Below are positions 1-53,350 of a stretch of 53,350 nt of DNA, piece after piece. Position numbers and translations under genes: made by a program. The stretch is taken from contig DASTFB010000001.1 in NCBI GenBank assembly GCA_035709005.1, forward strand, positions 1 to 53,350, read 5' to 3'. The notes beneath the pieces were generated by a model. It was given only the letters and a program-made list of their open reading frames with translations. It searched no databases and had not been told where the DNA came from. Origin of the DNA: Candidatus Methylomirabilota bacterium. GTDB taxonomy: Bacteria; Methylomirabilota; Methylomirabilia; Rokubacteriales; CSP1-6. Within the stretch, counting starts at the first letter, position 1. The number at the start of each line of letters is the position of its first letter.

Positions 1-39
1 GTCCTTCACGACCGCGAGCACGGCCCCGGGGCCCGCCAT
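1..39 (-). CDS. possible 5' end of a gene running off the window
   Basis: On the minus strand an ATG at 39 opens a frame reading MAGPGAVLAVVKD to the window edge. No ribosome binding site is visible because the upstream DNA is the G/C-rich repeat. Only 13 codons are visible, so neither the gene nor its family can be established. Confidence 0.2.
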   Translation of the reverse strand, partial: MAGPGAVLAVVKD

Positions 40-40
40 C

Positions 41-163
41 GGGGGGGCATGGGGGGCCATCTCGGGGCCCCCCGTGTCCGCCAACGTAATATCGAGGGGC
101 GCCCCGGCTTGGCCGGGGCGCGCCGAGCGCGGGGGGGTATGGGGGGCCATCTCGGGGCCCCCC
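41..163. repeat. GC-rich 33-bp direct repeat pair with internal hairpins
   Basis: Two 33-bp copies lie at 41-73 and 131-163 and differ at one base (C48 versus T138). Each contains an inverted repeat GGGGGGCC/GGCCCCCC. Between them, 99-108 and 112-121 form a perfect 10-bp G/C stem with a 3-nt loop. The block lies just beyond the stop codon of the SDR gene, so it could act as a rho-independent-like or recombination-prone intergenic element; there is no T tract. Confidence 0.75.
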
Positions 164-166
164 ATC

Positions 167-937
167 TCAAACGACCGCGGACATCCCGCCGTCGAAGTTG
201 ATCGCCGTGCCGGTGATGTAGCCGGCGCGCTCGGAGGCGAGGAAGGCGACCAGATCGGCGAACTCTTCGGCCTCGCCCACGCGCCCGATCGGCACCCGCT
301 TGGCCACCTCCCGGTAGTACGCGTCGAGGTCGTTCTTGGCCCGCCGCTCCCACTGGGCGCTCTTGACCAGGCCCAGGCAGATCGTGTTGACGAGGATCCG
401 ATCGGCGGCGTGCTCGCTGGCCAGGGACTTCGTGAGATTGATGCCGGCCGCGCGGGTCACCGAGGTGGGCAGCGCCCGCGGCGCCGGCGCCTTGCCACCG
501 ACGGTGGTGACGTTGATGATGCGGCCCCCACCCCGCTGCTTCATGAGGGGGATGACCAGGCGGCAGAAGCGGATCGCGCCCATCACCTTGAGGTCGAAAT
601 CGCGCTGCCAGGTCGTGTCGTCGACGGCGGCGAAGGCGGCGGCGGACGACGTGCCCGCGTTGTTGACCAGGACGTCGATGCCGTCGAAGCGCGCGACCAC
701 CGCGTTGACGAAGGCCTCGATGTCGGCGGCCTGAGTCACGTCCGCCGGCTGGGCCAGCACCTCGGCCCCGGTGGCCTTGCGGATGCCGTCGGCGGCGCGC
801 TCCAGCACGTCCTTGCGGCGCGCGCAGATGGCCACGCGCGCCCCCTCGCGGGCGAAGCGCTCGGCACTGGCGCGCCCGAGACCTTCACTGCCACCCGTGA
901 CGATGACCACCTTGCCGGCGAGCCCGAGCTCGAGCAT
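167..937 (-). CDS. SDR-fold protein lacking the SDR catalytic tetrad
   Basis: 256-aa short-chain dehydrogenase/reductase fold. Start is ATG 937, preceded by GGGGAGGAG at 5 nt; longer upstream starts would overlap the divergent promoter. The cofactor loop TGGSEGLG (residues 14-21) and NNAG (92-95) are intact, as is the C-terminal TGTAINFDGG strand, so NAD(P) binding looks possible. The catalytic positions are all changed: Asn to K117, Ser to T145 (13 residues before the Tyr site), Tyr to T158, Lys to R162. A usual alcohol/ketone hydride transfer through Tyr-Lys is therefore unlikely. It may be a divergent subfamily with a different mechanism or a non-catalytic binder. Divergent from tenA with a 52-bp gap. 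Confidence 0.85.
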   Translation of the reverse strand: MLELGLAGKVVIVTGGSEGLGRASAERFAREGARVAICARRKDVLERAADGIRKATGAEVLAQPADVTQAADIEAFVNAVVARFDGIDVLVNNAGTSSAAAFAAVDDTTWQRDFDLKVMGAIRFCRLVIPLMKQRGGGRIINVTTVGGKAPAPRALPTSVTRAAGINLTKSLASEHAADRILVNTICLGLVKSAQWERRAKNDLDAYYREVAKRVPIGRVGEAEEFADLVAFLASERAGYITGTAINFDGGMSAVV

Positions 938-989
938 GTCGTCTCCTCCCCGTGGGAGCCGCATCATACAATAGGCTGGAGACCCGAGC

Positions 990-1652
990 ATGACGTTCAC
1001 CAAGGAGCTCTGGCCGGCGATCGATGGCATCTACGCGGCCATCCTGGGGCACCCGTTCATCCGCGGGCTCACCGACGGCACGCTGCCGCGCGAGAGCTTC
1101 CGCTTCTACGCCGTCCAGGACGCCCTCTATCTGAGGGAGTTCGCCCGGGCCCTGTCGCTGGCGGCCGCCCGGGCCCCGGAGGACGACTGGATCATCATGT
1201 TCAACGAGCACGCCGCCGGCGCGTTGAAGGTCGAGCGGGCGCTGCACGAGTCGTTCTTCCAGGACTTCGGTCTCACGCCGGCTCAGGTAGCGGCGACGCC
1301 GCTGGCGCCGACCAACCTGGCCTACACCAGCTATCTGCTGGCCGTCGCCCACGGCGCGCCGTACCACGAGGCGGTGGCGGCGCTGCTGCCCTGCTACTGG
1401 ATCTACTGGGAAGTGGGCAAGCACCTCGAGCAGACGGGCTCCAGGGATCCCCTCTACGCCCGCTGGATCGCCACGTACGCCTCCGAGGACTTCGGCGGCG
1501 TGGTCCGTGCCGTCCTGGAGGCCACGGACCGGATCGCGGCGGGCCTGGGCGGGGCCGAGCGGCAGGCCATGGCGCGCCACTTCGTGACCACGAGCCGCTA
1601 CGAGTGGATGTTCTGGGAGATGGGCTACCGCCGCGAGGCGTGGCCGCTGTGA
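990..1652 (+). CDS. tenA: TenA-family aminopyrimidine aminohydrolase (thiaminase II)
   Basis: 220-aa all-helical TenA protein. The family hydrolyses 4-amino-5-aminomethyl-2-methylpyrimidine from degraded thiamin to HMP for salvage. Residues used in Bacillus TenA are all present at the same numbering: D44, Y47, Y112, C135 (nucleophile), Y139, Y163 and E205. A -10-like TACAAT at 967-972 ends 17 nt before the ATG; no clear Shine-Dalgarno sequence is seen. The stop overlaps the start of the following HAD phosphatase (GTGA), so the two are translationally coupled, which supports a joint role in thiamin/HMP salvage. Confidence 0.9.
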   Translation: MTFTKELWPAIDGIYAAILGHPFIRGLTDGTLPRESFRFYAVQDALYLREFARALSLAAARAPEDDWIIMFNEHAAGALKVERALHESFFQDFGLTPAQVAATPLAPTNLAYTSYLLAVAHGAPYHEAVAALLPCYWIYWEVGKHLEQTGSRDPLYARWIATYASEDFGGVVRAVLEATDRIAAGLGGAERQAMARHFVTTSRYEWMFWEMGYRREAWPL

Positions 1653-2356
1653 AGGCGCTGCTCTTCGACCTGGACGACACGCTGCTCGACTACTCGAGCT
1701 GTCAGGACGCCTGCTGGGAAGAGAGCTGCGCGGCCGTGGCCGCGCCCGTGGGCGTCGACGCGTCCGCCCTCGTCGCCGCTATCGCCGATGTCCGGCGGTG
1801 GTTCTGGAATGATCCAGCGCGCCACCGGGCCCAGCGCACCGACATGGTCGGGGCGTGGGCCAGGATCGCCGAGCTGGGTCTGGCCCGGCTGGGTGCCGCC
1901 GGCGACGGCCTGGCCCGGCGCATCGCCGAAGATTTCGCGGCGCGGCGGTGTGCCGCCGAACGCCTGTTCCCCGACGCCCTGGCCACCCTGGAGGCGCTGC
2001 GCGCGCGAGGCGTGCCGCTGGGACTGGTCACCAACGGCGATGCGCGACTGCAGCGCGGCAAGATCGCCCGCCACGCCCTGGCCCCGTACTTCGGGGTCAT
2101 GGTCATCGAGGGGGAGTTCGGCGCCGGCAAGCCGGATGCGGCCGTGTTCCGCCACGCGCTCACCGGCCTCGGTGTCGCTCCCGCCGGGACCTGGATGGTG
2201 GGGGACCACCTGGTCTGGGACGTGGACGGCGCCCAGCGGGTGGGCCTGCGCGCCGCATGGATCGATCGGCCCCGCGTCGGCCTGCCGGCCGACCAGGCCG
2301 TGCAGCCCGAACGCATCATTCACGGTCTGGACGAGCTCCTCGACCTCGCCGGCTGA
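1649..2356 (+). CDS. HAD-superfamily hydrolase, probable phosphatase coupled to TenA
   Basis: 235-aa HAD hydrolase with a C1-type helical cap. Motif I is D7-L-D9-D-T11, motif II T128-N129, motif III lysine K161 in GKPDAAVF, and motif IV G185-D186 with D191. All catalytic residues are present, so phosphatase activity is expected. Start is GTG 1649, overlapping the tenA stop by 4 nt; a much longer open frame exists upstream but lies antisense to the SDR and through tenA, so it is not used. Adjacency to tenA echoes the plant TenA-HAD fusion (TH2), which dephosphorylates thiamin monophosphate. Substrate here is inferred: thiamin-P or HMP-P. A YjjG-like nucleotidase is the alternative. Confidence 0.85.
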   Translation: MKALLFDLDDTLLDYSSCQDACWEESCAAVAAPVGVDASALVAAIADVRRWFWNDPARHRAQRTDMVGAWARIAELGLARLGAAGDGLARRIAEDFAARRCAAERLFPDALATLEALRARGVPLGLVTNGDARLQRGKIARHALAPYFGVMVIEGEFGAGKPDAAVFRHALTGLGVAPAGTWMVGDHLVWDVDGAQRVGLRAAWIDRPRVGLPADQAVQPERIIHGLDELLDLAG

Positions 2357-2489
2357 ACGTCGCGGCCGCGGCCCAAGATGGCGGGCCCTGCGCTCCGCAC
2401 GCACCCATCTGTGGCCGCGTGCGCAATAAAAGCTTCGCCAAAGCGCGGGCCGTCTGTTGCTATAGGAGCGTACGCAAGGAGGAGCTCTC

Positions 2490-3470
2490 ATGCGACGAGT
2501 CGCGATCCTGATCGCCGGTCTGGCGGTGGTCGTCTCGGGCTGCGCGACAGCCAAATCCCGGCCGCCGCGGGCCGCCGCGCCGGCGGAGGTGGACGTCACC
2601 GGCCGGTGGATCGGGACCTGGTACGGTCACGGCATCGTTGGGATCCCGCGCGAGCAGGACGCGTTCGCCGACTTCGTACAGCGAGGGTCCGGGGGGCGCG
2701 GGGTCCTCACCCTGGACGGGGCTCCGGCCGCGGAGGGGGTGCCAGCCGCCTCGCGAATGGCCGGCCTCTCCGGATCCCGCGTGTTCCTCGAGGTGGCCGG
2801 CTCGGACCTCGTGCTCGTTCACGAGCTCGGGCCCCGGCATCTGAAAGCGCGGTTCCGGGTGGACGGGGACCGGATGGTCGGTCACATCAGCGACGCCCAG
2901 CCGCCCGTGCGCATCGTGCTGGAACGGCAGAAGCCGGAGCCGCCCAAGCCGGCGGCCGCCCCGACGCGCCCGGAGCCTCAGGTCGCCGCCCCACCGCCGC
3001 CACCGCCGTCGGCTGTCGAGCCCGCGCCCACGCCGCCCCCGCCGGCCGTGGCCATGACGCCGGCTCCGGGGAGCGAGGCGGCCGAGGCGAAGCCCGAGGG
3101 CGCTCCGCGTCCGGCCCCGGACGAATTCGCGGAGGCCCCGCAGCTCAAGGCGGTGCACTTCGACTTCGACAAGTCCGCCATTCGCCCGGAGGACGTCGCC
3201 GTCCTGGACGAGAGCGCCGAGTGGCTCAAGGGCAACGAGGTCCTGGTGCTCATCGAGGGCCACGCCGACGAGCGGGGTACCAACGAGTACAACCTCGCGC
3301 TCGGCGAGCGGCGCGCCAAGGCCGTGCGTGAGCACCTGGTGAACAAGGGTGTCGCGGCCGAGCGCATCAACACGGTGAGCTACGGCGAGGAGCGGCCGGC
3401 CTGCACCGACAAGAACGAAACCTGCTGGAAGCAAAACCGCCGCGCCCGCACCCTCATCAAAGGGCAGTAG
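2490..3470 (+). CDS. OmpA/Pal-type peptidoglycan-binding lipoprotein
   Basis: 326 aa. The signal peptide ends in lipobox VSGC with the lipidated cysteine at residue 18. Residues about 35-148 form a beta-rich domain I do not recognise, 150-210 a Pro/Ala linker, and 217-326 an OmpA C-terminal domain with Pal hallmarks: HFDFDKSAIRPED, EGHADERGTNEYN, LGERRAK and SYGEERP. It should tether the outer membrane to peptidoglycan in the periplasm. It is about twice the length of classical Pal because of the extra N-terminal domain, and no TolB or TolA gene is adjacent. A strong ribosome binding site (AAGGAGGAG) precedes ATG 2490. A terminator hairpin follows, so it is probably monocistronic. Confidence 0.88.
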   Translation: MRRVAILIAGLAVVVSGCATAKSRPPRAAAPAEVDVTGRWIGTWYGHGIVGIPREQDAFADFVQRGSGGRGVLTLDGAPAAEGVPAASRMAGLSGSRVFLEVAGSDLVLVHELGPRHLKARFRVDGDRMVGHISDAQPPVRIVLERQKPEPPKPAAAPTRPEPQVAAPPPPPPSAVEPAPTPPPPAVAMTPAPGSEAAEAKPEGAPRPAPDEFAEAPQLKAVHFDFDKSAIRPEDVAVLDESAEWLKGNEVLVLIEGHADERGTNEYNLALGERRAKAVREHLVNKGVAAERINTVSYGEERPACTDKNETCWKQNRRARTLIKGQ

Positions 3471-3479
3471 CCACGCTTC

Positions 3480-3510
3480 GAGCGCGGGCTTTGCCCGCGC
3501 GCTCGTCTTT
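3480..3510 (+). terminator. rho-independent-like terminator after the OmpA gene
   Basis: GCGCGGGC/GCCCGCGC stem around a short TTT loop (about 3482-3500), extended by GAGC/GCTC with a 2-nt bulge, followed by GTCTTT. It begins 9 nt after the stop codon of the lipoprotein gene. The T tract is short. Confidence 0.6.
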
Positions 3511-3525
3511 CCTGGGGGAGGTCTC

Positions 3526-3551
3526 GGAGGGGGCCGTCTTAGGCCCCCTCC
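3526..3551. terminator. 10-bp perfect hairpin between convergent genes
   Basis: GGAGGGGGCC at 3526-3535 pairs with GGCCCCCTCC at 3542-3551 over a 6-nt loop. It lies 8 nt beyond the stop of the minus-strand membrane protein gene and could terminate either strand, although no T tract follows. Confidence 0.5.
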
Positions 3552-3558
3552 GATTGGC

Positions 3559-4005
3559 TTAGCGCGGAATCGCGACGGGAGCGGCGAAGTAGATGAGCCC
3601 GGCCTTCGCCGTGAGCCCCAGCACGTACAGGACGTCCGGCAGCCACACCGCGCGCATCGTGTACGCCGCCGTCGCCGAGCCGGCCAGCACGACGGGCACC
3701 GCCAACCAGAGCGGCAGACGCAACAGGCGGAACATCGGCTCGACCAGCAGCAGGAAGATCATCATGACGAAGATCACGCCGAGCAGGACGATTCCCAGGA
3801 AGATCGGCGTGAGCAGGAAAAACGACACGAGGACGAGCAAGGCATCGGTTCGCCCGGTGATAGGGTCGGCGAACGCGTTCGCCGTCTCCGGCCGGTTGGC
3901 CAGCGAGATCAACCACGCCTGCACCGGGCTCGACCAGCCCAGGTACCAGGCGATCCAACCGACGCCGACCACCACAGCCAGCCAGTGGATCCAGCGCTTC
4001 GGCAT
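3559..4005 (-). CDS. small four-helix membrane protein, function unknown
   Basis: 148 aa with about four hydrophobic segments (roughly residues 7-25, 55-90 as a double span, 98-118 and 122-142) and little soluble sequence. I do not recognise the family. Start ATG 4005 has a GAGAGG-like site; a TAGAAT hexamer at 4014-4019 ends 8 nt upstream, so the transcript may be almost leaderless. Divergent from the crotonase gene across 60 bp. No function is claimed. Confidence 0.65.
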   Translation of the reverse strand: MPKRWIHWLAVVVGVGWIAWYLGWSSPVQAWLISLANRPETANAFADPITGRTDALLVLVSFFLLTPIFLGIVLLGVIFVMMIFLLLVEPMFRLLRLPLWLAVPVVLAGSATAAYTMRAVWLPDVLYVLGLTAKAGLIYFAAPVAIPR

Positions 4006-4065
4006 CGCCTCTCATTCTAAGGGGTATGATAGCCACTCCATCCACGCTCATTTGGGAGGCGCACC

Positions 4066-4860
4066 GTGGCCGAGGACTTGTTGGAAATCGTCAAGGACGG
4101 TGTGGCAGTGCTCACCCTCAACCGACCGGACCGGCTCAACGCCCTGTCCCCCCGCATGCTGGATGGGCTGCTGAGCGCTCTGCCCCGGCTGGCCGACGAT
4201 CCCGCGGTCGGGGCCGTGGTGCTGACGGGCGCGGGCCGGGCGTTCTGCGCGGGCGGGGACGTCAAGGCCATGGCCGAGGCCCGGGAGGCGGAAGGGGTGA
4301 CGCTGGAGGAACGGGCCCACGCGCTGCGGAAGAGAATGGAGGTCTCGCGCTGGCTCCACGAGCTGCCCACGCCGACGATCGCGATGGTGCGGGGCGCGGC
4401 GGCCGGCGCCGGGCTCTCCCTGGCCCTGGCGTGCGACCTGCGCATCGCCGCCGACAGCGCTCGCTTCGGCACCGCCTTCGCCCGTGTGGGCTACCCGGGC
4501 GACTTCGGCGGCTCGTTCTTCCTGACCGCGCTCGTGGGCACCGCCAAGGCCCGCGAGCTCTACTTCACCGCCGACCTGGTCGACGCCGCCGAGGCCCACC
4601 GACTGGGCCTGGTCAACCGCGTCGTCCCCGACGCCCGGCTGGAGGACGAGACGATGGCGCTGGCCACCCGGCTCGCTCGCGGGCCCCGGATCGCGTACCG
4701 CTACGTGAAGCGCAACTTGAACGCGGCCGAGCACGCCACCCTCGCCGAGGTCCTCGACCTGGAAGCGTGGCATCAGAGCCGCTGCGGGCTCACGGAGGAC
4801 CACCGGGAGGCGGCGCGCGCGTTCGTGGAGAAGCGGGAGCCCGTGTTCCGCGGCCGGTGA
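4066..4860 (+). CDS. enoyl-CoA hydratase/isomerase family (crotonase) protein
   Basis: 264-aa crotonase-fold acyl-CoA enzyme. The two oxyanion-hole segments are present: AFCAGGDVKAM (59-69) and GAAAGAGLSLALACD (110-124). The first hydratase glutamate (rat E144 position, in PE.N.G) aligns with F138 and the second falls near D146 in GDFGG, a pattern seen in many actinobacterial-type crotonases; simple 2-enoyl-CoA hydration is therefore not assured. Start is GTG 4066 with GGGAGG 8 nt upstream. It stands alone, and the substrate is unknown. Confidence 0.85.
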   Translation: MAEDLLEIVKDGVAVLTLNRPDRLNALSPRMLDGLLSALPRLADDPAVGAVVLTGAGRAFCAGGDVKAMAEAREAEGVTLEERAHALRKRMEVSRWLHELPTPTIAMVRGAAAGAGLSLALACDLRIAADSARFGTAFARVGYPGDFGGSFFLTALVGTAKARELYFTADLVDAAEAHRLGLVNRVVPDARLEDETMALATRLARGPRIAYRYVKRNLNAAEHATLAEVLDLEAWHQSRCGLTEDHREAARAFVEKREPVFRGR

Positions 4861-4893
4861 GGCCGCGTTCCGGGCTCCCGCCCCGAGCGATCG

Positions 4894-6495
4894 TTACTGG
4901 GCCAGCCAGACCTTCATGAAGGTGTTGTTGTCGTAGACGGTGGGTGCCCACTTGTGGCCGCGGACCTTCTTGTCCCGGAAGTGGAACCCCTCGACCCAGG
5001 CCACCGGCACCGCCGACACCGGGGCGTTCAGGATGTGGCGCTGCAGCTCATGGTAGAGACGGGCGCGCTTGGCGCGGTCGCTTTCCTTGAGCGCGCGCTC
5101 GGCCAGCTCGTCGACCTTCGGATCGGACCACTTGCCCCAGTTGCTGCCGGCCGGCGTCGTGTAGATGAGCGAGAACATGTCGGCCGGGTCGGAGGTCACC
5201 ATCGCGCGATCCTGGATGGCGATGAATGTGAAGTCGCCTTTGCCGTAGACGGCGAAGCCGGCAGCGCTCTCGTAGGTCTTGATCGTGCCGCGGATGCCGA
5301 CCTTCCTCAGCTGCGACATGATGAGCTGGGCGCGGTCGACGTAGCCGCCCACCGAGCGGACGGCCGCCTCGATGTCCAACCCGTTCGGGTAGTGCTTGGC
5401 GACCAGCCGCTTGGCCTCGGCGAGGTCCTGGTCTTTCGGCTGCCGGCAGCCGGGCATCTTGTTGACTTCGGCCAGCGGCAGGGCGAAGTCGGTGAACAGC
5501 TTGGGGTCCAGGAGGGCGCAGGCGACGCCGGCGCCCTCGAAGGCCTTGCCGACGAGGTCCTGGCGGTCGATGGCCAGGTTGACGGCCCGGCGGAGGTCGG
5601 GATTGTCGAAGGGCGGCTTCTTGGTGTGCATGTAGATCAACGCGATCGTGGCGATCGAGTTCTGGCTGACGTCGACCGCATCCCCGCGGGCCCGCTTCAG
5701 CTCATCGGCCTCGGTCTTTCTCAGCGGCGGCCAGGTGTCCCAGAGATGGATGCGTCCCGCCTTGGCGGCCGCGATCTGGGTGGGGCCGCCGACCAGGATG
5801 AACTGCTTCACCCCGTCCAGGTAGGGCAGGCCCTTGACGAAGTAGTCCTTGTTCTTCTCCCACTCGATGATGCTGCCCCGCTCGTAGCGCTTGAACTTGA
5901 AGGGGCCCGTCCCGATCTGCGCCTCGGGGCGCGAGAGATCGTTGCCGAACTTCTCCAGCACGTGCTTGGCGACGATCCGGCACCAGGCCGAGCCGACATA
6001 CTCGACGAACGGCGCGGCCGGGAATTTCAAATTCACCTGGAAGGTGTGCGGGTTCACGGCCTCCACGCTGGCCACCACGGGCTTGAGCATGGAGCCGCAG
6101 CGGGGACTCTTGAAGTTGGGGTTCAACACGCGGTCGAGGCTGGCCTTCACGTCGGCGGAGGTGAAGGGCTGCCCGTCGTGCCACTTGACGCCCTTGCGCA
6201 GCTCGAAGGTGTAGACCTTGCCGTCCGGCGAGACCGTCCACCGCTCGGCCAGGTCGCCGACGATCTTCGTGGGGTCGTCGGGGTCGTGGTGGAGCAGGCC
6301 CGAGTAGATGCCGGCGAGGGCCTGCTGGACGGACAGAGGTGACTCGGCGTGGATGTCGAGCCGGCCGGGATCGCCGTAGACGTACCAGTTGAGGATGCCG
6401 CCGTACCGCGGCTTGTCCTGGGCGGCGGCGCCGGAGGCGCCGGCGCCGAGCACGAGGAGCGCGAGGATGACCACGAGGACCTTCGACCGGTGCAT
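4894..6495 (-). CDS. ABC transporter substrate-binding protein, family 5 (peptide/nickel type)
   Basis: 533-aa extracytoplasmic solute receptor of the SBP_bac_5 family. A Sec signal peptide covers about residues 1-26, with cleavage near AAAQ. Typical segments follow: a RYGG-like N-terminus, VYTFELRKGVKWHDGQPFTSADVKAS-type family signature (about 90-115), and GTGPFKF near 195. It should bind oligopeptides or similar solutes in the periplasm and deliver them to the two permeases encoded just upstream. GGAGGG precedes the ATG. Third gene of the transporter operon, 29 nt after the second permease. The solute cannot be read from sequence. Confidence 0.9.
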   Translation of the reverse strand: MHRSKVLVVILALLVLGAGASGAAAQDKPRYGGILNWYVYGDPGRLDIHAESPLSVQQALAGIYSGLLHHDPDDPTKIVGDLAERWTVSPDGKVYTFELRKGVKWHDGQPFTSADVKASLDRVLNPNFKSPRCGSMLKPVVASVEAVNPHTFQVNLKFPAAPFVEYVGSAWCRIVAKHVLEKFGNDLSRPEAQIGTGPFKFKRYERGSIIEWEKNKDYFVKGLPYLDGVKQFILVGGPTQIAAAKAGRIHLWDTWPPLRKTEADELKRARGDAVDVSQNSIATIALIYMHTKKPPFDNPDLRRAVNLAIDRQDLVGKAFEGAGVACALLDPKLFTDFALPLAEVNKMPGCRQPKDQDLAEAKRLVAKHYPNGLDIEAAVRSVGGYVDRAQLIMSQLRKVGIRGTIKTYESAAGFAVYGKGDFTFIAIQDRAMVTSDPADMFSLIYTTPAGSNWGKWSDPKVDELAERALKESDRAKRARLYHELQRHILNAPVSAVPVAWVEGFHFRDKKVRGHKWAPTVYDNNTFMKVWLAQ

Positions 6496-6524
6496 GGGGT
6501 GTCCCTCCTGTTCCGCGAAGTGGG

Positions 6525-7475
6525 TCAGCCGAGGCCGCCCCGGAGCCGGGGATCGGTCATGTCACGGATGGCGTCGCCGAGCAGGTTCAGCCCGAACACG
6601 GTCAGGCTGATGGCCACGCCCGGGAAGAAGATCATCCAGGGGGCCGTCTCCAGGGCCTGCACGCCGGCGGTGAGCATGCCGCCCCACGACGGCTCGTCGG
6701 GCGGCGCGCCCAGGCCGAGAAAGCTCAGGGAGGCCTCCACCACGATGGCGTAGGCGATGTTCACGGTGGCCAGCACGATATAGGTGGCGAAGGTGTTCGG
6801 CAAGACGTGGCGGAAGATGACCCGCCACTGCGAGCCGCCGGCCGCGCGGGCCGCCTCCACGAAGGGCGTCTCCTTGAGGCCGAGCGTTACCGAGCGCAGC
6901 GTGCGCGCGGCGGTGGGGCCGAGCAGGATCGCCAGGGCCACGATCACGTTGTCGACGGACTGGCCGAGCGCGGCCATGAGCGACAGTGCCAGGATGATGG
7001 GTGGCAAGGCCATCACGCTGTCGACGATGCGCTGACTCAGCGAATCCGCCAGGCCGCCGAAGTAGCCGGTGATGACCCCCCACAGACCGCCGAGGGTGAC
7101 GCCCAGGCCCACGGACAGCAGCCCCACGTAGAGAGAGAGCCGGGCGCCCCAGATGACCCGGCTCAACATGTCCCGGCCCAGGTGGTCCGTCCCCATCGGG
7201 AACTCGGCGCTGGGCGGCAGGTAGGGGGCGAACGCGGCATCTTTGGCGCCGTGGGGGGCGAGCTGAGGGGCGAAGACCGCGGTGGCGATGAGCAGCAGGA
7301 TGATCACCGCGCCGATGGCCCCCAGGGGCTGGCGGGCGACGAACCACCGCAGCCCGCCGAGCGCGCGGGCCGCCGGTTGACGCCAGCCCTGGACGGCCGC
7401 CACGTCGGGCACGCGGACGGCGAGCCGACCGCCGGCCAGGTCAGGCGTACCGGATCCGGGGATCGAGCCAGGCAT
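6525..7475 (-). CDS. ABC transporter permease, DppC/OppC type
   Basis: 316-aa inner-membrane permease with an N-terminal OppC_N segment and about six membrane spans. The EAA cytoplasmic loop (EAARAAGGSQWRVIFRHVLPN) that docks the ATPase is complete, followed by the GLGAPPDEPSWGGML region typical of DppC. ATG 7475 overlaps the dppB-like gene by 35 nt and lacks a clear Shine-Dalgarno sequence; GTG 7412 is an alternative start. No ATP-binding subunit is encoded nearby, so the transporter must use an ATPase from elsewhere. Confidence 0.88.
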   Translation of the reverse strand: MPGSIPGSGTPDLAGGRLAVRVPDVAAVQGWRQPAARALGGLRWFVARQPLGAIGAVIILLLIATAVFAPQLAPHGAKDAAFAPYLPPSAEFPMGTDHLGRDMLSRVIWGARLSLYVGLLSVGLGVTLGGLWGVITGYFGGLADSLSQRIVDSVMALPPIILALSLMAALGQSVDNVIVALAILLGPTAARTLRSVTLGLKETPFVEAARAAGGSQWRVIFRHVLPNTFATYIVLATVNIAYAIVVEASLSFLGLGAPPDEPSWGGMLTAGVQALETAPWMIFFPGVAISLTVFGLNLLGDAIRDMTDPRLRGGLG

Positions 7476-8403
7476 AGAGAAGGTCCACCACCAGGTTCAC
7501 GGTGAGGAACACGAGGGCCATGACCAGCACGATGGCCTGGACGGTCGGGTAGTCCCGGTAGCTGACGGCCTGGACCAGCGCCGTACCCATGCCCGGGACC
7601 GCGAAGATGATCTCCATGATCACGATGCCGCCGAGGAGCCGCCCGCCCCACCAGCCGATGAAGGTGATCACCGGCAGGAGCGAGTTGCTCAGCGCGTGGC
7701 GGTAGACCACGGCCCGCTCGGCCAGGCCCTTGGCCCGGGCCGTCCGTACGTAGTCCTGGCGGACGACCTCGAGCATCTGCGACCGGGTCAGCCGCATGAT
7801 GGGCGCGCTGATGTAGTAGGCCTGGGCCAGCGTCGGCCACACGAGCTGCTTGAGATTCTCGGCGGGGTCGTCCAGGAAGGACACGAACTCCAGCGGGGGC
7901 ATCCAGCCGAAGGTGCGTACCAGCGCGTAGAGGATGAGGACACCGGTGAAGAAGATGGGCAGGCTGAGCCCGCTGATGCTCACCACGCGCACCGCGTGGT
8001 CGAGCCAGGTGTTCTGACGCACCGCCGAGACGACGCCCAGCGGGACCGCCCACAGGACGGCGACCACGATGGTGAGAAAGGCGAGCTCCATGGAGCGGGG
8101 GAAGCGCTCCCAGAGGATCTCCGTGACCGGTCGCCGCTGCGTGTAGGAGTAGCCGAAATCCCAGCGCAGGGCCCCGCCCAGCCAGCTCAGGTACTGCAGG
8201 GCCACCGGCTGATCGAGGCCCAGCTCGGCCCGGATCTGCTGGATCTGCTTTTCCTGCACCGCGCTCGACTCGCTGCCGGTCTGATAGACGAGGATCTCGG
8301 CGATGTCGCCGGGCACCACGCGCAGGAGCACGAAGATCAGCAGCGAGGCGCCCAGCAACGAGGGGGCGAAGAACAAGAGGCGCCGGAGGACGTACTTGTG
8401 CAT
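7441..8403 (-). CDS. ABC transporter permease, DppB/OppB type
   Basis: 320-aa inner-membrane permease. The N-terminus MHKYVLRRLLFFAPSLLG is classical for DppB. A periplasmic insert with ALGLD-Q-type sequence is followed by five further membrane spans and an EAA loop (DYVRTARAKGLAERAVVYRHALSN). First gene of the operon dppB-dppC-SBP. ATG 8403 is chosen at the conserved N-terminus; the open frame continues upstream but antisense to the TPR gene. The promoter lies in the AT-rich patch at 8417-8423 shared with the divergent TPR gene. Confidence 0.9.
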   Translation of the reverse strand: MHKYVLRRLLFFAPSLLGASLLIFVLLRVVPGDIAEILVYQTGSESSAVQEKQIQQIRAELGLDQPVALQYLSWLGGALRWDFGYSYTQRRPVTEILWERFPRSMELAFLTIVVAVLWAVPLGVVSAVRQNTWLDHAVRVVSISGLSLPIFFTGVLILYALVRTFGWMPPLEFVSFLDDPAENLKQLVWPTLAQAYYISAPIMRLTRSQMLEVVRQDYVRTARAKGLAERAVVYRHALSNSLLPVITFIGWWGGRLLGGIVIMEIIFAVPGMGTALVQAVSYRDYPTVQAIVLVMALVFLTVNLVVDLLYAWLDPRIRYA

Positions 8404-8423
8404 CGCCGGTGGGCCGTATAATA
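8396..8423. promoter_or_regulatory. divergent promoter patch with perfect TATAAT
   Basis: Plus strand: TATAAT at 8417-8422 with a weak TTGTG-type -35 at 8396 (spacer about 15), serving the TPR gene. Minus strand: TATTAT over the same bases could serve the ABC transporter operon. Both calls rest mainly on the -10 hexamer. Confidence 0.5.
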
Positions 8424-8466
8424 ACCCGCTACCGATGACCTCGGAAGCCTCCGCCATGTCCGGGCC

Positions 8467-8982
8467 ATGAGCGACGCCGACGATCGGGCGCGGGCGACGG
8501 AGCTGTGGCAGGAGGCCTACCGGCGGCAGATGCAGGGTGACCTCGAGGCCGCCATCGAGCTCTACCGGCGGTCGATCGCCGCGCATCCCACCGCCGAAGC
8601 CCACACGTTCCTCGGCTGGACGCTGAGCTTTCAGGGGCGCCTGGAGGAAGCCACCCGGGAATGCCTCAAGGCCATCGAGGTCGATCCGGACTTCGGCAAC
8701 CCCTACAACGACATCGGCGTGTATTTGATGCAGCAGGACAAGCTCGACGAGGCCATCCCCTGGCTGGAGAAGGCCAAGCGGGCTCCCCGCTACGAGCCGC
8801 GGCAGTTCCCCTACATGAACCTCGGCCGCATCTTCATGCGCAAGGGGCGCTGGGCCGATGCGGTTCGCGAGCTCGAGGGCGCCGTGCAGATGGCCCCTGC
8901 CGATGCCGAGACGCGCAAGGCCCTGCACGCCCTGCTGGGCCGGCTCAACGGACACGCCTCGCCCCCGGCCGCGCTGCGCTGA
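8467..8982 (+). CDS. tetratricopeptide repeat protein
   Basis: 171 aa, mostly TPR units: about residues 11-44, 45-78, 79-116 and 117-150, with typical small/large residue pattern (for example G24, A28, Y33, A39, P41). No signal peptide or membrane segment, so it is probably a cytoplasmic scaffold. Partner unknown. It overlaps the following hydrolase gene at its stop codon, suggesting an operon. ATG 8467 is 44 nt after TATAAT. Confidence 0.85.
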   Translation: MSDADDRARATELWQEAYRRQMQGDLEAAIELYRRSIAAHPTAEAHTFLGWTLSFQGRLEEATRECLKAIEVDPDFGNPYNDIGVYLMQQDKLDEAIPWLEKAKRAPRYEPRQFPYMNLGRIFMRKGRWADAVRELEGAVQMAPADAETRKALHALLGRLNGHASPPAALR

Positions 8983-9821
8983 AGATCGCCGTCGTCGTCC
9001 CGCTGCTCGTCGGCGGGTTCCTCCTCGCCAGCCTGCTCGCCTTCTGGCTGGCGGTGCGGCCGCCCCGACTCACCATCGACCTGCGCCCGGCCGATGTCGG
9101 CCTGGCCGTAGAGGACGTGTCGATCCGCGCGGCCGACGGGGTGCGCCTCTCAGCCTGGCTCGCGGCGCGTCCCGGGCGGCCGGCCGTGGTGCTCCTGCAC
9201 GGCTATCCGGCCGACAAGCGAGATCTGCTGCCGCTGGCCGCCGTGTTCCACCGGCACTTCACCGTGCTCCTGGTCGATCTACGCTCCTTCGGCCAGAGTG
9301 AGGGCCGGGTCACCACGCTCGGGCATCGTGAGCGCGACGACCTGAAGCGGGCCCTCGACGTGCTCCAGCAGCGCGGGCTCGGCCCCGTGGGAGTGTTCGG
9401 CTTCTCACTCGGCGGGGCGGTGGCGCTGCTGACCGCCGCCGAAGACCAGCGCATCCGCGCGGTCGCGGCCTATGCCCCGTTTGCCGACTTGCGGGATCTG
9501 GGCCGCGATCTCTACCGCGGCCTGTGGCTCCTGCGCGAGCCGCTGGTGGGCCTCATGCGCCTGTGGTCCCGGCTGCTCCTGGGCGCCGACATCACGCGCC
9601 CGTCCCCGGAACAGGCGGCCCGGCGACTGAGCGTGCCCGTGATGCTCGTCCACAGCCGGGCGGACGAGCAGATTCCCTTTCACCACGCCGAGCGCCTGGT
9701 CCGGGCGCTCGCCGACAACTCCCAGGCCCGGTTCGTCTTCAGCGACGACGGCTATCACGGCGCGCTGGGCTCGGGCCTGCAAGAGCGTCTCGCCCAGTTC
9801 TTCCTGGGCTCCTTGCACTAG
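8979..9821 (+). CDS. membrane-anchored alpha/beta-hydrolase (serine hydrolase)
   Basis: About 280 aa. One N-terminal hydrophobic helix (residues 4-26) acts as anchor or signal, followed by an alpha/beta-hydrolase domain: oxyanion strand HGYPADKRD, nucleophile elbow G-F-S-L-G-G, acid in HSRADEQIP and catalytic His in DGYHGA. All triad residues are present. The frame overlaps the TPR stop; the first in-frame codon there is CTG 8979, giving CTGA coupling, and no ATG or GTG keeps the whole anchor, so the exact start is uncertain. Esterase, lipase or peptidase activity is possible; substrate unknown. Confidence 0.75.
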   Translation: MKIAVVVPLLVGGFLLASLLAFWLAVRPPRLTIDLRPADVGLAVEDVSIRAADGVRLSAWLAARPGRPAVVLLHGYPADKRDLLPLAAVFHRHFTVLLVDLRSFGQSEGRVTTLGHRERDDLKRALDVLQQRGLGPVGVFGFSLGGAVALLTAAEDQRIRAVAAYAPFADLRDLGRDLYRGLWLLREPLVGLMRLWSRLLLGADITRPSPEQAARRLSVPVMLVHSRADEQIPFHHAERLVRALADNSQARFVFSDDGYHGALGSGLQERLAQFFLGSLH

Positions 9822-9961
9822 ACGATCCCGGCTGTTTGCGGGTGGTCAATTCTTGACGCTTCCCCTGTCACGGTGACACCTGCACCAGGTCGACGGCGCC
9901 AGGTCGCCACCGCAACTCGCCGATTCTCCGGGTGTTTGTCTTCGCGGCGGCGGCGGTGCGT

Positions 9962-9978
9962 GTGGCACAACGGTTGCG
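9962..9978 (+). promoter_or_regulatory. sigma-54 promoter (-24/-12), consensus match
   Basis: TGGCAC at 9963-9968, five bases, then TTGC at 9974-9977: an exact match to the sigma-54 core TGGCAC-N5-TTGC, with GG and GC exactly 10 nt apart. The predicted start is about 9989, some 50 nt before ATG 10042. It would need an AAA+ activator such as the one encoded at 22122. Confidence 0.7.
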
Positions 9979-10041
9979 TGGGCAACGCGCGGCGGACAGC
10001 GCGCACAACCGGGGCTGGTCTCGCACGTGGTCGGAGGTGGC

Positions 10042-11043
10042 ATGACGCCGGAATTCAGGTCGCTGAAGATCGAGGACATCAAGGAGCTGCAGGAGCTGGT
10101 CGTCGATTCGGTCGCCTCCATCGAGCCGGGGCTGCGGCTGCTCGACAAGCAGGCCACCCTGGGGGGCAGCACCATCGACCTCGTCACGGTCGATGCCGAG
10201 GAGGTCCTGACCCTGATCGTCGTGGGCTTCGAAGCCGACGACGAGATGATGCTGAGGGCGCTGGAGGCCTATTCCTGGTGCCTGGAGTCCCCCGAGGAGC
10301 TCAGCCAGCTCTACCCCGACGAGCACTGGTCCACGCAGTCGCCGCGGGTCGTCTTCATCACCGAGCGCATCCCGCTGGCCTTTCTGCGCAAGATCCGCCA
10401 CCTCCGCTTCCACCGTGTCGACTGTCTCGAGTTTCGCTTCGGCCTGCAGTTCTCCCACGTGGGGGAGCTGCGGGAGGCCGAGGCGGTGGTCGAGCCACCA
10501 CCGCCACCGCCGCCCCCGGCCGTCGCCCCGGTCGCGCCGCCGCCGGTCGTCGCCCAACCCGTCGCGCCTGCCCCCGCGGCGCCCGCTCCGGCTGCCGGCC
10601 GGTCGCAAGCGCGCGCCGAGGCGCCGTCGCGGGCTGCTCATCGGCCGCGCGCCGAGGCGTCACGCCGGGAGGAGCCGGCGCCCCCGCCCCCGCCGCCGCT
10701 GCCGGCGGTGCCCATCGAGGAGTCGCGGGGCGCGGCCTCGCGTGCCAGCGTGGTGAGCGAGGAGATGGTGCGCACGGTACGCGAGTACCTGCAGCGCGAG
10801 TTCCCCACCGCCGTCATCTACGACTTCTACGCCCACGACCGGGGCGTGCAGATGTTCCACCTGCAAGACAGTCATGGGGCGGTGATCCACTCCGCCATCG
10901 TCACCGAGGAGGTGCTCGGCGAGGGCGGTGAGGCCCAGCTGCAAAACCTGCTCGAGAAGCACAAGCTGGCCCGGGTGCTCCGGCAGGCCGGCTCGGCCGC
11001 GGTCTCGGTGGCGAAGACCGGGCTGAAGATCGAGCGACGGTGA
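10042..11043 (+). CDS. protein of unknown function with nuclease-like N-terminal fold, coupled to MlaC
   Basis: 333 aa. Residues 1-135 resemble the PD-(D/E)XK layout of NucS/DUF91-type nucleases: ExGL at 28-31 and ID at 45-46, then a beta strand, then an LRALEAY-W helix. The E-x-K catalytic pair is absent (IVVGFE at 59-64), so cleavage is unlikely. Residues 150-230 are a Pro/Ala/Arg-rich linker, and 233-333 a separate small alpha/beta domain I do not recognise. ATG 10042 has GGAGG 4 nt upstream; GTG 10027 is less likely. It is preceded by a sigma-54 promoter, and its stop overlaps the mlaC start, so the two are co-expressed. Confidence 0.6.
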   Translation: MTPEFRSLKIEDIKELQELVVDSVASIEPGLRLLDKQATLGGSTIDLVTVDAEEVLTLIVVGFEADDEMMLRALEAYSWCLESPEELSQLYPDEHWSTQSPRVVFITERIPLAFLRKIRHLRFHRVDCLEFRFGLQFSHVGELREAEAVVEPPPPPPPPAVAPVAPPPVVAQPVAPAPAAPAPAAGRSQARAEAPSRAAHRPRAEASRREEPAPPPPPPLPAVPIEESRGAASRASVVSEEMVRTVREYLQREFPTAVIYDFYAHDRGVQMFHLQDSHGAVIHSAIVTEEVLGEGGEAQLQNLLEKHKLARVLRQAGSAAVSVAKTGLKIERR

Positions 11044-11669
11044 GCGTCGGACGGGGGATCGGGCGGGTGTGGCTGACGGCGGCGGGGCTGCTGGTGGCTA
11101 CGGCCACGGCCGCGCTGGCCGGGTCGCCCACCGAGCAGGTGCGGCAGTACACCGACCACGTGCAGCGCATCCTCCACGACACCTCGCTGCCGCAAGCGGA
11201 CAAGCGCGCCGCCGTCAGCAAGATCGCGCACGAGGTGTTCGACCTGACCGAGACGGCCAGGCGGGCGCTGGGCCGTCACTGGCAGGGCCGAACGCCGGCC
11301 CAGCAGGCGGAGTTCGTCCAGCTCTTCGCCGACCTGTTGGAGCGGACGTACGTGGCCAAGGTCGACTACTACGGCGGCGAGCAGGTGCACTTCACGGCAG
11401 AGACGGTCGACGGGGACTACGCGGTCGTCCGCGGCAAGGTCGTCACCCGGCAGCGCACGGAGATTCCCGTCGAGGCCCGCCTGCACCAGCGCGATGGCCG
11501 CTGGCTCATTTACGACGTCATCATCGAGAGTGTCAGCCTGGTGGGGAACTATCGCTCGCAATTCGACCGGATCATCCGGTCGGGCTCGTACGAGGAGCTG
11601 GTACGGCGGTTGAAAACCCGGCGTGACGAATTCGTGCCCGTCAAGGAGCGTCGGCCGACCCGCTCCTGA
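11040..11669 (+). CDS. MlaC/Ttg2D-family periplasmic phospholipid-binding protein
   Basis: 209 aa. A Sec signal peptide (about 1-27, ALAG) is followed by the MlaC fold: family segments VFDLTETARRALGRHW, FADLLERTYVAKVDYY and GRWLIYDVIIESVSLVGNYRSQF. MlaC shuttles phospholipids between the outer and inner membranes. MlaD/E/F are not adjacent, which is unusual; the partner instead is the upstream unknown protein, whose TGA overlaps this GTG start. Control by sigma-54 is inferred from the promoter at 9962. Confidence 0.85.
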   Translation: MSVGRGIGRVWLTAAGLLVATATAALAGSPTEQVRQYTDHVQRILHDTSLPQADKRAAVSKIAHEVFDLTETARRALGRHWQGRTPAQQAEFVQLFADLLERTYVAKVDYYGGEQVHFTAETVDGDYAVVRGKVVTRQRTEIPVEARLHQRDGRWLIYDVIIESVSLVGNYRSQFDRIIRSGSYEELVRRLKTRRDEFVPVKERRPTRS

Positions 11670-11671
11670 GC

Positions 11672-11700
11672 TTGCAGCCCCCGGCCCTCCTCCTTATAAT
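11672..11700 (+). promoter_or_regulatory. sigma-70-type promoter for acetyl-CoA synthetase
   Basis: TTGCAG at 11672-11677, a 17-bp spacer and a perfect TATAAT at 11695-11700. The predicted start is about 11707, giving a leader of about 53 nt before ATG 11760. Confidence 0.7.
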
Positions 11701-11759
11701 CGGCGCGACGACCGGGCGCCGATCCACCCAGAAATTCCTTAGCCAGGCGAGGTCAGCCC

Positions 11760-13721
<1,962 letters not shown>

Positions 13722-13746
13722 CTCGGGGCAGGGCTGGACCGGCCGC

Positions 13747-13780
13747 TTGACGGCCCGTTCTCATTTCGATATTGTTCGAA
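13747..13780 (+). promoter_or_regulatory. arsR promoter with operator built around the -10
   Basis: TTGACG (13747-13752), 17-bp spacer, TATTGT (13770-13775). The -10 is exactly enclosed by an inverted repeat TTCGA (13765-13769) and TCGAA (13776-13780). Predicted transcription starts at about 13782, next to ATG 13783, so the mRNA would be leaderless. An ArsR-family dimer bound here would block RNA polymerase directly. Confidence 0.75.
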
Positions 13781-13782
13781 CT

Positions 13783-14112
13783 ATGAATCTGAGTGTCCCG
13801 CCCCGGAGCCCCGCGGGCCGGCTGCCGCTGGCCCGACTGCAGGCCCGCGAGCAGCACGTCGAGGCCTTCAAGGCCCTGGCCCACCTGAGCCGGCTGCAGA
13901 TCTTCTTCTTCCTGGTCCGGGCCGGCCGCGAGGTGGCGGCCGGGGAGATCCAGGCCGAGCTGGAGATCCCCGGGCCGACGCTCTCGCACCATCTCGACCT
14001 GCTCCGCCGCGCCGGCCTCGTCGTGAGCCGGCGGCAGGAGCGCTTCGTCTACTACTCGGTACGCTCGGAGACGGTGAGCGAGCTGGTGCGCCTGCTCACC
14101 GCTTGTTGCTAA
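13783..14112 (+). CDS. arsR: ArsR/SmtB-family arsenic-responsive repressor
   Basis: 109-aa winged-helix repressor. The recognition helix region GPTLSHHLDLLRRAGLV (64-80) and beta-wing RQERFVYYSV (84-93) are clear. The classical ELCVCDL metal site is absent (GEIQAEL instead); the protein ends with a vicinal pair C108-C109, as in ArsR proteins that sense As(III) with C-terminal cysteines. ATG 13783 matches the promoter geometry, so a leaderless start is likely; upstream in-frame codons lie within the promoter. First gene of the arsenic operon, and probably autoregulated through the TTCGA-N6-TCGAA operator. Confidence 0.85.
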   Translation: MNLSVPPRSPAGRLPLARLQAREQHVEAFKALAHLSRLQIFFFLVRAGREVAAGEIQAELEIPGPTLSHHLDLLRRAGLVVSRRQERFVYYSVRSETVSELVRLLTACC

Positions 14113-14127
14113 TCCCAGGAGGCTGAC

Positions 14128-15408
14128 ATGGCTGAAGACATCCGGGCCACGGTGAAAGACAAGTATGGTAAGGCCGCGCTCCGCGTGAGCCAGAGCGCGG
14201 AGGGTTGTTGCAGCAGCGTCGGGTCGGCCTGCGATCCCATCACCGCCGATCTCTACCAGGCCGACGAGACCGCCGGGCTGCCTGCGGAAGCCGTGCAGGC
14301 CTCCCTGGGCTGTGGCAATCCGACCGCGCTGGCCCACCTGGCGGCCGGCGAAACCGTGCTCGACCTGGGCTCGGGCGGTGGCATCGACGTGCTGCTGTCC
14401 GCCCGGCGGGTGGGCTCGACGGGCAAAGCCTACGGCCTCGACATGACCGACGAGATGCTCGCTTTGGCCCGGGACAACGCCGCCCGGGCCGGCGTCGACA
14501 ACGTGGAGTTCCTCAAGGGTCACATCGAGGAGATCCCGCTGCCCGACGGCGCCGTCGACGTGGTCATCTCCAACTGCGTGATCAACCTCTCACCCGACAA
14601 GGACCGCGTCCTGGCCGAGGCGTTCCGGGTCCTCAAGCCGGGCGGGCGCTTCGCCGTGTCCGACGTGGTGGTGCGCGGCCCGGTGCCCGAGGAGATCCGC
14701 CGCAGCGTGGAGCTGTGGATCGGGTGCATCGCCGGCGCCCTGGACGAGGGCGAGTATCGCGCCAAGCTGGCCCGCGCGGGCTTCGTGGACGTCGACGTGG
14801 AGCCCACCCGGATCTACCGCGCGTCGGACGCGGGCGAGGCCTTGGCGGCGGCCGGCCTCGACGCCGATGCGATCGCGCCGCTGGTGGACGGCCGCTTCAT
14901 GAGCGCCTTCGTCCGCGCCCGCAAGCCCGCGACCGCTGGAGACGCGGTGCCCATCACGCCCCGGATACACGTGCACATGCACGTGTCGGACCTGGCCAAG
15001 AGTCGGGCATTCTACGAGCGCTTCTTCGGGACCGCCCCGGTCAAGGTCAAGCCGGGCTACGTCAAGTTCCTGCCCCCCTGGGGGCCGCTCAACCTGGCCA
15101 TGTCCCAGGGAGCGCGCGCCGAGGGCGGGCACGTCGACCACATGGGTGTGCAGCTCGGCTCCCGCGACGCCGTCGTCCGCGAGCTGGCGCGCGTCAAGGC
15201 CGCCGGGCTGCCGGTGCGCGAGGAGCACGGCGTCGATTGCTGCCACGCCAACCAGGACAAGTTCTGGGTGGAGGACCCCGACGGCGTGCAGTGGGAGGTC
15301 TACGTCCTCAATCACGACCTGGAGGACGAATCCCCCGCCGTCGGCTGCCGGCCGCAGGGGCTCAGGGTGGTGCCGTCGGGCTCGTGCTGCGGCCCCGCGA
15401 CGCCGTGA
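14128..15408 (+). CDS. ArsM-ArsI fusion: As(III) methyltransferase with C-As lyase domain
   Basis: 426 aa. Residues 1-265 are an ArsM SAM-dependent arsenite methyltransferase: VKDKYGKAA start, cysteines C27/C28, C62 (SLGCGNP), C150 (SNCVINL) and C200 (WIGCIAG), SAM loop DLGSGGG (79-85). Residues 278-400 are an ArsI-type extradiol-fold (VOC) domain that in other bacteria breaks the C-As bond of trivalent methylarsenicals: metal ligands H281, H338, E390 and substrate pair C371-C372 in DCCHANQDKFW. A further CC (420-421) ends the protein. Both active sites look complete and the frame is unbroken. Opposite activities in one chain are odd (see findings). 15 nt after arsR with AGGAGG, so same operon. 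Confidence 0.88.
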   Translation: MAEDIRATVKDKYGKAALRVSQSAEGCCSSVGSACDPITADLYQADETAGLPAEAVQASLGCGNPTALAHLAAGETVLDLGSGGGIDVLLSARRVGSTGKAYGLDMTDEMLALARDNAARAGVDNVEFLKGHIEEIPLPDGAVDVVISNCVINLSPDKDRVLAEAFRVLKPGGRFAVSDVVVRGPVPEEIRRSVELWIGCIAGALDEGEYRAKLARAGFVDVDVEPTRIYRASDAGEALAAAGLDADAIAPLVDGRFMSAFVRARKPATAGDAVPITPRIHVHMHVSDLAKSRAFYERFFGTAPVKVKPGYVKFLPPWGPLNLAMSQGARAEGGHVDHMGVQLGSRDAVVRELARVKAAGLPVREEHGVDCCHANQDKFWVEDPDGVQWEVYVLNHDLEDESPAVGCRPQGLRVVPSGSCCGPATP

Positions 15409-15734
15409 GCCTGAGCCCCGGACAGGCGGGCGCGGCCACGGCGACGATCCCCGTCGAGATCATCAGCTGGGTCACCAGGTTCTCCGGCGGCGACGGGACG
15501 GGCCGGCAGGAGTTCCTGGAGCCGCTCACGGCCGGCGCCACGGTGCGGTCCGTGCTCGAGACGCTCTCGGCGCGCTTCCCCGAGCTGCGGGCCGCGCTCT
15601 GGCACGGCGACGCCATCGGCGAGCACATCGAGGTCCTCGTGAACGACGCCGTGCTGGGGGTCACGCATACGCTCGATTCGGCGGTCCACCCCGGCGATCG
15701 CATCACGCTGCTCGGCCAGTACATGGGGGGCTGA
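15405..15734 (+). CDS. MoaD/ThiS-like ubiquitin-fold protein
   Basis: 109 aa beta-grasp protein ending in GQYMGG; the terminal Gly-Gly is the thiocarboxylation site of MoaD/ThiS sulfur carriers. Segments VRSVLETLSARFPELR, VLVNDAVLG and VHPGDRITLL fit the family. GTG 15405 overlaps the ArsM-ArsI stop. A sulfur carrier within an arsenic operon is unexpected; it could serve thiolated arsenic chemistry or be an independent cofactor gene. No MoaE, MoeB or ThiF partner is nearby. Confidence 0.75.
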   Translation: MSLSPGQAGAATATIPVEIISWVTRFSGGDGTGRQEFLEPLTAGATVRSVLETLSARFPELRAALWHGDAIGEHIEVLVNDAVLGVTHTLDSAVHPGDRITLLGQYMGG

Positions 15735-15743
15735 GCCGGCGCG

Positions 15744-16028
15744 ATGGCCACTTATCAGATCATCGCCTGGCGCGGCATCCCCGCCAGCGTGGAATCGCGG
15801 GACGGCGTGGAGAGCGTGACCCGCCAGCTCTCGGAGCGCTTCCACATGCTGATCGACTCGGCGGCGATGCAGCTGGGGCTGGACGAGTCCGAGGCCTACA
15901 TCGAGCAGTGGGCGCGCAGCGCACCCGTGGAGCGACCGGGCAACGCCGCCGAGGTTGCCGACGGCGTCGTGGCCGAGCTGGAGCAGCGGTTTCCGGAGTT
16001 CATCGGCCAGGCCTTCCGGCGGCCCTGA
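15744..16028 (+). CDS. Virulence_fact-domain small protein
   Basis: 94-aa soluble protein beginning ATYQIIAWRGIPASVE, followed by RQLSERFHMLID and a C-terminal VAELEQRFPEF segment, a pattern matching the small Pfam Virulence_fact family of unknown biochemical role. ATG 15744 starts 9 nt after the MoaD-like gene and the next gene starts 3 nt after its stop, so it belongs to the arsenic operon. The Pfam name is historical and does not imply pathogenesis. Confidence 0.65.
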   Translation: MATYQIIAWRGIPASVESRDGVESVTRQLSERFHMLIDSAAMQLGLDESEAYIEQWARSAPVERPGNAAEVADGVVAELEQRFPEFIGQAFRRP

Positions 16029-16031
16029 GCG

Positions 16032-17279
16032 TTGGACGCCTGGCTGGCGATTCTTTGCGCCTCGCGCGCGTTCAACATGCTCGTCTTCCAGACCTACGCC
16101 GCCGCGCTGCCGGTGGTGTGGACGGCGTGGGGGATGAGCGCGGTGCAGGCCGGCTCGATCTCGACGGGCTTTCAAGCCGGCTACGCGGTCTCGCTGCTCG
16201 GCTTCTCCGCGCTGGCCGACCGGATCGGGGCCCGGCGCGTGTTCCTCTGGTCGGGCGTGTTGAGCGCGGTGGCGGCGCTGGGGTTCGCCTTGTTCGCGCG
16301 CTCGTACGCCTCGGGACTCCTCCTCTACACGCTGGTGGGGCTGTCCCAGGGCGGCACCTACACGACGGCCATCATGCTGATCGCCGACCGCTACCCGCCG
16401 GCAAGACGGGGGGGCGCCGTCGGCTGGCTGCTGGCCTTCTCGTCGCTCGGCTATGCCATGTCGCTGCTCGTGTCCGGTCTGGCGTTGCGCCTGGGCGGGT
16501 ATCCCCTCGCATTCGTCCTGACCGGGGTCGGGCCCGCCATCGGCATCGCCATGGCGTGGGTGCCCCTGCGCGTCACTCCCGACCGAGTCCACGCCCGCGC
16601 CGCCGGGCGCCGTTTCGGCGGTGAGGTGCTCCGCAATCGGTCCGCCATGCGGTTGATTCTGGGGTACACGTTCCATTCCTGGGAGCTCCTCGGCATGTGG
16701 GCGTGGACGCCGGCGTTCGTGGCCGCGGCGATGGGCGCCGCCGGGGCCACCGTGCTGCGCGCCGCTGAGCTCGGGGCCTTCATGTCGGCGGCCTTCCACC
16801 TGACCGGCCTCGTGGCGTCGTTCTCCATGGGCCGCCTGTCCGACCGGCTGGGCCGCCGGGTCGTGCTGGTCGCCATGGCCGCCACCGCGACGGCGTGCTC
16901 CTTCACGTTCGGGTGGCTCATCGGCTGGCCGCTGGCGCTGATCTTCGCCGTGGGTGCCGTCTACGCGTTCACCGCGCTCGGGGACTCCCCGGTGCTGTCC
17001 ACCGCGGTGACCGAGGCGGTGAGCCCGGCCTACCTCGGCTCCGCGCTGGCGCTGCGATCGCTGCTGGGCTTCGGGGCGGGGGCCATCGCGCCGCTGGCCT
17101 TCGGCGCCGTCCTCAAGGCGACGAACCCGGCGACAACGACGCCGATGCTCTGGGGCTGGGCCTTCGCCAGCCTGGGGCTCGGCGGGCTGGTGGCCACCAT
17201 CTGCGCGTGGGGGCTGCCGCGCGAGCGCGGCGTTCTGGCGCGCGAGGTCACTTCATACAGTCGGGAAGCGCGATCGTGA
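16032..17279 (+). CDS. MFS transporter at the end of the arsenic operon
   Basis: 415 aa, about 12 membrane spans. The MFS loop 2-3 signature is ADRIGARRVFLW and its second-half copy is GRLSDRLGRRVVLV. The first in-frame start is TTG 16032, 3 nt after the previous stop; ATG 16077 is an alternative but would remove part of the first helix. Position in the ars operon suggests export of an arsenical product, but no arsenic-binding cysteine motif is evident, so the substrate is inferred only. Confidence 0.8.
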   Translation: MDAWLAILCASRAFNMLVFQTYAAALPVVWTAWGMSAVQAGSISTGFQAGYAVSLLGFSALADRIGARRVFLWSGVLSAVAALGFALFARSYASGLLLYTLVGLSQGGTYTTAIMLIADRYPPARRGGAVGWLLAFSSLGYAMSLLVSGLALRLGGYPLAFVLTGVGPAIGIAMAWVPLRVTPDRVHARAAGRRFGGEVLRNRSAMRLILGYTFHSWELLGMWAWTPAFVAAAMGAAGATVLRAAELGAFMSAAFHLTGLVASFSMGRLSDRLGRRVVLVAMAATATACSFTFGWLIGWPLALIFAVGAVYAFTALGDSPVLSTAVTEAVSPAYLGSALALRSLLGFGAGAIAPLAFGAVLKATNPATTTPMLWGWAFASLGLGGLVATICAWGLPRERGVLAREVTSYSREARS

Positions 17280-17407
17280 TCGCGCATCGAAGTCGTCCCG
17301 CGGCGCATCGTGGATCTCCTCCGCAGGGCGGTGATGCGGCAGGCTACCGCGGCGGCCGCCGCGCGGCAACTGGGGTGGCGGACCGAGCGTGATAGACTGG
17401 CTCCGCC

Positions 17408-18352
17408 GTGAGCCAGGCCATCTCAGCCAAGCTGATCGAGGACACGGCCCGCGAGCTGATGGCCCGCGCGGCGATCGACATTCCGCCCGACTACCGGGAC
17501 GGCGTCCGCCAGGCCCGCGATCGCGAGACGGGCAAGCTCGCCCGGTTCGTGCTCACCGAGATGCTGGCCAACTGGGAGCTGGCCACGGCCGAGCGCCGGC
17601 CGATGTGCGCCGACACGGGGCTGCCCCGCTACTACGTCCGCGTGGGCAACGAGGCCGTGATCGAGGGCGGCATGGTGGCCCTGGAGCGGGTCCTGCGCCG
17701 GGCGACCGCCGAGGCGACCGCCACCATCCCGCTACGTCCCAACCGCGTGCATCCGCTCACCCGTGCCGACCACAACAACAACGTGGGCGTGCATGCGCCC
17801 GAGATCACCTACGCCTTCGAGCCAGGCTGGGACTTTGTCGACCTGACCACGGTGCACAAGGGCGGGCTCTTCGGGACGGACTACCGGATGCTCTTTCCTG
17901 CCGATGGCCTGGGTGGCATCAAGCGCTTCTTCCTCGACACGCTCGTGCAGTTCGGGCGGCGGGGCCTGGCCTGCCAGCCGGCCATCGTGGGCGTGGGCAT
18001 CGGCGGGGCCAAGGACACGTGCATGCGGCTGGGCAAGGAAGCGGCGTGCCTGCGGGCGGTGGGCAGTCGCAATCCCGAGCCCGAGATCGCCGCGCTGGAA
18101 GACGAGCTCACCCGGCTGGGCAACTGGGTCGGGATCGGGGCCATGGGCTTCGCCGGCACCTCGCTGGTCGTGGCCACGCACGTCGAGGTCGCGTACACCC
18201 ACACGGGCGGCATGCCGATCGCCATTCACGCCTTCTGCCTGTCGTCGCGCCGGGCCACCGCGCGCATCCACGGCGATGGCCGCGTCGAGTTCCGGACCGA
18301 CCCGCAGTGGTTCACCGACTTCTACCGCCGCACCACGATCGACTGGCCATGA
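17408..18352 (+). CDS. class I fumarase/L-tartrate dehydratase, alpha subunit
   Basis: 314-aa Fe-S hydro-lyase alpha subunit (Fumerase family). Candidate [4Fe-4S] ligands are C67 (MCADTG), C205 (GGAKDTC) and C277 (HAFC). GVGIGG and NNNVG segments are typical. With the beta subunit it dehydrates malate to fumarate, or tartrate to oxaloacetate; sequence cannot separate these. Start GTG 17408; TAGACT at 17393-17398 ends 9 nt before it. It is followed by a 66-bp dispersed repeat and then the beta gene. Confidence 0.85.
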   Translation: MSQAISAKLIEDTARELMARAAIDIPPDYRDGVRQARDRETGKLARFVLTEMLANWELATAERRPMCADTGLPRYYVRVGNEAVIEGGMVALERVLRRATAEATATIPLRPNRVHPLTRADHNNNVGVHAPEITYAFEPGWDFVDLTTVHKGGLFGTDYRMLFPADGLGGIKRFFLDTLVQFGRRGLACQPAIVGVGIGGAKDTCMRLGKEAACLRAVGSRNPEPEIAALEDELTRLGNWVGIGAMGFAGTSLVVATHVEVAYTHTGGMPIAIHAFCLSSRRATARIHGDGRVEFRTDPQWFTDFYRRTTIDWP

Positions 18353-18418
18353 CACAGCCACCCCGCACCTCGAACAGCCCACCCTCGGATCTCACCGAGC
18401 CCGCGGCCCCCGCGACAA
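18353..18418 (+). repeat. 66-bp dispersed repeat upstream of the beta-subunit ATG
   Basis: About 80% identical over 66 bp to the reverse complement of 39114-39178. Shared blocks include CCCCGCACCTCG, CCACCCTCGGA and GCGGCCCCCG. Both copies end within about 15 nt of an ATG. It separates the two fumarase genes. Confidence 0.75.
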
Positions 18419-18432
18419 TAAACAATGTCGCC

Positions 18433-19089
18433 ATGGACGAGGTGCGGTTGTCCACCCCGGTGGCCGACGCCGATCTCGACCGTCTCAAGCTCGGCGACGT
18501 CGTCTTTCTGGACGGGTTCGTCTACACGGCGCGCGAGGGCGTCTACCGGAAGGTCGTGGACGAGGGACGGGGGCTGCCGGACGGCGTCCGCCAGCTCACC
18601 AACGTGAACTTCCACTGCTCGCCGGCCGCGACGCGACGGCCGGACGGCCGCTATTCCGTGGAGGCGGTCACGGCCACCGCCTCCTTCCGCTTCGGCCGCT
18701 CGATGCCCCGGTGGTTCGAGCAGTCGGGAGCCAAGGTCATCGTCGGCAAGGCCGGGCTCAGCGAGCTGGCCTACCGCGAGTGGTTCGTGCCGCACGGGGC
18801 GGTCTACCTCACCACCGTCGGGTACGGGCTGGGGGCGGCCTACGGCAAGTGCATCAAGGGCGTGCGCGAGGTGCACTGGCTGCGGGAGCTCGGCATCGCC
18901 CAGGCCCTGTGGGTGCTGGAGGTCGAACGGTTGGGACCCTTCCTGGTGGAAGGCGATCGGGCCGGCCGGAGCCTCTTCGCGCTCGCCAACCAGGAGATCA
19001 ATCATCGTCTGCACGAGGTGTACCGGGGGCTGCCGCGGTACTCGATGAGCCGCTTCGGCGAGGCCACCCCCGAGCAGGAGATCGTCTGA
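18433..19089 (+). CDS. class I fumarase/L-tartrate dehydratase, beta subunit
   Basis: 218 aa, matching the C-terminal (beta) half of class I fumarase: LKLGDVVFLDGFVYTARE, an NFHCSPA segment, GKAGLS and AVYLTTVGYGLGAAYGK. It forms the second half of the hydro-lyase active site. I take ATG 18433 because the frame upstream to ATG 18349 runs through the 66-bp repeat and adds 28 low-complexity residues (PPRTSNSPPSD...). If 18349 is used, the genes overlap by ATGA and the protein has 246 aa. No Shine-Dalgarno sequence is visible at 18433. Confidence 0.8.
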   Translation: MDEVRLSTPVADADLDRLKLGDVVFLDGFVYTAREGVYRKVVDEGRGLPDGVRQLTNVNFHCSPAATRRPDGRYSVEAVTATASFRFGRSMPRWFEQSGAKVIVGKAGLSELAYREWFVPHGAVYLTTVGYGLGAAYGKCIKGVREVHWLRELGIAQALWVLEVERLGPFLVEGDRAGRSLFALANQEINHRLHEVYRGLPRYSMSRFGEATPEQEIV

Positions 19090-19105
19090 ACGGGAGGACA
19101 ACGCC

Positions 19106-19669
19106 ATGACACACGCGAGTGTCGCCCGCTTGAAGCCCGTCGAGGAGCCAGGACTGATCCTCCAGGTGTTCTATGCCATCGGTCGCAAGCTGTTCGGCCA
19201 GGTTCCGACGCCGGAAAAGATCATGGCTCACCGGCCCGCGCTGTTGCTCGGCATCGGCGGCTTCTACGGCGCGATCGAGTGGTTCGGCACCCTCGACGGG
19301 CGCCTGCGCGCGCTGCTCCAGCTGCACGTCGCCCGTCTCTCTCGGACGCCGTACTGAATGGACATCCGCCACGCCGTGGGCGTGGAGGCGGGGGTCCCCG
19401 AGGCGACGCTGGCCGCGCTCGATGACTACCCGACGAGCCCGCTCTTCACGGAGCGGGAACGGGCCGCCCTCGAGCTCTGCGAACGGATGACCCGCGACGA
19501 CCTGGAGGTCTCCGACGCCTGCTTCGCCCGGCTCCGCGAGCACTTCTCGGAGCCGGAGGTGCTGGACGTGGTTGCCGCGGTGGGCTATCAGATCTTCGCC
19601 AGCAAGCTCGCCAAGGCCCTCGCGCTCGCGCCGCAGGGCTTCACGGCTGCGGCGCAGAAGGTCGTGTAA
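19106..19669 (+). CDS. AhpD/carboxymuconolactone decarboxylase-like selenoprotein (TGA = Sec84)
   Basis: Read through one in-frame TGA (19355-19357), this is a normal 187-aa AhpD/CMD-family protein. Codons 1-83 carry the family N-terminus (KIMAHRPALLLG, LDGRLRALLQLHVARL) and 85-187 continue MDIRHAVGVEAG. In AhpD the aligned segment is C-x-x-C-x-D; here it reads T81-P-Y-U84-M-D, so the UGA replaces the second (resolving/peroxidatic) cysteine. A SECIS-like hairpin starts 11 nt after the UGA. Expected role: peroxide or thiol redox in the cytoplasm. GGGAGG precedes ATG 19106, 16 nt after the fumarase gene. Alternative: a recent nonsense mutation or two small genes. Selenocysteine machinery is not in this window. 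Confidence 0.8.
19369..19385 (+). promoter_or_regulatory. bacterial SECIS-like hairpin for the AhpD-like gene
   Basis: CCACGC (19369-19374) pairs with GCGTGG (19380-19385) around the 5-nt loop CGTGG. The loop begins 18 nt after the UGA and has G as its second base, fitting the usual bacterial SECIS rule (loop about 16-37 nt downstream, G in the first two loop bases). A lower extension is possible with a bulge. Confidence 0.65.
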
Positions 19670-19685
19670 CGGCCCCGGCGCAGAG

Positions 19686-19703
19686 TTCACACGGCTGTGA
19701 CAA
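19686..19703 (+). promoter_or_regulatory. palindromic site TTCACACGGCTGTGACAA
   Basis: Inverted repeat TCACA-N4-TGTGA, 35 nt before ATG 19738. Seventeen of 18 bases recur on the minus strand at 46088-46105, also upstream of a gene. Possibly a transcription-factor site; the factor is unknown. Confidence 0.45.
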
Positions 19704-19737
19704 CCCGGTGGCCGCGCCGGGGCACTGTGGGCCCACG

Positions 19738-20265
19738 ATGCCCTCGCGCCGGTGGATCGGTCTCGCGCTGCTGCTGGGGATCGGGCTGGGTGGAATCGCG
19801 CCCGTCGGCGCCGACACTCTGACGCTCGGGAGTCCCGCGCCCGACATCGCCGGCGGGCCGTGGATCAACAGCGCGCCGCTCACCCTGGCCGGCCTGCGTG
19901 GCCGGGTGGTGCTCGTCGAGTTCTGGACGTACGGCTGAATCAACTGCAAGCGGGTGGTCCCGCAGTTGCGGGGCTGGCACGATCGATACCGCGCGGGCGG
20001 GTTCACCATCGTGGGCGTGCACTCCCCGGAATTTTTCTGGGAGCGCCGGTATGAGCGCGTGCTCGCGGCCAGCCGCGAGCTCTCGATCCTCTATCCGGTC
20101 GTGCAGGACAACGACCACGCCCTCTGGCGGCGCTGGGGCGTGTGGGCGTGGCCGACGACCTTTCTGGTCGACCGCCGCGGGATCGTTCGCTACCGGCACA
20201 TCGGGGAGGGGGCGGTCGAGGAGACCGAAGCCATGATCCGCCGGCTGCTGGCCGAGCCGGGCTGA
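19738..20265 (+). CDS. exported thioredoxin-like selenoprotein (U67-I-N-C70)
   Basis: 175 aa when the in-frame TGA at 19936-19938 is read as selenocysteine. Signal peptide about 1-25, then TlpA/DsbE-like thioredoxin fold: PAPDIAGGPW, VVLVEFWTYG-U-INCKRVVPQL, FTIVGVHSPEF, and the cis-Pro region WPTTFLVDRRG. The usual motif in this family is FWTY-C-INC, so UGA replaces exactly the first (nucleophilic) cysteine of CxxC, giving UxxC. A two-part SECIS-like hairpin follows immediately. Role: periplasmic thiol-disulfide exchange. ATG 19738 starts the signal peptide; GTG 19708 is a longer option. Its TGA stop is 1 nt from the histidine kinase start. Confidence 0.85.
19941..19968 (+). promoter_or_regulatory. 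bacterial SECIS-like hairpin for the thioredoxin-like gene
   Basis: Lower stem CAACT (19941-19945)/AGTTG (19964-19968), 4-nt bulge GCAA, upper stem GCGGG (19950-19954)/CCCGC (19959-19963), loop TGGT. The loop starts 17 nt after the UGA and has G in its second position. Confidence 0.75.
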
Positions 20266-20266
20266 G

Positions 20267-21769
20267 GTGGCGGCGCCCCTTCCGCGCTCGGCCCTGCTCG
20301 CGCTGGCGGCCGTCGTCGTTCCCGCCGCGATCGTCGCCGGGCTGGGCTATCTCTCGCTTCGCCAGTGGCAGACCTCGGCCGAGCTCCTGTTCCGCGAGCA
20401 GGCCCGGGACATGGCCTCCATGGCCGTCGACAAGATCGAGATGGTCGTCCGGCAGGCCGATGACGAGATTCTCTCCCGTGTGGAGCACGCGCTGGGAGCC
20501 CCCGACCGCCGCCAGGCGCTCGATCGGCTCCGGGCCGAGACCCCGCTGCTCCAGAGCCTCGTGCTCCTCGACCGCGCCGGCCGCGCGCTCTACCCCTCGG
20601 GGCCCGGCGAGGACGAGGCGCTGGCGCGCGCGGTGCCGGCGGCGGTCGTTCAGGGGCTGTGGGAGCGCGGCGGCCGCCGGCACTTCGTGACCGACGAGCA
20701 GCCGGGGCTCGCCGCGATCCTCCGCGGCCCCGCGGGCGCGCCAGTGCTGGCCGCCTTCACCCGACGCCCGGATGCGTTGCATGCTGTCTTCGACAGCACC
20801 ATCAAGCCGCTGGAGGCGCTGACGATCTGCGCCATCGTGGACGAGCGAGGCCGGACGATCTACAGCAAGGAGCCGCTCGAGCACGCCGAGCTCATCGCCG
20901 CCGTCCCCTTCCGCGAGGGCTTCCCTCGCTGGCGCATCGCCCTCTACCAGCCCGAGGGGCCCTCGCCCCGCCAGGCCGTGCAGCGCCAGGTGGCCATCTT
21001 CACCGCGGCTTTCGGCGTCCTGTTCCTGGTCGTGGTGGCCGGCCTGGTGGCCACCTACCGGCTGGTGCGGCGGGAGACGGAGATGGCGCGCCTCAAGGCC
21101 GACTTCGTGGCCAACGTCTCTCACGATCTCAAGACGCCGCTCTCGGTGATCCGGATGTTCGGCGAGACCCTGGAAATGGGCCGCCTGCCCGACGAGGCGG
21201 CGCGCCAGGAGTACTACCATGTGATCACCCGAGAGACCGAGCGGCTCACGCGCCTGATCGACAACGTCCTGGACTTCTCGCGGATCGAGAGCGGCCGGCG
21301 CACCTATGTGCCCGTGCCCACCGCCGTGGAGCCCCTCGTGCGGGAGAGCGTGGAGGGCTTCAGCGTGCCCCTGGCCCAGCAGGGGTTCAAGGTCGAAGTG
21401 CAGGTGGCGCCGGACCTCCCCGAGGTGCCTCTGGACGCCGACGCCGTCGCGCAGGCGCTGGCCAATCTGGTCGACAATGCCATCAAGTACTCGGCGGAGC
21501 GGAAATCGCTACGCGTCGAGGCCCGGGCGGCTGAGGGACATCTGGTGCTGGAGGTGGCCGACGAGGGGATCGGCATCCCGCGCGAGGAGCAGTCGCGGAT
21601 CTTCGACAAGTTCTACCGGGTGGGCCGCAGCGAGACGCAGGGCCGGCGCGGCAGCGGCGTGGGGCTGGCCCTGGTCCGGCACGTCGCCGAAGCCCATGGC
21701 GGGCGCGTGACGGTGGAAAGCCGCCCCGGCGAGGGTAGCCGGTTCACCCTGTGGTTCCCGCTCGCCTGA
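20267..21769 (+). CDS. membrane sensor histidine kinase
   Basis: 500 aa. Two membrane spans (about 8-30 and 243-264) flank a periplasmic sensor domain of about 210 residues that I do not recognise. The kinase core is complete: H-box H286 in VSHDLKTPL, N-box N404 (LVDNAIKYS), G1 DEGIGIP (432-438), F-box FDKFYR, G2 GSGVGLALV (462-470). No HAMP domain is obvious. GTG 20267 lies 1 nt after the selenoprotein stop, so it may share that transcript and sense periplasmic redox state. No response regulator is adjacent; the downstream activator lacks a receiver domain. Confidence 0.88.
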   Translation: MAAPLPRSALLALAAVVVPAAIVAGLGYLSLRQWQTSAELLFREQARDMASMAVDKIEMVVRQADDEILSRVEHALGAPDRRQALDRLRAETPLLQSLVLLDRAGRALYPSGPGEDEALARAVPAAVVQGLWERGGRRHFVTDEQPGLAAILRGPAGAPVLAAFTRRPDALHAVFDSTIKPLEALTICAIVDERGRTIYSKEPLEHAELIAAVPFREGFPRWRIALYQPEGPSPRQAVQRQVAIFTAAFGVLFLVVVAGLVATYRLVRRETEMARLKADFVANVSHDLKTPLSVIRMFGETLEMGRLPDEAARQEYYHVITRETERLTRLIDNVLDFSRIESGRRTYVPVPTAVEPLVRESVEGFSVPLAQQGFKVEVQVAPDLPEVPLDADAVAQALANLVDNAIKYSAERKSLRVEARAAEGHLVLEVADEGIGIPREEQSRIFDKFYRVGRSETQGRRGSGVGLALVRHVAEAHGGRVTVESRPGEGSRFTLWFPLA

Positions 21770-22121
21770 CGCGGTGAGGCCACGGCCGGCGAATCTCTGT
21801 TCCGGGTCCATGCGTCTAAGAGCGTGATGAATACCAAGGCCGTCTCTGTCCTGGCTGACTCGATCCTGTACCTCCTGTCCCTGCTGCGGGCGCGGTCGCG
21901 CAAGATCGACCGCTACATCGACTACTTCGGCGAGCGTCGAGCCGCCGGCCCGCCCGGCCGTCACGACTGGGTGCGGTCCCGCGTCTCGCCCGGACGGTCG
22001 GCCTCACCGGCGGCGTGATCGGCACCCGGCCCTCAGGGACGGCTGCCCATTCGCCGGCCGCGGACGATACCGCCGGCCGGCCGCCGGCTGACCGCCACAC
22101 CGCCGGCGTACAATAGGAGCG
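21770..22121 (+). other. 352-bp gap between kinase and sigma-54 activator
   Basis: Holds one possible small ORF (21824-22018), then GC-rich DNA with a GCCGGCCGGCCGCCGGC palindrome near 22075, and a TACAAT hexamer at 22109-22114. Nothing else recognisable. Confidence 0.5.
21824..22018 (+). CDS. possible small hydrophobic protein
   Basis: 64 codons; residues 1-22 are hydrophobic (VSVLADSILYLLSLLRA) followed by a basic stretch and a low-complexity tail. No clear ribosome binding site. The first 40 residues look protein-like, but no family is recognised and chance occurrence is possible. Confidence 0.3.
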   Translation: MMNTKAVSVLADSILYLLSLLRARSRKIDRYIDYFGERRAAGPPGRHDWVRSRVSPGRSASPAA

Positions 22122-24284
22122 GTGCCGACGCCGCTACCCGCCCAGCCTGGCCACCACGCCGGGCCCGTCCCGGACGCCGAGCGCTACCGCGCGCTGCTCG
22201 AGATCAACAACGCGATCATCTCCAACCTGACCCGGGACGCGCTCTTCAACGCCGTCGCTCAGGCGCTCCGGGACGTCGTGCCGTTCGACCGCACCGCGAT
22301 CTTCCTCCACGATCCCCGGCGGAACGTCCTGCGGTTGTTCGTTCTCGAATCGTCCCTGTCCTCGAGCTACTTCGTGGTGGGCCTGGAGATGGGCGCCGGA
22401 GAAACCCACGTGGGCCGAGCCTTTCAGGAGCAGCGGCCGCTGCTCCGGCGCGACCTCGAGAAGGAACGCCAGTACGCGATGGAGGAGCACGCGCTGGCCG
22501 ACGGCGTGCGCTCCTACGTCATCGTCCCCCTCGTGGCGCGGGGGCGCAGCCTGGGCGTCCTGGCCGTGGCCAGCACGCGGCTCAACCAGTACTCCGAGGC
22601 CGACGTGGAGTTCCTTCAGGAAGTCGCCAATCAGATCGCCCTGGCCGTCGCCAACATGAAAGCCTACGAGGACATCGCCGAGCTCAGTCACGCCATGCAG
22701 CAGGAAGTGGCCCGACGGACCCAGGCCGAAGAGGTGCTCCGGGCGATCGTCGAAGGGACGGCGCCGGTGACGGGAAGCGATTTCTTCTACTCTCTCGTAC
22801 GTCACCTCGCGCTTGCCCTGGGCGTCCGCTACGCATTCATCACCGAGTGCCGGGAGGACCAGCAAAGCCGGGTGCGGACGCTGGCCTTCTGGAAGGGAGA
22901 CGGCTTCGGCGAGAACTTCGAGTATGACGTCGCCATGACGCCCTGTCTGAGCGTCGTCGAGGGGACCGCGCGCTACTACTGCGCGGAGCTGCAACGCCTG
23001 TTTCCCGACGACACGATCCTGGTCGAGCTGGAGGCCGAGAGCTTCCTGGGCATTCCCATGACGGCGGCGTCGGGTCAGGTGATCGGCCACCTGGCCGTCA
23101 TGGACGACAAACCGATGGACGATCCGCCCGGCGGCCTGTCGGTGCTGAAGGTCTTCGCTTCCCGGGCCGCCGCCGAGCTCGAGCGCGTCAAGGCGGAGCG
23201 GTCACTCAAGACCGCCCTGGCCGAGGTGGAGACGCTGAGGAATCGGCTCCACGCCGAGAATGTCTATCTTCAAGAAGAGATCCGGGGGGAGCACAATTTC
23301 GTCGAGATGGTCGGGTCGAGCCCGGCCCTGCTCGGGGTCCTCCGCAAGATCGAGCAGGTGGCCCGCACCGACTCCACGGTGCTGATCTCCGGGGAGACAG
23401 GCACTGGCAAAGAGCTCGTGGCCCGGGCCGTCCACGATCGCAGTGCCCGTCGCCACCGCCCCCTCGTCAAGGTCGATTGCAGCGCCATCTCGGCTGGGCT
23501 GTTGGAGAGCGAGCTGTTCGGCCACGCCAAGGGAGCGTTCACCGGCGCCATCGAGCGGCGGGTCGGTCGCTTCGAGGTGGCCGACGGTGGGACGATCTTC
23601 CTCGACGAGATCGGGGAGCTGCCGCCGGAGGCGCAGGTCAAGCTGCTCCGCGTGCTGCAGGAGCAGGAGTTCGAGCCGGTGGGCAGTAACCGGACGGTGC
23701 GCGTCGAGGTTCGGGTCATCGCGGCCACCAACCGTAACCTGGACGAGGCCGTCCGGGCCGGACGCTTCCGGGCCGACCTCTTCTACCGGCTCAACGTCTT
23801 CCCCATCGAGCTACCGCCGCTCCGCGATCGCCGGTCTGACATCCCTCAGCTCGTGACGTTCTTCCTCGGCCGGTTCTCGGCGCGGTTCGGCAAGCGCGTC
23901 GAGACGGCGTCCGGCGACACCATGGAGCGCCTGCTCCGGTATTCGTGGCCGGGCAACATCCGCGAGCTCCAGAATGTCGTCGAGCGCGCGGTTATCCTGG
24001 CCCCGGGCCAAGTCCTCGAGCTCGACCCCGACCTGGCGCCGGTGTCCTCGCGGACGGCGGAGTCGCCGCCGGTCCGCTGGCCGAGCCCGGACCCGGCGAC
24101 GGCGGGCCCCCTGCCGTCGCTGGAGGAGGTGGAGCGCGAGCACATCCTCGCGGCGCTGAGCAAGACGGGCGGGGTCATCGAGGGCTCGAAGGGGGCCGCG
24201 CAGATCCTCAAGCTCCACCCGAATACGCTGAGGAGCCGCATGAAGAAGCTCGGACTCAAGCGTTCACGCCACGACCAGTCGTAG
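22122..24284 (+). CDS. sigma-54-dependent activator with two GAF domains (FhlA/NtrC type)
   Basis: 720 aa. GAF domains at about 30-180 and 205-355, coiled linker 358-388, AAA+ domain 395-635, Fis-type HTH about 675-715. Walker A GETGTGK (424-430), the sigma-54 contact loop GAFTGA (471-476) and Walker B IFLDE (492-496) are intact, so it should remodel sigma-54 holoenzyme. The N-terminal GAF pair implies small-ligand or redox sensing rather than phosphorylation. GTG 22122 has AGGAG only 2 nt upstream and TACAAT ending 7 nt upstream, so the mRNA may be leaderless. A sigma-54-like promoter for the next operon begins 130 nt after its stop. Confidence 0.92.
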
Positions 24285-24413
24285 TCAGCCCCGCTCCCTC
24301 GTAGATCCCCGCCACGTTCCGTCGTGGGAACAGTCCGGCGCCCAGCCGTAGCGCGCCACGATTGTCCTGAAATCCCAAGCGGTTCCTCGTCTCCGCCCGA
24401 GCGGATTCTGGCC

Positions 24414-24429
24414 CGGCACGTCCCTTGCC
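24414..24429 (+). promoter_or_regulatory. probable sigma-54 promoter for the STAS-ECF operon
   Basis: CGGCACGTCCCTTGCC: GG at 24415-24416 and GC at 24427-24428 separated by 10 nt; nine of ten core positions match TGGCAC-N5-TTGC. The predicted start (about 24440) lies 4 nt before ATG 24444. Its position directly after a sigma-54 activator gene supports the call. Confidence 0.55.
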
Positions 24430-24443
24430 CCGGGACCTGGCCG

Positions 24444-24701
24444 ATGCTGAGGATCGCGCGGACCGAGAAGCCGGGAGCGGGTTGCGTTCTTCGTCTCGAA
24501 GGCCGTGTCATCGGCCCCTGGGTGGAAGAGCTCCGCCGCTCCTGCGAGGAGGCCCTGGCCACGTCGACCTCCGTGGCCCTGGATCTCTCGGGAGTGTCGT
24601 TCGTCGACCGCCCTGGGGTCCCGCTGCTCCGGTGTCTCCGCGACCGTGGCGTGGCGCTGGTGAACTGCTCCGGGTTCGTGTCGGCGCTGCTGAAGGGCTA
24701 G
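24444..24701 (+). CDS. STAS-domain (anti-anti-sigma-like) protein without phospho-serine
   Basis: 85 aa STAS fold: VLRLEGRVIGPW, helix VEELRRSCEEAL, strand SVALDLSGVSFVD and LLRCLRDRGVALVN. In SpoIIAA-type proteins the segment after FVD is D-S-x-G with the regulatory serine; here it is D55-R56-P57-G58, so serine phosphorylation is not possible at that site. It may bind constitutively or act as a partner of the ECF factor. ATG 24444 fits the domain start; a longer frame upstream would run through the promoter. The ECF gene begins 35 nt downstream. Confidence 0.75.
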   Translation: MLRIARTEKPGAGCVLRLEGRVIGPWVEELRRSCEEALATSTSVALDLSGVSFVDRPGVPLLRCLRDRGVALVNCSGFVSALLKG

Positions 24702-24736
24702 GCCGTGACGTTCGAGGCCAAGGACGGGAGGTGGCC

Positions 24737-25363
24737 GTGACTGAAATCCACGCTGAGGGGAGCCTGGTGCAGCGCCTCCAGGCTGGCGACGCCGAGGCGC
24801 TGGAGATGCTCATGGAACGCTACTCGGCCCGGGTCTATCGCCTGGCCTACTCCATCACCCGCAACGCCGGCGACGCCGAGGAGGTGGTCCAGGACGTCTT
24901 CCTGAGCGTGTTCCGCAAGGTGCGGGGGTTCGAAGGACGTGCCGCCGTGGCCACCTGGCTCTACCGGGTCACCGCCAACGCGGCGCTCAACAAGCGGCGC
25001 GGCAAGCGCCTGGAGGTGGAGAACTCGCTCGACCAGTGGCTGCCCACCTACAGGGCCGACGGCCATCGGGAGGGGAACCGTCCGTTCCTCGTGGTCGACT
25101 GGTCCCAGGACCCGGAGCGCGCGCTCCTCGAGGGTGAGACCCGCGCCGAGCTCGAGCGGGCCCTCGACGCCCTGCCTCCGCGTTATCGCGCCGTGCTGGT
25201 GCTGCGGGACGTCGAAGGCCTCTCCTCGGAGGAGACGGCCGCGGTCCTTGCCGAATCGGTGTCCGCGGTCAAGTCGTGCCTGCACCGCGCCCGCATGGTC
25301 CTGCGTGAGCGCCTGACGCGCCGTCTAGCCCCTGAGCTGGAGAGTCAGTGGGCCGGAAGCTGA
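24737..25363 (+). CDS. ECF (group IV) RNA polymerase sigma factor
   Basis: 208 aa RpoE-like sigma factor: region 2 about 24-90 (AEEVVQDVFLSVFRKVRGFEGRA, WLYRVTANAALNKRR) and region 4 about 137-192 (ALPPRYRAVLVLRDVEGLSSEE, SAVKSCLHRARMVLRERL). A 45-residue linker with WLPTY and VVDWSQDP joins them. GTG 24737 has GGGAGG 5 nt upstream. No anti-sigma gene follows; instead a STAS protein precedes it, which is unusual for ECF factors. It is a candidate reader of the CGAACC-N16-GTGTC promoters in this window (inference). Its last codons overlap a duplicated fragment of the neighbouring VOC gene. Confidence 0.9.
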   Translation: MTEIHAEGSLVQRLQAGDAEALEMLMERYSARVYRLAYSITRNAGDAEEVVQDVFLSVFRKVRGFEGRAAVATWLYRVTANAALNKRRGKRLEVENSLDQWLPTYRADGHREGNRPFLVVDWSQDPERALLEGETRAELERALDALPPRYRAVLVLRDVEGLSSEETAAVLAESVSAVKSCLHRARMVLRERLTRRLAPELESQWAGS

Positions 25364-25386
25364 AGCGCGTGACCGTCGGGGTCTTC
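25345..25386 (-). pseudogene. duplicated 3' fragment of the VOC gene
   Basis: The minus strand reads EDPDGHALQLPAH then stop, nearly the same as the end of the intact VOC gene (DPDGHALQLRAR). The DNA at 25344-25383 repeats 25403-25442 (period 59; 26 of the bases, 25358-25383 versus 25417-25442, differ at one position). It overlaps the last six codons of the ECF gene. Confidence 0.65.
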
Positions 25387-25403
25387 GAGCGCGGGCGACT
25401 AAG

Positions 25404-26435
25404 TCAGCGGGCCCGCAGCTGAAGGGCGTGACCGTCGGGGTCGCGCAGGACGAATCCCTCCCGGAACCCCAGCCGCGTGTCGGTCGTCGCCACGACGCCC
25501 GGCGAGACGAACGTGAGCCGGCCGGCCCCCAGCGCGCGGGCGGTCGCCGGCACGTTGCGGACGGCCAGCAGTGTCTGCCAGTGCACCAGGTCGTTCGCGC
25601 TGACGTCAGGCGGCGTGGCCCTCCCGTCGCGGGGCGTCAGGTACTCGAGCAGCTCGATGCCGGGGCCCGCCGCGGCCCGCACCGTGGTGATGCGGAGCCG
25701 GGCGCCCGCCACGTTGTTGAGTCGCTCCTGCTCCGGACCCCAATTCTCGCTCCCGCCCACCACCGTCATGCCCAGGGCGTCGCGATAGAGCTCGAGGCTC
25801 GCCTGCGTGTCGCCGACGACGATGGCCGTATGGTCGATCCCCAGGAAGATGCGATCGCCCGGCCGCTGCCAGCGTGGATCGCCCTTGTCCGGCGGGAACT
25901 CCAGGATTTCCAGCGGGTGGCCGTCGGGATCGGCGAAGTAGAAGGCCCGGATGCCGCCGGCGTTGGGATTCCAGTCGGGCAGCCGTTGCGGGGCGGAGGA
26001 GAGGTGCCGGACCCGGTGGCGGCGCAGCCAGAGATAGGCCTGGTCCATGTCCGAGACGATGATGGCGATGTGCTGGAACCAGCGATCGTTGCTCCGGGAG
26101 TCCGACGGAATCGGACGGCCCCGCGGGGTGACCGGTTCACTGAGCTCGATGACCTCCTCGCCCAGGCGCATGCGGACGACCCTGATCCGGAGGCCCCCGA
26201 CGCCGTGCAGGCGCTCGACCGCGTCGCCCGCCAGCTCGACGTCGGACAGCTTCTCGAAGAACAGAACGCGGGAGTAGAACTCGACGGCGCGCTCCATATC
26301 GCTCACGGTGATTCCGATGGCCTCCACCGCCTGGGCCAGCGGCGCGGCCGCCGGGGTCGCCGGCGGCGGGGGCATCAGCAGGGCGAGAGCGAGGACCAGG
26401 GTCAGGAACATGGTGGCGATCTTGCGCTTGGGCAT
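25404..26435 (-). CDS. exported protein with two VOC (glyoxalase-like) domains
   Basis: 343 aa. Signal peptide about 1-30 (LTLVLALALLMPPPPATPAAA), VOC domain one about 34-180 (AIGITVSDMERAVEFYSRVL ... AFYFADPDGHPLEILEF) and domain two about 200-340 (DHTAIVVGDTQASLELYRDALGM ... LRDPDGHALQL). VOC proteins bind a divalent metal and act as lyases, dioxygenases or isomerases; the natural substrate here is unknown. Export to the periplasm is uncommon for the fold. ATG 26435 has GGAGAGG and lies 11 nt after the aquaporin stop, so the two genes form an operon. Confidence 0.85.
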   Translation of the reverse strand: MPKRKIATMFLTLVLALALLMPPPPATPAAAPLAQAVEAIGITVSDMERAVEFYSRVLFFEKLSDVELAGDAVERLHGVGGLRIRVVRMRLGEEVIELSEPVTPRGRPIPSDSRSNDRWFQHIAIIVSDMDQAYLWLRRHRVRHLSSAPQRLPDWNPNAGGIRAFYFADPDGHPLEILEFPPDKGDPRWQRPGDRIFLGIDHTAIVVGDTQASLELYRDALGMTVVGGSENWGPEQERLNNVAGARLRITTVRAAAGPGIELLEYLTPRDGRATPPDVSANDLVHWQTLLAVRNVPATARALGAGRLTFVSPGVVATTDTRLGFREGFVLRDPDGHALQLRAR

Positions 26436-26446
26436 AGGGGCCTCTC

Positions 26447-27238
26447 CTAGCGTCCCGGCGCCGCCGCCATGTAGCCGCAGCGGAAGATGCAGCGGCGGGC
26501 GTTGTCGTGGTGGAGCTTGGCGCACTTCACCGGCCGGCGGGCCCGGCGGTAGAGCTCTGCAGCGAGGAGCATGCCGAACAGCGGCGCCGTCAGGTAGATC
26601 CAGAACGCCGTCCACACGCTCGCAGGGAGCGCCGAGGCGAACGAGCGGGCGGGGTTCATGCTCATGCCCGACAGCGGTGCCTCCAGGGTGATGTAGGTCG
26701 TCACCAGGACGCCGGCGAAGAGCCCGGTGAACCGGCTCAGACGCGGCGTGTTAGAGACGGTGAGCACCACGAGCATGAGGCCGCACGAGATCGCCACCTC
26801 GGCAGCGAAGGCCACGCCCCTCCCCCACATCCCCGGCACGGTGACGGCGAAGTTGACGGAGCGATCGGCAATGAGCCCGCGGGCGAGGGCCGCGGCCAGG
26901 ACCACGCCGGCTACGCCGCCCATGAACTGGGCGCCGACGTAGAATAGGGCGTCCCAGCCGGTGACGCGGCCCAGGCGCAGGAAGGTGAGCGTCACCGCCG
27001 GGTTGAAATGCGCTCCCGACTGCTGCCCCCAGGGCGAATAGATCAAGCCGACCGCGGTGAGGCCCATCGCCAACCCCATGAGGCCGCGCCGGAGCAGGGG
27101 ATCGGGCAAGGCCTGGGGCGCCAGGGAAGCGGGGTGGAAGAGCAGCACGGAGAAGAAGCAGGCCGACATCATGAAGAGGCCGAGGCCGGCCGCCTCGATC
27201 ACGTACTCGGGCCAGTGACGGGTCAACGTCTCACGCAC
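26447..27238 (-). CDS. MIP-family channel (aquaporin/glycerol facilitator) with Cys/His tail
   Basis: 263 aa, six membrane spans with both half-helix NPA motifs: N79-P-A and N195-P-A. The selectivity-filter residue after the second motif is R198. The C-terminal tail carries C239, H243, H244, C250 and C254 (CAKLHHDNARRC-IFRC), a compact potential metal or redox site not needed for water transport. Start is GTG 27238. First gene of a two-gene operon with the VOC protein. Divergent from the GMC operon. Confidence 0.88.
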   Translation of the reverse strand: MRETLTRHWPEYVIEAAGLGLFMMSACFFSVLLFHPASLAPQALPDPLLRRGLMGLAMGLTAVGLIYSPWGQQSGAHFNPAVTLTFLRLGRVTGWDALFYVGAQFMGGVAGVVLAAALARGLIADRSVNFAVTVPGMWGRGVAFAAEVAISCGLMLVVLTVSNTPRLSRFTGLFAGVLVTTYITLEAPLSGMSMNPARSFASALPASVWTAFWIYLTAPLFGMLLAAELYRRARRPVKCAKLHHDNARRCIFRCGYMAAAPGR

Positions 27239-27343
27239 GGCGGAGCCGCCGCGGGCAGCGGGAGAGCCGGAGCCGCGTCTGGTCGTTCATCGCTACCGCT
27301 TAGAACCGGTTGGCCCGCGCCCGGATGCGCCCGGGCCAGGCCG

Positions 27344-27375
27344 CGAACCCCCCCGGGCGGTGGGGGTGTCTAACC
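27344..27375 (+). promoter_or_regulatory. ECF-type promoter CGAACC-N16-GTGTCTAACC (GMC operon)
   Basis: CGAACC 27344-27349, 16-bp spacer, GTGTCTAACC 27366-27375, 32 nt before ATG 27408. Same motif as 36470, 47086 and 52795. Confidence 0.65.
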
Positions 27376-27407
27376 GTCCATCAGACTGGTCCGGGGAGGC
27401 TGACACC

Positions 27408-28973
27408 ATGGCCACACGCTACGACGTGGCGATCATCGGGACCGGCGCCGGCGGCGGCACGCTGGCCTGGGCGTTGGCACCGACCGGCAAGCGGATCCTG
27501 ATACTGGAACGGGGCGACTGGGTGCCGCGCGAGCTGGCCAACTGGAGCACGCGGGCCGTGAACGTCGAGGGCAAGTATCAGACGAAGGAGGTCTGGCACG
27601 ACGCCGACGGCCAGCCGCTGCACCCGCACACCAACTATGGGGTCGGCGGCAACACGAAGTTCTACGGGGCGGCGCTGTTCCGCCTGCGCCGGGAGGATTT
27701 CGGGGAGCTGCGTCATCACGGGGGCATCTCGCCCGCCTGGCCGATCAGCTACGAGGACCTCGAGCCGTACTACACCCGGGCCGAGCAGCTCTACCACGTC
27801 CACGGCCAGCGCGGCGCCGACCCGACTGAGCCGCCGGCCAGCGCGCCGTATCCTCGCCCGCCGGTGAGCCACGAGCCGCGCATGAAGCAGCTCAGCGACG
27901 ACTTCGAGCGCCTGGGCCTCAAGCCCTTCCCGGTACCGCTCGGCATCATGCTCGACGAGCAGAACCCCCGCGCCAGCCGGTGCATCCGCTGCGGAACGTG
28001 CGACGGGCACCCCTGCCTGGTCTCGGCCAAATCCGATGCCCAGGTGGTGGCGGTGGAGCCCGCGCTGGAGCATCCCAACGTGACCCTACTCACCGGCGCC
28101 TACGTGTCGCGGCTCGAGACCAGCCGGAGCGGCCACGAGGTGACGCAGATCGTCGTCGAGCGCAACGGGGCCCGGGAACTTTACTCGGCCGACGTCGTGG
28201 TCGTCTCCGGCGGCGCCATCAACTCGGCGGCGCTGCTGCTGCGCTCGGCCAGCGACAAGCATCCCCGCGGTCTGGGCAACGGCTCCGGCGTGGTGGGCCG
28301 ACACTACATGGGGCACACCAACTCCGTGCTGATGGCGCTCTCCAAGTGCCCCAATCCGACGGTGTTCCAGAAGACCCTGGCCGTGAACGATTTCTACTTC
28401 GGCTCGCCGGACTGGGAGTACCCCCTGGGGCACATCTCCTTCGTGGGCAAGCTCGATGGCGACACCCTGAAGGCCGGCGCGCCCGCCATCGCCCCGGGCT
28501 GGACCCTGGAGCTGATGGCCACGCACTCGCTCGACTTCTGGCTGACCTCCGAAGACCTCCCGGACCCCGACAACCGGGTGACGCTCGACCGGCAGGGGAA
28601 CATCGTGCTCGTCTACCGGCCTAACAACGAGGAAGGCCACCAGCGGCTGATCGCGGCACTGAAGTCCCTCATGCAGCGCCAGTCCAAGTGCATGGTCCAC
28701 GGCCACGAGTGCCACCAGGGCCTGTTCGCCCGGAACCTGTTCATCGGCCAGCGCATCCCCCTGGCCGGCGTCGCCCACCAGAACGGCACCATCCGGTTCG
28801 GGCACGATCCGCGGATCTCGGCGCTCGACGTCAATTGCCGCGCCCACGAGGTGGCCAACCTCTACGTGGTGGACGCGAGCTTCTTCCCGTCCAGCGCCGC
28901 CGTGAACCCGGCCCTGACGATCATGGCCAACGCCCTCCGGGTCGGCGACCACCTGACAGAACGTCTGGGATGA
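27408..28973 (+). CDS. GMC-family FAD oxidoreductase
   Basis: 521 aa. FAD-binding motif GTGAGGGTLAWAL (10-22) and ERGDW, then GVGGNTKFYGAALFR, and the C-terminal GMC_oxred_C region with DASFFPSSAAVNPALTIMANALR, where the catalytic His/Asn pair normally sits (here N-P after AAV). CIRCGTCDGHPC (about 195-206) is a Cys cluster found in a bacterial GMC subgroup. It oxidises a sugar or alcohol and passes electrons to an unknown acceptor. No Tat signal is obvious. First gene of an ATGA-overlapping three-gene operon behind the ECF-type promoter. Confidence 0.88.
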   Translation: MATRYDVAIIGTGAGGGTLAWALAPTGKRILILERGDWVPRELANWSTRAVNVEGKYQTKEVWHDADGQPLHPHTNYGVGGNTKFYGAALFRLRREDFGELRHHGGISPAWPISYEDLEPYYTRAEQLYHVHGQRGADPTEPPASAPYPRPPVSHEPRMKQLSDDFERLGLKPFPVPLGIMLDEQNPRASRCIRCGTCDGHPCLVSAKSDAQVVAVEPALEHPNVTLLTGAYVSRLETSRSGHEVTQIVVERNGARELYSADVVVVSGGAINSAALLLRSASDKHPRGLGNGSGVVGRHYMGHTNSVLMALSKCPNPTVFQKTLAVNDFYFGSPDWEYPLGHISFVGKLDGDTLKAGAPAIAPGWTLELMATHSLDFWLTSEDLPDPDNRVTLDRQGNIVLVYRPNNEEGHQRLIAALKSLMQRQSKCMVHGHECHQGLFARNLFIGQRIPLAGVAHQNGTIRFGHDPRISALDVNCRAHEVANLYVVDASFFPSSAAVNPALTIMANALRVGDHLTERLG

Positions 28974-30973
28974 CCCCCGTGACGACGACCTTCGGGCGAG
29001 AGATCGCGGGGCACCTCGAGGCGGCCGAGCGTCGGGAGTGGCTGTGCACCAACGGCCTCGGCGGTTTCGCCGCGGGCACGGTGGCCGGCACGCTGACGCG
29101 CCGCTACCACGGTCTCCTGGTGGCCGCGCTCGATCCGCCCCTCGGCCGGACCTTGCTGGTGAGCAAGATCGAGGAGCAGATCGCCTACGACGGCCTGGAG
29201 GCGGCCCTGGGGACCAACCGGTGGACCGACGGCACGGTGGCCCCTCAGGGCTATCGGGCCATCGAGCGGTTCCATCTGGACGGCACCACGCCGGTCTGGA
29301 CCTACGCCCTGGCCGACGCCCTCGTCGAGAAGCGCGTCTGGATGGACCCCGGAGCCAATACGACCTACGTGCGCTATGCCCTGCTCCGCGGGCGCGTCCC
29401 GGTCGGTCTGAACCTCGAGGTGCTCGTGAACTACCGCGATTATCACGGCTCGACCCACGGCGCCGACTGGCGGATGGACATCTCGCCCGCGCGGGACGGA
29501 ATCCGGGTCATCGCCTACCCGGGGGCTCGCCCGCTGCTGATGCTGGCGGCCGGAGCTGAGGCCCGGCTGGCCCACACCTGGTACCGCGGCTTCCATCGGG
29601 TCGCGGAGCGCGAGCGGGGACTGGACGCCGAAGAGGACCACCTGCACGCGGGGACCTTCCTGGTCAGGCTCGGCGCGGATGAAGCGGTGACGCTGGTGCT
29701 GTCGGCCGAGGCCAATCCCTCGCTCGACGCTGCGGAGGCCTGGGAGCGGCGCCGGCGTCACGAAGCCGAGCTCTTGCGCCGCTGGCGGGGGTCCCTCGGC
29801 GCTGCCGCGGAAGCGGCCCCGGCGTGGATCGGTCGGCTCGTGCTGGCGGCCGACCAGTTCATCGTCAGCCGCCCGCTGGCCGAGGAGCCCGAGGGCCTCT
29901 CGATCATCGCCGGCTACCACTGGTTCGGCGACTGGGGACGGGACACGATGATCGCCCTGCCCGGGCTCGCGCTGGCCACCGGCCGGCCCGAGGTCGCCGC
30001 CCGGATCCTCCGGACGTTCGCCCGGTTCGTCGACCGCGGGATGCTGCCCAATCGATTTCCCGATCAGGGCGAGATGCCCGAGTACAACACGGTCGACGCG
30101 ACCCTCTGGTACTTCGACGCGATCCGCGCCTACCACGCGGCCACCGGAGACGACGGGCTGCTCAAGGAGCTCTTCCCCGTGCTGGAGTCGATCGTGCACT
30201 GGCATCGCGAGGGCACCCGCTACGGCATCGGCGTGGACCCGGCCGACGGCCTCCTCCGCTCCGGCGAGCCCGGTGTGCAGCTCACCTGGATGGACGCGAA
30301 GGTGGGAGACTGGGTGGTGACGCCGCGCGCGGGCAAGGCCGTCGAGATCAACGCCCTCTGGTTCAACGCGCTCGCGACGATGGAAGCCTTCGCCCGCCGC
30401 CTGCGCCAGCCGGCCACGCCCTGGACGGCGCTGGCCGCGAGGGTACGGAGCTCGTTCGAGCGCTTCTGGAACGAGGGGGCGGGCTACTGCTACGACGTGA
30501 TCGACGGCGCCGCCGGCCACGACGGCTCGCTGCGCCCGAACCAGCTCTTCGCGGTGGCCCTGCCCCAGAGCCCGCTCAGCGCCGAGCGACAGCGGCGGGT
30601 CGTGGACGTCTGCGCCCGCGAACTGTTGACCTCGTACGGGTTACGCAGCCTCGCCCCCGGCCATCCCGATTATCACGGCCACTACGGGGGCGGTCCTCAC
30701 GAGCGGGACGGCGCCTACCATCAGGGGACGGTGTGGGCGTGGCTCCTCGGGCCCTTCGCCCTCGCCCATTACAAGGTCTACGGCGATCGCGCCCGGGCGC
30801 GCAGCTTCCTCGCCCCCCTGGCCCATCACCTCGACGATCACGGGCTGGGGTCCATCGCCGAGATCTTCGACGGCGATCCTCCGTTCGTGCCCCGGGGGTG
30901 CGTGGCCCAGGCGTGGTCGGTGGCCGAAACGCTGCGCGCCTGGCAGGCGCTCGGCACGGAGCAGAAGGCATGA
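28970..30973 (+). CDS. amylo-alpha-1,6-glucosidase/glycogen debranching-type enzyme (GH133)
   Basis: 667 aa. N-terminal GDE_N domain (about 15-230: WLCTNGLGGFAAGTVAGTLTRRYHGLLVA) and C-terminal (alpha/alpha)6 barrel (about 280-660: GYHWFGDWGRDTMIALPGL, EYNTVDATLWYFDAI, YHQGTVWAWLLGPF). The family removes alpha-1,6 branches from glycogen-like glucans in the cytoplasm. No signal peptide. ATG 28970 overlaps the GMC stop (ATGA). No glycogen synthase or phosphorylase is in the window. Confidence 0.9.
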   Translation: MTPVTTTFGREIAGHLEAAERREWLCTNGLGGFAAGTVAGTLTRRYHGLLVAALDPPLGRTLLVSKIEEQIAYDGLEAALGTNRWTDGTVAPQGYRAIERFHLDGTTPVWTYALADALVEKRVWMDPGANTTYVRYALLRGRVPVGLNLEVLVNYRDYHGSTHGADWRMDISPARDGIRVIAYPGARPLLMLAAGAEARLAHTWYRGFHRVAERERGLDAEEDHLHAGTFLVRLGADEAVTLVLSAEANPSLDAAEAWERRRRHEAELLRRWRGSLGAAAEAAPAWIGRLVLAADQFIVSRPLAEEPEGLSIIAGYHWFGDWGRDTMIALPGLALATGRPEVAARILRTFARFVDRGMLPNRFPDQGEMPEYNTVDATLWYFDAIRAYHAATGDDGLLKELFPVLESIVHWHREGTRYGIGVDPADGLLRSGEPGVQLTWMDAKVGDWVVTPRAGKAVEINALWFNALATMEAFARRLRQPATPWTALAARVRSSFERFWNEGAGYCYDVIDGAAGHDGSLRPNQLFAVALPQSPLSAERQRRVVDVCARELLTSYGLRSLAPGHPDYHGHYGGGPHERDGAYHQGTVWAWLLGPFALAHYKVYGDRARARSFLAPLAHHLDDHGLGSIAEIFDGDPPFVPRGCVAQAWSVAETLRAWQALGTEQKA

Positions 30974-32595
30974 GCCAGCCTACGCGGATCATCATTCTGG
31001 GCGGTGGCTTCGGGGGCGTCTATGCGGCTCTGGAGCTGGAGAAGCTCGTCGGCCGCGATCCGAACGTCGAGATCCACCTCGTCAGCCGCGAGAACTACCT
31101 CGTGTTCCAGCCCATGCTGCCCGAGGTCATCTCCGGGAGCATCGGGATTCTCGACACCATCACGCCGATCCGGCGGCTCTGCCCGCGCACCACCCTCTAC
31201 ACCAGGGCGGTCGAGCGGATCGATCTCGACCGGCGGCGGGTGACGGCGGCGGCCGGCTTCGGCTCGGGCCAATTTCACCTCGAGTACGACCATCTCGTCA
31301 TCGCGCTCGGGAACGTGACGAGCTTCAGTGGCCAGCCCGGCCTCATGGAGCACGCGCTGCCGTTCAAGTATCTCGGCGACGCGCTGGCCCTGCGCAACCG
31401 CCTCATCCATGTCCTCGAGGAAGCGGACATCGAGCGCGACCCCGACATGCGGCGGCGCCTGCTGACGTTCGTCGTGGCCGGCGGGGGCTTCTCGGGCGTG
31501 GAGGCGGTGGCGGAGCTGAACGACTTCGTGCGGGCGGTGGCGCGGAGCTTCCGCACCATCCGCGTCGAGGACCTCCGGGTGATCCTGCTCCACGCCGGGC
31601 CGCTCATCCTGCCCGAGCTGCCTGCCAGCCTGGCCGAGTTCGCCCAGCGCCTGCTGATCGAGCGCGGCGTGGAGATCCGGCTCAACACCCGTCTGCACGG
31701 CGCCACCGCCGACGCCGCGCTGCTCGATGGCGGCGAGTGCATCCCGACCCGGACCCTGGTCAGCACGGTTCCCGCGGGGCCAAATCCCGTCGTCGCCGCC
31801 CTGCCCGTCCCCAAGGAGAAGGGGCGGATCGTGGTGGGTCCAGATCTGGAATTGGCCGGCCATCCGGGGGTGTGGGCCGTGGGCGACTGCGCCTGGATCA
31901 GGGACGCCAAGACGGGCGAGCCCTGCCCGCCCACGGCCCAGCACGCCATCCGCGAGGCCCGCTGCGTCGCCCGGAACGTGGTCGCCACGCTCCGGAGCAC
32001 GCCGCGGCAGGCGTTCGCCTTCAAGGCCCTCGGCAAGATGGGCGCGCTCGGTCACCACTCGGCGGTCGCCGAGGTCTTCGGCGTCAAGCTCTCGGGCTTC
32101 GTGGCCTGGTGGCTGTGGCGGACCATCTATCTGATGAAGCTCCCGGGGCTGGATCGCAAGATCCGGGTGGCCGCCGACTGGACCCTCGACCTGTTCCTGC
32201 CGCCGGACATCGTGCAGCTCAAGACCGACCGCGCCTTCACCATCCAGCGCGAGCACTACGAGCCCGGGCAGACCGTGTTCCGGGAGGGTGACCGCGGCGA
32301 CTGGCTCTACGTCGTGGTGAACGGCGAGGTCGAGATCGCCCAGCGGGCCGGAGACGGCGAGATGGTGCTGCGCCGGCTCGGCGCGGGCGACTGCTTCGGC
32401 GAGATCGCGCTGGTGCGGGAGGGGCCGCGCACGGCCACCGCGCGCTGCCTGAGCCGCGTGGACATCCTGGCGGTGGATCGTGAGGCCTTCCACGCCCTCT
32501 TCGCCAACTTGCCGCCGCTCCGGGGATTCTTCCAGCAGCTCATCACCGAGCGCCTGGGGGCCGACGTGCCGGAGCGGGTCGAGGCCAGGCGGTAG
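30970..32595 (+). CDS. NDH-2-like NAD(P)H dehydrogenase fused to a cyclic-nucleotide-binding domain
   Basis: 541 aa. Residues 1-405 are a pyridine-nucleotide-disulfide oxidoreductase of the NDH-2 type: FAD motif GGGFGG (11-16), NAD motif AGGGFSGVEA (170-179), VGDCAW (304-309), QHAIREA, and a hydrophobic C-terminal segment (about 375-390) for membrane contact. Residues about 418-525 are a cNMP-binding domain with phosphate cassette FGEIALVREGPRTATAR (476-492; E478 and R487). The fusion suggests that quinone reduction is gated by cAMP or cGMP; a nucleotide cyclase is encoded 0.6 kb away. ATG 30970 overlaps the previous stop. Third gene of the operon. Confidence 0.88.
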   Translation: MSQPTRIIILGGGFGGVYAALELEKLVGRDPNVEIHLVSRENYLVFQPMLPEVISGSIGILDTITPIRRLCPRTTLYTRAVERIDLDRRRVTAAAGFGSGQFHLEYDHLVIALGNVTSFSGQPGLMEHALPFKYLGDALALRNRLIHVLEEADIERDPDMRRRLLTFVVAGGGFSGVEAVAELNDFVRAVARSFRTIRVEDLRVILLHAGPLILPELPASLAEFAQRLLIERGVEIRLNTRLHGATADAALLDGGECIPTRTLVSTVPAGPNPVVAALPVPKEKGRIVVGPDLELAGHPGVWAVGDCAWIRDAKTGEPCPPTAQHAIREARCVARNVVATLRSTPRQAFAFKALGKMGALGHHSAVAEVFGVKLSGFVAWWLWRTIYLMKLPGLDRKIRVAADWTLDLFLPPDIVQLKTDRAFTIQREHYEPGQTVFREGDRGDWLYVVVNGEVEIAQRAGDGEMVLRRLGAGDCFGEIALVREGPRTATARCLSRVDILAVDREAFHALFANLPPLRGFFQQLITERLGADVPERVEARR

Positions 32596-32630
32596 GACGG
32601 GAGCGCCTCCCCCCCCGGCGGTCTCACATT

Positions 32631-32646
32631 TGACACGACCGTGACA
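32631..32646 (+). promoter_or_regulatory. direct repeat TGACA with 11-bp period
   Basis: TGACA at 32631 and 32642, the spacing of PhoB-type half sites read on the opposite strand. Located between the NDH-2 stop and the bufferin remnant. Weak evidence; the outer bases do not fit the Pho box well. Confidence 0.25.
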
Positions 32647-32694
32647 TCCGACCGCCCGGGGCTTGCCTACAGTCCCCCCTGGCGTCGTGGACAC

Positions 32695-32725
32695 GCTACC
32701 CGGGTGCGGAGTCCGGTGTCCAACG
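32695..32725 (+). promoter_or_regulatory. degenerate ECF-type promoter (bufferin remnant)
   Basis: GCTACC at 32695-32700, 15-bp spacer, GTGTCCAAC at 32716-32724, 45 nt before ATG 32770. The -10 matches the set; the -35 differs at two bases from CGAACC. Confidence 0.4.
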
Positions 32726-32769
32726 TCCGACGAGCCGTTCAAACATCTCTTCGCCGAAAGGAGCGCGGC

Positions 32770-32985
32770 ATGAACAAGTCTCGCGCCCTCATCGCTTCTG
32801 CCGTCGCGGCCGCTTTCTCGATCGCCGTCACGGCGGGCGCCCAGGGTGGGCCCGCGCCGAAGCCGAAGTTCGAGCACGAGAAGTGCTACGGCATCGCCAA
32901 GGCCGGCAAGAACGACTGTGAAACGAGGAGCTCCTCGTGCGCCGGCACTTCCAGGCGGCCACCGAGGTCGGCGGCTCGATCCTGA
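32770..32985 (+). pseudogene. bufferin BufA1-like (DUF2282) gene, 3' end lost by deletion
   Basis: A signal peptide (about 1-24) and the DUF2282 core KCYGIAKAGKNDCET are intact, preceded by AAAGGAG. After codon 51 (about base 32924) the sequence departs from the family (which continues HSCAGQ...) and becomes out-of-frame DoxX DNA, ending at 32985. BufA1 proteins are small exported metal (copper)-binding peptides modified by BufB/BufC. The modified-cysteine region is mostly lost and no bufB/bufC genes remain, so it is probably non-functional. Confidence 0.75.
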
Positions 32986-33257
32986 TCCTGCTCGGCCTGG
33001 CCACCCGCCTCGCCACCCTGCCGTTCTTCGGCATGATCCTGACCATCCAGCTGTTCGTCTTTCCGCACGCGTGGCCGGAGCACCTGACCTGGACGGCGAT
33101 CCTGCTCGTGCTCGTCACTCGCGGGGCGGGGGCGGTCTCGCTCGATCGCCTGCTCGGTCACTGGGTCGACCGCCGCCATCAGGAGTCGGCGGGTCGGCCG
33201 GACCCGGTCTCCCGGAGGCCCGACGCGCGGCTCACCCGGCGAGGAGACGCTGGATGA
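32922..33257 (+). pseudogene. C-terminal half of a DoxX gene fused to the BufA1 remnant
   Basis: This frame reads EELLVRRHFQAATEVGGSI, LLGLATRLATLPFFGMILTI and FPHAWPEHLTW, i.e. membrane spans 3-4 of the DoxX protein that normally closes bufferin operons. The first two spans and a start region are missing; the frame opens at an in-frame TGA (32919) right at the junction. The tail overlaps the 3' end of the cyclase gene. Confidence 0.75.
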
Positions 33258-35097
33258 TTCGCTCGTCGACCTGGTCGACCGAGGTCAACCGGATGCACGT
33301 CAAGTCGTGGTCGGCGCCGGCCACGACCTTGCCGTAGAGATCCTGCGAGTCGTGGCCGAGGGCCGGGTAGGTCAGACGGAGCCGGACGTTGGTGAGCGGA
33401 GGCAGGGCGACGGCGAGGCGGGCCTGGAGCCGGCGCGGAGCCAGCCCGACGACCATCCCTGTCAGAACGTCCGGGGCGACGGTCTTGCCCTCGATGATCC
33501 AGCAGGCGAGCGGCAGGGCGACCGCGGCCAGCGGACGGGTCTCGTCGGCGGTCTCGGGCAGCCGGAGATCGAAGCGCCCGGCCAGCCCGCGCAGCTCGTA
33601 GAGGCGCAACGGCTCCGAGAGCCCCTTCACCTCGACCGACACCGGGGAGCTGACCTCGGCGATGTCCCGGATCCGCTCGTAGGTGGCCGCGCTCACGAAG
33701 ACCTGGCCTCCAACCGTGGCTCCCTCGATCCGGGCCGCGGTGTTGACGGCGCTCCCCACCACCCCGTACTTCGCACGCTGCTCCGAGCCGATGTTCCCGA
33801 CCACGGCCTCGCCGGTGTTGACGCCGATGCCCATCTCGAAGCGCGGCAGGCCGCGGGCGGCATGAGCCTCGTTGAGCTCGGCCATGGCCCGCTGCATGGC
33901 CAGCGCCGCCGCCGCCGCCCGTTCGGCGTGATCGGGGTGGTCGAGGGGCGCGCCGAAGATGGCGAAGATGGCGTCGCCGATGAACTCGTTGATGGTGCCG
34001 CCGTACGCGATGACCACCTCGCTGAGGCGGCCCAGGCAGGCGTTGAGGATGGCCATGACGTCGGCGGGGTCGCCATGCTCGGCGAACCGCGTGTAGCCCC
34101 GCAAGTCCGACATCAAGATCGTGACCTCGCGCTTGGCTCCCCCGAGGCGCAACGCCTCCGGCGACTCCAGGAGGGTTCGGGCCACTTCGGGCGAGACGTA
34201 CCGGCCGAAGGTGCTGCGGATGAAGTCGCGCTGGCGCAGCCCTTCGAGCATGTCGTTGAAGGCGCGAGTGAGCTGTCCGACCTCGTCATGGCCGCGCACC
34301 GGCAGCGCTCGGGAGAGGTCCCCGGCGGCGACGCGCCCGACCCCCGCGGTCAAGGCGCTGACCGGCCGGGTGAGGTGGCGTGCGAAGAGGAAGCCGAGGA
34401 GGAGGGCGCCCAGCGCCCCGGCCACCGAGATTTGCAGGAGCGTGAATCGGAGCTCCTCCAGCCTCGCCAGGTAGACATTCACCGGATAATCGACGTCGAG
34501 CACGGCGATGGTGCGGCCCGTCGCGTCCGCGATCGGCGCGAAGGCGGTGATCCACGTGCCGCTCTGGTTGCGATAGATTCGCGTGTGCCGCGCGACCCCG
34601 TCCTCGAACGTCCGCCCCAGCGGCTCGATCAGTTCAGGAACCAGCGGGTACGGCTCCCCCGGAAGCCCGGGGCCGTCGCTGGTGACCATGAAGCGGGCCT
34701 GCCGCTTCGATCGATCGTAATCGGTGAGCGTGTAGGTCGGCGTGGGCAGCACGACCACGGTCTTGATGGCGGCGAGGGCCGCACGGATGCGGGCGTAGGC
34801 CTCCGACTCCTGGGTGAGGGTGCGCTGGACGTCCGCGTGAAGCCCGGCATCGATCAACAGGGCGCCGGTGCGAGCGATGTTGAGGAGCTGGACGCCGAGC
34901 GTCTCCTCGACGTCGCGTTTTTGCCGCTCGTAGACGAGCCCGCCGACCAGGCCCACCGTCAGGAGGGTGACGGTGGCGAAGAGGCCAGCCAGGCGAACGC
35001 TCAGCCGTTGCCACGGGCGGAGGGCTGGCGGCCGGACCGTGGCCGGAGCTTCAGCGGAGGGCGTGGGCGCCCTGTCCAGCACCTGCGGCATCTTCAT
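33232..35097 (-). CDS. membrane nucleotide cyclase (class III) with HAMP and PilZ-like C-terminus
   Basis: 621 aa. Membrane span about 36-56, periplasmic sensor 57-218, second span about 220-240, HAMP 240-290, class III cyclase domain 320-480, then a PilZ-like beta domain about 525-621. Metal-binding aspartates D331 (MSDLRGY) and D375 (FIGDAIF) are present, as is VNTAARIEG. The purine-specifying positions are not canonical (E371 in NEFIGD; S in VVGSAVN), so cAMP versus cGMP cannot be assigned. It probably makes the ligand for the cNMP domain of the NDH-2-like protein nearby. ATG 35097 is the first in-frame start; no strong ribosome binding site. Confidence 0.88.
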   Translation of the reverse strand: MKMPQVLDRAPTPSAEAPATVRPPALRPWQRLSVRLAGLFATVTLLTVGLVGGLVYERQKRDVEETLGVQLLNIARTGALLIDAGLHADVQRTLTQESEAYARIRAALAAIKTVVVLPTPTYTLTDYDRSKRQARFMVTSDGPGLPGEPYPLVPELIEPLGRTFEDGVARHTRIYRNQSGTWITAFAPIADATGRTIAVLDVDYPVNVYLARLEELRFTLLQISVAGALGALLLGFLFARHLTRPVSALTAGVGRVAAGDLSRALPVRGHDEVGQLTRAFNDMLEGLRQRDFIRSTFGRYVSPEVARTLLESPEALRLGGAKREVTILMSDLRGYTRFAEHGDPADVMAILNACLGRLSEVVIAYGGTINEFIGDAIFAIFGAPLDHPDHAERAAAAALAMQRAMAELNEAHAARGLPRFEMGIGVNTGEAVVGNIGSEQRAKYGVVGSAVNTAARIEGATVGGQVFVSAATYERIRDIAEVSSPVSVEVKGLSEPLRLYELRGLAGRFDLRLPETADETRPLAAVALPLACWIIEGKTVAPDVLTGMVVGLAPRRLQARLAVALPPLTNVRLRLTYPALGHDSQDLYGKVVAGADHDLTCIRLTSVDQVDERIIQRLLAG

Positions 35098-35140
35098 TCA
35101 GACATACCACCACCCGGCGCGGAGTCGCGGCCCCGGAGAA

Positions 35141-36466
35141 ATGCCTGCTATCATCGGCGGCCTGGTGAAGGCGGGCACCGCTGACCTGTTCCGAGTGCTG
35201 TCTGCCGTAGGCCTTCTGGGTGCCTGCACCGTGCTCGGCCTCGTTCCCAACCTCGTGGAGGCGCCCTGGACGTTCCTCATTGCCTTCTCCGTCGCCTTCC
35301 TCTGTTACGTGGTGGGCCTCGTCGTCTGGGTGCGGCAGCCGGGGCGCGGAGCAGTGGTGGCCATCCTGGCGGTGGCCGCCACATGTCGGCTGGTGCTCCT
35401 TCCGGCCGCCCCGTCGCTCTCGACGGATGCATATCGATATGTCTGGGACGCTCGGGTCGCCCGGGCCGGTATCGATCCGTACGCCTACCCCCCGGTGGCC
35501 CGGGAGCTCGAACCGCTGCGGGACACGACGGTCTTCCCGCGGCTGAATCATCCCACGTGGCGGACCATCTATCCACCGGGGGCGCAGCTCTTCTTTCGGC
35601 TCGTCGACGCCGTGGCGCCGGACAGCATCGTGGCCATGAAGGTCGGCCTGGCCCTGGCCGAGGTCCTCACCCTGGGGCTGCTGCTGGTCTTGCTGGTGAC
35701 GTCGGGCCTGTCACCCGCGCGTGTCGTGATCTACGCCTGGAACCCGCTCGTGCTCGTCGAGCTGTGGGGGAGCGCTCATCTCGACGCGCTCGTGCTGCTC
35801 GGGGTGGTGGCGGCCGCGCTGGCCGTGGTGCGGGGGGCTCGGGAGATCGCGGCCATTCTTCTGGGATTCGCCACCCTGGTGAAGGTCTACCCGGTCGTGT
35901 TCCTGCCGCTGCTGCTCGGGCGGCGGAGCGCCCGCGTGCTGGCGCTCTTCGCGCTGACGGTCGGCGTCGGCTATCTCCCCCCCCTGCTGCTGGGGTGGGC
36001 CGCGGTCGGGTCGCTCCCGCGCTATCTGGTCGAGGAGAGCTTCAACCACGGACTCGTCCGGTCGTTGATCGACTGGCCGCCGCTGGCGCTGGTCGTCCTC
36101 GTCTCGTTCGTCGCGTGGGCGGCGGCCCGGCGGGGCACATTCGGCGAACGCGCGGTGTTCCTGATCGGCGGCTCCGTCGTCCTCATGCCCAACGTCTTTC
36201 CGTGGTACGCGGTGTGGCTCGGGCCCTTCCTGGCGCTCGCTCCCTCGTGGCCCTGGATCGCCTTCACCGGCACGGTGGCCTACGCCTACGCGTTCTTCCT
36301 GCACGAGCCCTGGACGATTCCCGCCTGGGCCAGGCTGGTCCAGGGCTTGCCGCTGGCCGCCGGCCTGCTCGCATGGCTCGTGACGGGCCGCCCCTTCGCG
36401 GGACGGGCCGGCCTGATCCCCTCGTTTCTCGGGCGCCGCCCCCGGGGCCTCCCCGGGGAGGGATGA
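35141..36466 (+). CDS. GT87/DUF2029-like integral membrane glycosyltransferase
   Basis: 441 aa with about 11-12 membrane spans. The first periplasmic loop carries the family features STDAYRYVWDARVARAGIDPYAY and TIYPPGAQL, the acidic/DxY region of GT-C transferases that use polyprenyl-phosphate sugars. The gene at 41381 is a paralogue with the same loop. Start ATG 35141 has GGAGA. Alone on its strand, with an ECF-type promoter for the next gene right after its stop. Confidence 0.82.
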   Translation: MPAIIGGLVKAGTADLFRVLSAVGLLGACTVLGLVPNLVEAPWTFLIAFSVAFLCYVVGLVVWVRQPGRGAVVAILAVAATCRLVLLPAAPSLSTDAYRYVWDARVARAGIDPYAYPPVARELEPLRDTTVFPRLNHPTWRTIYPPGAQLFFRLVDAVAPDSIVAMKVGLALAEVLTLGLLLVLLVTSGLSPARVVIYAWNPLVLVELWGSAHLDALVLLGVVAAALAVVRGAREIAAILLGFATLVKVYPVVFLPLLLGRRSARVLALFALTVGVGYLPPLLLGWAAVGSLPRYLVEESFNHGLVRSLIDWPPLALVVLVSFVAWAAARRGTFGERAVFLIGGSVVLMPNVFPWYAVWLGPFLALAPSWPWIAFTGTVAYAYAFFLHEPWTIPAWARLVQGLPLAAGLLAWLVTGRPFAGRAGLIPSFLGRRPRGLPGEG

Positions 36467-36469
36467 GGG

Positions 36470-36500
36470 CGAACCGGATCTCGGCCACCCCGTGTCATAG
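36470..36500 (+). promoter_or_regulatory. ECF-type promoter CGAACC-N16-GTGTCATAG (DoxX)
   Basis: CGAACC 36470-36475, 16-bp spacer, GTGTC 36492-36496, 66 nt before ATG 36567. It begins 3 nt after the previous stop codon. Confidence 0.6.
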
Positions 36501-36541
36501 GCGTCGAGGGGGCGCGGTGTCATAGGCGTTGAGGGGGCGCG
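36492..36541 (+). repeat. 25-bp tandem duplication of the -10 region
   Basis: GTGTCATAGGCGTYGAGGGGGCGCG occurs twice (36492 and 36517) with one C/T difference, so the promoter -10 block is duplicated; only the first copy has a correctly spaced CGAACC. Confidence 0.8.
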
Positions 36542-36566
36542 CATCCGGGCGCCAGGGAGGGGTAGC

Positions 36567-37154
36567 ATGGCGGTGATCCCGAGGGAACGCATGGTCTCCG
36601 AGGAGCGGAGCGAGGTCCGGGGCGGCGCGGCCACCCGATGGCTCACCGCGGTGGCACCGCTGTGGCCACTCGCGCTGGCCCGGATCGTCTACGGCGTGCT
36701 CTGGTGGCAGCAGTCGAAGTGGAAGGTGCCGTCGGACGACTTTGGCAGGAAGTCGGGCGGAGGCCTCTGGTACTGGGTCCAGCAGGAGATCCAGCACCCG
36801 ACGGTGGGGGCCTACAAGGACTTCCTCGTCAACGTGCTGATCCCGAACTGGACGTTCTTGGGCTGGATGACCCTGATCACGGAGACGTTCATCGGCGTCA
36901 CGCTGATCCTGGGGCTGTTCACCCGGCTGGGCTCGGTGGTGGCCATCGGCATGGCCGCCAACATCACGATCGGCATTCTGAGCGTGCCGCACGAGTGGGT
37001 CTGGACCTACACGATGCTGATCATGTTTCCCGTGCTCTTCTTGCTGACGGATGCCGGTCGCAGCCTGGGGGTCGACGCGTACCTGGCGCCGCGCCTGGAC
37101 CGCGCCGCCGCTGGCGGCAGCCGCCTAGCCCGGATGATGCGCTGGCTGGTCTGA
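36567..37154 (+). CDS. DoxX/DoxD-family membrane protein
   Basis: 195 aa, four membrane spans: LWPLALARIVYGVLWWQQSKWK, an amphipathic stretch with GLWYWVQQEIQHPT, then WMTLITETFIGVTLILGLFTRLGS and MLIMFPVLFLLTDAGRSLG. It resembles the thiosulfate:quinone oxidoreductase small subunit (DoxD) and the paralogue at 42793. Quinone-linked redox function is inferred from the family; no DoxA gene is present. ATG 36567 has GGGAGGGG. Transcribed from the ECF-type promoter. Confidence 0.8.
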   Translation: MAVIPRERMVSEERSEVRGGAATRWLTAVAPLWPLALARIVYGVLWWQQSKWKVPSDDFGRKSGGGLWYWVQQEIQHPTVGAYKDFLVNVLIPNWTFLGWMTLITETFIGVTLILGLFTRLGSVVAIGMAANITIGILSVPHEWVWTYTMLIMFPVLFLLTDAGRSLGVDAYLAPRLDRAAAGGSRLARMMRWLV

Positions 37155-37173
37155 GCGTCGAAGGCGGCTGGCC

Positions 37174-37734
37174 TCAGGCGGTTGGGTGCGGCGCCCGCCG
37201 CCGCGCGGCGAGGAGGATCGCGATGATGGTCATGCTGTCGACGATCTCTCCGGCCAGGACCATGTCGAGTGCCTCGGCGAACGGAAATGGCCGGACGTCG
37301 ATGAACTCGGTCTCATCGGGCGGCGCGGGCGACGGGGTGAGCCCTTCGGCCAGGTAGAGGTGGGCGGTCTCGTCGATCACGCTCTTGCTGGTGTGATACA
37401 TGCACAGGGCGCTGAGACGGCCGGCCCGGTATCCGATCTCCTCGGCCAGCTCGCGCTGGGCGGCCGCCTCCAGCGGCTCGCCCGCGTGCACGCCGCCGGT
37501 GGGCATCTCCCAGGTGACCCGGCGGGCCACGTAGCGATACTGACGGATCAGGAGCACCGTGTCGGCGTCCACGAAGGGCAGCACGCCGACGCAATCCCCG
37601 GTGGTGACGACCCCGTACGTGGTCGTTCGCCCGTCCGGCATCTCCACGCGGTCCTCTCGCAGCGACAGCCATTTGTTGGCGTAGATCGGCCTGGAGTCCA
37701 GGGTGCGCCACGGCTCTTCGCTGCGGCGGGTCAT
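37174..37734 (-). CDS. NUDIX hydrolase, ADP-ribose pyrophosphatase-like
   Basis: 186 aa with a complete NUDIX box GGVHAGEPLEAAAQRELAEEIGY (about 80-102; E88, R94, E95, E98, E99 pattern). The preceding strand VLLIRQYRYVARRVTWEMPTG is typical of NudF/ADP-ribose diphosphatases. It should hydrolyse a nucleoside diphosphate linked to X. Its ATG overlaps the stop of the upstream TIGR04282-like transferase (ATGA), so the pair is coupled, possibly a sugar-nucleotide pathway. Confidence 0.87.
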   Translation of the reverse strand: MTRRSEEPWRTLDSRPIYANKWLSLREDRVEMPDGRTTTYGVVTTGDCVGVLPFVDADTVLLIRQYRYVARRVTWEMPTGGVHAGEPLEAAAQRELAEEIGYRAGRLSALCMYHTSKSVIDETAHLYLAEGLTPSPAPPDETEFIDVRPFPFAEALDMVLAGEIVDSMTIIAILLAARRRAPHPTA

Positions 37735-38396
37735 CGCTCGTGCGCCTCCAGAAATGCCGCGGTGTGGGGGGGGGCGTGGCCGCGCCGACGGACCACGGCG
37801 TCACGCAGCCGGGTCAGGTCGTCCGGCGTGTCGACGTCGAACCAGGGAGGCAGGCAGACGAATCTCAGTCCGGCGGCCGCCGCCCGCCGTAGCGTCTCCT
37901 TCAGCACGCGCGGCGTGCTCCACTCCATCGCCTCGAACAGCTCGGCCCGCGGGGCCCGCATGCCGATCAGGTAGTAGCCCCCATCGTCCGTGGGCCCCAG
38001 GACCACGTCGACCGCCGGATCAGCGATCCTGTCCACCGCCTCCTGAAGAAAGGCGGTCGGCAGCGTCGGCGTATCGCTGTCGATGGCGATGGCGCCGGGG
38101 TGCCCGTCGCCGAGCAAGGCACTGAGGGTCCCGAGCAGCCGCGCGCCCAAGTCGGCGCCCTGCTGGCACACCAGGGCCAAGCCCGGCGCCAGCGCCTCGA
38201 ACTCTGGCCGCGCCTCGTCCGGCGTGTAGGCGACGAACGGCCGGGCGTCCTTGAGAGCGCGCACCTGGTCGATCTTGTCCAGCAGGAAGCAGCGATAGAG
38301 CGCCGCCGCCGCACCGGGAGAGAGCGGAGGACAGAGCCGCGTCTTCACGTCGCCCGCACGCGGCGCCTTGGCCATGATCACGATGGCCACCGGCAT
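37731..38396 (-). CDS. TIGR04282-like (DUF2064) glycosyltransferase, arsenosugar-associated family
   Basis: 221 aa GT-A-like nucleotidyl/glycosyl transferase: AIVIMAKAPRAGDVKTRL (4-21), AIDSDTPTLP, VVLGPTDDGGYYLIGMR and PPWFDVDTPDDL are family signatures. The family was first defined beside radical SAM/selenodomain genes and is now linked with arsenosugar biosynthesis. An ArsM fusion is present 23 kb away but no ArsS. Start ATG 38396 (GTG 38399 adjacent). Followed directly by NUDIX. Confidence 0.82.
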   Translation of the reverse strand: MPVAIVIMAKAPRAGDVKTRLCPPLSPGAAAALYRCFLLDKIDQVRALKDARPFVAYTPDEARPEFEALAPGLALVCQQGADLGARLLGTLSALLGDGHPGAIAIDSDTPTLPTAFLQEAVDRIADPAVDVVLGPTDDGGYYLIGMRAPRAELFEAMEWSTPRVLKETLRRAAAAGLRFVCLPPWFDVDTPDDLTRLRDAVVRRRGHAPPHTAAFLEAHER

Positions 38397-38413
38397 CACG
38401 GTCGCCGGTGGCT

Positions 38414-39103
38414 TCACCGGATCACGCGCGGCGGCCTGGGCTCGTGGGGGGCGCTCAGGATGTCCGTCGTGTTGCACTGGTGGTCGGCGACGACGAAGTG
38501 CCAGTCGCGCGGATTGATGGGGACCGCGGACGTGTCGACCTCGAGCTGGTAGACCCCCTGGGGGAAGTTGGCCTTGAGATCGCGGACCCGCCGTGGCGGC
38601 TGCATGGCGAACGCGCGCCCGGTGGCTGCGTTGAACGCGAGGATCTGGGGACCGAGGTCGTCGTTGGGGTCCGAGACGTCGAGCTTGACGAACGTGACCT
38701 TGCCTTGTCTCTGCTCCCACGGGAAGAAGCCGGCGCCCTTAATGACCGGATCGTTCGCCCGTGTCGGCTCGGGGACGAGGACGACGTCGACGGTGAGTGT
38801 CCGGCCCGTCTCCACCCGAATCGCCTCCGGTTTGTAGATGTAGCCGCTCGAGTAGACGTGAAGTCCGTACTGACCGCCGGTCGGGAGCTCGATGCGGAAC
38901 CGGCCGTTGGCGTCCACCAGAGCGCCACGGTCCCACACGTTGTTGTGGATCTCGCCCTTCTCCAGCAGGGCCAGCCCCGGCAGAACCTGGCCGGCCTTGC
39001 TCTTCACGGTGCCCGTGATCACGGTCGCCGCGCCGGCCTCGAGCCCGGGCCCTAGACCAATAGCGCCAAACATGATGATCGTGGCGAACGCAGCTCGCAT
39101 CAT
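38414..39103 (-). CDS. exported protein with carboxypeptidase-regulatory-like domain
   Basis: 229 aa. Signal peptide about 1-26, then a beta-sandwich domain of the CarboxypepD_reg type (TVITGTVKSKAG, GALVDANGRFRIELPTGGQYGLHVYSSGY, about 27-110), a middle segment on predicted calculation-like residues, and a C-terminal domain with VYQLEVDTSA and DWHFVVADHQCNT. Role unknown; such proteins often bind saccharide or are paired with cytochromes. AAAGGAG precedes ATG 39103. The 66-bp dispersed repeat lies immediately upstream. Confidence 0.7.
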   Translation of the reverse strand: MMRAAFATIIMFGAIGLGPGLEAGAATVITGTVKSKAGQVLPGLALLEKGEIHNNVWDRGALVDANGRFRIELPTGGQYGLHVYSSGYIYKPEAIRVETGRTLTVDVVLVPEPTRANDPVIKGAGFFPWEQRQGKVTFVKLDVSDPNDDLGPQILAFNAATGRAFAMQPPRRVRDLKANFPQGVYQLEVDTSAVPINPRDWHFVVADHQCNTTDILSAPHEPRPPRVIR

Positions 39104-39113
39104 GGTGACTCCT

Positions 39114-39225
39114 TTGTAACGGGGGCCGCGAGCCCGGTTCGCTCCGAGGGTGGCCTGCCCGAGGTGCGGGGCGGCTCCGTTGTAACGGGGGCGCGAGCCC
39201 GCTTCGATCCGAGGGTGGCCTGCCC
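39114..39225 (-). repeat. two tandem copies of the dispersed 66-bp repeat
   Basis: Unit A 39114-39178 and partial unit B 39180-39225 (46-47 bp, three differences; period 66). Unit A is about 80% identical to 18353-18418 in the opposite orientation, and in both places the same end faces an ATG. Read on the minus strand, unit A contains CGAACC then 15 nt then GTTACAA, a promoter-like arrangement. Confidence 0.8.
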
Positions 39226-39246
39226 TGGGCACGCGTGGTTTCCTTC

Positions 39247-39903
39247 TCAGCGTGAGGACAGTCGCCCCGCGACTTCGGCGAGGAGATAGGCGATGACATC
39301 GGCCATGGCCGGACTGTCCCAGGCCAGTCCTCGTTCCCTCCCCGCGTGGGCTTCGAGAAAGCCTTCGAGCGATTCGGAGTGGCCGCCCCGGGTGCGTGGA
39401 AACGCCGCGAACGCTGGCGCGATCGCTGGCGAGCCGTGGCAGGCGGCGCAATGGCGAACATACAGGCGGCGCCCGCGCGCGACACTCTCTTCCAGCGCGC
39501 GCAGCCGGGCCGGAAACGCTGGCTGCCCCTCAGCGCGGCCGGGAGTCGGGGGGAGGCCGGCAGCCTGGGCGGCGAGGTACGCGGTGATCGCCGTCGCCGC
39601 CGGCCGCGGATCGGTGTGGCCGTAGTGCCGTCTGACGGCCTCCGCGTTGGCCTGCAGCAAGGTCATGACCCGGCCGTGGGGTGGCGGAAGCGGCCTGAAC
39701 TTGGGAAAGCTCGGCGCCCAGCCCCGCATCTCGGAGGGGTCGTGATGGCACGTGGCGCAGGCGACGGGGGTCCGGGGATCGCCGGATGACATCCACCAGC
39801 GCTCGCCCTCCGCGACCAGGGCATCCCGCGCGGCCGCGCCCGCCGTCGCCACGAGCGCCAACCCGGCCATCGCCAGCCCGCGCGCGGCGCGCCAGCAGCT
39901 CAT
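39247..39903 (-). CDS. exported di-haem cytochrome c
   Basis: 218 aa. Signal peptide about 1-25; two CxxCH haem sites, C49-A-T-C52-H53 and C152-A-A-C155-H156, within two class I-type domains. Distal Met candidates lie in MTLLQ and PAMADV. It acts in periplasmic electron transfer. Last gene of a seven-gene operon; ATG 39903 overlaps the upstream GT2 stop (ATGA). Its presence behind glycosyltransferases and radical SAM genes suggests an oxidative step in the pathway or fortuitous co-transcription. Confidence 0.88.
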   Translation of the reverse strand: MSCWRAARGLAMAGLALVATAGAAARDALVAEGERWWMSSGDPRTPVACATCHHDPSEMRGWAPSFPKFRPLPPPHGRVMTLLQANAEAVRRHYGHTDPRPAATAITAYLAAQAAGLPPTPGRAEGQPAFPARLRALEESVARGRRLYVRHCAACHGSPAIAPAFAAFPRTRGGHSESLEGFLEAHAGRERGLAWDSPAMADVIAYLLAEVAGRLSSR

Positions 39904-41384
39904 GCCCTGTCCATTCGCGCCCGGACGGCCGGCGCCGTATGCAGCATCGTCAGGATCCCCACGGCCATGAAGCCGCACGTGTACAGAAACAGGAATGGCA
40001 CCACGCCGTATTCCCCGTGGTGCCAGACGACGACGGTCCCGATCGCGCAATAGAGGCCAATCGCGATCTCGGCCAGGCCGAGCCGCACCCGGCGGTCGAC
40101 GTAGGTCTTGCCACGCCACTCGCCGCCGGCGGGCCCGATGCCGAACTTGGGCGTGCGCAGGAAGGTGAGGTCGCCCCCCCGGAACGCCCCGAGCACGGCG
40201 AGGCTCGTGCTCCAGGCCACGCCCACCCCGATCACCATGATGGCGGGAATCTGCCAGAGCCGCCGGCGCCAGCGGGCATCGACTGCGCGCTGAGCGTAGG
40301 CGAGCATACAGGCCGGCCCCAGGGTAGCCAGGGCGAACGCCACGCTCACGGCGGGCACGAGCGGCTTCGGCGGAGCCAGCTCCCGCACGGCCAGGAGAGG
40401 GATCGAGAGCAGGAGGACCGTGAGCATGAGGGGGTGGATCAGGTAGTAGGTCAGGTGGACCGCCGCCTGGTACTTCACCCACAGGCTCACCGGCGCGCGG
40501 AAGACCTGGGGCAGTATCTTCAGCGCGGTCTGAATCGAGCCCTTGGCCCACCGTCGCTGCTGGGACTTGAAGCCGGTGACGAGGACCGGCAGCTCGGCCG
40601 GGCACACCAGCTCCGGCCGATAGGCGATGCGCCAGCCCCGGAGCTGGGCGCGATAGGACAGGTCCAGATCCTCGGTGAGCGTGTCGTGGGTCCAGCCGCC
40701 CGCATCCTCGATGGCGGCCCGGCGCCACACGCCGGCGGTGCCGTTGAAGTTGAGGAAGAGATTGCCGGCGCAGCGGGCGGCCTGCTCGACGCCGAAATGG
40801 CCATCGATACCCAGGGCCTGGGCGATCGTCAGCAGGGAGAAGTCGCGGTTGAGGTGACCCCATCGCGTCTGGACGACGGCCACGCGTTCGTCCACGAAGT
40901 GGGGCAGGGTCATTCTCAGAAAATCGGGGGGCGGGACGAAGTCAGCGTCGAAGATGGCGATGAATTCTCCCCGGGCTTCTTTCAGGCCCGCGGCGAGAGC
41001 GCCCGCCTTGAACCCCGACCGCTCGCGGCGATGGATGTGCACGACGGTCAGGCCGCGAGCGGTGAGCGCGCAGGCCGTGTCGGCCACGATGGCGGCGGTG
41101 TCGTCCGTGGAGTCGTCCAGGATCTGGATCTCCAGGCGGTCGGCCGGGTAGTCGAGCGCGCCGACGGCAGTCAGCAAGCGATGGACCACGTAGCGCTCGT
41201 TGTAGATGGGAAGCTGCACGGTCACCGAGGGCCAGTGTGCGGGCGGCGGGGGGGCCGGCCGCACGCGGCGATGGTGCCACCAGTGGAGCCCGACCATCAC
41301 GTACGCGTTGACGCCGTAGAGAAACAGCCCGACGACGGCCACCGCCCCGATCGCGCCAGCGAGTGCCTCGAGGGCGAGCATCAT
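39900..41384 (-). CDS. cellulose-synthase-like processive GT2 glycosyltransferase
   Basis: 494 aa. N-terminal membrane helix (4-30), GT2 domain with QILDDSTDD, FDADF (DxD), TEDLDLSYRAQ (TED, catalytic base) and QQRRW (Q-x-x-R-W), followed by four or five membrane spans. These are the hallmarks of processive beta-glycan synthases (CslA/BcsA-like). No PilZ domain. It could extend a beta-linked glycan on a lipid carrier across the inner membrane. ATG 41384 overlaps the GT87 stop (ATGA). Confidence 0.88.
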   Translation of the reverse strand: MMLALEALAGAIGAVAVVGLFLYGVNAYVMVGLHWWHHRRVRPAPPPPAHWPSVTVQLPIYNERYVVHRLLTAVGALDYPADRLEIQILDDSTDDTAAIVADTACALTARGLTVVHIHRRERSGFKAGALAAGLKEARGEFIAIFDADFVPPPDFLRMTLPHFVDERVAVVQTRWGHLNRDFSLLTIAQALGIDGHFGVEQAARCAGNLFLNFNGTAGVWRRAAIEDAGGWTHDTLTEDLDLSYRAQLRGWRIAYRPELVCPAELPVLVTGFKSQQRRWAKGSIQTALKILPQVFRAPVSLWVKYQAAVHLTYYLIHPLMLTVLLLSIPLLAVRELAPPKPLVPAVSVAFALATLGPACMLAYAQRAVDARWRRRLWQIPAIMVIGVGVAWSTSLAVLGAFRGGDLTFLRTPKFGIGPAGGEWRGKTYVDRRVRLGLAEIAIGLYCAIGTVVVWHHGEYGVVPFLFLYTCGFMAVGILTMLHTAPAVRARMDRA

Positions 41385-42796
41385 CCCGGCCGTGGCGAGG
41401 GCGCCGGAGCCGCGGGCAGGCGAGGGTCGGCTCGGCGACCGCCTCGCTCCCCCATCGGGGCCGCGGCGGCGCCGGTGCGCGGCCGGTGTCGCCACTCCCA
41501 GATCAAGAGCGCGTAGAGGGGGACGAACTCGACGAGACGAGCCCAGAGCGGCAACTCGGACCACGCGTACTTGAGATAGGAGAGCGCGACGGCGCCGCTC
41601 AGCCAGAGCCAGGCCACCGACGGGACCACCGCGAGAAACGGCAGAATCCACAGCACGTACCAGGCGTGGAGCGCCGTCGGGGCCAGCAGGAGCCAGGCAG
41701 CCACGGCGGCGAAGCCTGCGGCGAAGATTCCATCGGCACTCTCGCGCAGCCGGCTCCGGGTCCGCAGCAGCACATGCCCGAGGAGCCCGAACAGGAGGAG
41801 CATCACGATGGCGCGCGCGACTTCACCGGCCACACCGTCGCCGCCCAGACCGATACCTTCGGTGAGAAACCAGCGCAGGCCGACGTTGAAGTCCTCGGCG
41901 CTCGAAAAGTACTCGGGCAGGAAGCCGAGCACCTTGAAACCGACCGGCGCGGCATACAGCAGGTAGCCGGCGGCCACCACGCCGAGCGAGGCGACCGCAA
42001 AGCGCCGGTCCCCGCGGCGCCACCAGGCGAGCGCGAGCGCCGCCGGGTAGAGCTTCAACAGCACCGCGGCCCCCACCGCCGCGCCGGCCATCGTCATCCG
42101 TCCCTCCTGGCGCCAGAGCAGCGCGAGCAGCACCAGCGGCAACAGCGCGGGCTCGACATGGGCCGCCTGGACGCCCTCGAACACAGCCAGCGGCGCCCAG
42201 GCAAACACGATGACCGCGCCGGGCGGCCGGCCCATGCGACGGAGGACGCGCAGCAGCAGGACAGCGGTGGCGATCTCGCAGCCGAGAAGGAAAAGACGCC
42301 AGCCAAGTAGGCTGTCGGGAAACACCGCCGTCACCGCCGCGAACAGTATCTGCGTGCCTGGCGGATAGACCGTGGGCTTGGTCGGGCGATTGATGTTCGG
42401 GTAGATGGTCTCGTCCCGCAGGTGAGCCAGTTCGGGCGCCGAAGGCGGATACCGGTAGGGGCTGATGCCGGCGCGCTGCACTCGTCCATCCCAGAGATAA
42501 CGATTGACATCCGATGAGAGCACGACCGGCGTGGGCAGAACGGCGACGCGGAAGAGCAGCCCGAAACCCAGCACCAGCCCGAGGACCACGCGATCGTGGC
42601 CGCCGCGGCGGAGGGTCAGCGAGGTCGCGCTGAGGTAGAGGACGAAGAGCGCGGTGAACACGCTCACGTGGCGCGTGAACGCGTTCGTCTCGTCACCCGG
42701 CAGAGAGCGGGCGTCGAGCGCGTAGCCCACGAGGCTGAGGACGCCGATGGCCCCGAGGGCGACCCGGCCGGCCGCCCCCGTCCTCACGGCGTTCAC
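41381..42796 (-). CDS. GT87/DUF2029-like membrane glycosyltransferase
   Basis: 471 aa, about 11 membrane spans. Loop one has LSSDVNRYLWDGRVQRAGISPYRYPPSAPEL and TVYPPGTQILF, closely like the protein at 35141 (paralogues). GT-C type, using polyprenyl-phosphate donors on the periplasmic face. The C-terminal 30 residues are Pro/Arg-rich. GTG 42796 overlaps the DoxX stop (GTGA). Confidence 0.83.
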   Translation of the reverse strand: MNAVRTGAAGRVALGAIGVLSLVGYALDARSLPGDETNAFTRHVSVFTALFVLYLSATSLTLRRGGHDRVVLGLVLGFGLLFRVAVLPTPVVLSSDVNRYLWDGRVQRAGISPYRYPPSAPELAHLRDETIYPNINRPTKPTVYPPGTQILFAAVTAVFPDSLLGWRLFLLGCEIATAVLLLRVLRRMGRPPGAVIVFAWAPLAVFEGVQAAHVEPALLPLVLLALLWRQEGRMTMAGAAVGAAVLLKLYPAALALAWWRRGDRRFAVASLGVVAAGYLLYAAPVGFKVLGFLPEYFSSAEDFNVGLRWFLTEGIGLGGDGVAGEVARAIVMLLLFGLLGHVLLRTRSRLRESADGIFAAGFAAVAAWLLLAPTALHAWYVLWILPFLAVVPSVAWLWLSGAVALSYLKYAWSELPLWARLVEFVPLYALLIWEWRHRPRTGAAAAPMGERGGRRADPRLPAAPAPSPRPG

Positions 42797-43305
42797 GCCG
42801 CGTGTCTCAGCAGGCGCGCCCAGCCCGCGCCGGTCTGTGCCCGCCGGGCCAGCGCGGGGCCGAGCCACGCGTCCACCCCGAGGATCCGACCGGCGCCGGT
42901 CGCCGCGAAACAGAACAGCGGCAGCGTGAGCAGTGGCCAGATCCAGTACCATTCGCCAGGCACGTTGAACGCCCCCAGCGCGATCTGCGTCTGCCAGAGG
43001 AAGCCCACGGCGCCGGCCAGCCGCGTGAGGGCGCCGACCAGGAGGAGCAGGCCCAGCCCGAGCTCGACGACGAACGTCTGCAGTGCGAACAGGCCGAAGT
43101 TCGGCAGCACGACGTCGCTCAGGAACGCGGCGTACCAGCCGAAGGTCGGGTGGGCGATCTCCTTCTCGATGAACCCTCGCAGCCAGCCGTAGCCGATCCA
43201 GGGCGCCTTCTGCAGCGCCATGTCGAGGTAGAGCAGACCGTAGGCCATGCGGAAGATGGCCAGGGGCCAGCCAGGCACCCGCGCGCCGACTCCCAGGGCG
43301 TGCAC
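42793..43305 (-). CDS. DoxX-family membrane protein in the glycosyltransferase operon
   Basis: About 170 aa with four membrane spans: PLAIFRMAYGLLYLDMALQKAPW, IAHPTFGWYAAFLSDVVLPN, TFVVELGLGLLLLVGALTRL and WIWPLLTLPLFCFAATGAGRILG. It parallels the DoxX/DoxD protein at 36567 (WIGYGW..., HPT..., GRILGVDAWLGP). GTG 43305, 10 nt after the radical SAM stop, is the most plausible start; GTG 43278 is possible. Possible quinone-linked redox partner of the operon. Confidence 0.75.
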   Translation of the reverse strand: MHALGVGARVPGWPLAIFRMAYGLLYLDMALQKAPWIGYGWLRGFIEKEIAHPTFGWYAAFLSDVVLPNFGLFALQTFVVELGLGLLLLVGALTRLAGAVGFLWQTQIALGAFNVPGEWYWIWPLLTLPLFCFAATGAGRILGVDAWLGPALARRAQTGAGWARLLRHAA

Positions 43306-43315
43306 CGCCAGGCCC

Positions 43316-44341
43316 TCAAATGCTCCAGAGCAGGCCGCACCCGCGGCAGGGGTCGGGAGGGGCGTCGCTCTCGAAGTCGGTACGGAACCTCCGGTAGCGC
43401 TCGCCGTTCCAGATCTCGGCGAAGCGCTCGCTGAAGGCGTTGCCGAGCACGAGCCCCCGATAGTCACGGGCCACCCAGGGGGAAATGCAGCAGGGAAGGA
43501 CATTGCCGTTGGCGGTCACATAGGCGAGCGTCCACGGTCGCTGGCAGCCGGCCCAATGCCGCGGGCGCTCCACTCCGCCCTTGAGACTGTCCAGCGGCGT
43601 GGTGAGGCCGGATGCGCGGAGCGCGACGCCCAGGTCCTCGGCCATCCGGGTAGCCTCGCTGAGCAGGGCCTGCTCCCGCGCCAGCAGGCGGCCGTGCAGC
43701 GCGTTCTCTTCGGCGGCCAGTCCGAGGCCGTTGAACACCAGCCGCTGCACGTAGACTTCGCCGATGCCCGCGCCGGCGGCCAGACTCACGAAGGCCGGCA
43801 GCTCGGCCAGGTTCGTCCGAGTGGCTGTGAACCACAGCGACACCTTCGGGGTCGGCCGACCGAGGTCGTGTTCGAGCTCCACGAGGCGGCGCACGTTGCC
43901 GACGACGCGGTCGAACTGGTCGACGCCCCGGAGCCTTCGGTAGGTCGCGGCGGTCGCCGCGTCCATGGACACGCGGTATTCGTCGAGACCCGATTCGATC
44001 AGGCGCCGGGCGCGCGGAGCCGTGAGGCTGATCGCATCGGAGTTGAAGAGCACCGTCGCCACGCGGGGCTTGAGCCAGTGGACGATGTCGAAGATCTCGC
44101 GGTTGAGCAGGGGTTCGCCGATGCCGTGCAGGACCACCCGGTCGAGCACGGGGAACTGCTCCACGATCGCCTGGACCTGGGCCAACGTCAGATCGGCGGG
44201 AGGTTCGAGGCTGGCGAACGTGCGGATGCACGTCTGACACTCCGAGTCGCAGCGGTTGGTGGTCTCCAGATAGAGCGAGCGAGGCAGGTCGGGGACCACG
44301 GCGGCACGGAGCGCGATGCCCAGAGCTGGCTCCGTCAGCAC
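43316..44341 (-). CDS. radical SAM protein with SPASM-like C-terminal cysteines (second of pair)
   Basis: 341 aa. [4Fe-4S]-SAM motif C31-x3-C35-x2-C38 (CDSECQTC); GIGEPLLN is the usual GGE-like segment. The C-terminus has CQRPW, VLPCCISP and CRGCG, enough cysteines for auxiliary Fe-S clusters as in SPASM/Twitch enzymes. Radical chemistry on a peptide, lipid or sugar is expected; the substrate is unknown. GTG 44341 overlaps the first radical SAM gene by 7 nt. Confidence 0.87.
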   Translation of the reverse strand: MLTEPALGIALRAAVVPDLPRSLYLETTNRCDSECQTCIRTFASLEPPADLTLAQVQAIVEQFPVLDRVVLHGIGEPLLNREIFDIVHWLKPRVATVLFNSDAISLTAPRARRLIESGLDEYRVSMDAATAATYRRLRGVDQFDRVVGNVRRLVELEHDLGRPTPKVSLWFTATRTNLAELPAFVSLAAGAGIGEVYVQRLVFNGLGLAAEENALHGRLLAREQALLSEATRMAEDLGVALRASGLTTPLDSLKGGVERPRHWAGCQRPWTLAYVTANGNVLPCCISPWVARDYRGLVLGNAFSERFAEIWNGERYRRFRTDFESDAPPDPCRGCGLLWSI

Positions 44342-45327
44342 GCGGAAACGACGGTCGTGCAGGCGCTGCCCAGCTTCGGCAGATCCTGGCTGACCGCTCG
44401 CTCCCAGTGGAGCTGGATCTGTTCCCCCTGCACGAACGGGCAGTAGGGATCGGGCTCGTCCAGCCGCCCGCTCAGCGCGCGGCGCGCGGCGCAGCCGCCG
44501 CGGCAGGGACAGCCTTCGCAGGCCGGGGGCCGGCGCCGCGCGTCGGCGAACTCCGGGGCGTCCACGATGGCCTCGCCCAGGCGGACGAGATCGGCGATGC
44601 GGATCCGGCTCGACGGCCAGTAGGTGCACGGCAACACCCGCCCGTCGGGAGCCACCCGCACCGTCGAGCGCCCACAGCCCGACCCGCTGAAGTCCTCGAG
44701 GCCGAGGACGCCGGCCAGCACCGGTTCGGTGGTCGCCACCAGCCGGGTCGTGTCGGCCAGCCGGCGGAACGCCGTCCAGAACTGGGCGTAGCTCAGCGTG
44801 AACCGGTCGGTCTTCGAGGGTTGGTAGATGTTGACGCGCAGATTCGCCCCGAACTGCCCGGCGAGGCGAGCCAGGGCCGGCAGTCCATCGTAGTTGATGC
44901 TCATCATCACGGCGGTCACGGTCACCGGGACCCCCAGATCGACGCAGCGCTCGAGGCCGCCCAGCACCGTGCGCCAGTTGCCGGCCCCGCGAAAGCCGTC
45001 GTGCTCGCGCTCGGTGGGGAAGTCGAGGGAAAACTCGACACTGTGGAAGCGCTTGACCGCGGCATCCCCCAAGGCCTGGATGCTGAGGCCGTTGGAGGTG
45101 ATGCTCGTCTTGATGGCTCCCCTCCACAGGTGGTCCAGGATCGCCTGGTACTCGGCGTGCAGCCCGTTCTCCCCGACGCCGAGGTTCATCGAACGGACCG
45201 AGATCGCCTGGCAGACGCGCTGCACGTCGTGAAGGGTCAGCTGCTCGACCGCCCGGTCCGGCCGGTAGCAGTGCGGGCACTTGAGGTTGCAATCGTTGGT
45301 GAGCCCGATGCCGACCGAAAAGGCCAT
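44335..45327 (-). CDS. radical SAM protein with SPASM-like C-terminal cysteines (first of pair)
   Basis: 330 aa. Motif C13-x3-C17-x2-C20 (CNLKCPHC) near the N-terminus, GVGENGLHAEY, and C-terminal cysteines in GCGRS, VLPCTYWPS, CEGCPCRGGC and DPYCPF, consistent with one or two auxiliary clusters (SPASM). It shares the layout but little sequence with the next protein. ATG 45327 overlaps the GT2 stop by one base (TGATG). Substrate unknown. Confidence 0.87.
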   Translation of the reverse strand: MAFSVGIGLTNDCNLKCPHCYRPDRAVEQLTLHDVQRVCQAISVRSMNLGVGENGLHAEYQAILDHLWRGAIKTSITSNGLSIQALGDAAVKRFHSVEFSLDFPTEREHDGFRGAGNWRTVLGGLERCVDLGVPVTVTAVMMSINYDGLPALARLAGQFGANLRVNIYQPSKTDRFTLSYAQFWTAFRRLADTTRLVATTEPVLAGVLGLEDFSGSGCGRSTVRVAPDGRVLPCTYWPSSRIRIADLVRLGEAIVDAPEFADARRRPPACEGCPCRGGCAARRALSGRLDEPDPYCPFVQGEQIQLHWERAVSQDLPKLGSACTTVVSAC

Positions 45328-46034
45328 CAACGCCTCCAGGCGTAGCGCACGGTGGTGACGAGCAGGTGGTAGCCGGCCAGAACACTCCCCCGCAGGGTGC
45401 CGGCGACCTTGGAACGGCCGACCCGGGGCCGACAGCTCACCGGGACCTCGACGATGCGATAGCCGCGCCGCGCCGCTTTGACGATCATCTCGACGGGCCA
45501 GCCGTAGGTCGGGTGCTCCATGCCGAGGTCGTGGAGCACGCGTGCCGAGATCGCGCGGAAGGGGCCGATGTCGGTGAGCCGCAGACCGTAGAGCACGCGC
45601 AGCAATGTCGTGACCACGCGGTTGCCCACCCGCTGCTGGAGCGTGAGGGCGGCGGGGGCCCCGCTCCGCACCCGCGAGCCGATCACGAGGTGCGCCTCGC
45701 CGGCCAAGATCGGAGCGAGCACGCGGTCCATTTCGCGAGGGTCCTCGTTGCGATCGCCGTCCAGAAACACGAGGATGTCGGCGTCGATGGCCGCTCGCGC
45801 CCCGGCCAGACAGGCCGACCCGTAGCCGCGCCGGGCCTCGCGCACCACGCGGGCACCAGCGGCGGCGGCGATCTCTGCCGTGCGATCCGTGCTTGCGTTG
45901 TCCACGACGATGATCTCGCCCGCCCAGCGGCGGGGCACTTCGTCGACCACGGAACCGATGGCCGCCTCCTCGTTCAGGGCGGGGATGACGACGCTGACCC
46001 GCGGGCCGCCGGCTCGCCGCACACTGTCCCCCAT
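45327..46034 (-). CDS. GT2 polyprenyl-phosphate glycosyltransferase (DPM1/GtrB-like)
   Basis: 235 aa GT-A: VSVVIPALNEEAAIG (13-27), VDNASTDRT, FLDGDRNEDP (DxD), IGSRVRSG, and the C-terminal GWPVEMIVKAARRGYRIVEVPV segment, plus RVGRSKVAG. No membrane helices. It should load a sugar onto a polyprenyl phosphate, supplying the GT-C (GT87) enzyme later in the operon. First gene of the seven-gene operon; ATG 46034. Upstream are the palindrome at 46088-46105 and a possible ECF-type promoter. Confidence 0.88.
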   Translation of the reverse strand: MGDSVRRAGGPRVSVVIPALNEEAAIGSVVDEVPRRWAGEIIVVDNASTDRTAEIAAAAGARVVREARRGYGSACLAGARAAIDADILVFLDGDRNEDPREMDRVLAPILAGEAHLVIGSRVRSGAPAALTLQQRVGNRVVTTLLRVLYGLRLTDIGPFRAISARVLHDLGMEHPTYGWPVEMIVKAARRGYRIVEVPVSCRPRVGRSKVAGTLRGSVLAGYHLLVTTVRYAWRR

Positions 46035-46087
46035 ATCGGTGTCATCCCCCGCGGCGACGTGATCCTGCCCTGCTGTCCGGCGCGCAA

Positions 46088-46105
46088 TTGTCACAACCGT
46101 GTGAA
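46088..46105 (-). promoter_or_regulatory. palindromic site TTCACACGGTTGTGACAA
   Basis: On the minus strand, 17 of 18 bases match 19686-19703. It lies 53 nt upstream of the GT2 start codon. TCACA-N4-TGTGA inverted repeat. Confidence 0.45.
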
Positions 46106-46202
46106 TTCCGCGCGGCCTGCCGATGCCGGCGACCGGGCTCCAGAGATATGCTCGATTGCCGCGGGCGTCAATAGACCAGAGACCACGCGGATTCCCCCCC
46201 CC

Positions 46203-46233
46203 GGTTAGACACCGGATCGTCAGGAACGGTGCG
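46203..46233 (-). promoter_or_regulatory. possible ECF-type promoter for the seven-gene operon
   Basis: On the minus strand CGCACC (46228-46233), 15-bp spacer, GTGTCTAACC (46203-46212). The -35 has one difference from CGAACC. The GT2 start is 169 nt downstream. Confidence 0.45.
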
Positions 46234-46254
46234 GCGGCAGGGCCATGGCCTCGC

Positions 46255-46950
46255 TCACTGCCGACAGGGTCGAATCGCGTCGGGCCGGGGGAGGACGTGC
46301 GGGGGGACGAAGATCGCGAGGTACCCGTCCGCCGGCGCGAGCGAGGTGAGCGCCGACAGACGATATCCGACGGCACCGAGCTCACACCGGAGGAGCGCCG
46401 CCGGCGTTCCGTGATCCTGCGTCGGCCTGTCCACCTCGACGATCCCGACCCGTGCGTGCGGGGCCAGTGCCGCGTGCAGGCGGTACATGAACTCGTACGG
46501 GCGCACGATCTCGTGGTACACGTGCGCGAGGAGGGCCACGTCGATGGAGCCGGGGGGCAGGTTCGGGTCTCCGGCTCCACCGAGGATCACCGTAACCTCG
46601 CGGATCGCCTCCCGCTCCAGCCGCTCCTCGAGCCGCTTCAAATGGTCGGCCTCGACGTCGGTGGCATAGATTCGCCCCGAGGAGCCCAGGCGCCGAGCGA
46701 GCCGGATCGTGTAGTAGCCGTCGCCGGCGCCGATGTCGGCCACCCGCGCGCCGGGAGCGATGCCCAACCGGTCCATGACCCGCTCGGCTTCGCCATGGGC
46801 GTCGCGGGTGGCCTCGTCGGAGTACGCAGCCGAGATGATGCTGGCGACCGGCCGGTCGGGAACGGGGAAGTGCGGGCCGTCCTGGGTTCCCGAGCCGGTC
46901 CGCTGGCAGGCCGAGGCCAGGGCCAGAGCAAGGAGCAGCGCGAGGACCAT
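46255..46950 (-). CDS. lipoprotein-signal SAM-dependent methyltransferase
   Basis: 231 aa. The N-terminus LLLALALASAC (5-15) ends in a lipobox with C15; then a class I methyltransferase: VADIGAGDGYYTIRLA (SAM loop), IYATDVEADHLKRLEERL, IDVALLAHVYHEI and RVGIVEVDRPTQDHGTP. The enzyme core appears intact yet the protein is predicted to be exported, where SAM is not normally found. The start ATG 46950 with GGAGG is clear. Either the signal is an uncleaved anchor with the domain inside, or the fold serves another ligand. A TATTGT hexamer ends 6 nt upstream of the ATG. Confidence 0.78.
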   Translation of the reverse strand: MVLALLLALALASACQRTGSGTQDGPHFPVPDRPVASIISAAYSDEATRDAHGEAERVMDRLGIAPGARVADIGAGDGYYTIRLARRLGSSGRIYATDVEADHLKRLEERLEREAIREVTVILGGAGDPNLPPGSIDVALLAHVYHEIVRPYEFMYRLHAALAPHARVGIVEVDRPTQDHGTPAALLRCELGAVGYRLSALTSLAPADGYLAIFVPPHVLPRPDAIRPCRQ

Positions 46951-46968
46951 GCCTCCACAATAGCGCCG

Positions 46969-47000
46969 CGAACCGCGGGTGCCGGCCCCCGGTGTCGACC
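46969..47000 (+). promoter_or_regulatory. possible upstream ECF-type promoter (tandem)
   Basis: CGAACC 46969-46974, 17-bp spacer, GTGTCGACC 46992-47000. The -10 lacks the YAAC end and the spacer is one longer than usual. Same intergenic region as the stronger copy at 47086. Confidence 0.35.
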
Positions 47001-47085
47001 GATCGCTACAGCCTCGAAAACAGCGCTTCGGCCAGCGTGAACTCGAACGTCCGCGGTGCACCGCCGACGCGGGAAGGGATCGGCT

Positions 47086-47116
47086 CGAACCGGAGCCGGG
47101 ACCGCGGTGTCTAACC
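47086..47116 (+). promoter_or_regulatory. ECF-type promoter CGAACC-N15-GTGTCTAACC
   Basis: CGAACC 47086-47091, 15-bp spacer, GTGTCTAACC 47107-47116, about 90 nt before ATG 47206. Confidence 0.65.
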
Positions 47117-47205
47117 GGCTGACAGTCGTCCCCGCGATGCGTGGAGCGACGGCCGGGAAGGCCACCGGGGAACGGACTGGAACCCCCGCACAAGGAGGAT
47201 GCCGC

Positions 47206-47613
47206 ATGATTCGGTCTCGGCAAGCTCGTCTGCTCCGTGTCGTGGTCCTCTCCGCGTTCGTCGTCGTGGGGCTGGGGGCCAGCACCGGCTTCGCGGCCGA
47301 CGTCACCACGCCGTTCGCCGGCAAGGCCGTCAACGGCGGGACGGTCACCCATGAACACCAGCGGGGAAAGCACGTCCTCACGGTGTCCAGTGACTTCAAG
47401 GTTCCCGGCTCGCCCGATCCGCACTGGCAGGTCATCGACAGCCAGGGCAACACGTACCTGCTCAACCGGCTCACCCTGAAGGACGACAAGGTCAACCGCT
47501 CGATCACGTTGCCGACCTACGTCCGCGACATCGCGAAGGTCCAGATGTGGTGCGCCTGGGCCGAGGTCGTGCTCGGCGAGGCGTCGTTCGCCAAGCCGGT
47601 GGCGATGAAGTAG
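47206..47613 (+). CDS. exported DM13-like protein
   Basis: 135 aa. Signal peptide about 1-29 (GASTGFAAD). The mature part resembles the DM13 electron-transfer domain: VNGGTVTHEH, HVLTVSSDFKVPGSPDPHWQVIDSQ, YLLNRLTL, and VAKVQMWCAWAEV with a single Cys (C118 region). Such domains are proposed to be redox-active. AAGGAGG lies 8 nt before ATG 47206. It is transcribed from an ECF-type promoter and followed after 104 nt by the GlcG-cupin gene, possibly the same transcript. Confidence 0.65.
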   Translation: MIRSRQARLLRVVVLSAFVVVGLGASTGFAADVTTPFAGKAVNGGTVTHEHQRGKHVLTVSSDFKVPGSPDPHWQVIDSQGNTYLLNRLTLKDDKVNRSITLPTYVRDIAKVQMWCAWAEVVLGEASFAKPVAMK

Positions 47614-47717
47614 CGCGCACATGGCCGGGCTGCCGGCCCGCCGCCCCCGCGGGTTTCTCGCTCGGGGCGCGGCCGGTCGGCGGACCCGCGGACCCACCCA
47701 CTGACCCGAGGAGGACG

Positions 47718-48596
47718 ATGACCATGAAGTGGCTCACGAGCGTGGCGGCAGCAGCGATGGCGATGGCGGTGGTGGCGACGGCAGAGGCCCAGGTCGTCGA
47801 CAAGAAGGGCCTGACGCTGGAGGGCGCGCGGCAGATCATCGCCACGGCAATCGGCGAGGCCCGGCGTCTCAACGCGCCCGGCGGGGTCATCGCCGTCGTC
47901 GACGACGGTGGCAACCTTATGGCGCTGGAACGGCTGGACGGGACGTTCGCCGCCGGGGCGAACATCTCGATCGGCAAGGCCCGCACGGCGGCGATCTTCA
48001 AGCGTCCGACCCGGGCCTTCGAGGACATCATCAAGAACGGCCGGACGGCCATGGTGGCCCTGGCCGACTTCACCCCGCTGCAGGGCGGCCTGCCCCTCGT
48101 GGTGGGGGAGCAGGTCGTCGGGGGGATCGGGGTGAGCGGAGCGGCCAGCGCCCAGCAGGACGAGGAGATCGCGCTGGCCGGGGCCGCCGCCGCCAGGACG
48201 CTGAAGACGGCGATGGCGGATGCGGCGGCGCCGCCGAAGGCTACCTTCATCGATGCCCGGACCGTAGCAGCCGGCTTCGAGAAGGGCGCGGTGCTGGTGA
48301 ACACGGGCAGCTACATGGTCCACGCCAGCCACCGCGAGATGGATGGCGTCGCCGAGATCCACAGGCTGGACACCGACCTCATCTACGTCCTGGAAGGCGC
48401 CGCCACCTTCGTGACCGGCGGCAGCGTCCCCGACGCGAAGGTGACCGAGCCCAGCGAGCTGCGCGGGTCCGCCATCGTCGGCGGGGAGAGCCGTCGGGTG
48501 GTGAAGGGCGACGTCATCGTGGTGCCGGCCGGCGTCCCCCACATGTTCACCGAGGTGCAGGGGCCACTGAACTATTACGTGGTGAAGGTCCGATGA
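47718..48596 (+). CDS. exported GlcG/HbpS-like domain fused to a cupin
   Basis: 292 aa. Signal peptide 1-24 (VVATAEAQ). Residues 28-165 match the GlcG/HbpS (DUF336) fold: LTLEGARQIIATAIGEA, GVIAVVDDGGNLMALERLDG, ARTAAIFKRPTRAFED and LPLVVGEQVVGGIGVSGA. Residues 175-292 are a cupin: HASHREMDGVAEIHRLDTDLIYVLEGAATFVTGG and GDVIVVPAGVPHMF, with H/E/H metal ligands partly present. Possibly binds a cofactor or haem. GAGGAGG before ATG 47718. Its stop overlaps the next lactonase gene (ATGA). Confidence 0.83.
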   Translation: MTMKWLTSVAAAAMAMAVVATAEAQVVDKKGLTLEGARQIIATAIGEARRLNAPGGVIAVVDDGGNLMALERLDGTFAAGANISIGKARTAAIFKRPTRAFEDIIKNGRTAMVALADFTPLQGGLPLVVGEQVVGGIGVSGAASAQQDEEIALAGAAAARTLKTAMADAAAPPKATFIDARTVAAGFEKGAVLVNTGSYMVHASHREMDGVAEIHRLDTDLIYVLEGAATFVTGGSVPDAKVTEPSELRGSAIVGGESRRVVKGDVIVVPAGVPHMFTEVQGPLNYYVVKVR

Positions 48597-50218
48597 GGGC
48601 CCTGTGCGGAGCCATCGCGGTCCTCGTCCTGGTGGGAGGCCCGTCGGGGGCGGCGGGCCAGATCACCGCGGATGCGCCCGGGGGCCGGCCCACCGCGATC
48701 ATCGACCTGGCGACGGACGCGGGCCTGAGCCTGGTCAAGGGGCAGTGGCGGTACAGCGACGTCAGGATCGTGGACGTTGAGCACCGGGCCCCCGGTCCCG
48801 ACCTGCGGCCGTCCGGCCCGCCCAACCGGACCCGGGACATCACCCCCCACGCCGGCGCCGCCGACTTCGACGACTCGGCGTGGGTGGTGCTGCCCGCCTC
48901 CGAGCTCCAGGCCCGCAAGGGGAACGGCCGCCTGAGCTTCGCCTGGTATCGCATCAACGTCAGCATCCCCGACCGGATCGGATCGTTCGATCCCACCGGC
49001 GCGACGGCCGTCTTCGAGATCGTCGTCGACGACTACGCGGAAGTGTGGGTCAACGGCCGGCTGCCGATCGTCCTGGGCCAGACAGGAGGTTCCCTGGTCA
49101 AGGGCTTCAACGCTCCCAACCGGGTGGTGCTCGGTCGTGACGTCCGCCCGGGCCAGCAGTTCCAGCTCGCGGTGTTCGGCATGAACGGCCCCGTGTCCAG
49201 CCCGCCGGGAAACTTCATCTGGGTGCGCTCGGCCACGCTCGACTTCTACACGCCCGGGGACGCGAGTCGAGTGCTCGCGGTCCCCACGGAGATCGTCCGC
49301 GGGGATCCCGGACTGGACGACATCATTCCCGCCGGGGCCCGCATCGAGAAGCTGGCCGACGGGTTCCTCTTCACCGAGGGGCCGGTCTGGGTGCCGCGAA
49401 CGGCCAGCACCGAGGGCTATCTTCTCTTCAGCGATCCCAACGCCAACACGATCTACCGGTGGTCGCCCGACGGGCAGGTGTCGGTGTTCCGGACCAAGAG
49501 CGGCTACGCCGGGATCGACGTGGGCCGGTACGGGCAGCCCGGGTCGAACGGCCTCGCCCTCGACCGCGAGGGTCGGCTCACGATCAACGAGCACGGCAAT
49601 CGCCGCGTCGTACGCCTCGAGCGAACCGGGGCGCTGACCGTCCTGGCCGACCGCTACCAGGGCAAGCGGCTCAACAGCCCGAACGACCTGGTCTACCGAT
49701 CCGATGGCGCCCTGTTCTTCACCGATCCCCCGTTCGGGCTGCCGAAGTTCTTCGACGATCCGGCCAGGGAGCTGCCGTTCAGCGGAGTCTTCTGCCTGAT
49801 CGACGGCGAGCTGAAGCTCATCGCCAGCGAGCTGGCCGGCCCCAACGGCCTGGCCCTCTCGCCCGACGAGCGCTACCTTTACGTCGGCAACTGGGACCCC
49901 CGGCGCAAGGTCGTGATGCGGTACGAGGTCCGGCCCGACGGGTCCCTGGCCGGCGGTCGCGTCTTCTTCGACATGACCGGCGCCCCCGGGGACGACGCCC
50001 TCGATGGGGTCAAGGTCGACCAGCGCGGCAACGTCTACGTCTCGGGGCCGGGCGGGCTCTGGATCCTCTCTCCGGACGGCACGCATCTGGGCACGCTCAA
50101 GGGTCCCGAGCATCCGCACAACATGGCGTGGGGTGACGACGACGCGCGCACGCTCTACCTGACCGCGCAGACGGGCCTCTATCGGGTCCGGCTGGGCGTG
50201 TCCGGCGCCCGGCGCTGA
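48593..50218 (+). CDS. exported SMP-30/gluconolactonase with extra N-terminal beta domain
   Basis: 541 aa. Signal peptide 1-23. Residues about 40-225 form a galactose-binding-like beta sandwich (WYRINVSIPDRIG, VFEIVVDDYAEVWVNGRLP). Residues 240-541 are a six-bladed SMP-30 propeller: [46 protein letters not shown] and DGVKVDQRGNVY, with Ca-binding E, N and D ligands. It hydrolyses aldonolactones such as glucono-1,5-lactone. Paralogue of the enzyme at 51543. ATG 48593 overlaps the GlcG-cupin stop. Confidence 0.87.
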   Translation: MRALCGAIAVLVLVGGPSGAAGQITADAPGGRPTAIIDLATDAGLSLVKGQWRYSDVRIVDVEHRAPGPDLRPSGPPNRTRDITPHAGAADFDDSAWVVLPASELQARKGNGRLSFAWYRINVSIPDRIGSFDPTGATAVFEIVVDDYAEVWVNGRLPIVLGQTGGSLVKGFNAPNRVVLGRDVRPGQQFQLAVFGMNGPVSSPPGNFIWVRSATLDFYTPGDASRVLAVPTEIVRGDPGLDDIIPAGARIEKLADGFLFTEGPVWVPRTASTEGYLLFSDPNANTIYRWSPDGQVSVFRTKSGYAGIDVGRYGQPGSNGLALDREGRLTINEHGNRRVVRLERTGALTVLADRYQGKRLNSPNDLVYRSDGALFFTDPPFGLPKFFDDPARELPFSGVFCLIDGELKLIASELAGPNGLALSPDERYLYVGNWDPRRKVVMRYEVRPDGSLAGGRVFFDMTGAPGDDALDGVKVDQRGNVYVSGPGGLWILSPDGTHLGTLKGPEHPHNMAWGDDDARTLYLTAQTGLYRVRLGVSGARR

Positions 50219-50411
50219 GCGGAGGCGATATGCCGAGCCGAAACCAGACCCTGATCGGCTGTAGCGAGCTGATCGTCGCCGCCCTGGTGGCGGCGCGGGG
50301 CAGCCTGGCCGCCGCCGTCTGGTCGGCCGGCGAAGCCTCCCGCGCAAGCCGCAGATGGTGCGGTCGGTGCGGAAGGGGACCGGAGAACGATATCGATGCG
50401 GGAGGATCCCC

Positions 50412-51539
50412 ATGAAGGCCATCGCCGTGATTCCCGGCAAGCCTGACAGCGTGCATCTGGCCGATCTGCCCAAGCCCTCGCTGGACGAGATCCCCGGGGG
50501 GCGGGGCGTCCTGGTCAAGGTCTTGCGCGTCGGTGTCGACGGGACGGACAAGGAGATCAACGCCGCCGCGTATGGCGCCCCGCCGCCCGGGTACGACTTG
50601 CTGGTCATCGGCCACGAGGGCTTCGGCCGGGTCGAGGCCGTGGGGGCGGACGTGACGGAGGTGCAGCGGGGAGACTACGTCGTGGCCACGGTCCGCCGCC
50701 CGGGCGGGAGCCTCTACGACCTGATCGGCACCAGCGACATGACCACCGACGACACGTACTTCGAGCGCGGGATCAACCTGCGGCACGGGTTCCTCACCGA
50801 GTACTACGTGGACGACGCGGAGTTCATCGTCAAGGTCCCGCGCGGGCTGCGGGAGGTGGGGGTGTTGCTGGAGCCTCTGACGGTCGTGGAGAAAGGGATC
50901 GCCCAGGCCTACGAGATCCAGCGGCGCCTGCGCGTGTGGCGTCCCCGGCGGGCGGCGGTCATGGGCGCCGGGACCGTCGGTCTCCTGGCCACGCTCGTTC
51001 TCCGCCTGCGCGGCCTGCAGGTGACCACCTTCGGGTTGACCCGAAGGCCCTACCTCAACTCGGACCTCATCGAGGCCGTCGGGGCACGCTACGAATCCAC
51101 GGGGGACCTGCCGATCCTGGCCGGCGCCGAGAAGTTCGGGCCCTTCGATCTGATCTTCGAGGCGACCGGCTACTCGCCCATCGTATTCGACAGCATGCAG
51201 GCCCTCGGCAAGAACGGGGTCCTCGTGCTCTCCAGCGTCACCGGAGGCGACCGCAAGGTGGAGGTGCCCGCCGACAAGATCAACCTCGAGTTCGTCCTCG
51301 GCAACAAGGTGATGGTCGGCACGGTGAACGCGAACCGCGAATACTTCGAGCTGGGCGTGCGCGACCTGGCCCAGGCCGAGGCCGAGTACGCGGGCTGGCT
51401 CGGACGGCTGCTCACCCACCCGGTCAAGGGGCTCCAGAATTACCGCCAGCTCCTGGACACCCTCACCACGGCGAAAGGGGCGATCAAGGTCTTTTGCGAG
51501 GTCGCCGCGATCCCGCAGGACGGAGGAGAGGGCCTGTAA
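50412..51539 (+). CDS. glucose 1-dehydrogenase, zinc MDR type (archaeal-like)
   Basis: 375 aa medium-chain dehydrogenase: [27 protein letters not shown] and [12 protein letters not shown] match the Sulfolobus/Haloferax glucose dehydrogenase family. Catalytic zinc ligands: D43 in place of Cys (as in the Haloferax enzyme), H68, E69 and E in LLEP. The structural-zinc cysteines of the RRPC..C loop are missing (RRPGGSLYD...). NAD(P) motif [13 protein letters not shown]. It oxidises glucose or galactose to the lactone. GGAGG before ATG 50412. Followed 3 nt later by a lactonase gene, so glucose-lactone-gluconate steps are co-transcribed. The 193-bp gap upstream shows nothing else. Confidence 0.85.
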
Positions 51540-51542
51540 GCA

Positions 51543-52583
51543 ATGATGAAGCGGCATGCCATCGCGCTCCTGGCCTGGCTGCTCCTCGGCCTGGCTGCCG
51601 CGCTCGGCGACGCCGGGGGGCTCGGGGTCGCACAGATGATCACGTCACCGTCGGCGCCCCGCATCGTGCGCCTCGATCCGCGCCTGGACCGGCTGGTGCC
51701 GCCGGGCGCGACGCTGGAGCGCATCGTCGAGGGGCTGCGCTGGACGGAGGGCCCGGTGTGGGACCGCCGGCGCGGGGAGCTGTTGTTCTCCGACGTGCCC
51801 GGCAACGCGGTCCACCGCTGGCGCGCGGGTGAGGGCGTGAGCCTCCTGCTCACGCCGAGCGGCTACACGGGCTCGGCCCCCTTCCCCGGGAAGGAGCCGG
51901 GCTCCAACGGCCTCGCCTTCGACGCCGCCGGCCGCCTGGTGCTCTGCGAGCATGGCGACCGCCGCATCGCCCGCCTGGAGCCCGACGGGCGCAAGACCAC
52001 GCTCGCCGACCGCTACCAGGGCCGCCGGCTCAACAGCCCCAACGACCTGGTGTTCCGCGCGAACGGCGATCTCTTCTTCACCGATCCGCCCTTCGGGCTG
52101 CCCGAGACGTTCGACGATCCTGCCAGGGAGCTGCCGTTCAGCGGCGTGTTCCGCCTGTCGACGGCCGGCGAGCTGACGCTCCTCGCCCGCGAGCTCCTGG
52201 CTCCCAACGGCATCGCCCTGTCCCCCTCCGGGTCGACGCTCTACGTGAGCAATGCCGAGCGGACCCGGGCTGTCTGGATGGCCTACTCCCTGCGGGACGA
52301 CGGCACGCTCGGCCCCGGAGCCGTCCTCTTCGATGCCACGGCCCTCGCCGCGACCAGGCCTGGGGCCCCCGACGGGATGAAGGTGGACGGGGAGGGCAAC
52401 CTGTTTGCCGCCGGCCCGGGCGGCGTCTACGTGCTCGGGCCCGACGGCGCTCACCTGGGCAGCATCGAGATCGGCTCGGCCACCGGCAACGTGGCCTGGG
52501 GAGAGGATGGCCACGCGCTCTTCATCACGGCCGGGCCGGTGGTGTACCGGGTGCGGCTGACCACGCGAGGGCTGGGATTCTGA
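51543..52583 (+). CDS. exported SMP-30/gluconolactonase
   Basis: 346 aa. Signal peptide about 1-31 followed by the SMP-30 propeller: [69 protein letters not shown] and [18 protein letters not shown]. The E, N and D calcium ligands are present. Strong identity to the C-terminal half of the protein at 48593 marks a duplication. It starts 3 nt after the glucose dehydrogenase gene; the dehydrogenase is cytoplasmic while this is exported, so the lactone may be hydrolysed outside or the substrates may differ. Confidence 0.87.
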
Positions 52584-52794
52584 CGGGGGCTGGGGCTTGG
52601 AGCCTGGGATGCGCACCGCCGTTCCAGGCCGGCGTGTCTCACGAGCGGGACGCGTTCATGGAATACATGGGACTGCATCGGTCGGGTCAGCGGCGATCTC
52701 GCCTCCGTCTCTGTCGCAGGTGCGGCCGGTGACGCGCCGGGCCCAGCCCGGGGGCGGCCGCTCCAGGCCCGGCCGGGACACCGGCACGCCCTGG

Positions 52795-52825
52795 CGAACC
52801 CCGGGCCCGGGTTCCCGTGTCCAAC
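52795..52825 (+). promoter_or_regulatory. ECF-type promoter CGAACC-N16-GTGTCCAAC (glucosidase)
   Basis: CGAACC 52795-52800, 16-bp spacer, GTGTCCAAC 52817-52825, 23 nt before ATG 52849. It lies in a 265-bp intergenic region with no other gene. Confidence 0.65.
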
Positions 52826-52848
52826 AACGAGGGGGTGGGGAAGTAGTG

Positions 52849-53350
52849 ATGACCGGCGAGGCGCAACGCCTGCTAGAAGCCCGCGAGCGCACGGCTCACT
52901 GGAAGCGGTGGGGTCCGTACCTCTCGGAGCGGCAATGGGGCACGGTCCGTGAAGACTACAGCGCGTGGGGCACCGCCTGGGAGTCGCTGCCCCACGATCA
53001 CGCCCGATCCCGCGCCTACCGGTGGGGGGAGGACGGGCTGCTCGGCATCTCGGACAACCATCAGCGGCTCTGCTTCGCGCTGGCCCTGTGGAACGGCCGC
53101 GACCCGATGCTCAAGGAACGTTTGTTCGGCCTCACCGGTAACGAGGGGAACCACGGCGAGGACGTCAAGGAGTACTACTTCTATCTCGACTCGACGCCCA
53201 CCCACTCCTACATGCGGGGACTCTACAAGTACCCCCAGGCGGCCTTCCCTTACGGCCGCCTGGTGGAGGAGAACCGCCTGCGCGACCGCCGGGCGCCCGA
53301 GTTCGAGCTGATCGACTGCGGCGTCTTCGACGAGGACCGTTACTTCGACG
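52849..53350 (+). CDS. glucosidase of the MGH1/GH63-like type, 5' part
   Basis: The first 167 codons are in the window. The N-terminus has [43 protein letters not shown] and [23 protein letters not shown], features of bacterial glucosidases of the MGH1-like/GH63 clan, normally near 850-900 aa. The catalytic (alpha/alpha)6 barrel lies beyond the window. No signal peptide. ATG 52849 fits the family start. Driven by the ECF-type promoter. Confidence 0.8.

Follow-up and report, generated by a model that had tools for sequence, protein, structure and literature searches.

We analysed a window of 53,350 nucleotides of DNA from a soil bacterium, Candidatus Methylomirabilota bacterium (positions 1–53,350 of contig DASTFB010000001.1, assembly GCA_035709005.1), in which a gene for a protein of 333 residues, here called P0001, is preceded by a sigma-54-type promoter and followed by a gene for MlaC. 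The features of the locus are as follows.

9866–9878, no strand assigned: candidate enhancer (UAS), a perfect palindrome TGTCA-CGG-TGACA, with the −24 element 97 bp downstream
9913–9925, forward strand: putative IHF-like element CAACTCGCCGATT, 7/9 to the consensus YAANNNNTTGATW
9963–9977, forward strand: predicted sigma-54 −24/−12 promoter TGGCACAACGGTTGC, from sequence and conservation; transcription start expected at about 9989
10033–10039, forward strand: ribosome-binding site GGAGGTG, from sequence, preceding the ATG at 10042
10042–11043, forward strand: P0001 gene, 333 aa, class I of a pseudo-EndoMS family, from sequence and profile search
10042–10446, forward strand: P0001 N-terminal domain, residues 1–135, EndoMS/NucS-type fold without E-x-K, from model and profiles
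10483–10737, forward strand: P0001 proline/alanine-rich linker, approximately residues 148–232, from translation
10732–11040, forward strand: P0001 C-terminal domain, residues 231–333, which defines class I, from domain searches and model
11040–11669, forward strand: orphan MlaC gene (PF05494), overlapping the P0001 gene by 4 bp; the pairing is lineage-specific

The P0001 gene was assigned the ATG start at 10042, with GGAGGTG ahead of it, in preference to a GTG at 10027. At the other end of the gene, the P0001 stop and the GTG start of MlaC share the GTGA at 11040–11043. Translational coupling of the two genes had been claimed, and the reading frame downstream is indeed MlaC.

A profile search of GTDB contigs returned 46 loci of the P0001 family, all titled Candidatus Rokubacteria or Rokuibacteriota, to which the window and L057 (genome G005) were added to give 48. 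With the truncated L137 left out of the class counts, 47 loci are divided into class I (C-terminal domain present; 23 loci) and class II (C-terminal domain absent; 24 loci). In a tree of N-terminal domains a 98/95 branch separates class I from the rest, and the window groups with L093 and L057 at 100/98. Among 40 genomes (our own and its relatives) the N-terminal domain was detected in 18, often in several copies, and the C-terminal domain in 11; for the latter, G017 and G022 gave weak matches, and these fall outside family genes. Distant N-domain paralogues occur at L079–L084 and L085–L087, with a PEP-CTERM/XrtA-type ATPase in the neighbourhood of L084 (TIGR03015 at 229 bits, under the cut-off) and a ParA-like ATPase ahead of the paralogue gene in L085–L087. 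The plasmid collection that was searched contained no match. The literature search, judged by titles and the starts of abstracts, returned nothing on the P0001 family, and no papers were found on Rokubacteria with sigma-54.

P0001 had been described as nuclease-like but catalytically depleted, and the structure model agrees with this description. The model of the N-terminal domain (residues 1–147; pLDDT 84.5, pTM 0.82) is most similar to 2vld_A, the nuclease domain of NucS/EndoMS, with Z 13.7 and rmsd 2.1 over 107 aligned residues, followed by 5gke_A (Z 13.1, rmsd 5.8, 116 aligned) and 5gkj_B (Z 11.3, rmsd 4.4, 111 aligned); matches from other families have Z values of 9.4 or less. The sequence profile of the domain matches EndoMS with E 0.0036, and Pfam NucS_C is found in 26/46 family members (best 9e-4), the window member not being among them. 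In the alignment V60 and G62 take the places of the catalytic Glu and Lys, and in the E-x-K columns of 46 members Lys never occurs and Glu occurs once. Judged as a member of EndoMS/NucS, P0001 has the C-terminal NucS-type fold (by model), lacks the catalytic D...E-x-K, and begins directly with the nuclease-type domain, so the N-terminal DNA-binding domain that would precede it is absent.

Could P0001 be an active nuclease in repair or defence with a migrated or otherwise unusual active site? Some PD-(D/E)XK enzymes have migrated active-site residues, and besides the EndoMS/NucS-type fold the family retains E28 in 45/46 members and, at position 46, an acidic residue (D or E) in all 46. The almost complete loss of the E-x-K residues in the family speaks against activity, as do the signalling genes that adjoin relatives and the failure to match any defence family (PADLOC best E 0.052), and we judge an active enzyme quite improbable. 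The net charge of residues 1–135 is −11 in the window protein, compared with a class I mean of about −2, and DNA binding is therefore not favoured for this N-terminal domain. By our own reading P0001 has no signal peptide. We propose that it is a cytosolic, non-cutting protein.

Whole P0001 gave no significant match in Pfam, NCBIfam or PADLOC, and a PDB sequence search with the whole protein mostly matched low-complexity stretches. The proline-rich linker that had been claimed is readily seen in the sequence. The C-terminal domain, which had been called unique, was modeled with pLDDT 87.2; its best Foldseek match has E 0.09 and its best VIA match Z 5.5 (rmsd 3.6, 93 aligned), and neither is a confident PDB match. 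These scores lie within the range for models without a clear match and are no proof of a new fold. Searched separately, neither of the two domains of P0001 matched a PHROG, and the C-terminal domain has no Pfam match either. It is not peculiar to this protein, however, being common to 23 Rokubacteria loci. PDB matches to PKA regulatory subunits (E 0.0027), which covered the linker and the start of the C-terminal domain, were discounted, as a search with the C-domain profile gave nothing similar.

The product of 11040–11669 is clearly MlaC (PF05494, E 6.2e-43, 146.9 bits with the cut-off at 26); with the HpnM model it scores 85.7 bits, under the cut-off of 160.1. From the gene pair, regulated lipid transport with an unknown partner had been suggested, which would make P0001 and MlaC a functional pair under sigma-54 control with P0001 as the cytosolic member. 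The 4-bp overlap is in keeping with such a pair, and so are the order P0001 then MlaC in the three genomes of the subclade to which the window belongs (at distances of 0, about 1.2 and about 14 kb) and the lack of ABC partner genes for MlaC in the window, where tblastn with MlaD/E/F of contig C104 at E 1e-3 found none; C104 of the same genome carries an MlaE-F-D-C operon. Comparison of neighbourhoods, which had been named as the check on the pair, nevertheless finds it not conserved: MlaC is present in 2/23 class I loci (the window and L093, from G012), all 23 with at least 4.6 kb of sequence downstream, and in 0/24 class II loci. MlaC also keeps its own neighbours without P0001. In G012 (region L204) P0001 is followed, after about 1.2 kb, by MlaC and then by a broken acs, ArsR, ArsM and MFS; in G005 (L201) about 14 kb separates MlaC-acs from the class I gene; and in G003 (L202) MlaC, ArsR and MFS form a group with no class I gene beside it and a class II gene about 13.6 kb away. 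By our own reading MlaC has a signal peptide, unlike P0001, and MlaC-type genes occur in all 26 genomes searched, in 1–9 copies each. A functional pair is thus improbable, and the neighbourhoods lend no support to regulated lipid transport as the role of P0001. Of the two outcomes that had been named as refuting the suggestion, the first, a pair that is not conserved, was observed; the second, use of a different promoter, was not.

The simplest reading of the gene orders is that MlaC belongs to an acs/ArsR cluster and that the DNA between MlaC and P0001 varies, with none in the window. MlaC beside the P0001 gene then looks like a chance neighbour, which in this genome is probably co-transcribed and may be read through from the sigma-54 promoter. 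The acs remnant behind MlaC in L204 (7002–7304) is an N-terminal part joined to other sequence. The window also encodes, at 14128–15408, an arsenite methyltransferase fused to an ArsI/CadI-type VOC domain and adjoining an ArsR-like gene; in L204 the halves of this fusion match in different frames.

A consensus sigma-54 core had been claimed ahead of P0001, and TGGCAC-N5-TTGC at 9963–9977 (+) does match it at 10/10 bases. It is the sole exact copy on both strands of the window (0.09 expected; at least one copy in 8/100 shuffles). The 4.59-Mb genome contains 22 exact matches of the core and 8 of the reversed pattern, so roughly a third of the 22 could be due to chance, and the match taken alone is suggestive, not proof. 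One might accordingly suppose that the −24/−12 match is accidental and that a sigma-70 promoter is used instead. The site is kept, however, as TGGCAY-N5-TTGC ahead of the gene in 22/23 class I loci (L131 is without it), while the 48 loci together (1.1 Mb over both strands) contain 41 copies of the strict pattern, 21 at class I promoters as then scored and about 20 elsewhere. A sigma-70-like or terminator-like site was not found in 9700–11800, which is a weak negative. A chance match is hardly credible against this conservation.

The genome encodes RpoN (PF04552, E 1.9e-60), and a scan with the sigma-54 activator domain PF00158 gave 36 matches, 30 of them at E <=1e-44. With GG at −24, GC at −12, rpoN and activators in the genome and a conserved upstream element, a sigma-54 promoter before the P0001 gene is supported, more strongly than was first claimed, since 22/23 class I loci keep the site and most of these have enhancer-like and IHF-like elements along with it. 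The predicted mRNA leader is odd: it is about 53 nt in the window and 4–15 nt in all 20 other scored class I loci, and the short predicted leaders count against the explanation that we consider best. Near-leaderless mRNAs are thus predicted from class I sigma-54 promoters, for example in L114, L118, L119, L133, L134 and L138.

A UAS, then an IHF site, then a −24/−12 promoter is the usual sigma-54 layout. The UAS consensus was first read from three class I loci and then counted in the remaining ones. TGTCA-N3-TGRC is present at 8/9 or better in 19/22 class I loci, and at 9/9 in 14; it is weaker in L115, L121 and L129. Shuffling predicts 0.17 loci, and none of 500 shuffles gave more than 3; the shuffles preserve base composition only and ignore kinship among the loci. 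In the 19 loci the UAS lies 74–97 bp upstream of the promoter, with positions clustering near −87 and −76 and the window at −97, in steps of about one helical turn. The full palindrome TGTCA-N3-TGACA has a single exact occurrence in the genome, at the P0001 promoter; this uniqueness is weak by itself because about one occurrence is expected from base composition by our own estimate. The literature searched contained no description of a palindrome TGTCA-N3-TGRCA. By eye a second UAS in tandem seemed to lie some 30 bp farther upstream, but it was discarded as weak (mean 5.76/10, 5.20 in shuffles).

The IHF consensus was sought after an AT-rich stretch had been noticed. Its best match starts at −39 to −41 in 19/22 class I loci, the exceptions being the window (−50, with 47 bp from the UAS start to the start of the match), L128 (−32) and L136 (−36). 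Scores over the 22 loci are 9/9 in six, 8/9 in four, 7/9 in eight, including the window, and 6/9 in four; the match in the window is therefore weak, and that in L121, L122, L129 and L136, at 6/9, is near the shuffled level.

Which activator might act at this promoter? The palindrome, with R in its second half, was found at one of 30 activator loci scanned in our own genome. This is the gene of an NtrC-type protein on contig C11 (G000:C11:22742-24094), with a receiver domain, an AAA+ domain carrying GAFSGA, and HTH_8; it is closest to the AtoC, NtrC and ZraR models, yet under every cut-off. Orthologues of the C11 activator were sought in 26 genomes. The palindrome stands 33–50 bp before the activator start in 13/13 same-family orthologues (12 at 10/10, one at 9/10), is absent before both orthologues outside the family (L221, L222), and was found before 0/15 other activators. 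The loop reads GAFSGA in 12/15 orthologues and GAFTGA in 3/15; in a study of Desulfovibrio vulgaris, GAFSGA and GAFTDA are among the variants expected to keep activity (PMC4641369). A regulator of the PrsR (PEP-CTERM) type was dropped, TIGR02915 being under cut-off for both activators. Within the window, at 20267–24284 and some 10 kb from the studied promoter, another sigma-54 activator (NifA/FhlA/NorR-like, under the cut-offs) is encoded behind a sensor kinase gene, and no motif was found linking that activator to 9963–9977.

From this footprint the C11 activator is the best candidate for the regulator of the P0001 promoter, and we infer the assignment with fair confidence. Against it, G005 and G008, drafts of 170 and 560 contigs, have class I genes with the UAS and no clear orthologue of the C11 activator (best matches 48%), and many genomes hold a C11-type activator without a class I gene. 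The two drafts would suit a different arrangement, in which another activator or a repressor binds the UAS and the C11 activator gene is merely a co-target; so would the fact that a TGnTAnAnT-like stretch follows closely on the palindrome of the activator gene, which puts the palindrome, by our own reading, in a position typical of repression. Set against such an arrangement, which we hold to be unlikely though worth bearing in mind, the palindrome accompanies the C11 activator in all 13 family genomes and no other activator tested, and autoregulation is common among NtrC-type activators. The C11 activator, as our preferred regulator, probably controls itself too, because its own palindrome stands just before its start codon. 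In our own genome, however, the palindrome lies between the activator gene and a divergent thioredoxin-like gene and could serve the latter, a further point against the assignment. A second candidate target in the same genome is L003 (G000:C17:11596-11610), an exact −24/−12 site that precedes a CheY-like response-regulator gene and has TGTCCCGATGACA 109 bp upstream.

The neighbours of the relatives give a further view of the family. By script and Pfam domains, divergent GAF-GGDEF genes start within 600 bp in 15/20 class I loci that have at least 1.6 kb available upstream, and L138 also has one by reading, with a called ORF that overlaps the start. GAF-GGDEF neighbours are absent from the window, L057, L093 and L131, and what lies upstream in the window subclade is a TPR gene and a hydrolase; the signalling link of the window gene thus rests on kinship.

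In class II an NtrC-type activator gene lies directly upstream on the same strand in 23/24 loci, and all 23 have GAFTDA. An HD-GYP response regulator follows within 300 bp in 19/23 loci with enough sequence; in three more it overlaps further, L117 is without it, and a CheY-like gene is also among the neighbours. The promoters read TGGTC, TGGTA or TGGCC, then N6, then TTGC, in 23/24 loci, a count that is descriptive only since the pattern TGG[CT][AC][CT]N5TTGC was widened after the sequences had been seen. The class II palindrome is TTGGC-N9-GCCAA (mean score 12.96, 8.44 in 200 shuffles); it differs from that of class I, and there are therefore two classes with two enhancers. The GAFTDA loop of all 23 class II activators together with the TGGTC-type −24 element (L094–L135) may be a case of loop/promoter co-variation. 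Most class II proteins end in a short motif like FPKDGLSRQWLEFLNQL, which by our own reading also occurs before the C-terminal domain in many class I proteins, not in that of the window; its conservation at the class II end suggests a docking peptide.

On balance we think it probable that 9866–11043 is a complete sigma-54 unit through which the C11 activator drives P0001, a non-cutting signalling adaptor. From sequence and models (the elements and their conservation, the fold, the lost E-x-K and the neighbourhoods) we infer activator binding, IHF action, transcription and an adaptor role, in the following way. The C11 NtrC-family activator would bind the palindrome TGTCA-N3-TGACA at 9866–9878, and an IHF-like bend would bring it to sigma-54 RNA polymerase at 9963–9977, so that a P0001 mRNA with a leader of about 53 nt would be made; the activator would also act on the palindrome before its own gene. 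The product, with its dead EndoMS/NucS-type domain, presumably disordered linker and class-specific C-terminal domain, would then act as an adaptor or scaffold in a two-component/cyclic-di-GMP circuit of Rokubacteria. Such a role is the most likely one for P0001 because relatives adjoin GAF-GGDEF genes in class I and activator, HD-GYP and CheY-like genes in class II; read from the neighbours of relatives, the adaptor function in this setting has about an even chance of being right.

A wider and more doubtful proposal is that Rokubacteria possess a hitherto undescribed sigma-54 signalling module built on the dead EndoMS-type domain, in two paralogous classes with an enhancer, promoter flavour and activator each: TGTCA-N3-TGRCA, TGGCAC and GAFSGA/GAFTGA in class I, and TTGGC-N9-GCCAA, a TGGTC-type −24 element and fixed GAFTDA in class II. 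Two-component input would be coupled to cyclic-di-GMP enzymes, and the dead nuclease might be a nucleotide- or nucleic-acid-sensing adaptor.

What began as a guess at a single promoter can now be tested as a circuit, in a phylum that has received little study, with a candidate activator, its palindrome, its own gene and a target, and the pseudo-EndoMS family is seen to be linked consistently with sigma-54 and cyclic-di-GMP genes. A guess at lipid transport from an operon, which might otherwise have spread into annotation, was corrected; a gene overlap in one genome need not mean partnership.

The arrangement resembles NtrC-type sigma-54 regulons, in which an enhancer palindrome, an IHF-like site and a −24/−12 element likewise stand in the usual order. 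The candidate activator has the receiver-AAA+-HTH_8 architecture of those regulons, and the GAFSGA variant is listed as activation-compatible in PMC4641369; the palindrome given there, yGTCA-N6-TGACr, belongs to another activator and differs in spacing from TGTCA-N3-TGRCA. Sigma-54 control is of a known kind, as are dead PD-(D/E)XK domains (PMC3162934, PMC1189080); no account of the two together in this family, with the activator identified from its footprint, was found in the literature searched. MlaC and HpnM are periplasmic lipid carriers, and the product of 11040–11669 is one; it is an orphan outside the conserved unit, whereas C104 holds the MlaE-F-D-C operon. With the C-terminal nuclease domain of EndoMS/NucS (PF01939) P0001 shares the fold and the IEPG and D motifs. 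Relative to the NucS domain layout, as given in PMC5290159, it is without the N-terminal DNA-binding domain, has lost E-x-K, and adds a proline-rich linker and another C-terminal domain. Degenerate PD-(D/E)XK domains are presumed to bind nucleic acid without cutting, according to PMC1189080; P0001 is like them in having a nuclease fold without an active site, and differs in its acidic domain, its predicted sigma-54 control and the cyclic-di-GMP neighbours of its relatives.

Follow-up and report, generated by a model that had tools for sequence, protein, structure and literature searches.

An AhpD-like gene of Methylomirabilota with an in-frame TGA at a redox-cysteine position, probably a selenoprotein of a clade without the first cysteine of the CxxC motif

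Does a TGA in the middle of an AhpD-like reading frame of a Rokubacteriales genome end the protein, or is it read as an amino acid, and if so, what does that residue do? The gene lies in a 53,350-nt stretch of the draft genome of a Candidatus Methylomirabilota bacterium (assembly GCA_035709005.1, contig DASTFB010000001.1, positions 1 to 53,350), hereafter called the window. Its main features are the following.

19092 to 19097, + strand: GGGAGG, a Shine-Dalgarno-like (ribosome-binding-like) motif seen in the sequence, 8 nt 5' of the ATG
19106 to 19669, + strand: AhpD/CMD-fold putative selenoprotein gene of the (T/S/A)-x-Y-U subfamily, 187 aa with Sec84
19355 to 19357, + strand: in-frame TGA, the putative Sec84 codon, aligned with the second Cys of CxxC

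The frame from 19106 to 19669 translates into 187 aa, with a single internal TGA as codon 84 and a terminal TAA. The Pfam CMD domain (PF02627) matches residues 47-124 and spans the TGA (26.1 bits against a cut-off of 23). The initial annotation had described one TGA splitting an otherwise uninterrupted AhpD/CMD protein, which both the frame and the domain match bear out. The comparisons set out below make it almost certain that TGA84 stands for selenocysteine.

Searched in six frames, 95 genomes of the phylum yielded 18 orthologs that were 54-65% identical to the gene in the window. TGA stood at codon 84 in all 19 aligned sequences (the window's gene and the 18 orthologs), and TAA, TAG or a sense codon in none of them. 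The 157 flanking codons (65 upstream, 92 downstream) of these 19 sequences held no further stop. Mean pN/pS across them was 0.41 before the TGA and 0.46 after it, so that purifying selection is about equally strong on the two sides. In a draft metagenome assembly, a single TGA could by itself point to a pseudogene or a sequencing error, but the same TGA recurs in 18 more genes from many genera and studies that carry no other lesions, and pN/pS is about equal on its two sides. The orthologs refute this explanation, whose probability is close to nil. Stops at other positions or other stop codons in relatives had been named beforehand as the pattern of a pseudogene; none were found, and the retention of TGA in 18 of 18 orthologs free of other stops shows no such pattern.

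In the tree, the 19 sequences formed a single branch (support 100/99) apart from the CPFU proteins. A profile search of a species-representative genome collection recovered the same proteins almost only in metagenome-assembled genomes (MAGs) of Candidatus Rokuibacteriota/NC10, which we take to be Methylomirabilota; a query of that collection with a single protein gave no match, unlike the profile search. The AhpD-like clade with Sec84 belongs to Rokubacteria of soil and groundwater. As the orthologs all come from one phylum, the TGA may have few independent origins. Two orthologs (L057 and L058) lie in MAGs labelled Deltaproteobacteria and Actinobacteria, and the near-identity of L058 to the Rokuibacteriota copy in genome G052 (L035) suggests a mis-binned contig. 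The searches returned no viral or phage relatives of the AhpD-like protein; its plasmid relatives were distant, and the two that were inspected were haloarchaeal Cys proteins.

The genome that contains the window (4.59 Mb, 134 contigs, 95% complete) was searched for the selenocysteine machinery, whose absence the initial annotation had said would speak against a selenoprotein. All four components were present: selA (596 bits), selB (361 bits), a tRNA-Sec with anticodon TCA (UCA) near selA on contig 64, and selD (336 bits; C87:189561-190505, L017). The selD frame has one TGA, and SelD of this genome is itself probably a Sec-containing protein. Among the 95 genomes of the phylum selA was found in 83, and in 50 of the 53 high-quality ones.

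Directly downstream of the TGA the sequence can fold into a hairpin.

19369 to 19385, + strand: bacterial SECIS-type hairpin with a 7-bp stem, CCACGCC (19369-19375), loop GTG, GGCGTGG (19379-19385)

Its loop starts 18 nt after TGA84. A 6-bp hairpin at the distance expected for bacterial SECIS elements, with G at loop position 2, had been predicted earlier; the hairpin and its distance held up, with 7 bp, and the position of the G did not, since formation of the closing C-G pair leaves GTG as the loop, with the G at position 1; only opening of that pair would shift it to position 2. The features of a bacterial SECIS element, a conserved hairpin directly 3' of the TGA with a G within the first two loop positions, are thus present. 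The window has 1119 TGA trinucleotides; within that distance range, 0.5% of them have a hairpin of at least 6 Watson-Crick pairs with G in the first two loop positions, and 1.6% when G-U is allowed and at least 7 pairs are required. The single-sequence fold of 45 nt had a z of -2.0, which is only moderately unusual, and a scan of the window at the Rfam gathering thresholds gave no matches. By itself, the hairpin of the window is suggestive; its strength comes from the comparative evidence.

The inner 6 bp (19370-19375 with 19379-19384) are standard pairs in all 19 sequences, and in 18 of them the loop of the top-scoring hairpin begins 18 nt past the TGA; in the remaining one (L031) the scan scored another stem higher, and the same 6-bp hairpin is present in the minimum-energy fold. 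The second stem pair is A-U in 10, G-U in 2 and G-C in 7 sequences. The covariation score was reached by none of 500 shuffles and by no slide, and RNAalifold predicted the same stem independently. Because the changed bases sit in codons 89 and 93, the change in the stem entails a paired amino-acid change: His89/Val93 in 10 sequences, Arg89/Val93 in the 2 with G-U, and Arg89/Ala93 in 7. The clade is an example of amino-acid pairs shifting jointly to preserve an RNA hairpin, and the change from A-U to G-C probably happened once or a few times. Within the stem, Ala90 is encoded by GCC and Gly92 by GGC in every one of the 19 sequences, and the third base varies in the codons for Arg88, Val91 and Gly96, just outside the stem or in the loop. 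The CPFU paralogs form a hairpin at the same distance from a different sequence (GCATCC-CGTG-GGATGC), and a CEFU protein of genome G060 has a third hairpin sequence (GCTGCC-GTG-GGCAGC).

The TGA is followed directly by an ATG in 17 of the 19 sequences, and the list of open reading frames of the window contains both 19106-19357 and 19358-19669, as would be expected if translation ended at the TGA and restarted at the adjoining ATG (TGA-ATG) to give two polypeptides. Two orthologs, however, have ACG or ATC after the TGA, the CPFU paralogs have ATT or ATC there, no Shine-Dalgarno sequence precedes the adjoining ATG, and neither TAA nor TAG occurs at the stop site in any of the 19 sequences. Reinitiation would also cut the predicted active-site helix (residues 82-94), and it leaves both the hairpin and the Cys in relatives unexplained. 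We regard it as very improbable.

The Cys in relatives was located by alignment. U84 fell on the second Cys of PA0269 (GCAYC), on the Cys of relatives with CEYC and CQYC motifs, and on that of haloarchaeal CGFC proteins, whose identity is 31-34% along almost the entire length. The expectation that cysteine homologues would carry Cys at residue 84 was therefore confirmed, as was the placement of the stop at the second Cys of CxxC. In a bacterial selenoprotein gene the in-frame TGA is expected to coincide with a functional Cys in homologues, as it does here. Two of the CGFC homologues, on Halocatena and Halomontanus plasmids (L116, L117), have a helix-turn-helix gene on one side and a DoxX-family gene on the other. 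One paralog (L074, G043:C518) has the motif C-P-C-S, with Ser at the Sec position and Cys one residue earlier.

The AhpD-like gene is flanked by the following genes.

17408 to 18352, + strand: fumarase/tartrate dehydratase alpha subunit (Fe-S type), a syntenic neighbour
18430 to 19089, + strand: fumarase/tartrate dehydratase beta subunit region, start codon not fixed
19738 to 20265, + strand: second putative selenoprotein gene, TlpA/ResA-like (WTYGUINC), with an N-terminal signal-like hydrophobic segment
19936 to 19938, + strand: TGA, the putative Sec67 codon of the TlpA-like protein
20267 to 21769, + strand: sensor histidine kinase, a syntenic neighbour

The end of the beta subunit and the ATG of the AhpD-like gene are 16 bp apart. 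The TlpA-like gene starts 68 bp 3' of the AhpD-like gene, and its TGA is kept across most of the phylum. Fourteen CMD-domain matches were found in the window's own genome, and in eight of them a TGA stands at a redox-Cys position and is followed by a hairpin with G in its loop. The motifs of these eight genes are GCRYU, NCFDU, HCSYU, GCPFU, DCLYU, ACQYU, NTHU and RTPYU; the seven besides the gene in the window lie on contigs C21, C80, C10, C19, C23, C84 and C83 (L105, L106, L108-L110, L112, L113). More than half of the CMD genes of one genome hence look like selenoprotein genes, which standard annotation would split or miss. The product of the single-gene hairpin odds was not taken as a probability, since the paralogs share ancestry, and among the nine genes two (L108 and the TlpA-like gene) lack six Watson-Crick pairs of the scored form.

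That several genes of the genome apparently read through TGA would also be expected if the codon had been reassigned genome-wide, or were read by a suppressor tRNA instead of as Sec. TGA nevertheless terminates the fumarase beta subunit (19087-19089) and the TlpA-like gene (20263-20265), and acts as a terminator in orthologs too, and its use as an ordinary terminator here excludes wholesale reassignment. The internal TGAs, moreover, sit at redox-Cys positions, and tRNA-Sec (TCA) is present with selA, selB and selD. This explanation is thus given almost no credence.

The order fumarase, AhpD-like gene, TlpA-like gene and kinase was also found in L053 and L066, and the AhpD-like gene and the kinase occur together in L057 and L068; the order was not found in the soil clade. 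As it is not kept across the clade, a functional link to the neighbours is weak. The TlpA-like selenoprotein was considered as a direct reductant of the AhpD-like protein and set aside: the TlpA-like protein has a signal-like N-terminus, which would make it extracytoplasmic, and the AhpD-like protein has none. The TlpA-like gene of L068 (L068:6158-6568) is without the stretch of the Sec motif (VEFW-NVIPQ) and without a second stretch, through in-frame deletions or an assembly fault. Elsewhere in the window, 14128-15408 encodes an ArsM (arsenite methyltransferase) fused to an ArsI/CadI-type VOC domain, both above the NCBIfam cut-offs.

The structure of the AhpD-like protein was predicted with AlphaFold2 from 17 sequences. 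The model was all helical, with a mean pLDDT of 77 and a core above 90; blocks of residues 51-170 reached 81-98, and the ends and residues 28-39 were poor. The best solved matches in Foldseek were AhpD-like (3c1l, 6ohj, which is the debrominase Bmp8, 2ijc, which is PA0269, 6k40 and 2pfx), and matches to CMD/AhpD-like structures had TM scores of up to 0.78 on the query length. The PF02627 domain and the predicted all-helical fold place the protein in the CMD/AhpD-like superfamily. Helix 82-94 is predicted to start two residues before Sec84, and helix 137-144 two before Cys139. The proton relay of M. tuberculosis AhpD consists of Glu118, Cys130, His132, Cys133 and His137, that of P. aeruginosa PA0269 of Glu36, Cys48, Tyr50, Cys51 and His55, and both Cys and the last His were called invariant among the structures compared (PMC3141380). 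The corresponding codons in the window, and that of a further Cys, are as follows.

19310 to 19312, + strand: Ala69, site of the AhpD relay Glu
19346 to 19348, + strand: Thr81, site of the AhpD first Cys (T/S/A/V in the clade)
19367 to 19369, + strand: Arg88, site of the AhpD relay His
19520 to 19522, + strand: Cys139, the only conserved Cys besides Sec84

The Thr in place of the first Cys had been called unusual from the window's gene, and the alignment extends this to the whole clade: the first Cys is present in 0 of 19 members against 16 of 16 other CMD relatives, and the Cys-x-x-Cys of the AhpD peroxidase is replaced by T/S/A/V-x-Y-U in all 19. The relay Glu site holds Ala in 18 members and Glu in L030; the relay His site holds Arg in 18 and Gln in L033, and His in none. 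The CPFU set likewise has neither relay Glu nor relay His, so that losing the relay is not in itself linked to losing the first Cys. A scan of the alignment for conserved Cys returned only two clade columns, Sec84 and Cys139. Cys139 is invariant and specific to the clade (19 of 19 members against 0 of 16 other CMD relatives). This complementary pattern, first Cys lost and Cys139 gained, leads us to propose tentatively that Cys139 might be the resolving residue for Sec84, in place of the first Cys; the pattern is only suggestive, as such a presence and absence amounts to one evolutionary event.

Without first Cys, relay Glu and relay His, the textbook AhpD mechanism is impossible here, and what is left is Tyr and a (seleno)cysteine. 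The best explanation as a whole, to which we assign a probability of roughly 85%, is a selenoprotein whose nucleophile would be Sec84, with either Cys139 or an external thiol resolving it. The ribosome would insert Sec at UGA84 by means of the genome's own SelA, SelB, SelC and SelD, directed by the downstream hairpin, and Sec84 would come to lie at the N-terminus of the active-site helix, at the site of the second Cys of AhpD. A selenol has a low pKa and is ionised at neutral pH, so that a proton relay for deprotonating a thiol would be dispensable. Sec84 would then attack an oxidised substrate, either a peroxide or a disulfide, with a Bmp8-like dehalogenation also possible, and the oxidised Sec84 may be released by an external thiol or by Cys139, either within one subunit or from an adjacent one. 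The protein is most likely a cytoplasmic thiol/peroxide oxidoreductase with Sec as nucleophile, where the catalytic role and the peroxide-type substrate are inferred.

The selenoprotein could instead have a different chemistry, as a one-Sec enzyme that works with external thiols, for example a reductive dehalogenase like Bmp8, with Cys139 in a structural role only. Comparisons of sequence and of fold both place Bmp8 (6ohj/6ohi) among the best matches, and the loss of CxxC and of the relay residues speaks against a classical peroxidase. Many AhpD-fold proteins match equally well, however, no genes for halogenated compounds were seen adjoining, and an invariant Cys139 in precisely the clade devoid of the first Cys points to a role for it. 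We therefore consider this alternative unlikely. As regards the reading with Sec84 as nucleophile, a CMD-fold selenoenzyme clade may, in its more specific and still doubtful form, have dropped the vicinal Cys and the proton relay and shifted the resolving Cys to residue 139, giving a Sec84-Cys139 selenenylsulfide pair. If true, this would be an active site rewired in a way that selenium made possible, and the clade offers a natural experiment on what selenium lets an enzyme lose. PMC13188914, with reference to Deng et al. 2026, reports a Methylomirabilota MAG with 63 predicted selenoproteins.

AhpD-like and CMD-like selenoproteins as such were already known, as the initial annotation had stated for the AhpD-like ones: they have been catalogued, all as CxxU, in the NF041047 GSU3128 family, the TIGR01926-type AhpD-like, the PF02627 CMD-like and the NF041238 groups (PMC13188914, PMC2398784). 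The protein from the window scored 13.7 bits for NF041047 against a cut-off of 110, and was likewise far below the cut-off for TIGR01926. Among the NCBIfam models it matched NF053654 (GroundWater_YciW) best, along almost the entire length, with 105 bits against a cut-off of 310, and all 19 clade members match this model (best E-value 6.3e-35). NF053654 members above the cut-off were found in three genomes of the phylum, and the one in G060 reads C-E-F-U. In the literature examined, whose coverage is incomplete, we found no account of AhpD-like selenoproteins that form a clade lacking the first Cys, and the deep-Sep paper mentions neither AhpD nor this phylum.

The protein shares with M. tuberculosis AhpD and PA0269 the fold, the position of U84 (second Cys, Cys133/Cys51) and Tyr83 (Tyr50), and differs from them at the site of Glu118/Glu36, which is Ala in the clade (Glu in L030), at that of Cys130/Cys48, which is Ser, Thr, Ala or Val, and at that of His137/His55, which is Arg (Gln in L033). 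With Bmp8, the tetrabromopyrrole debrominase (6ohj), it has in common the CMD fold, a similar size and a TM score of about 0.75, but Bmp8 is a Cys enzyme that dehalogenates, and the protein from the window is likened to it by sequence and fold. Like the YciW-related (seleno)proteins of NF053654, it occurs in the same phylum with a TGA, whereas its clade is separate on the tree. Like the catalogued AhpD-like selenoproteins, it combines the CMD/AhpD fold with Sec at the second redox position and a SECIS hairpin just downstream. Unlike those CxxU proteins, the clade has T/S/A/V at the first position, always lacks the relay His and has Cys139 fixed; with Sec alone in the motif and a different fixed Cys, it almost certainly represents a real selenoprotein of a new form.
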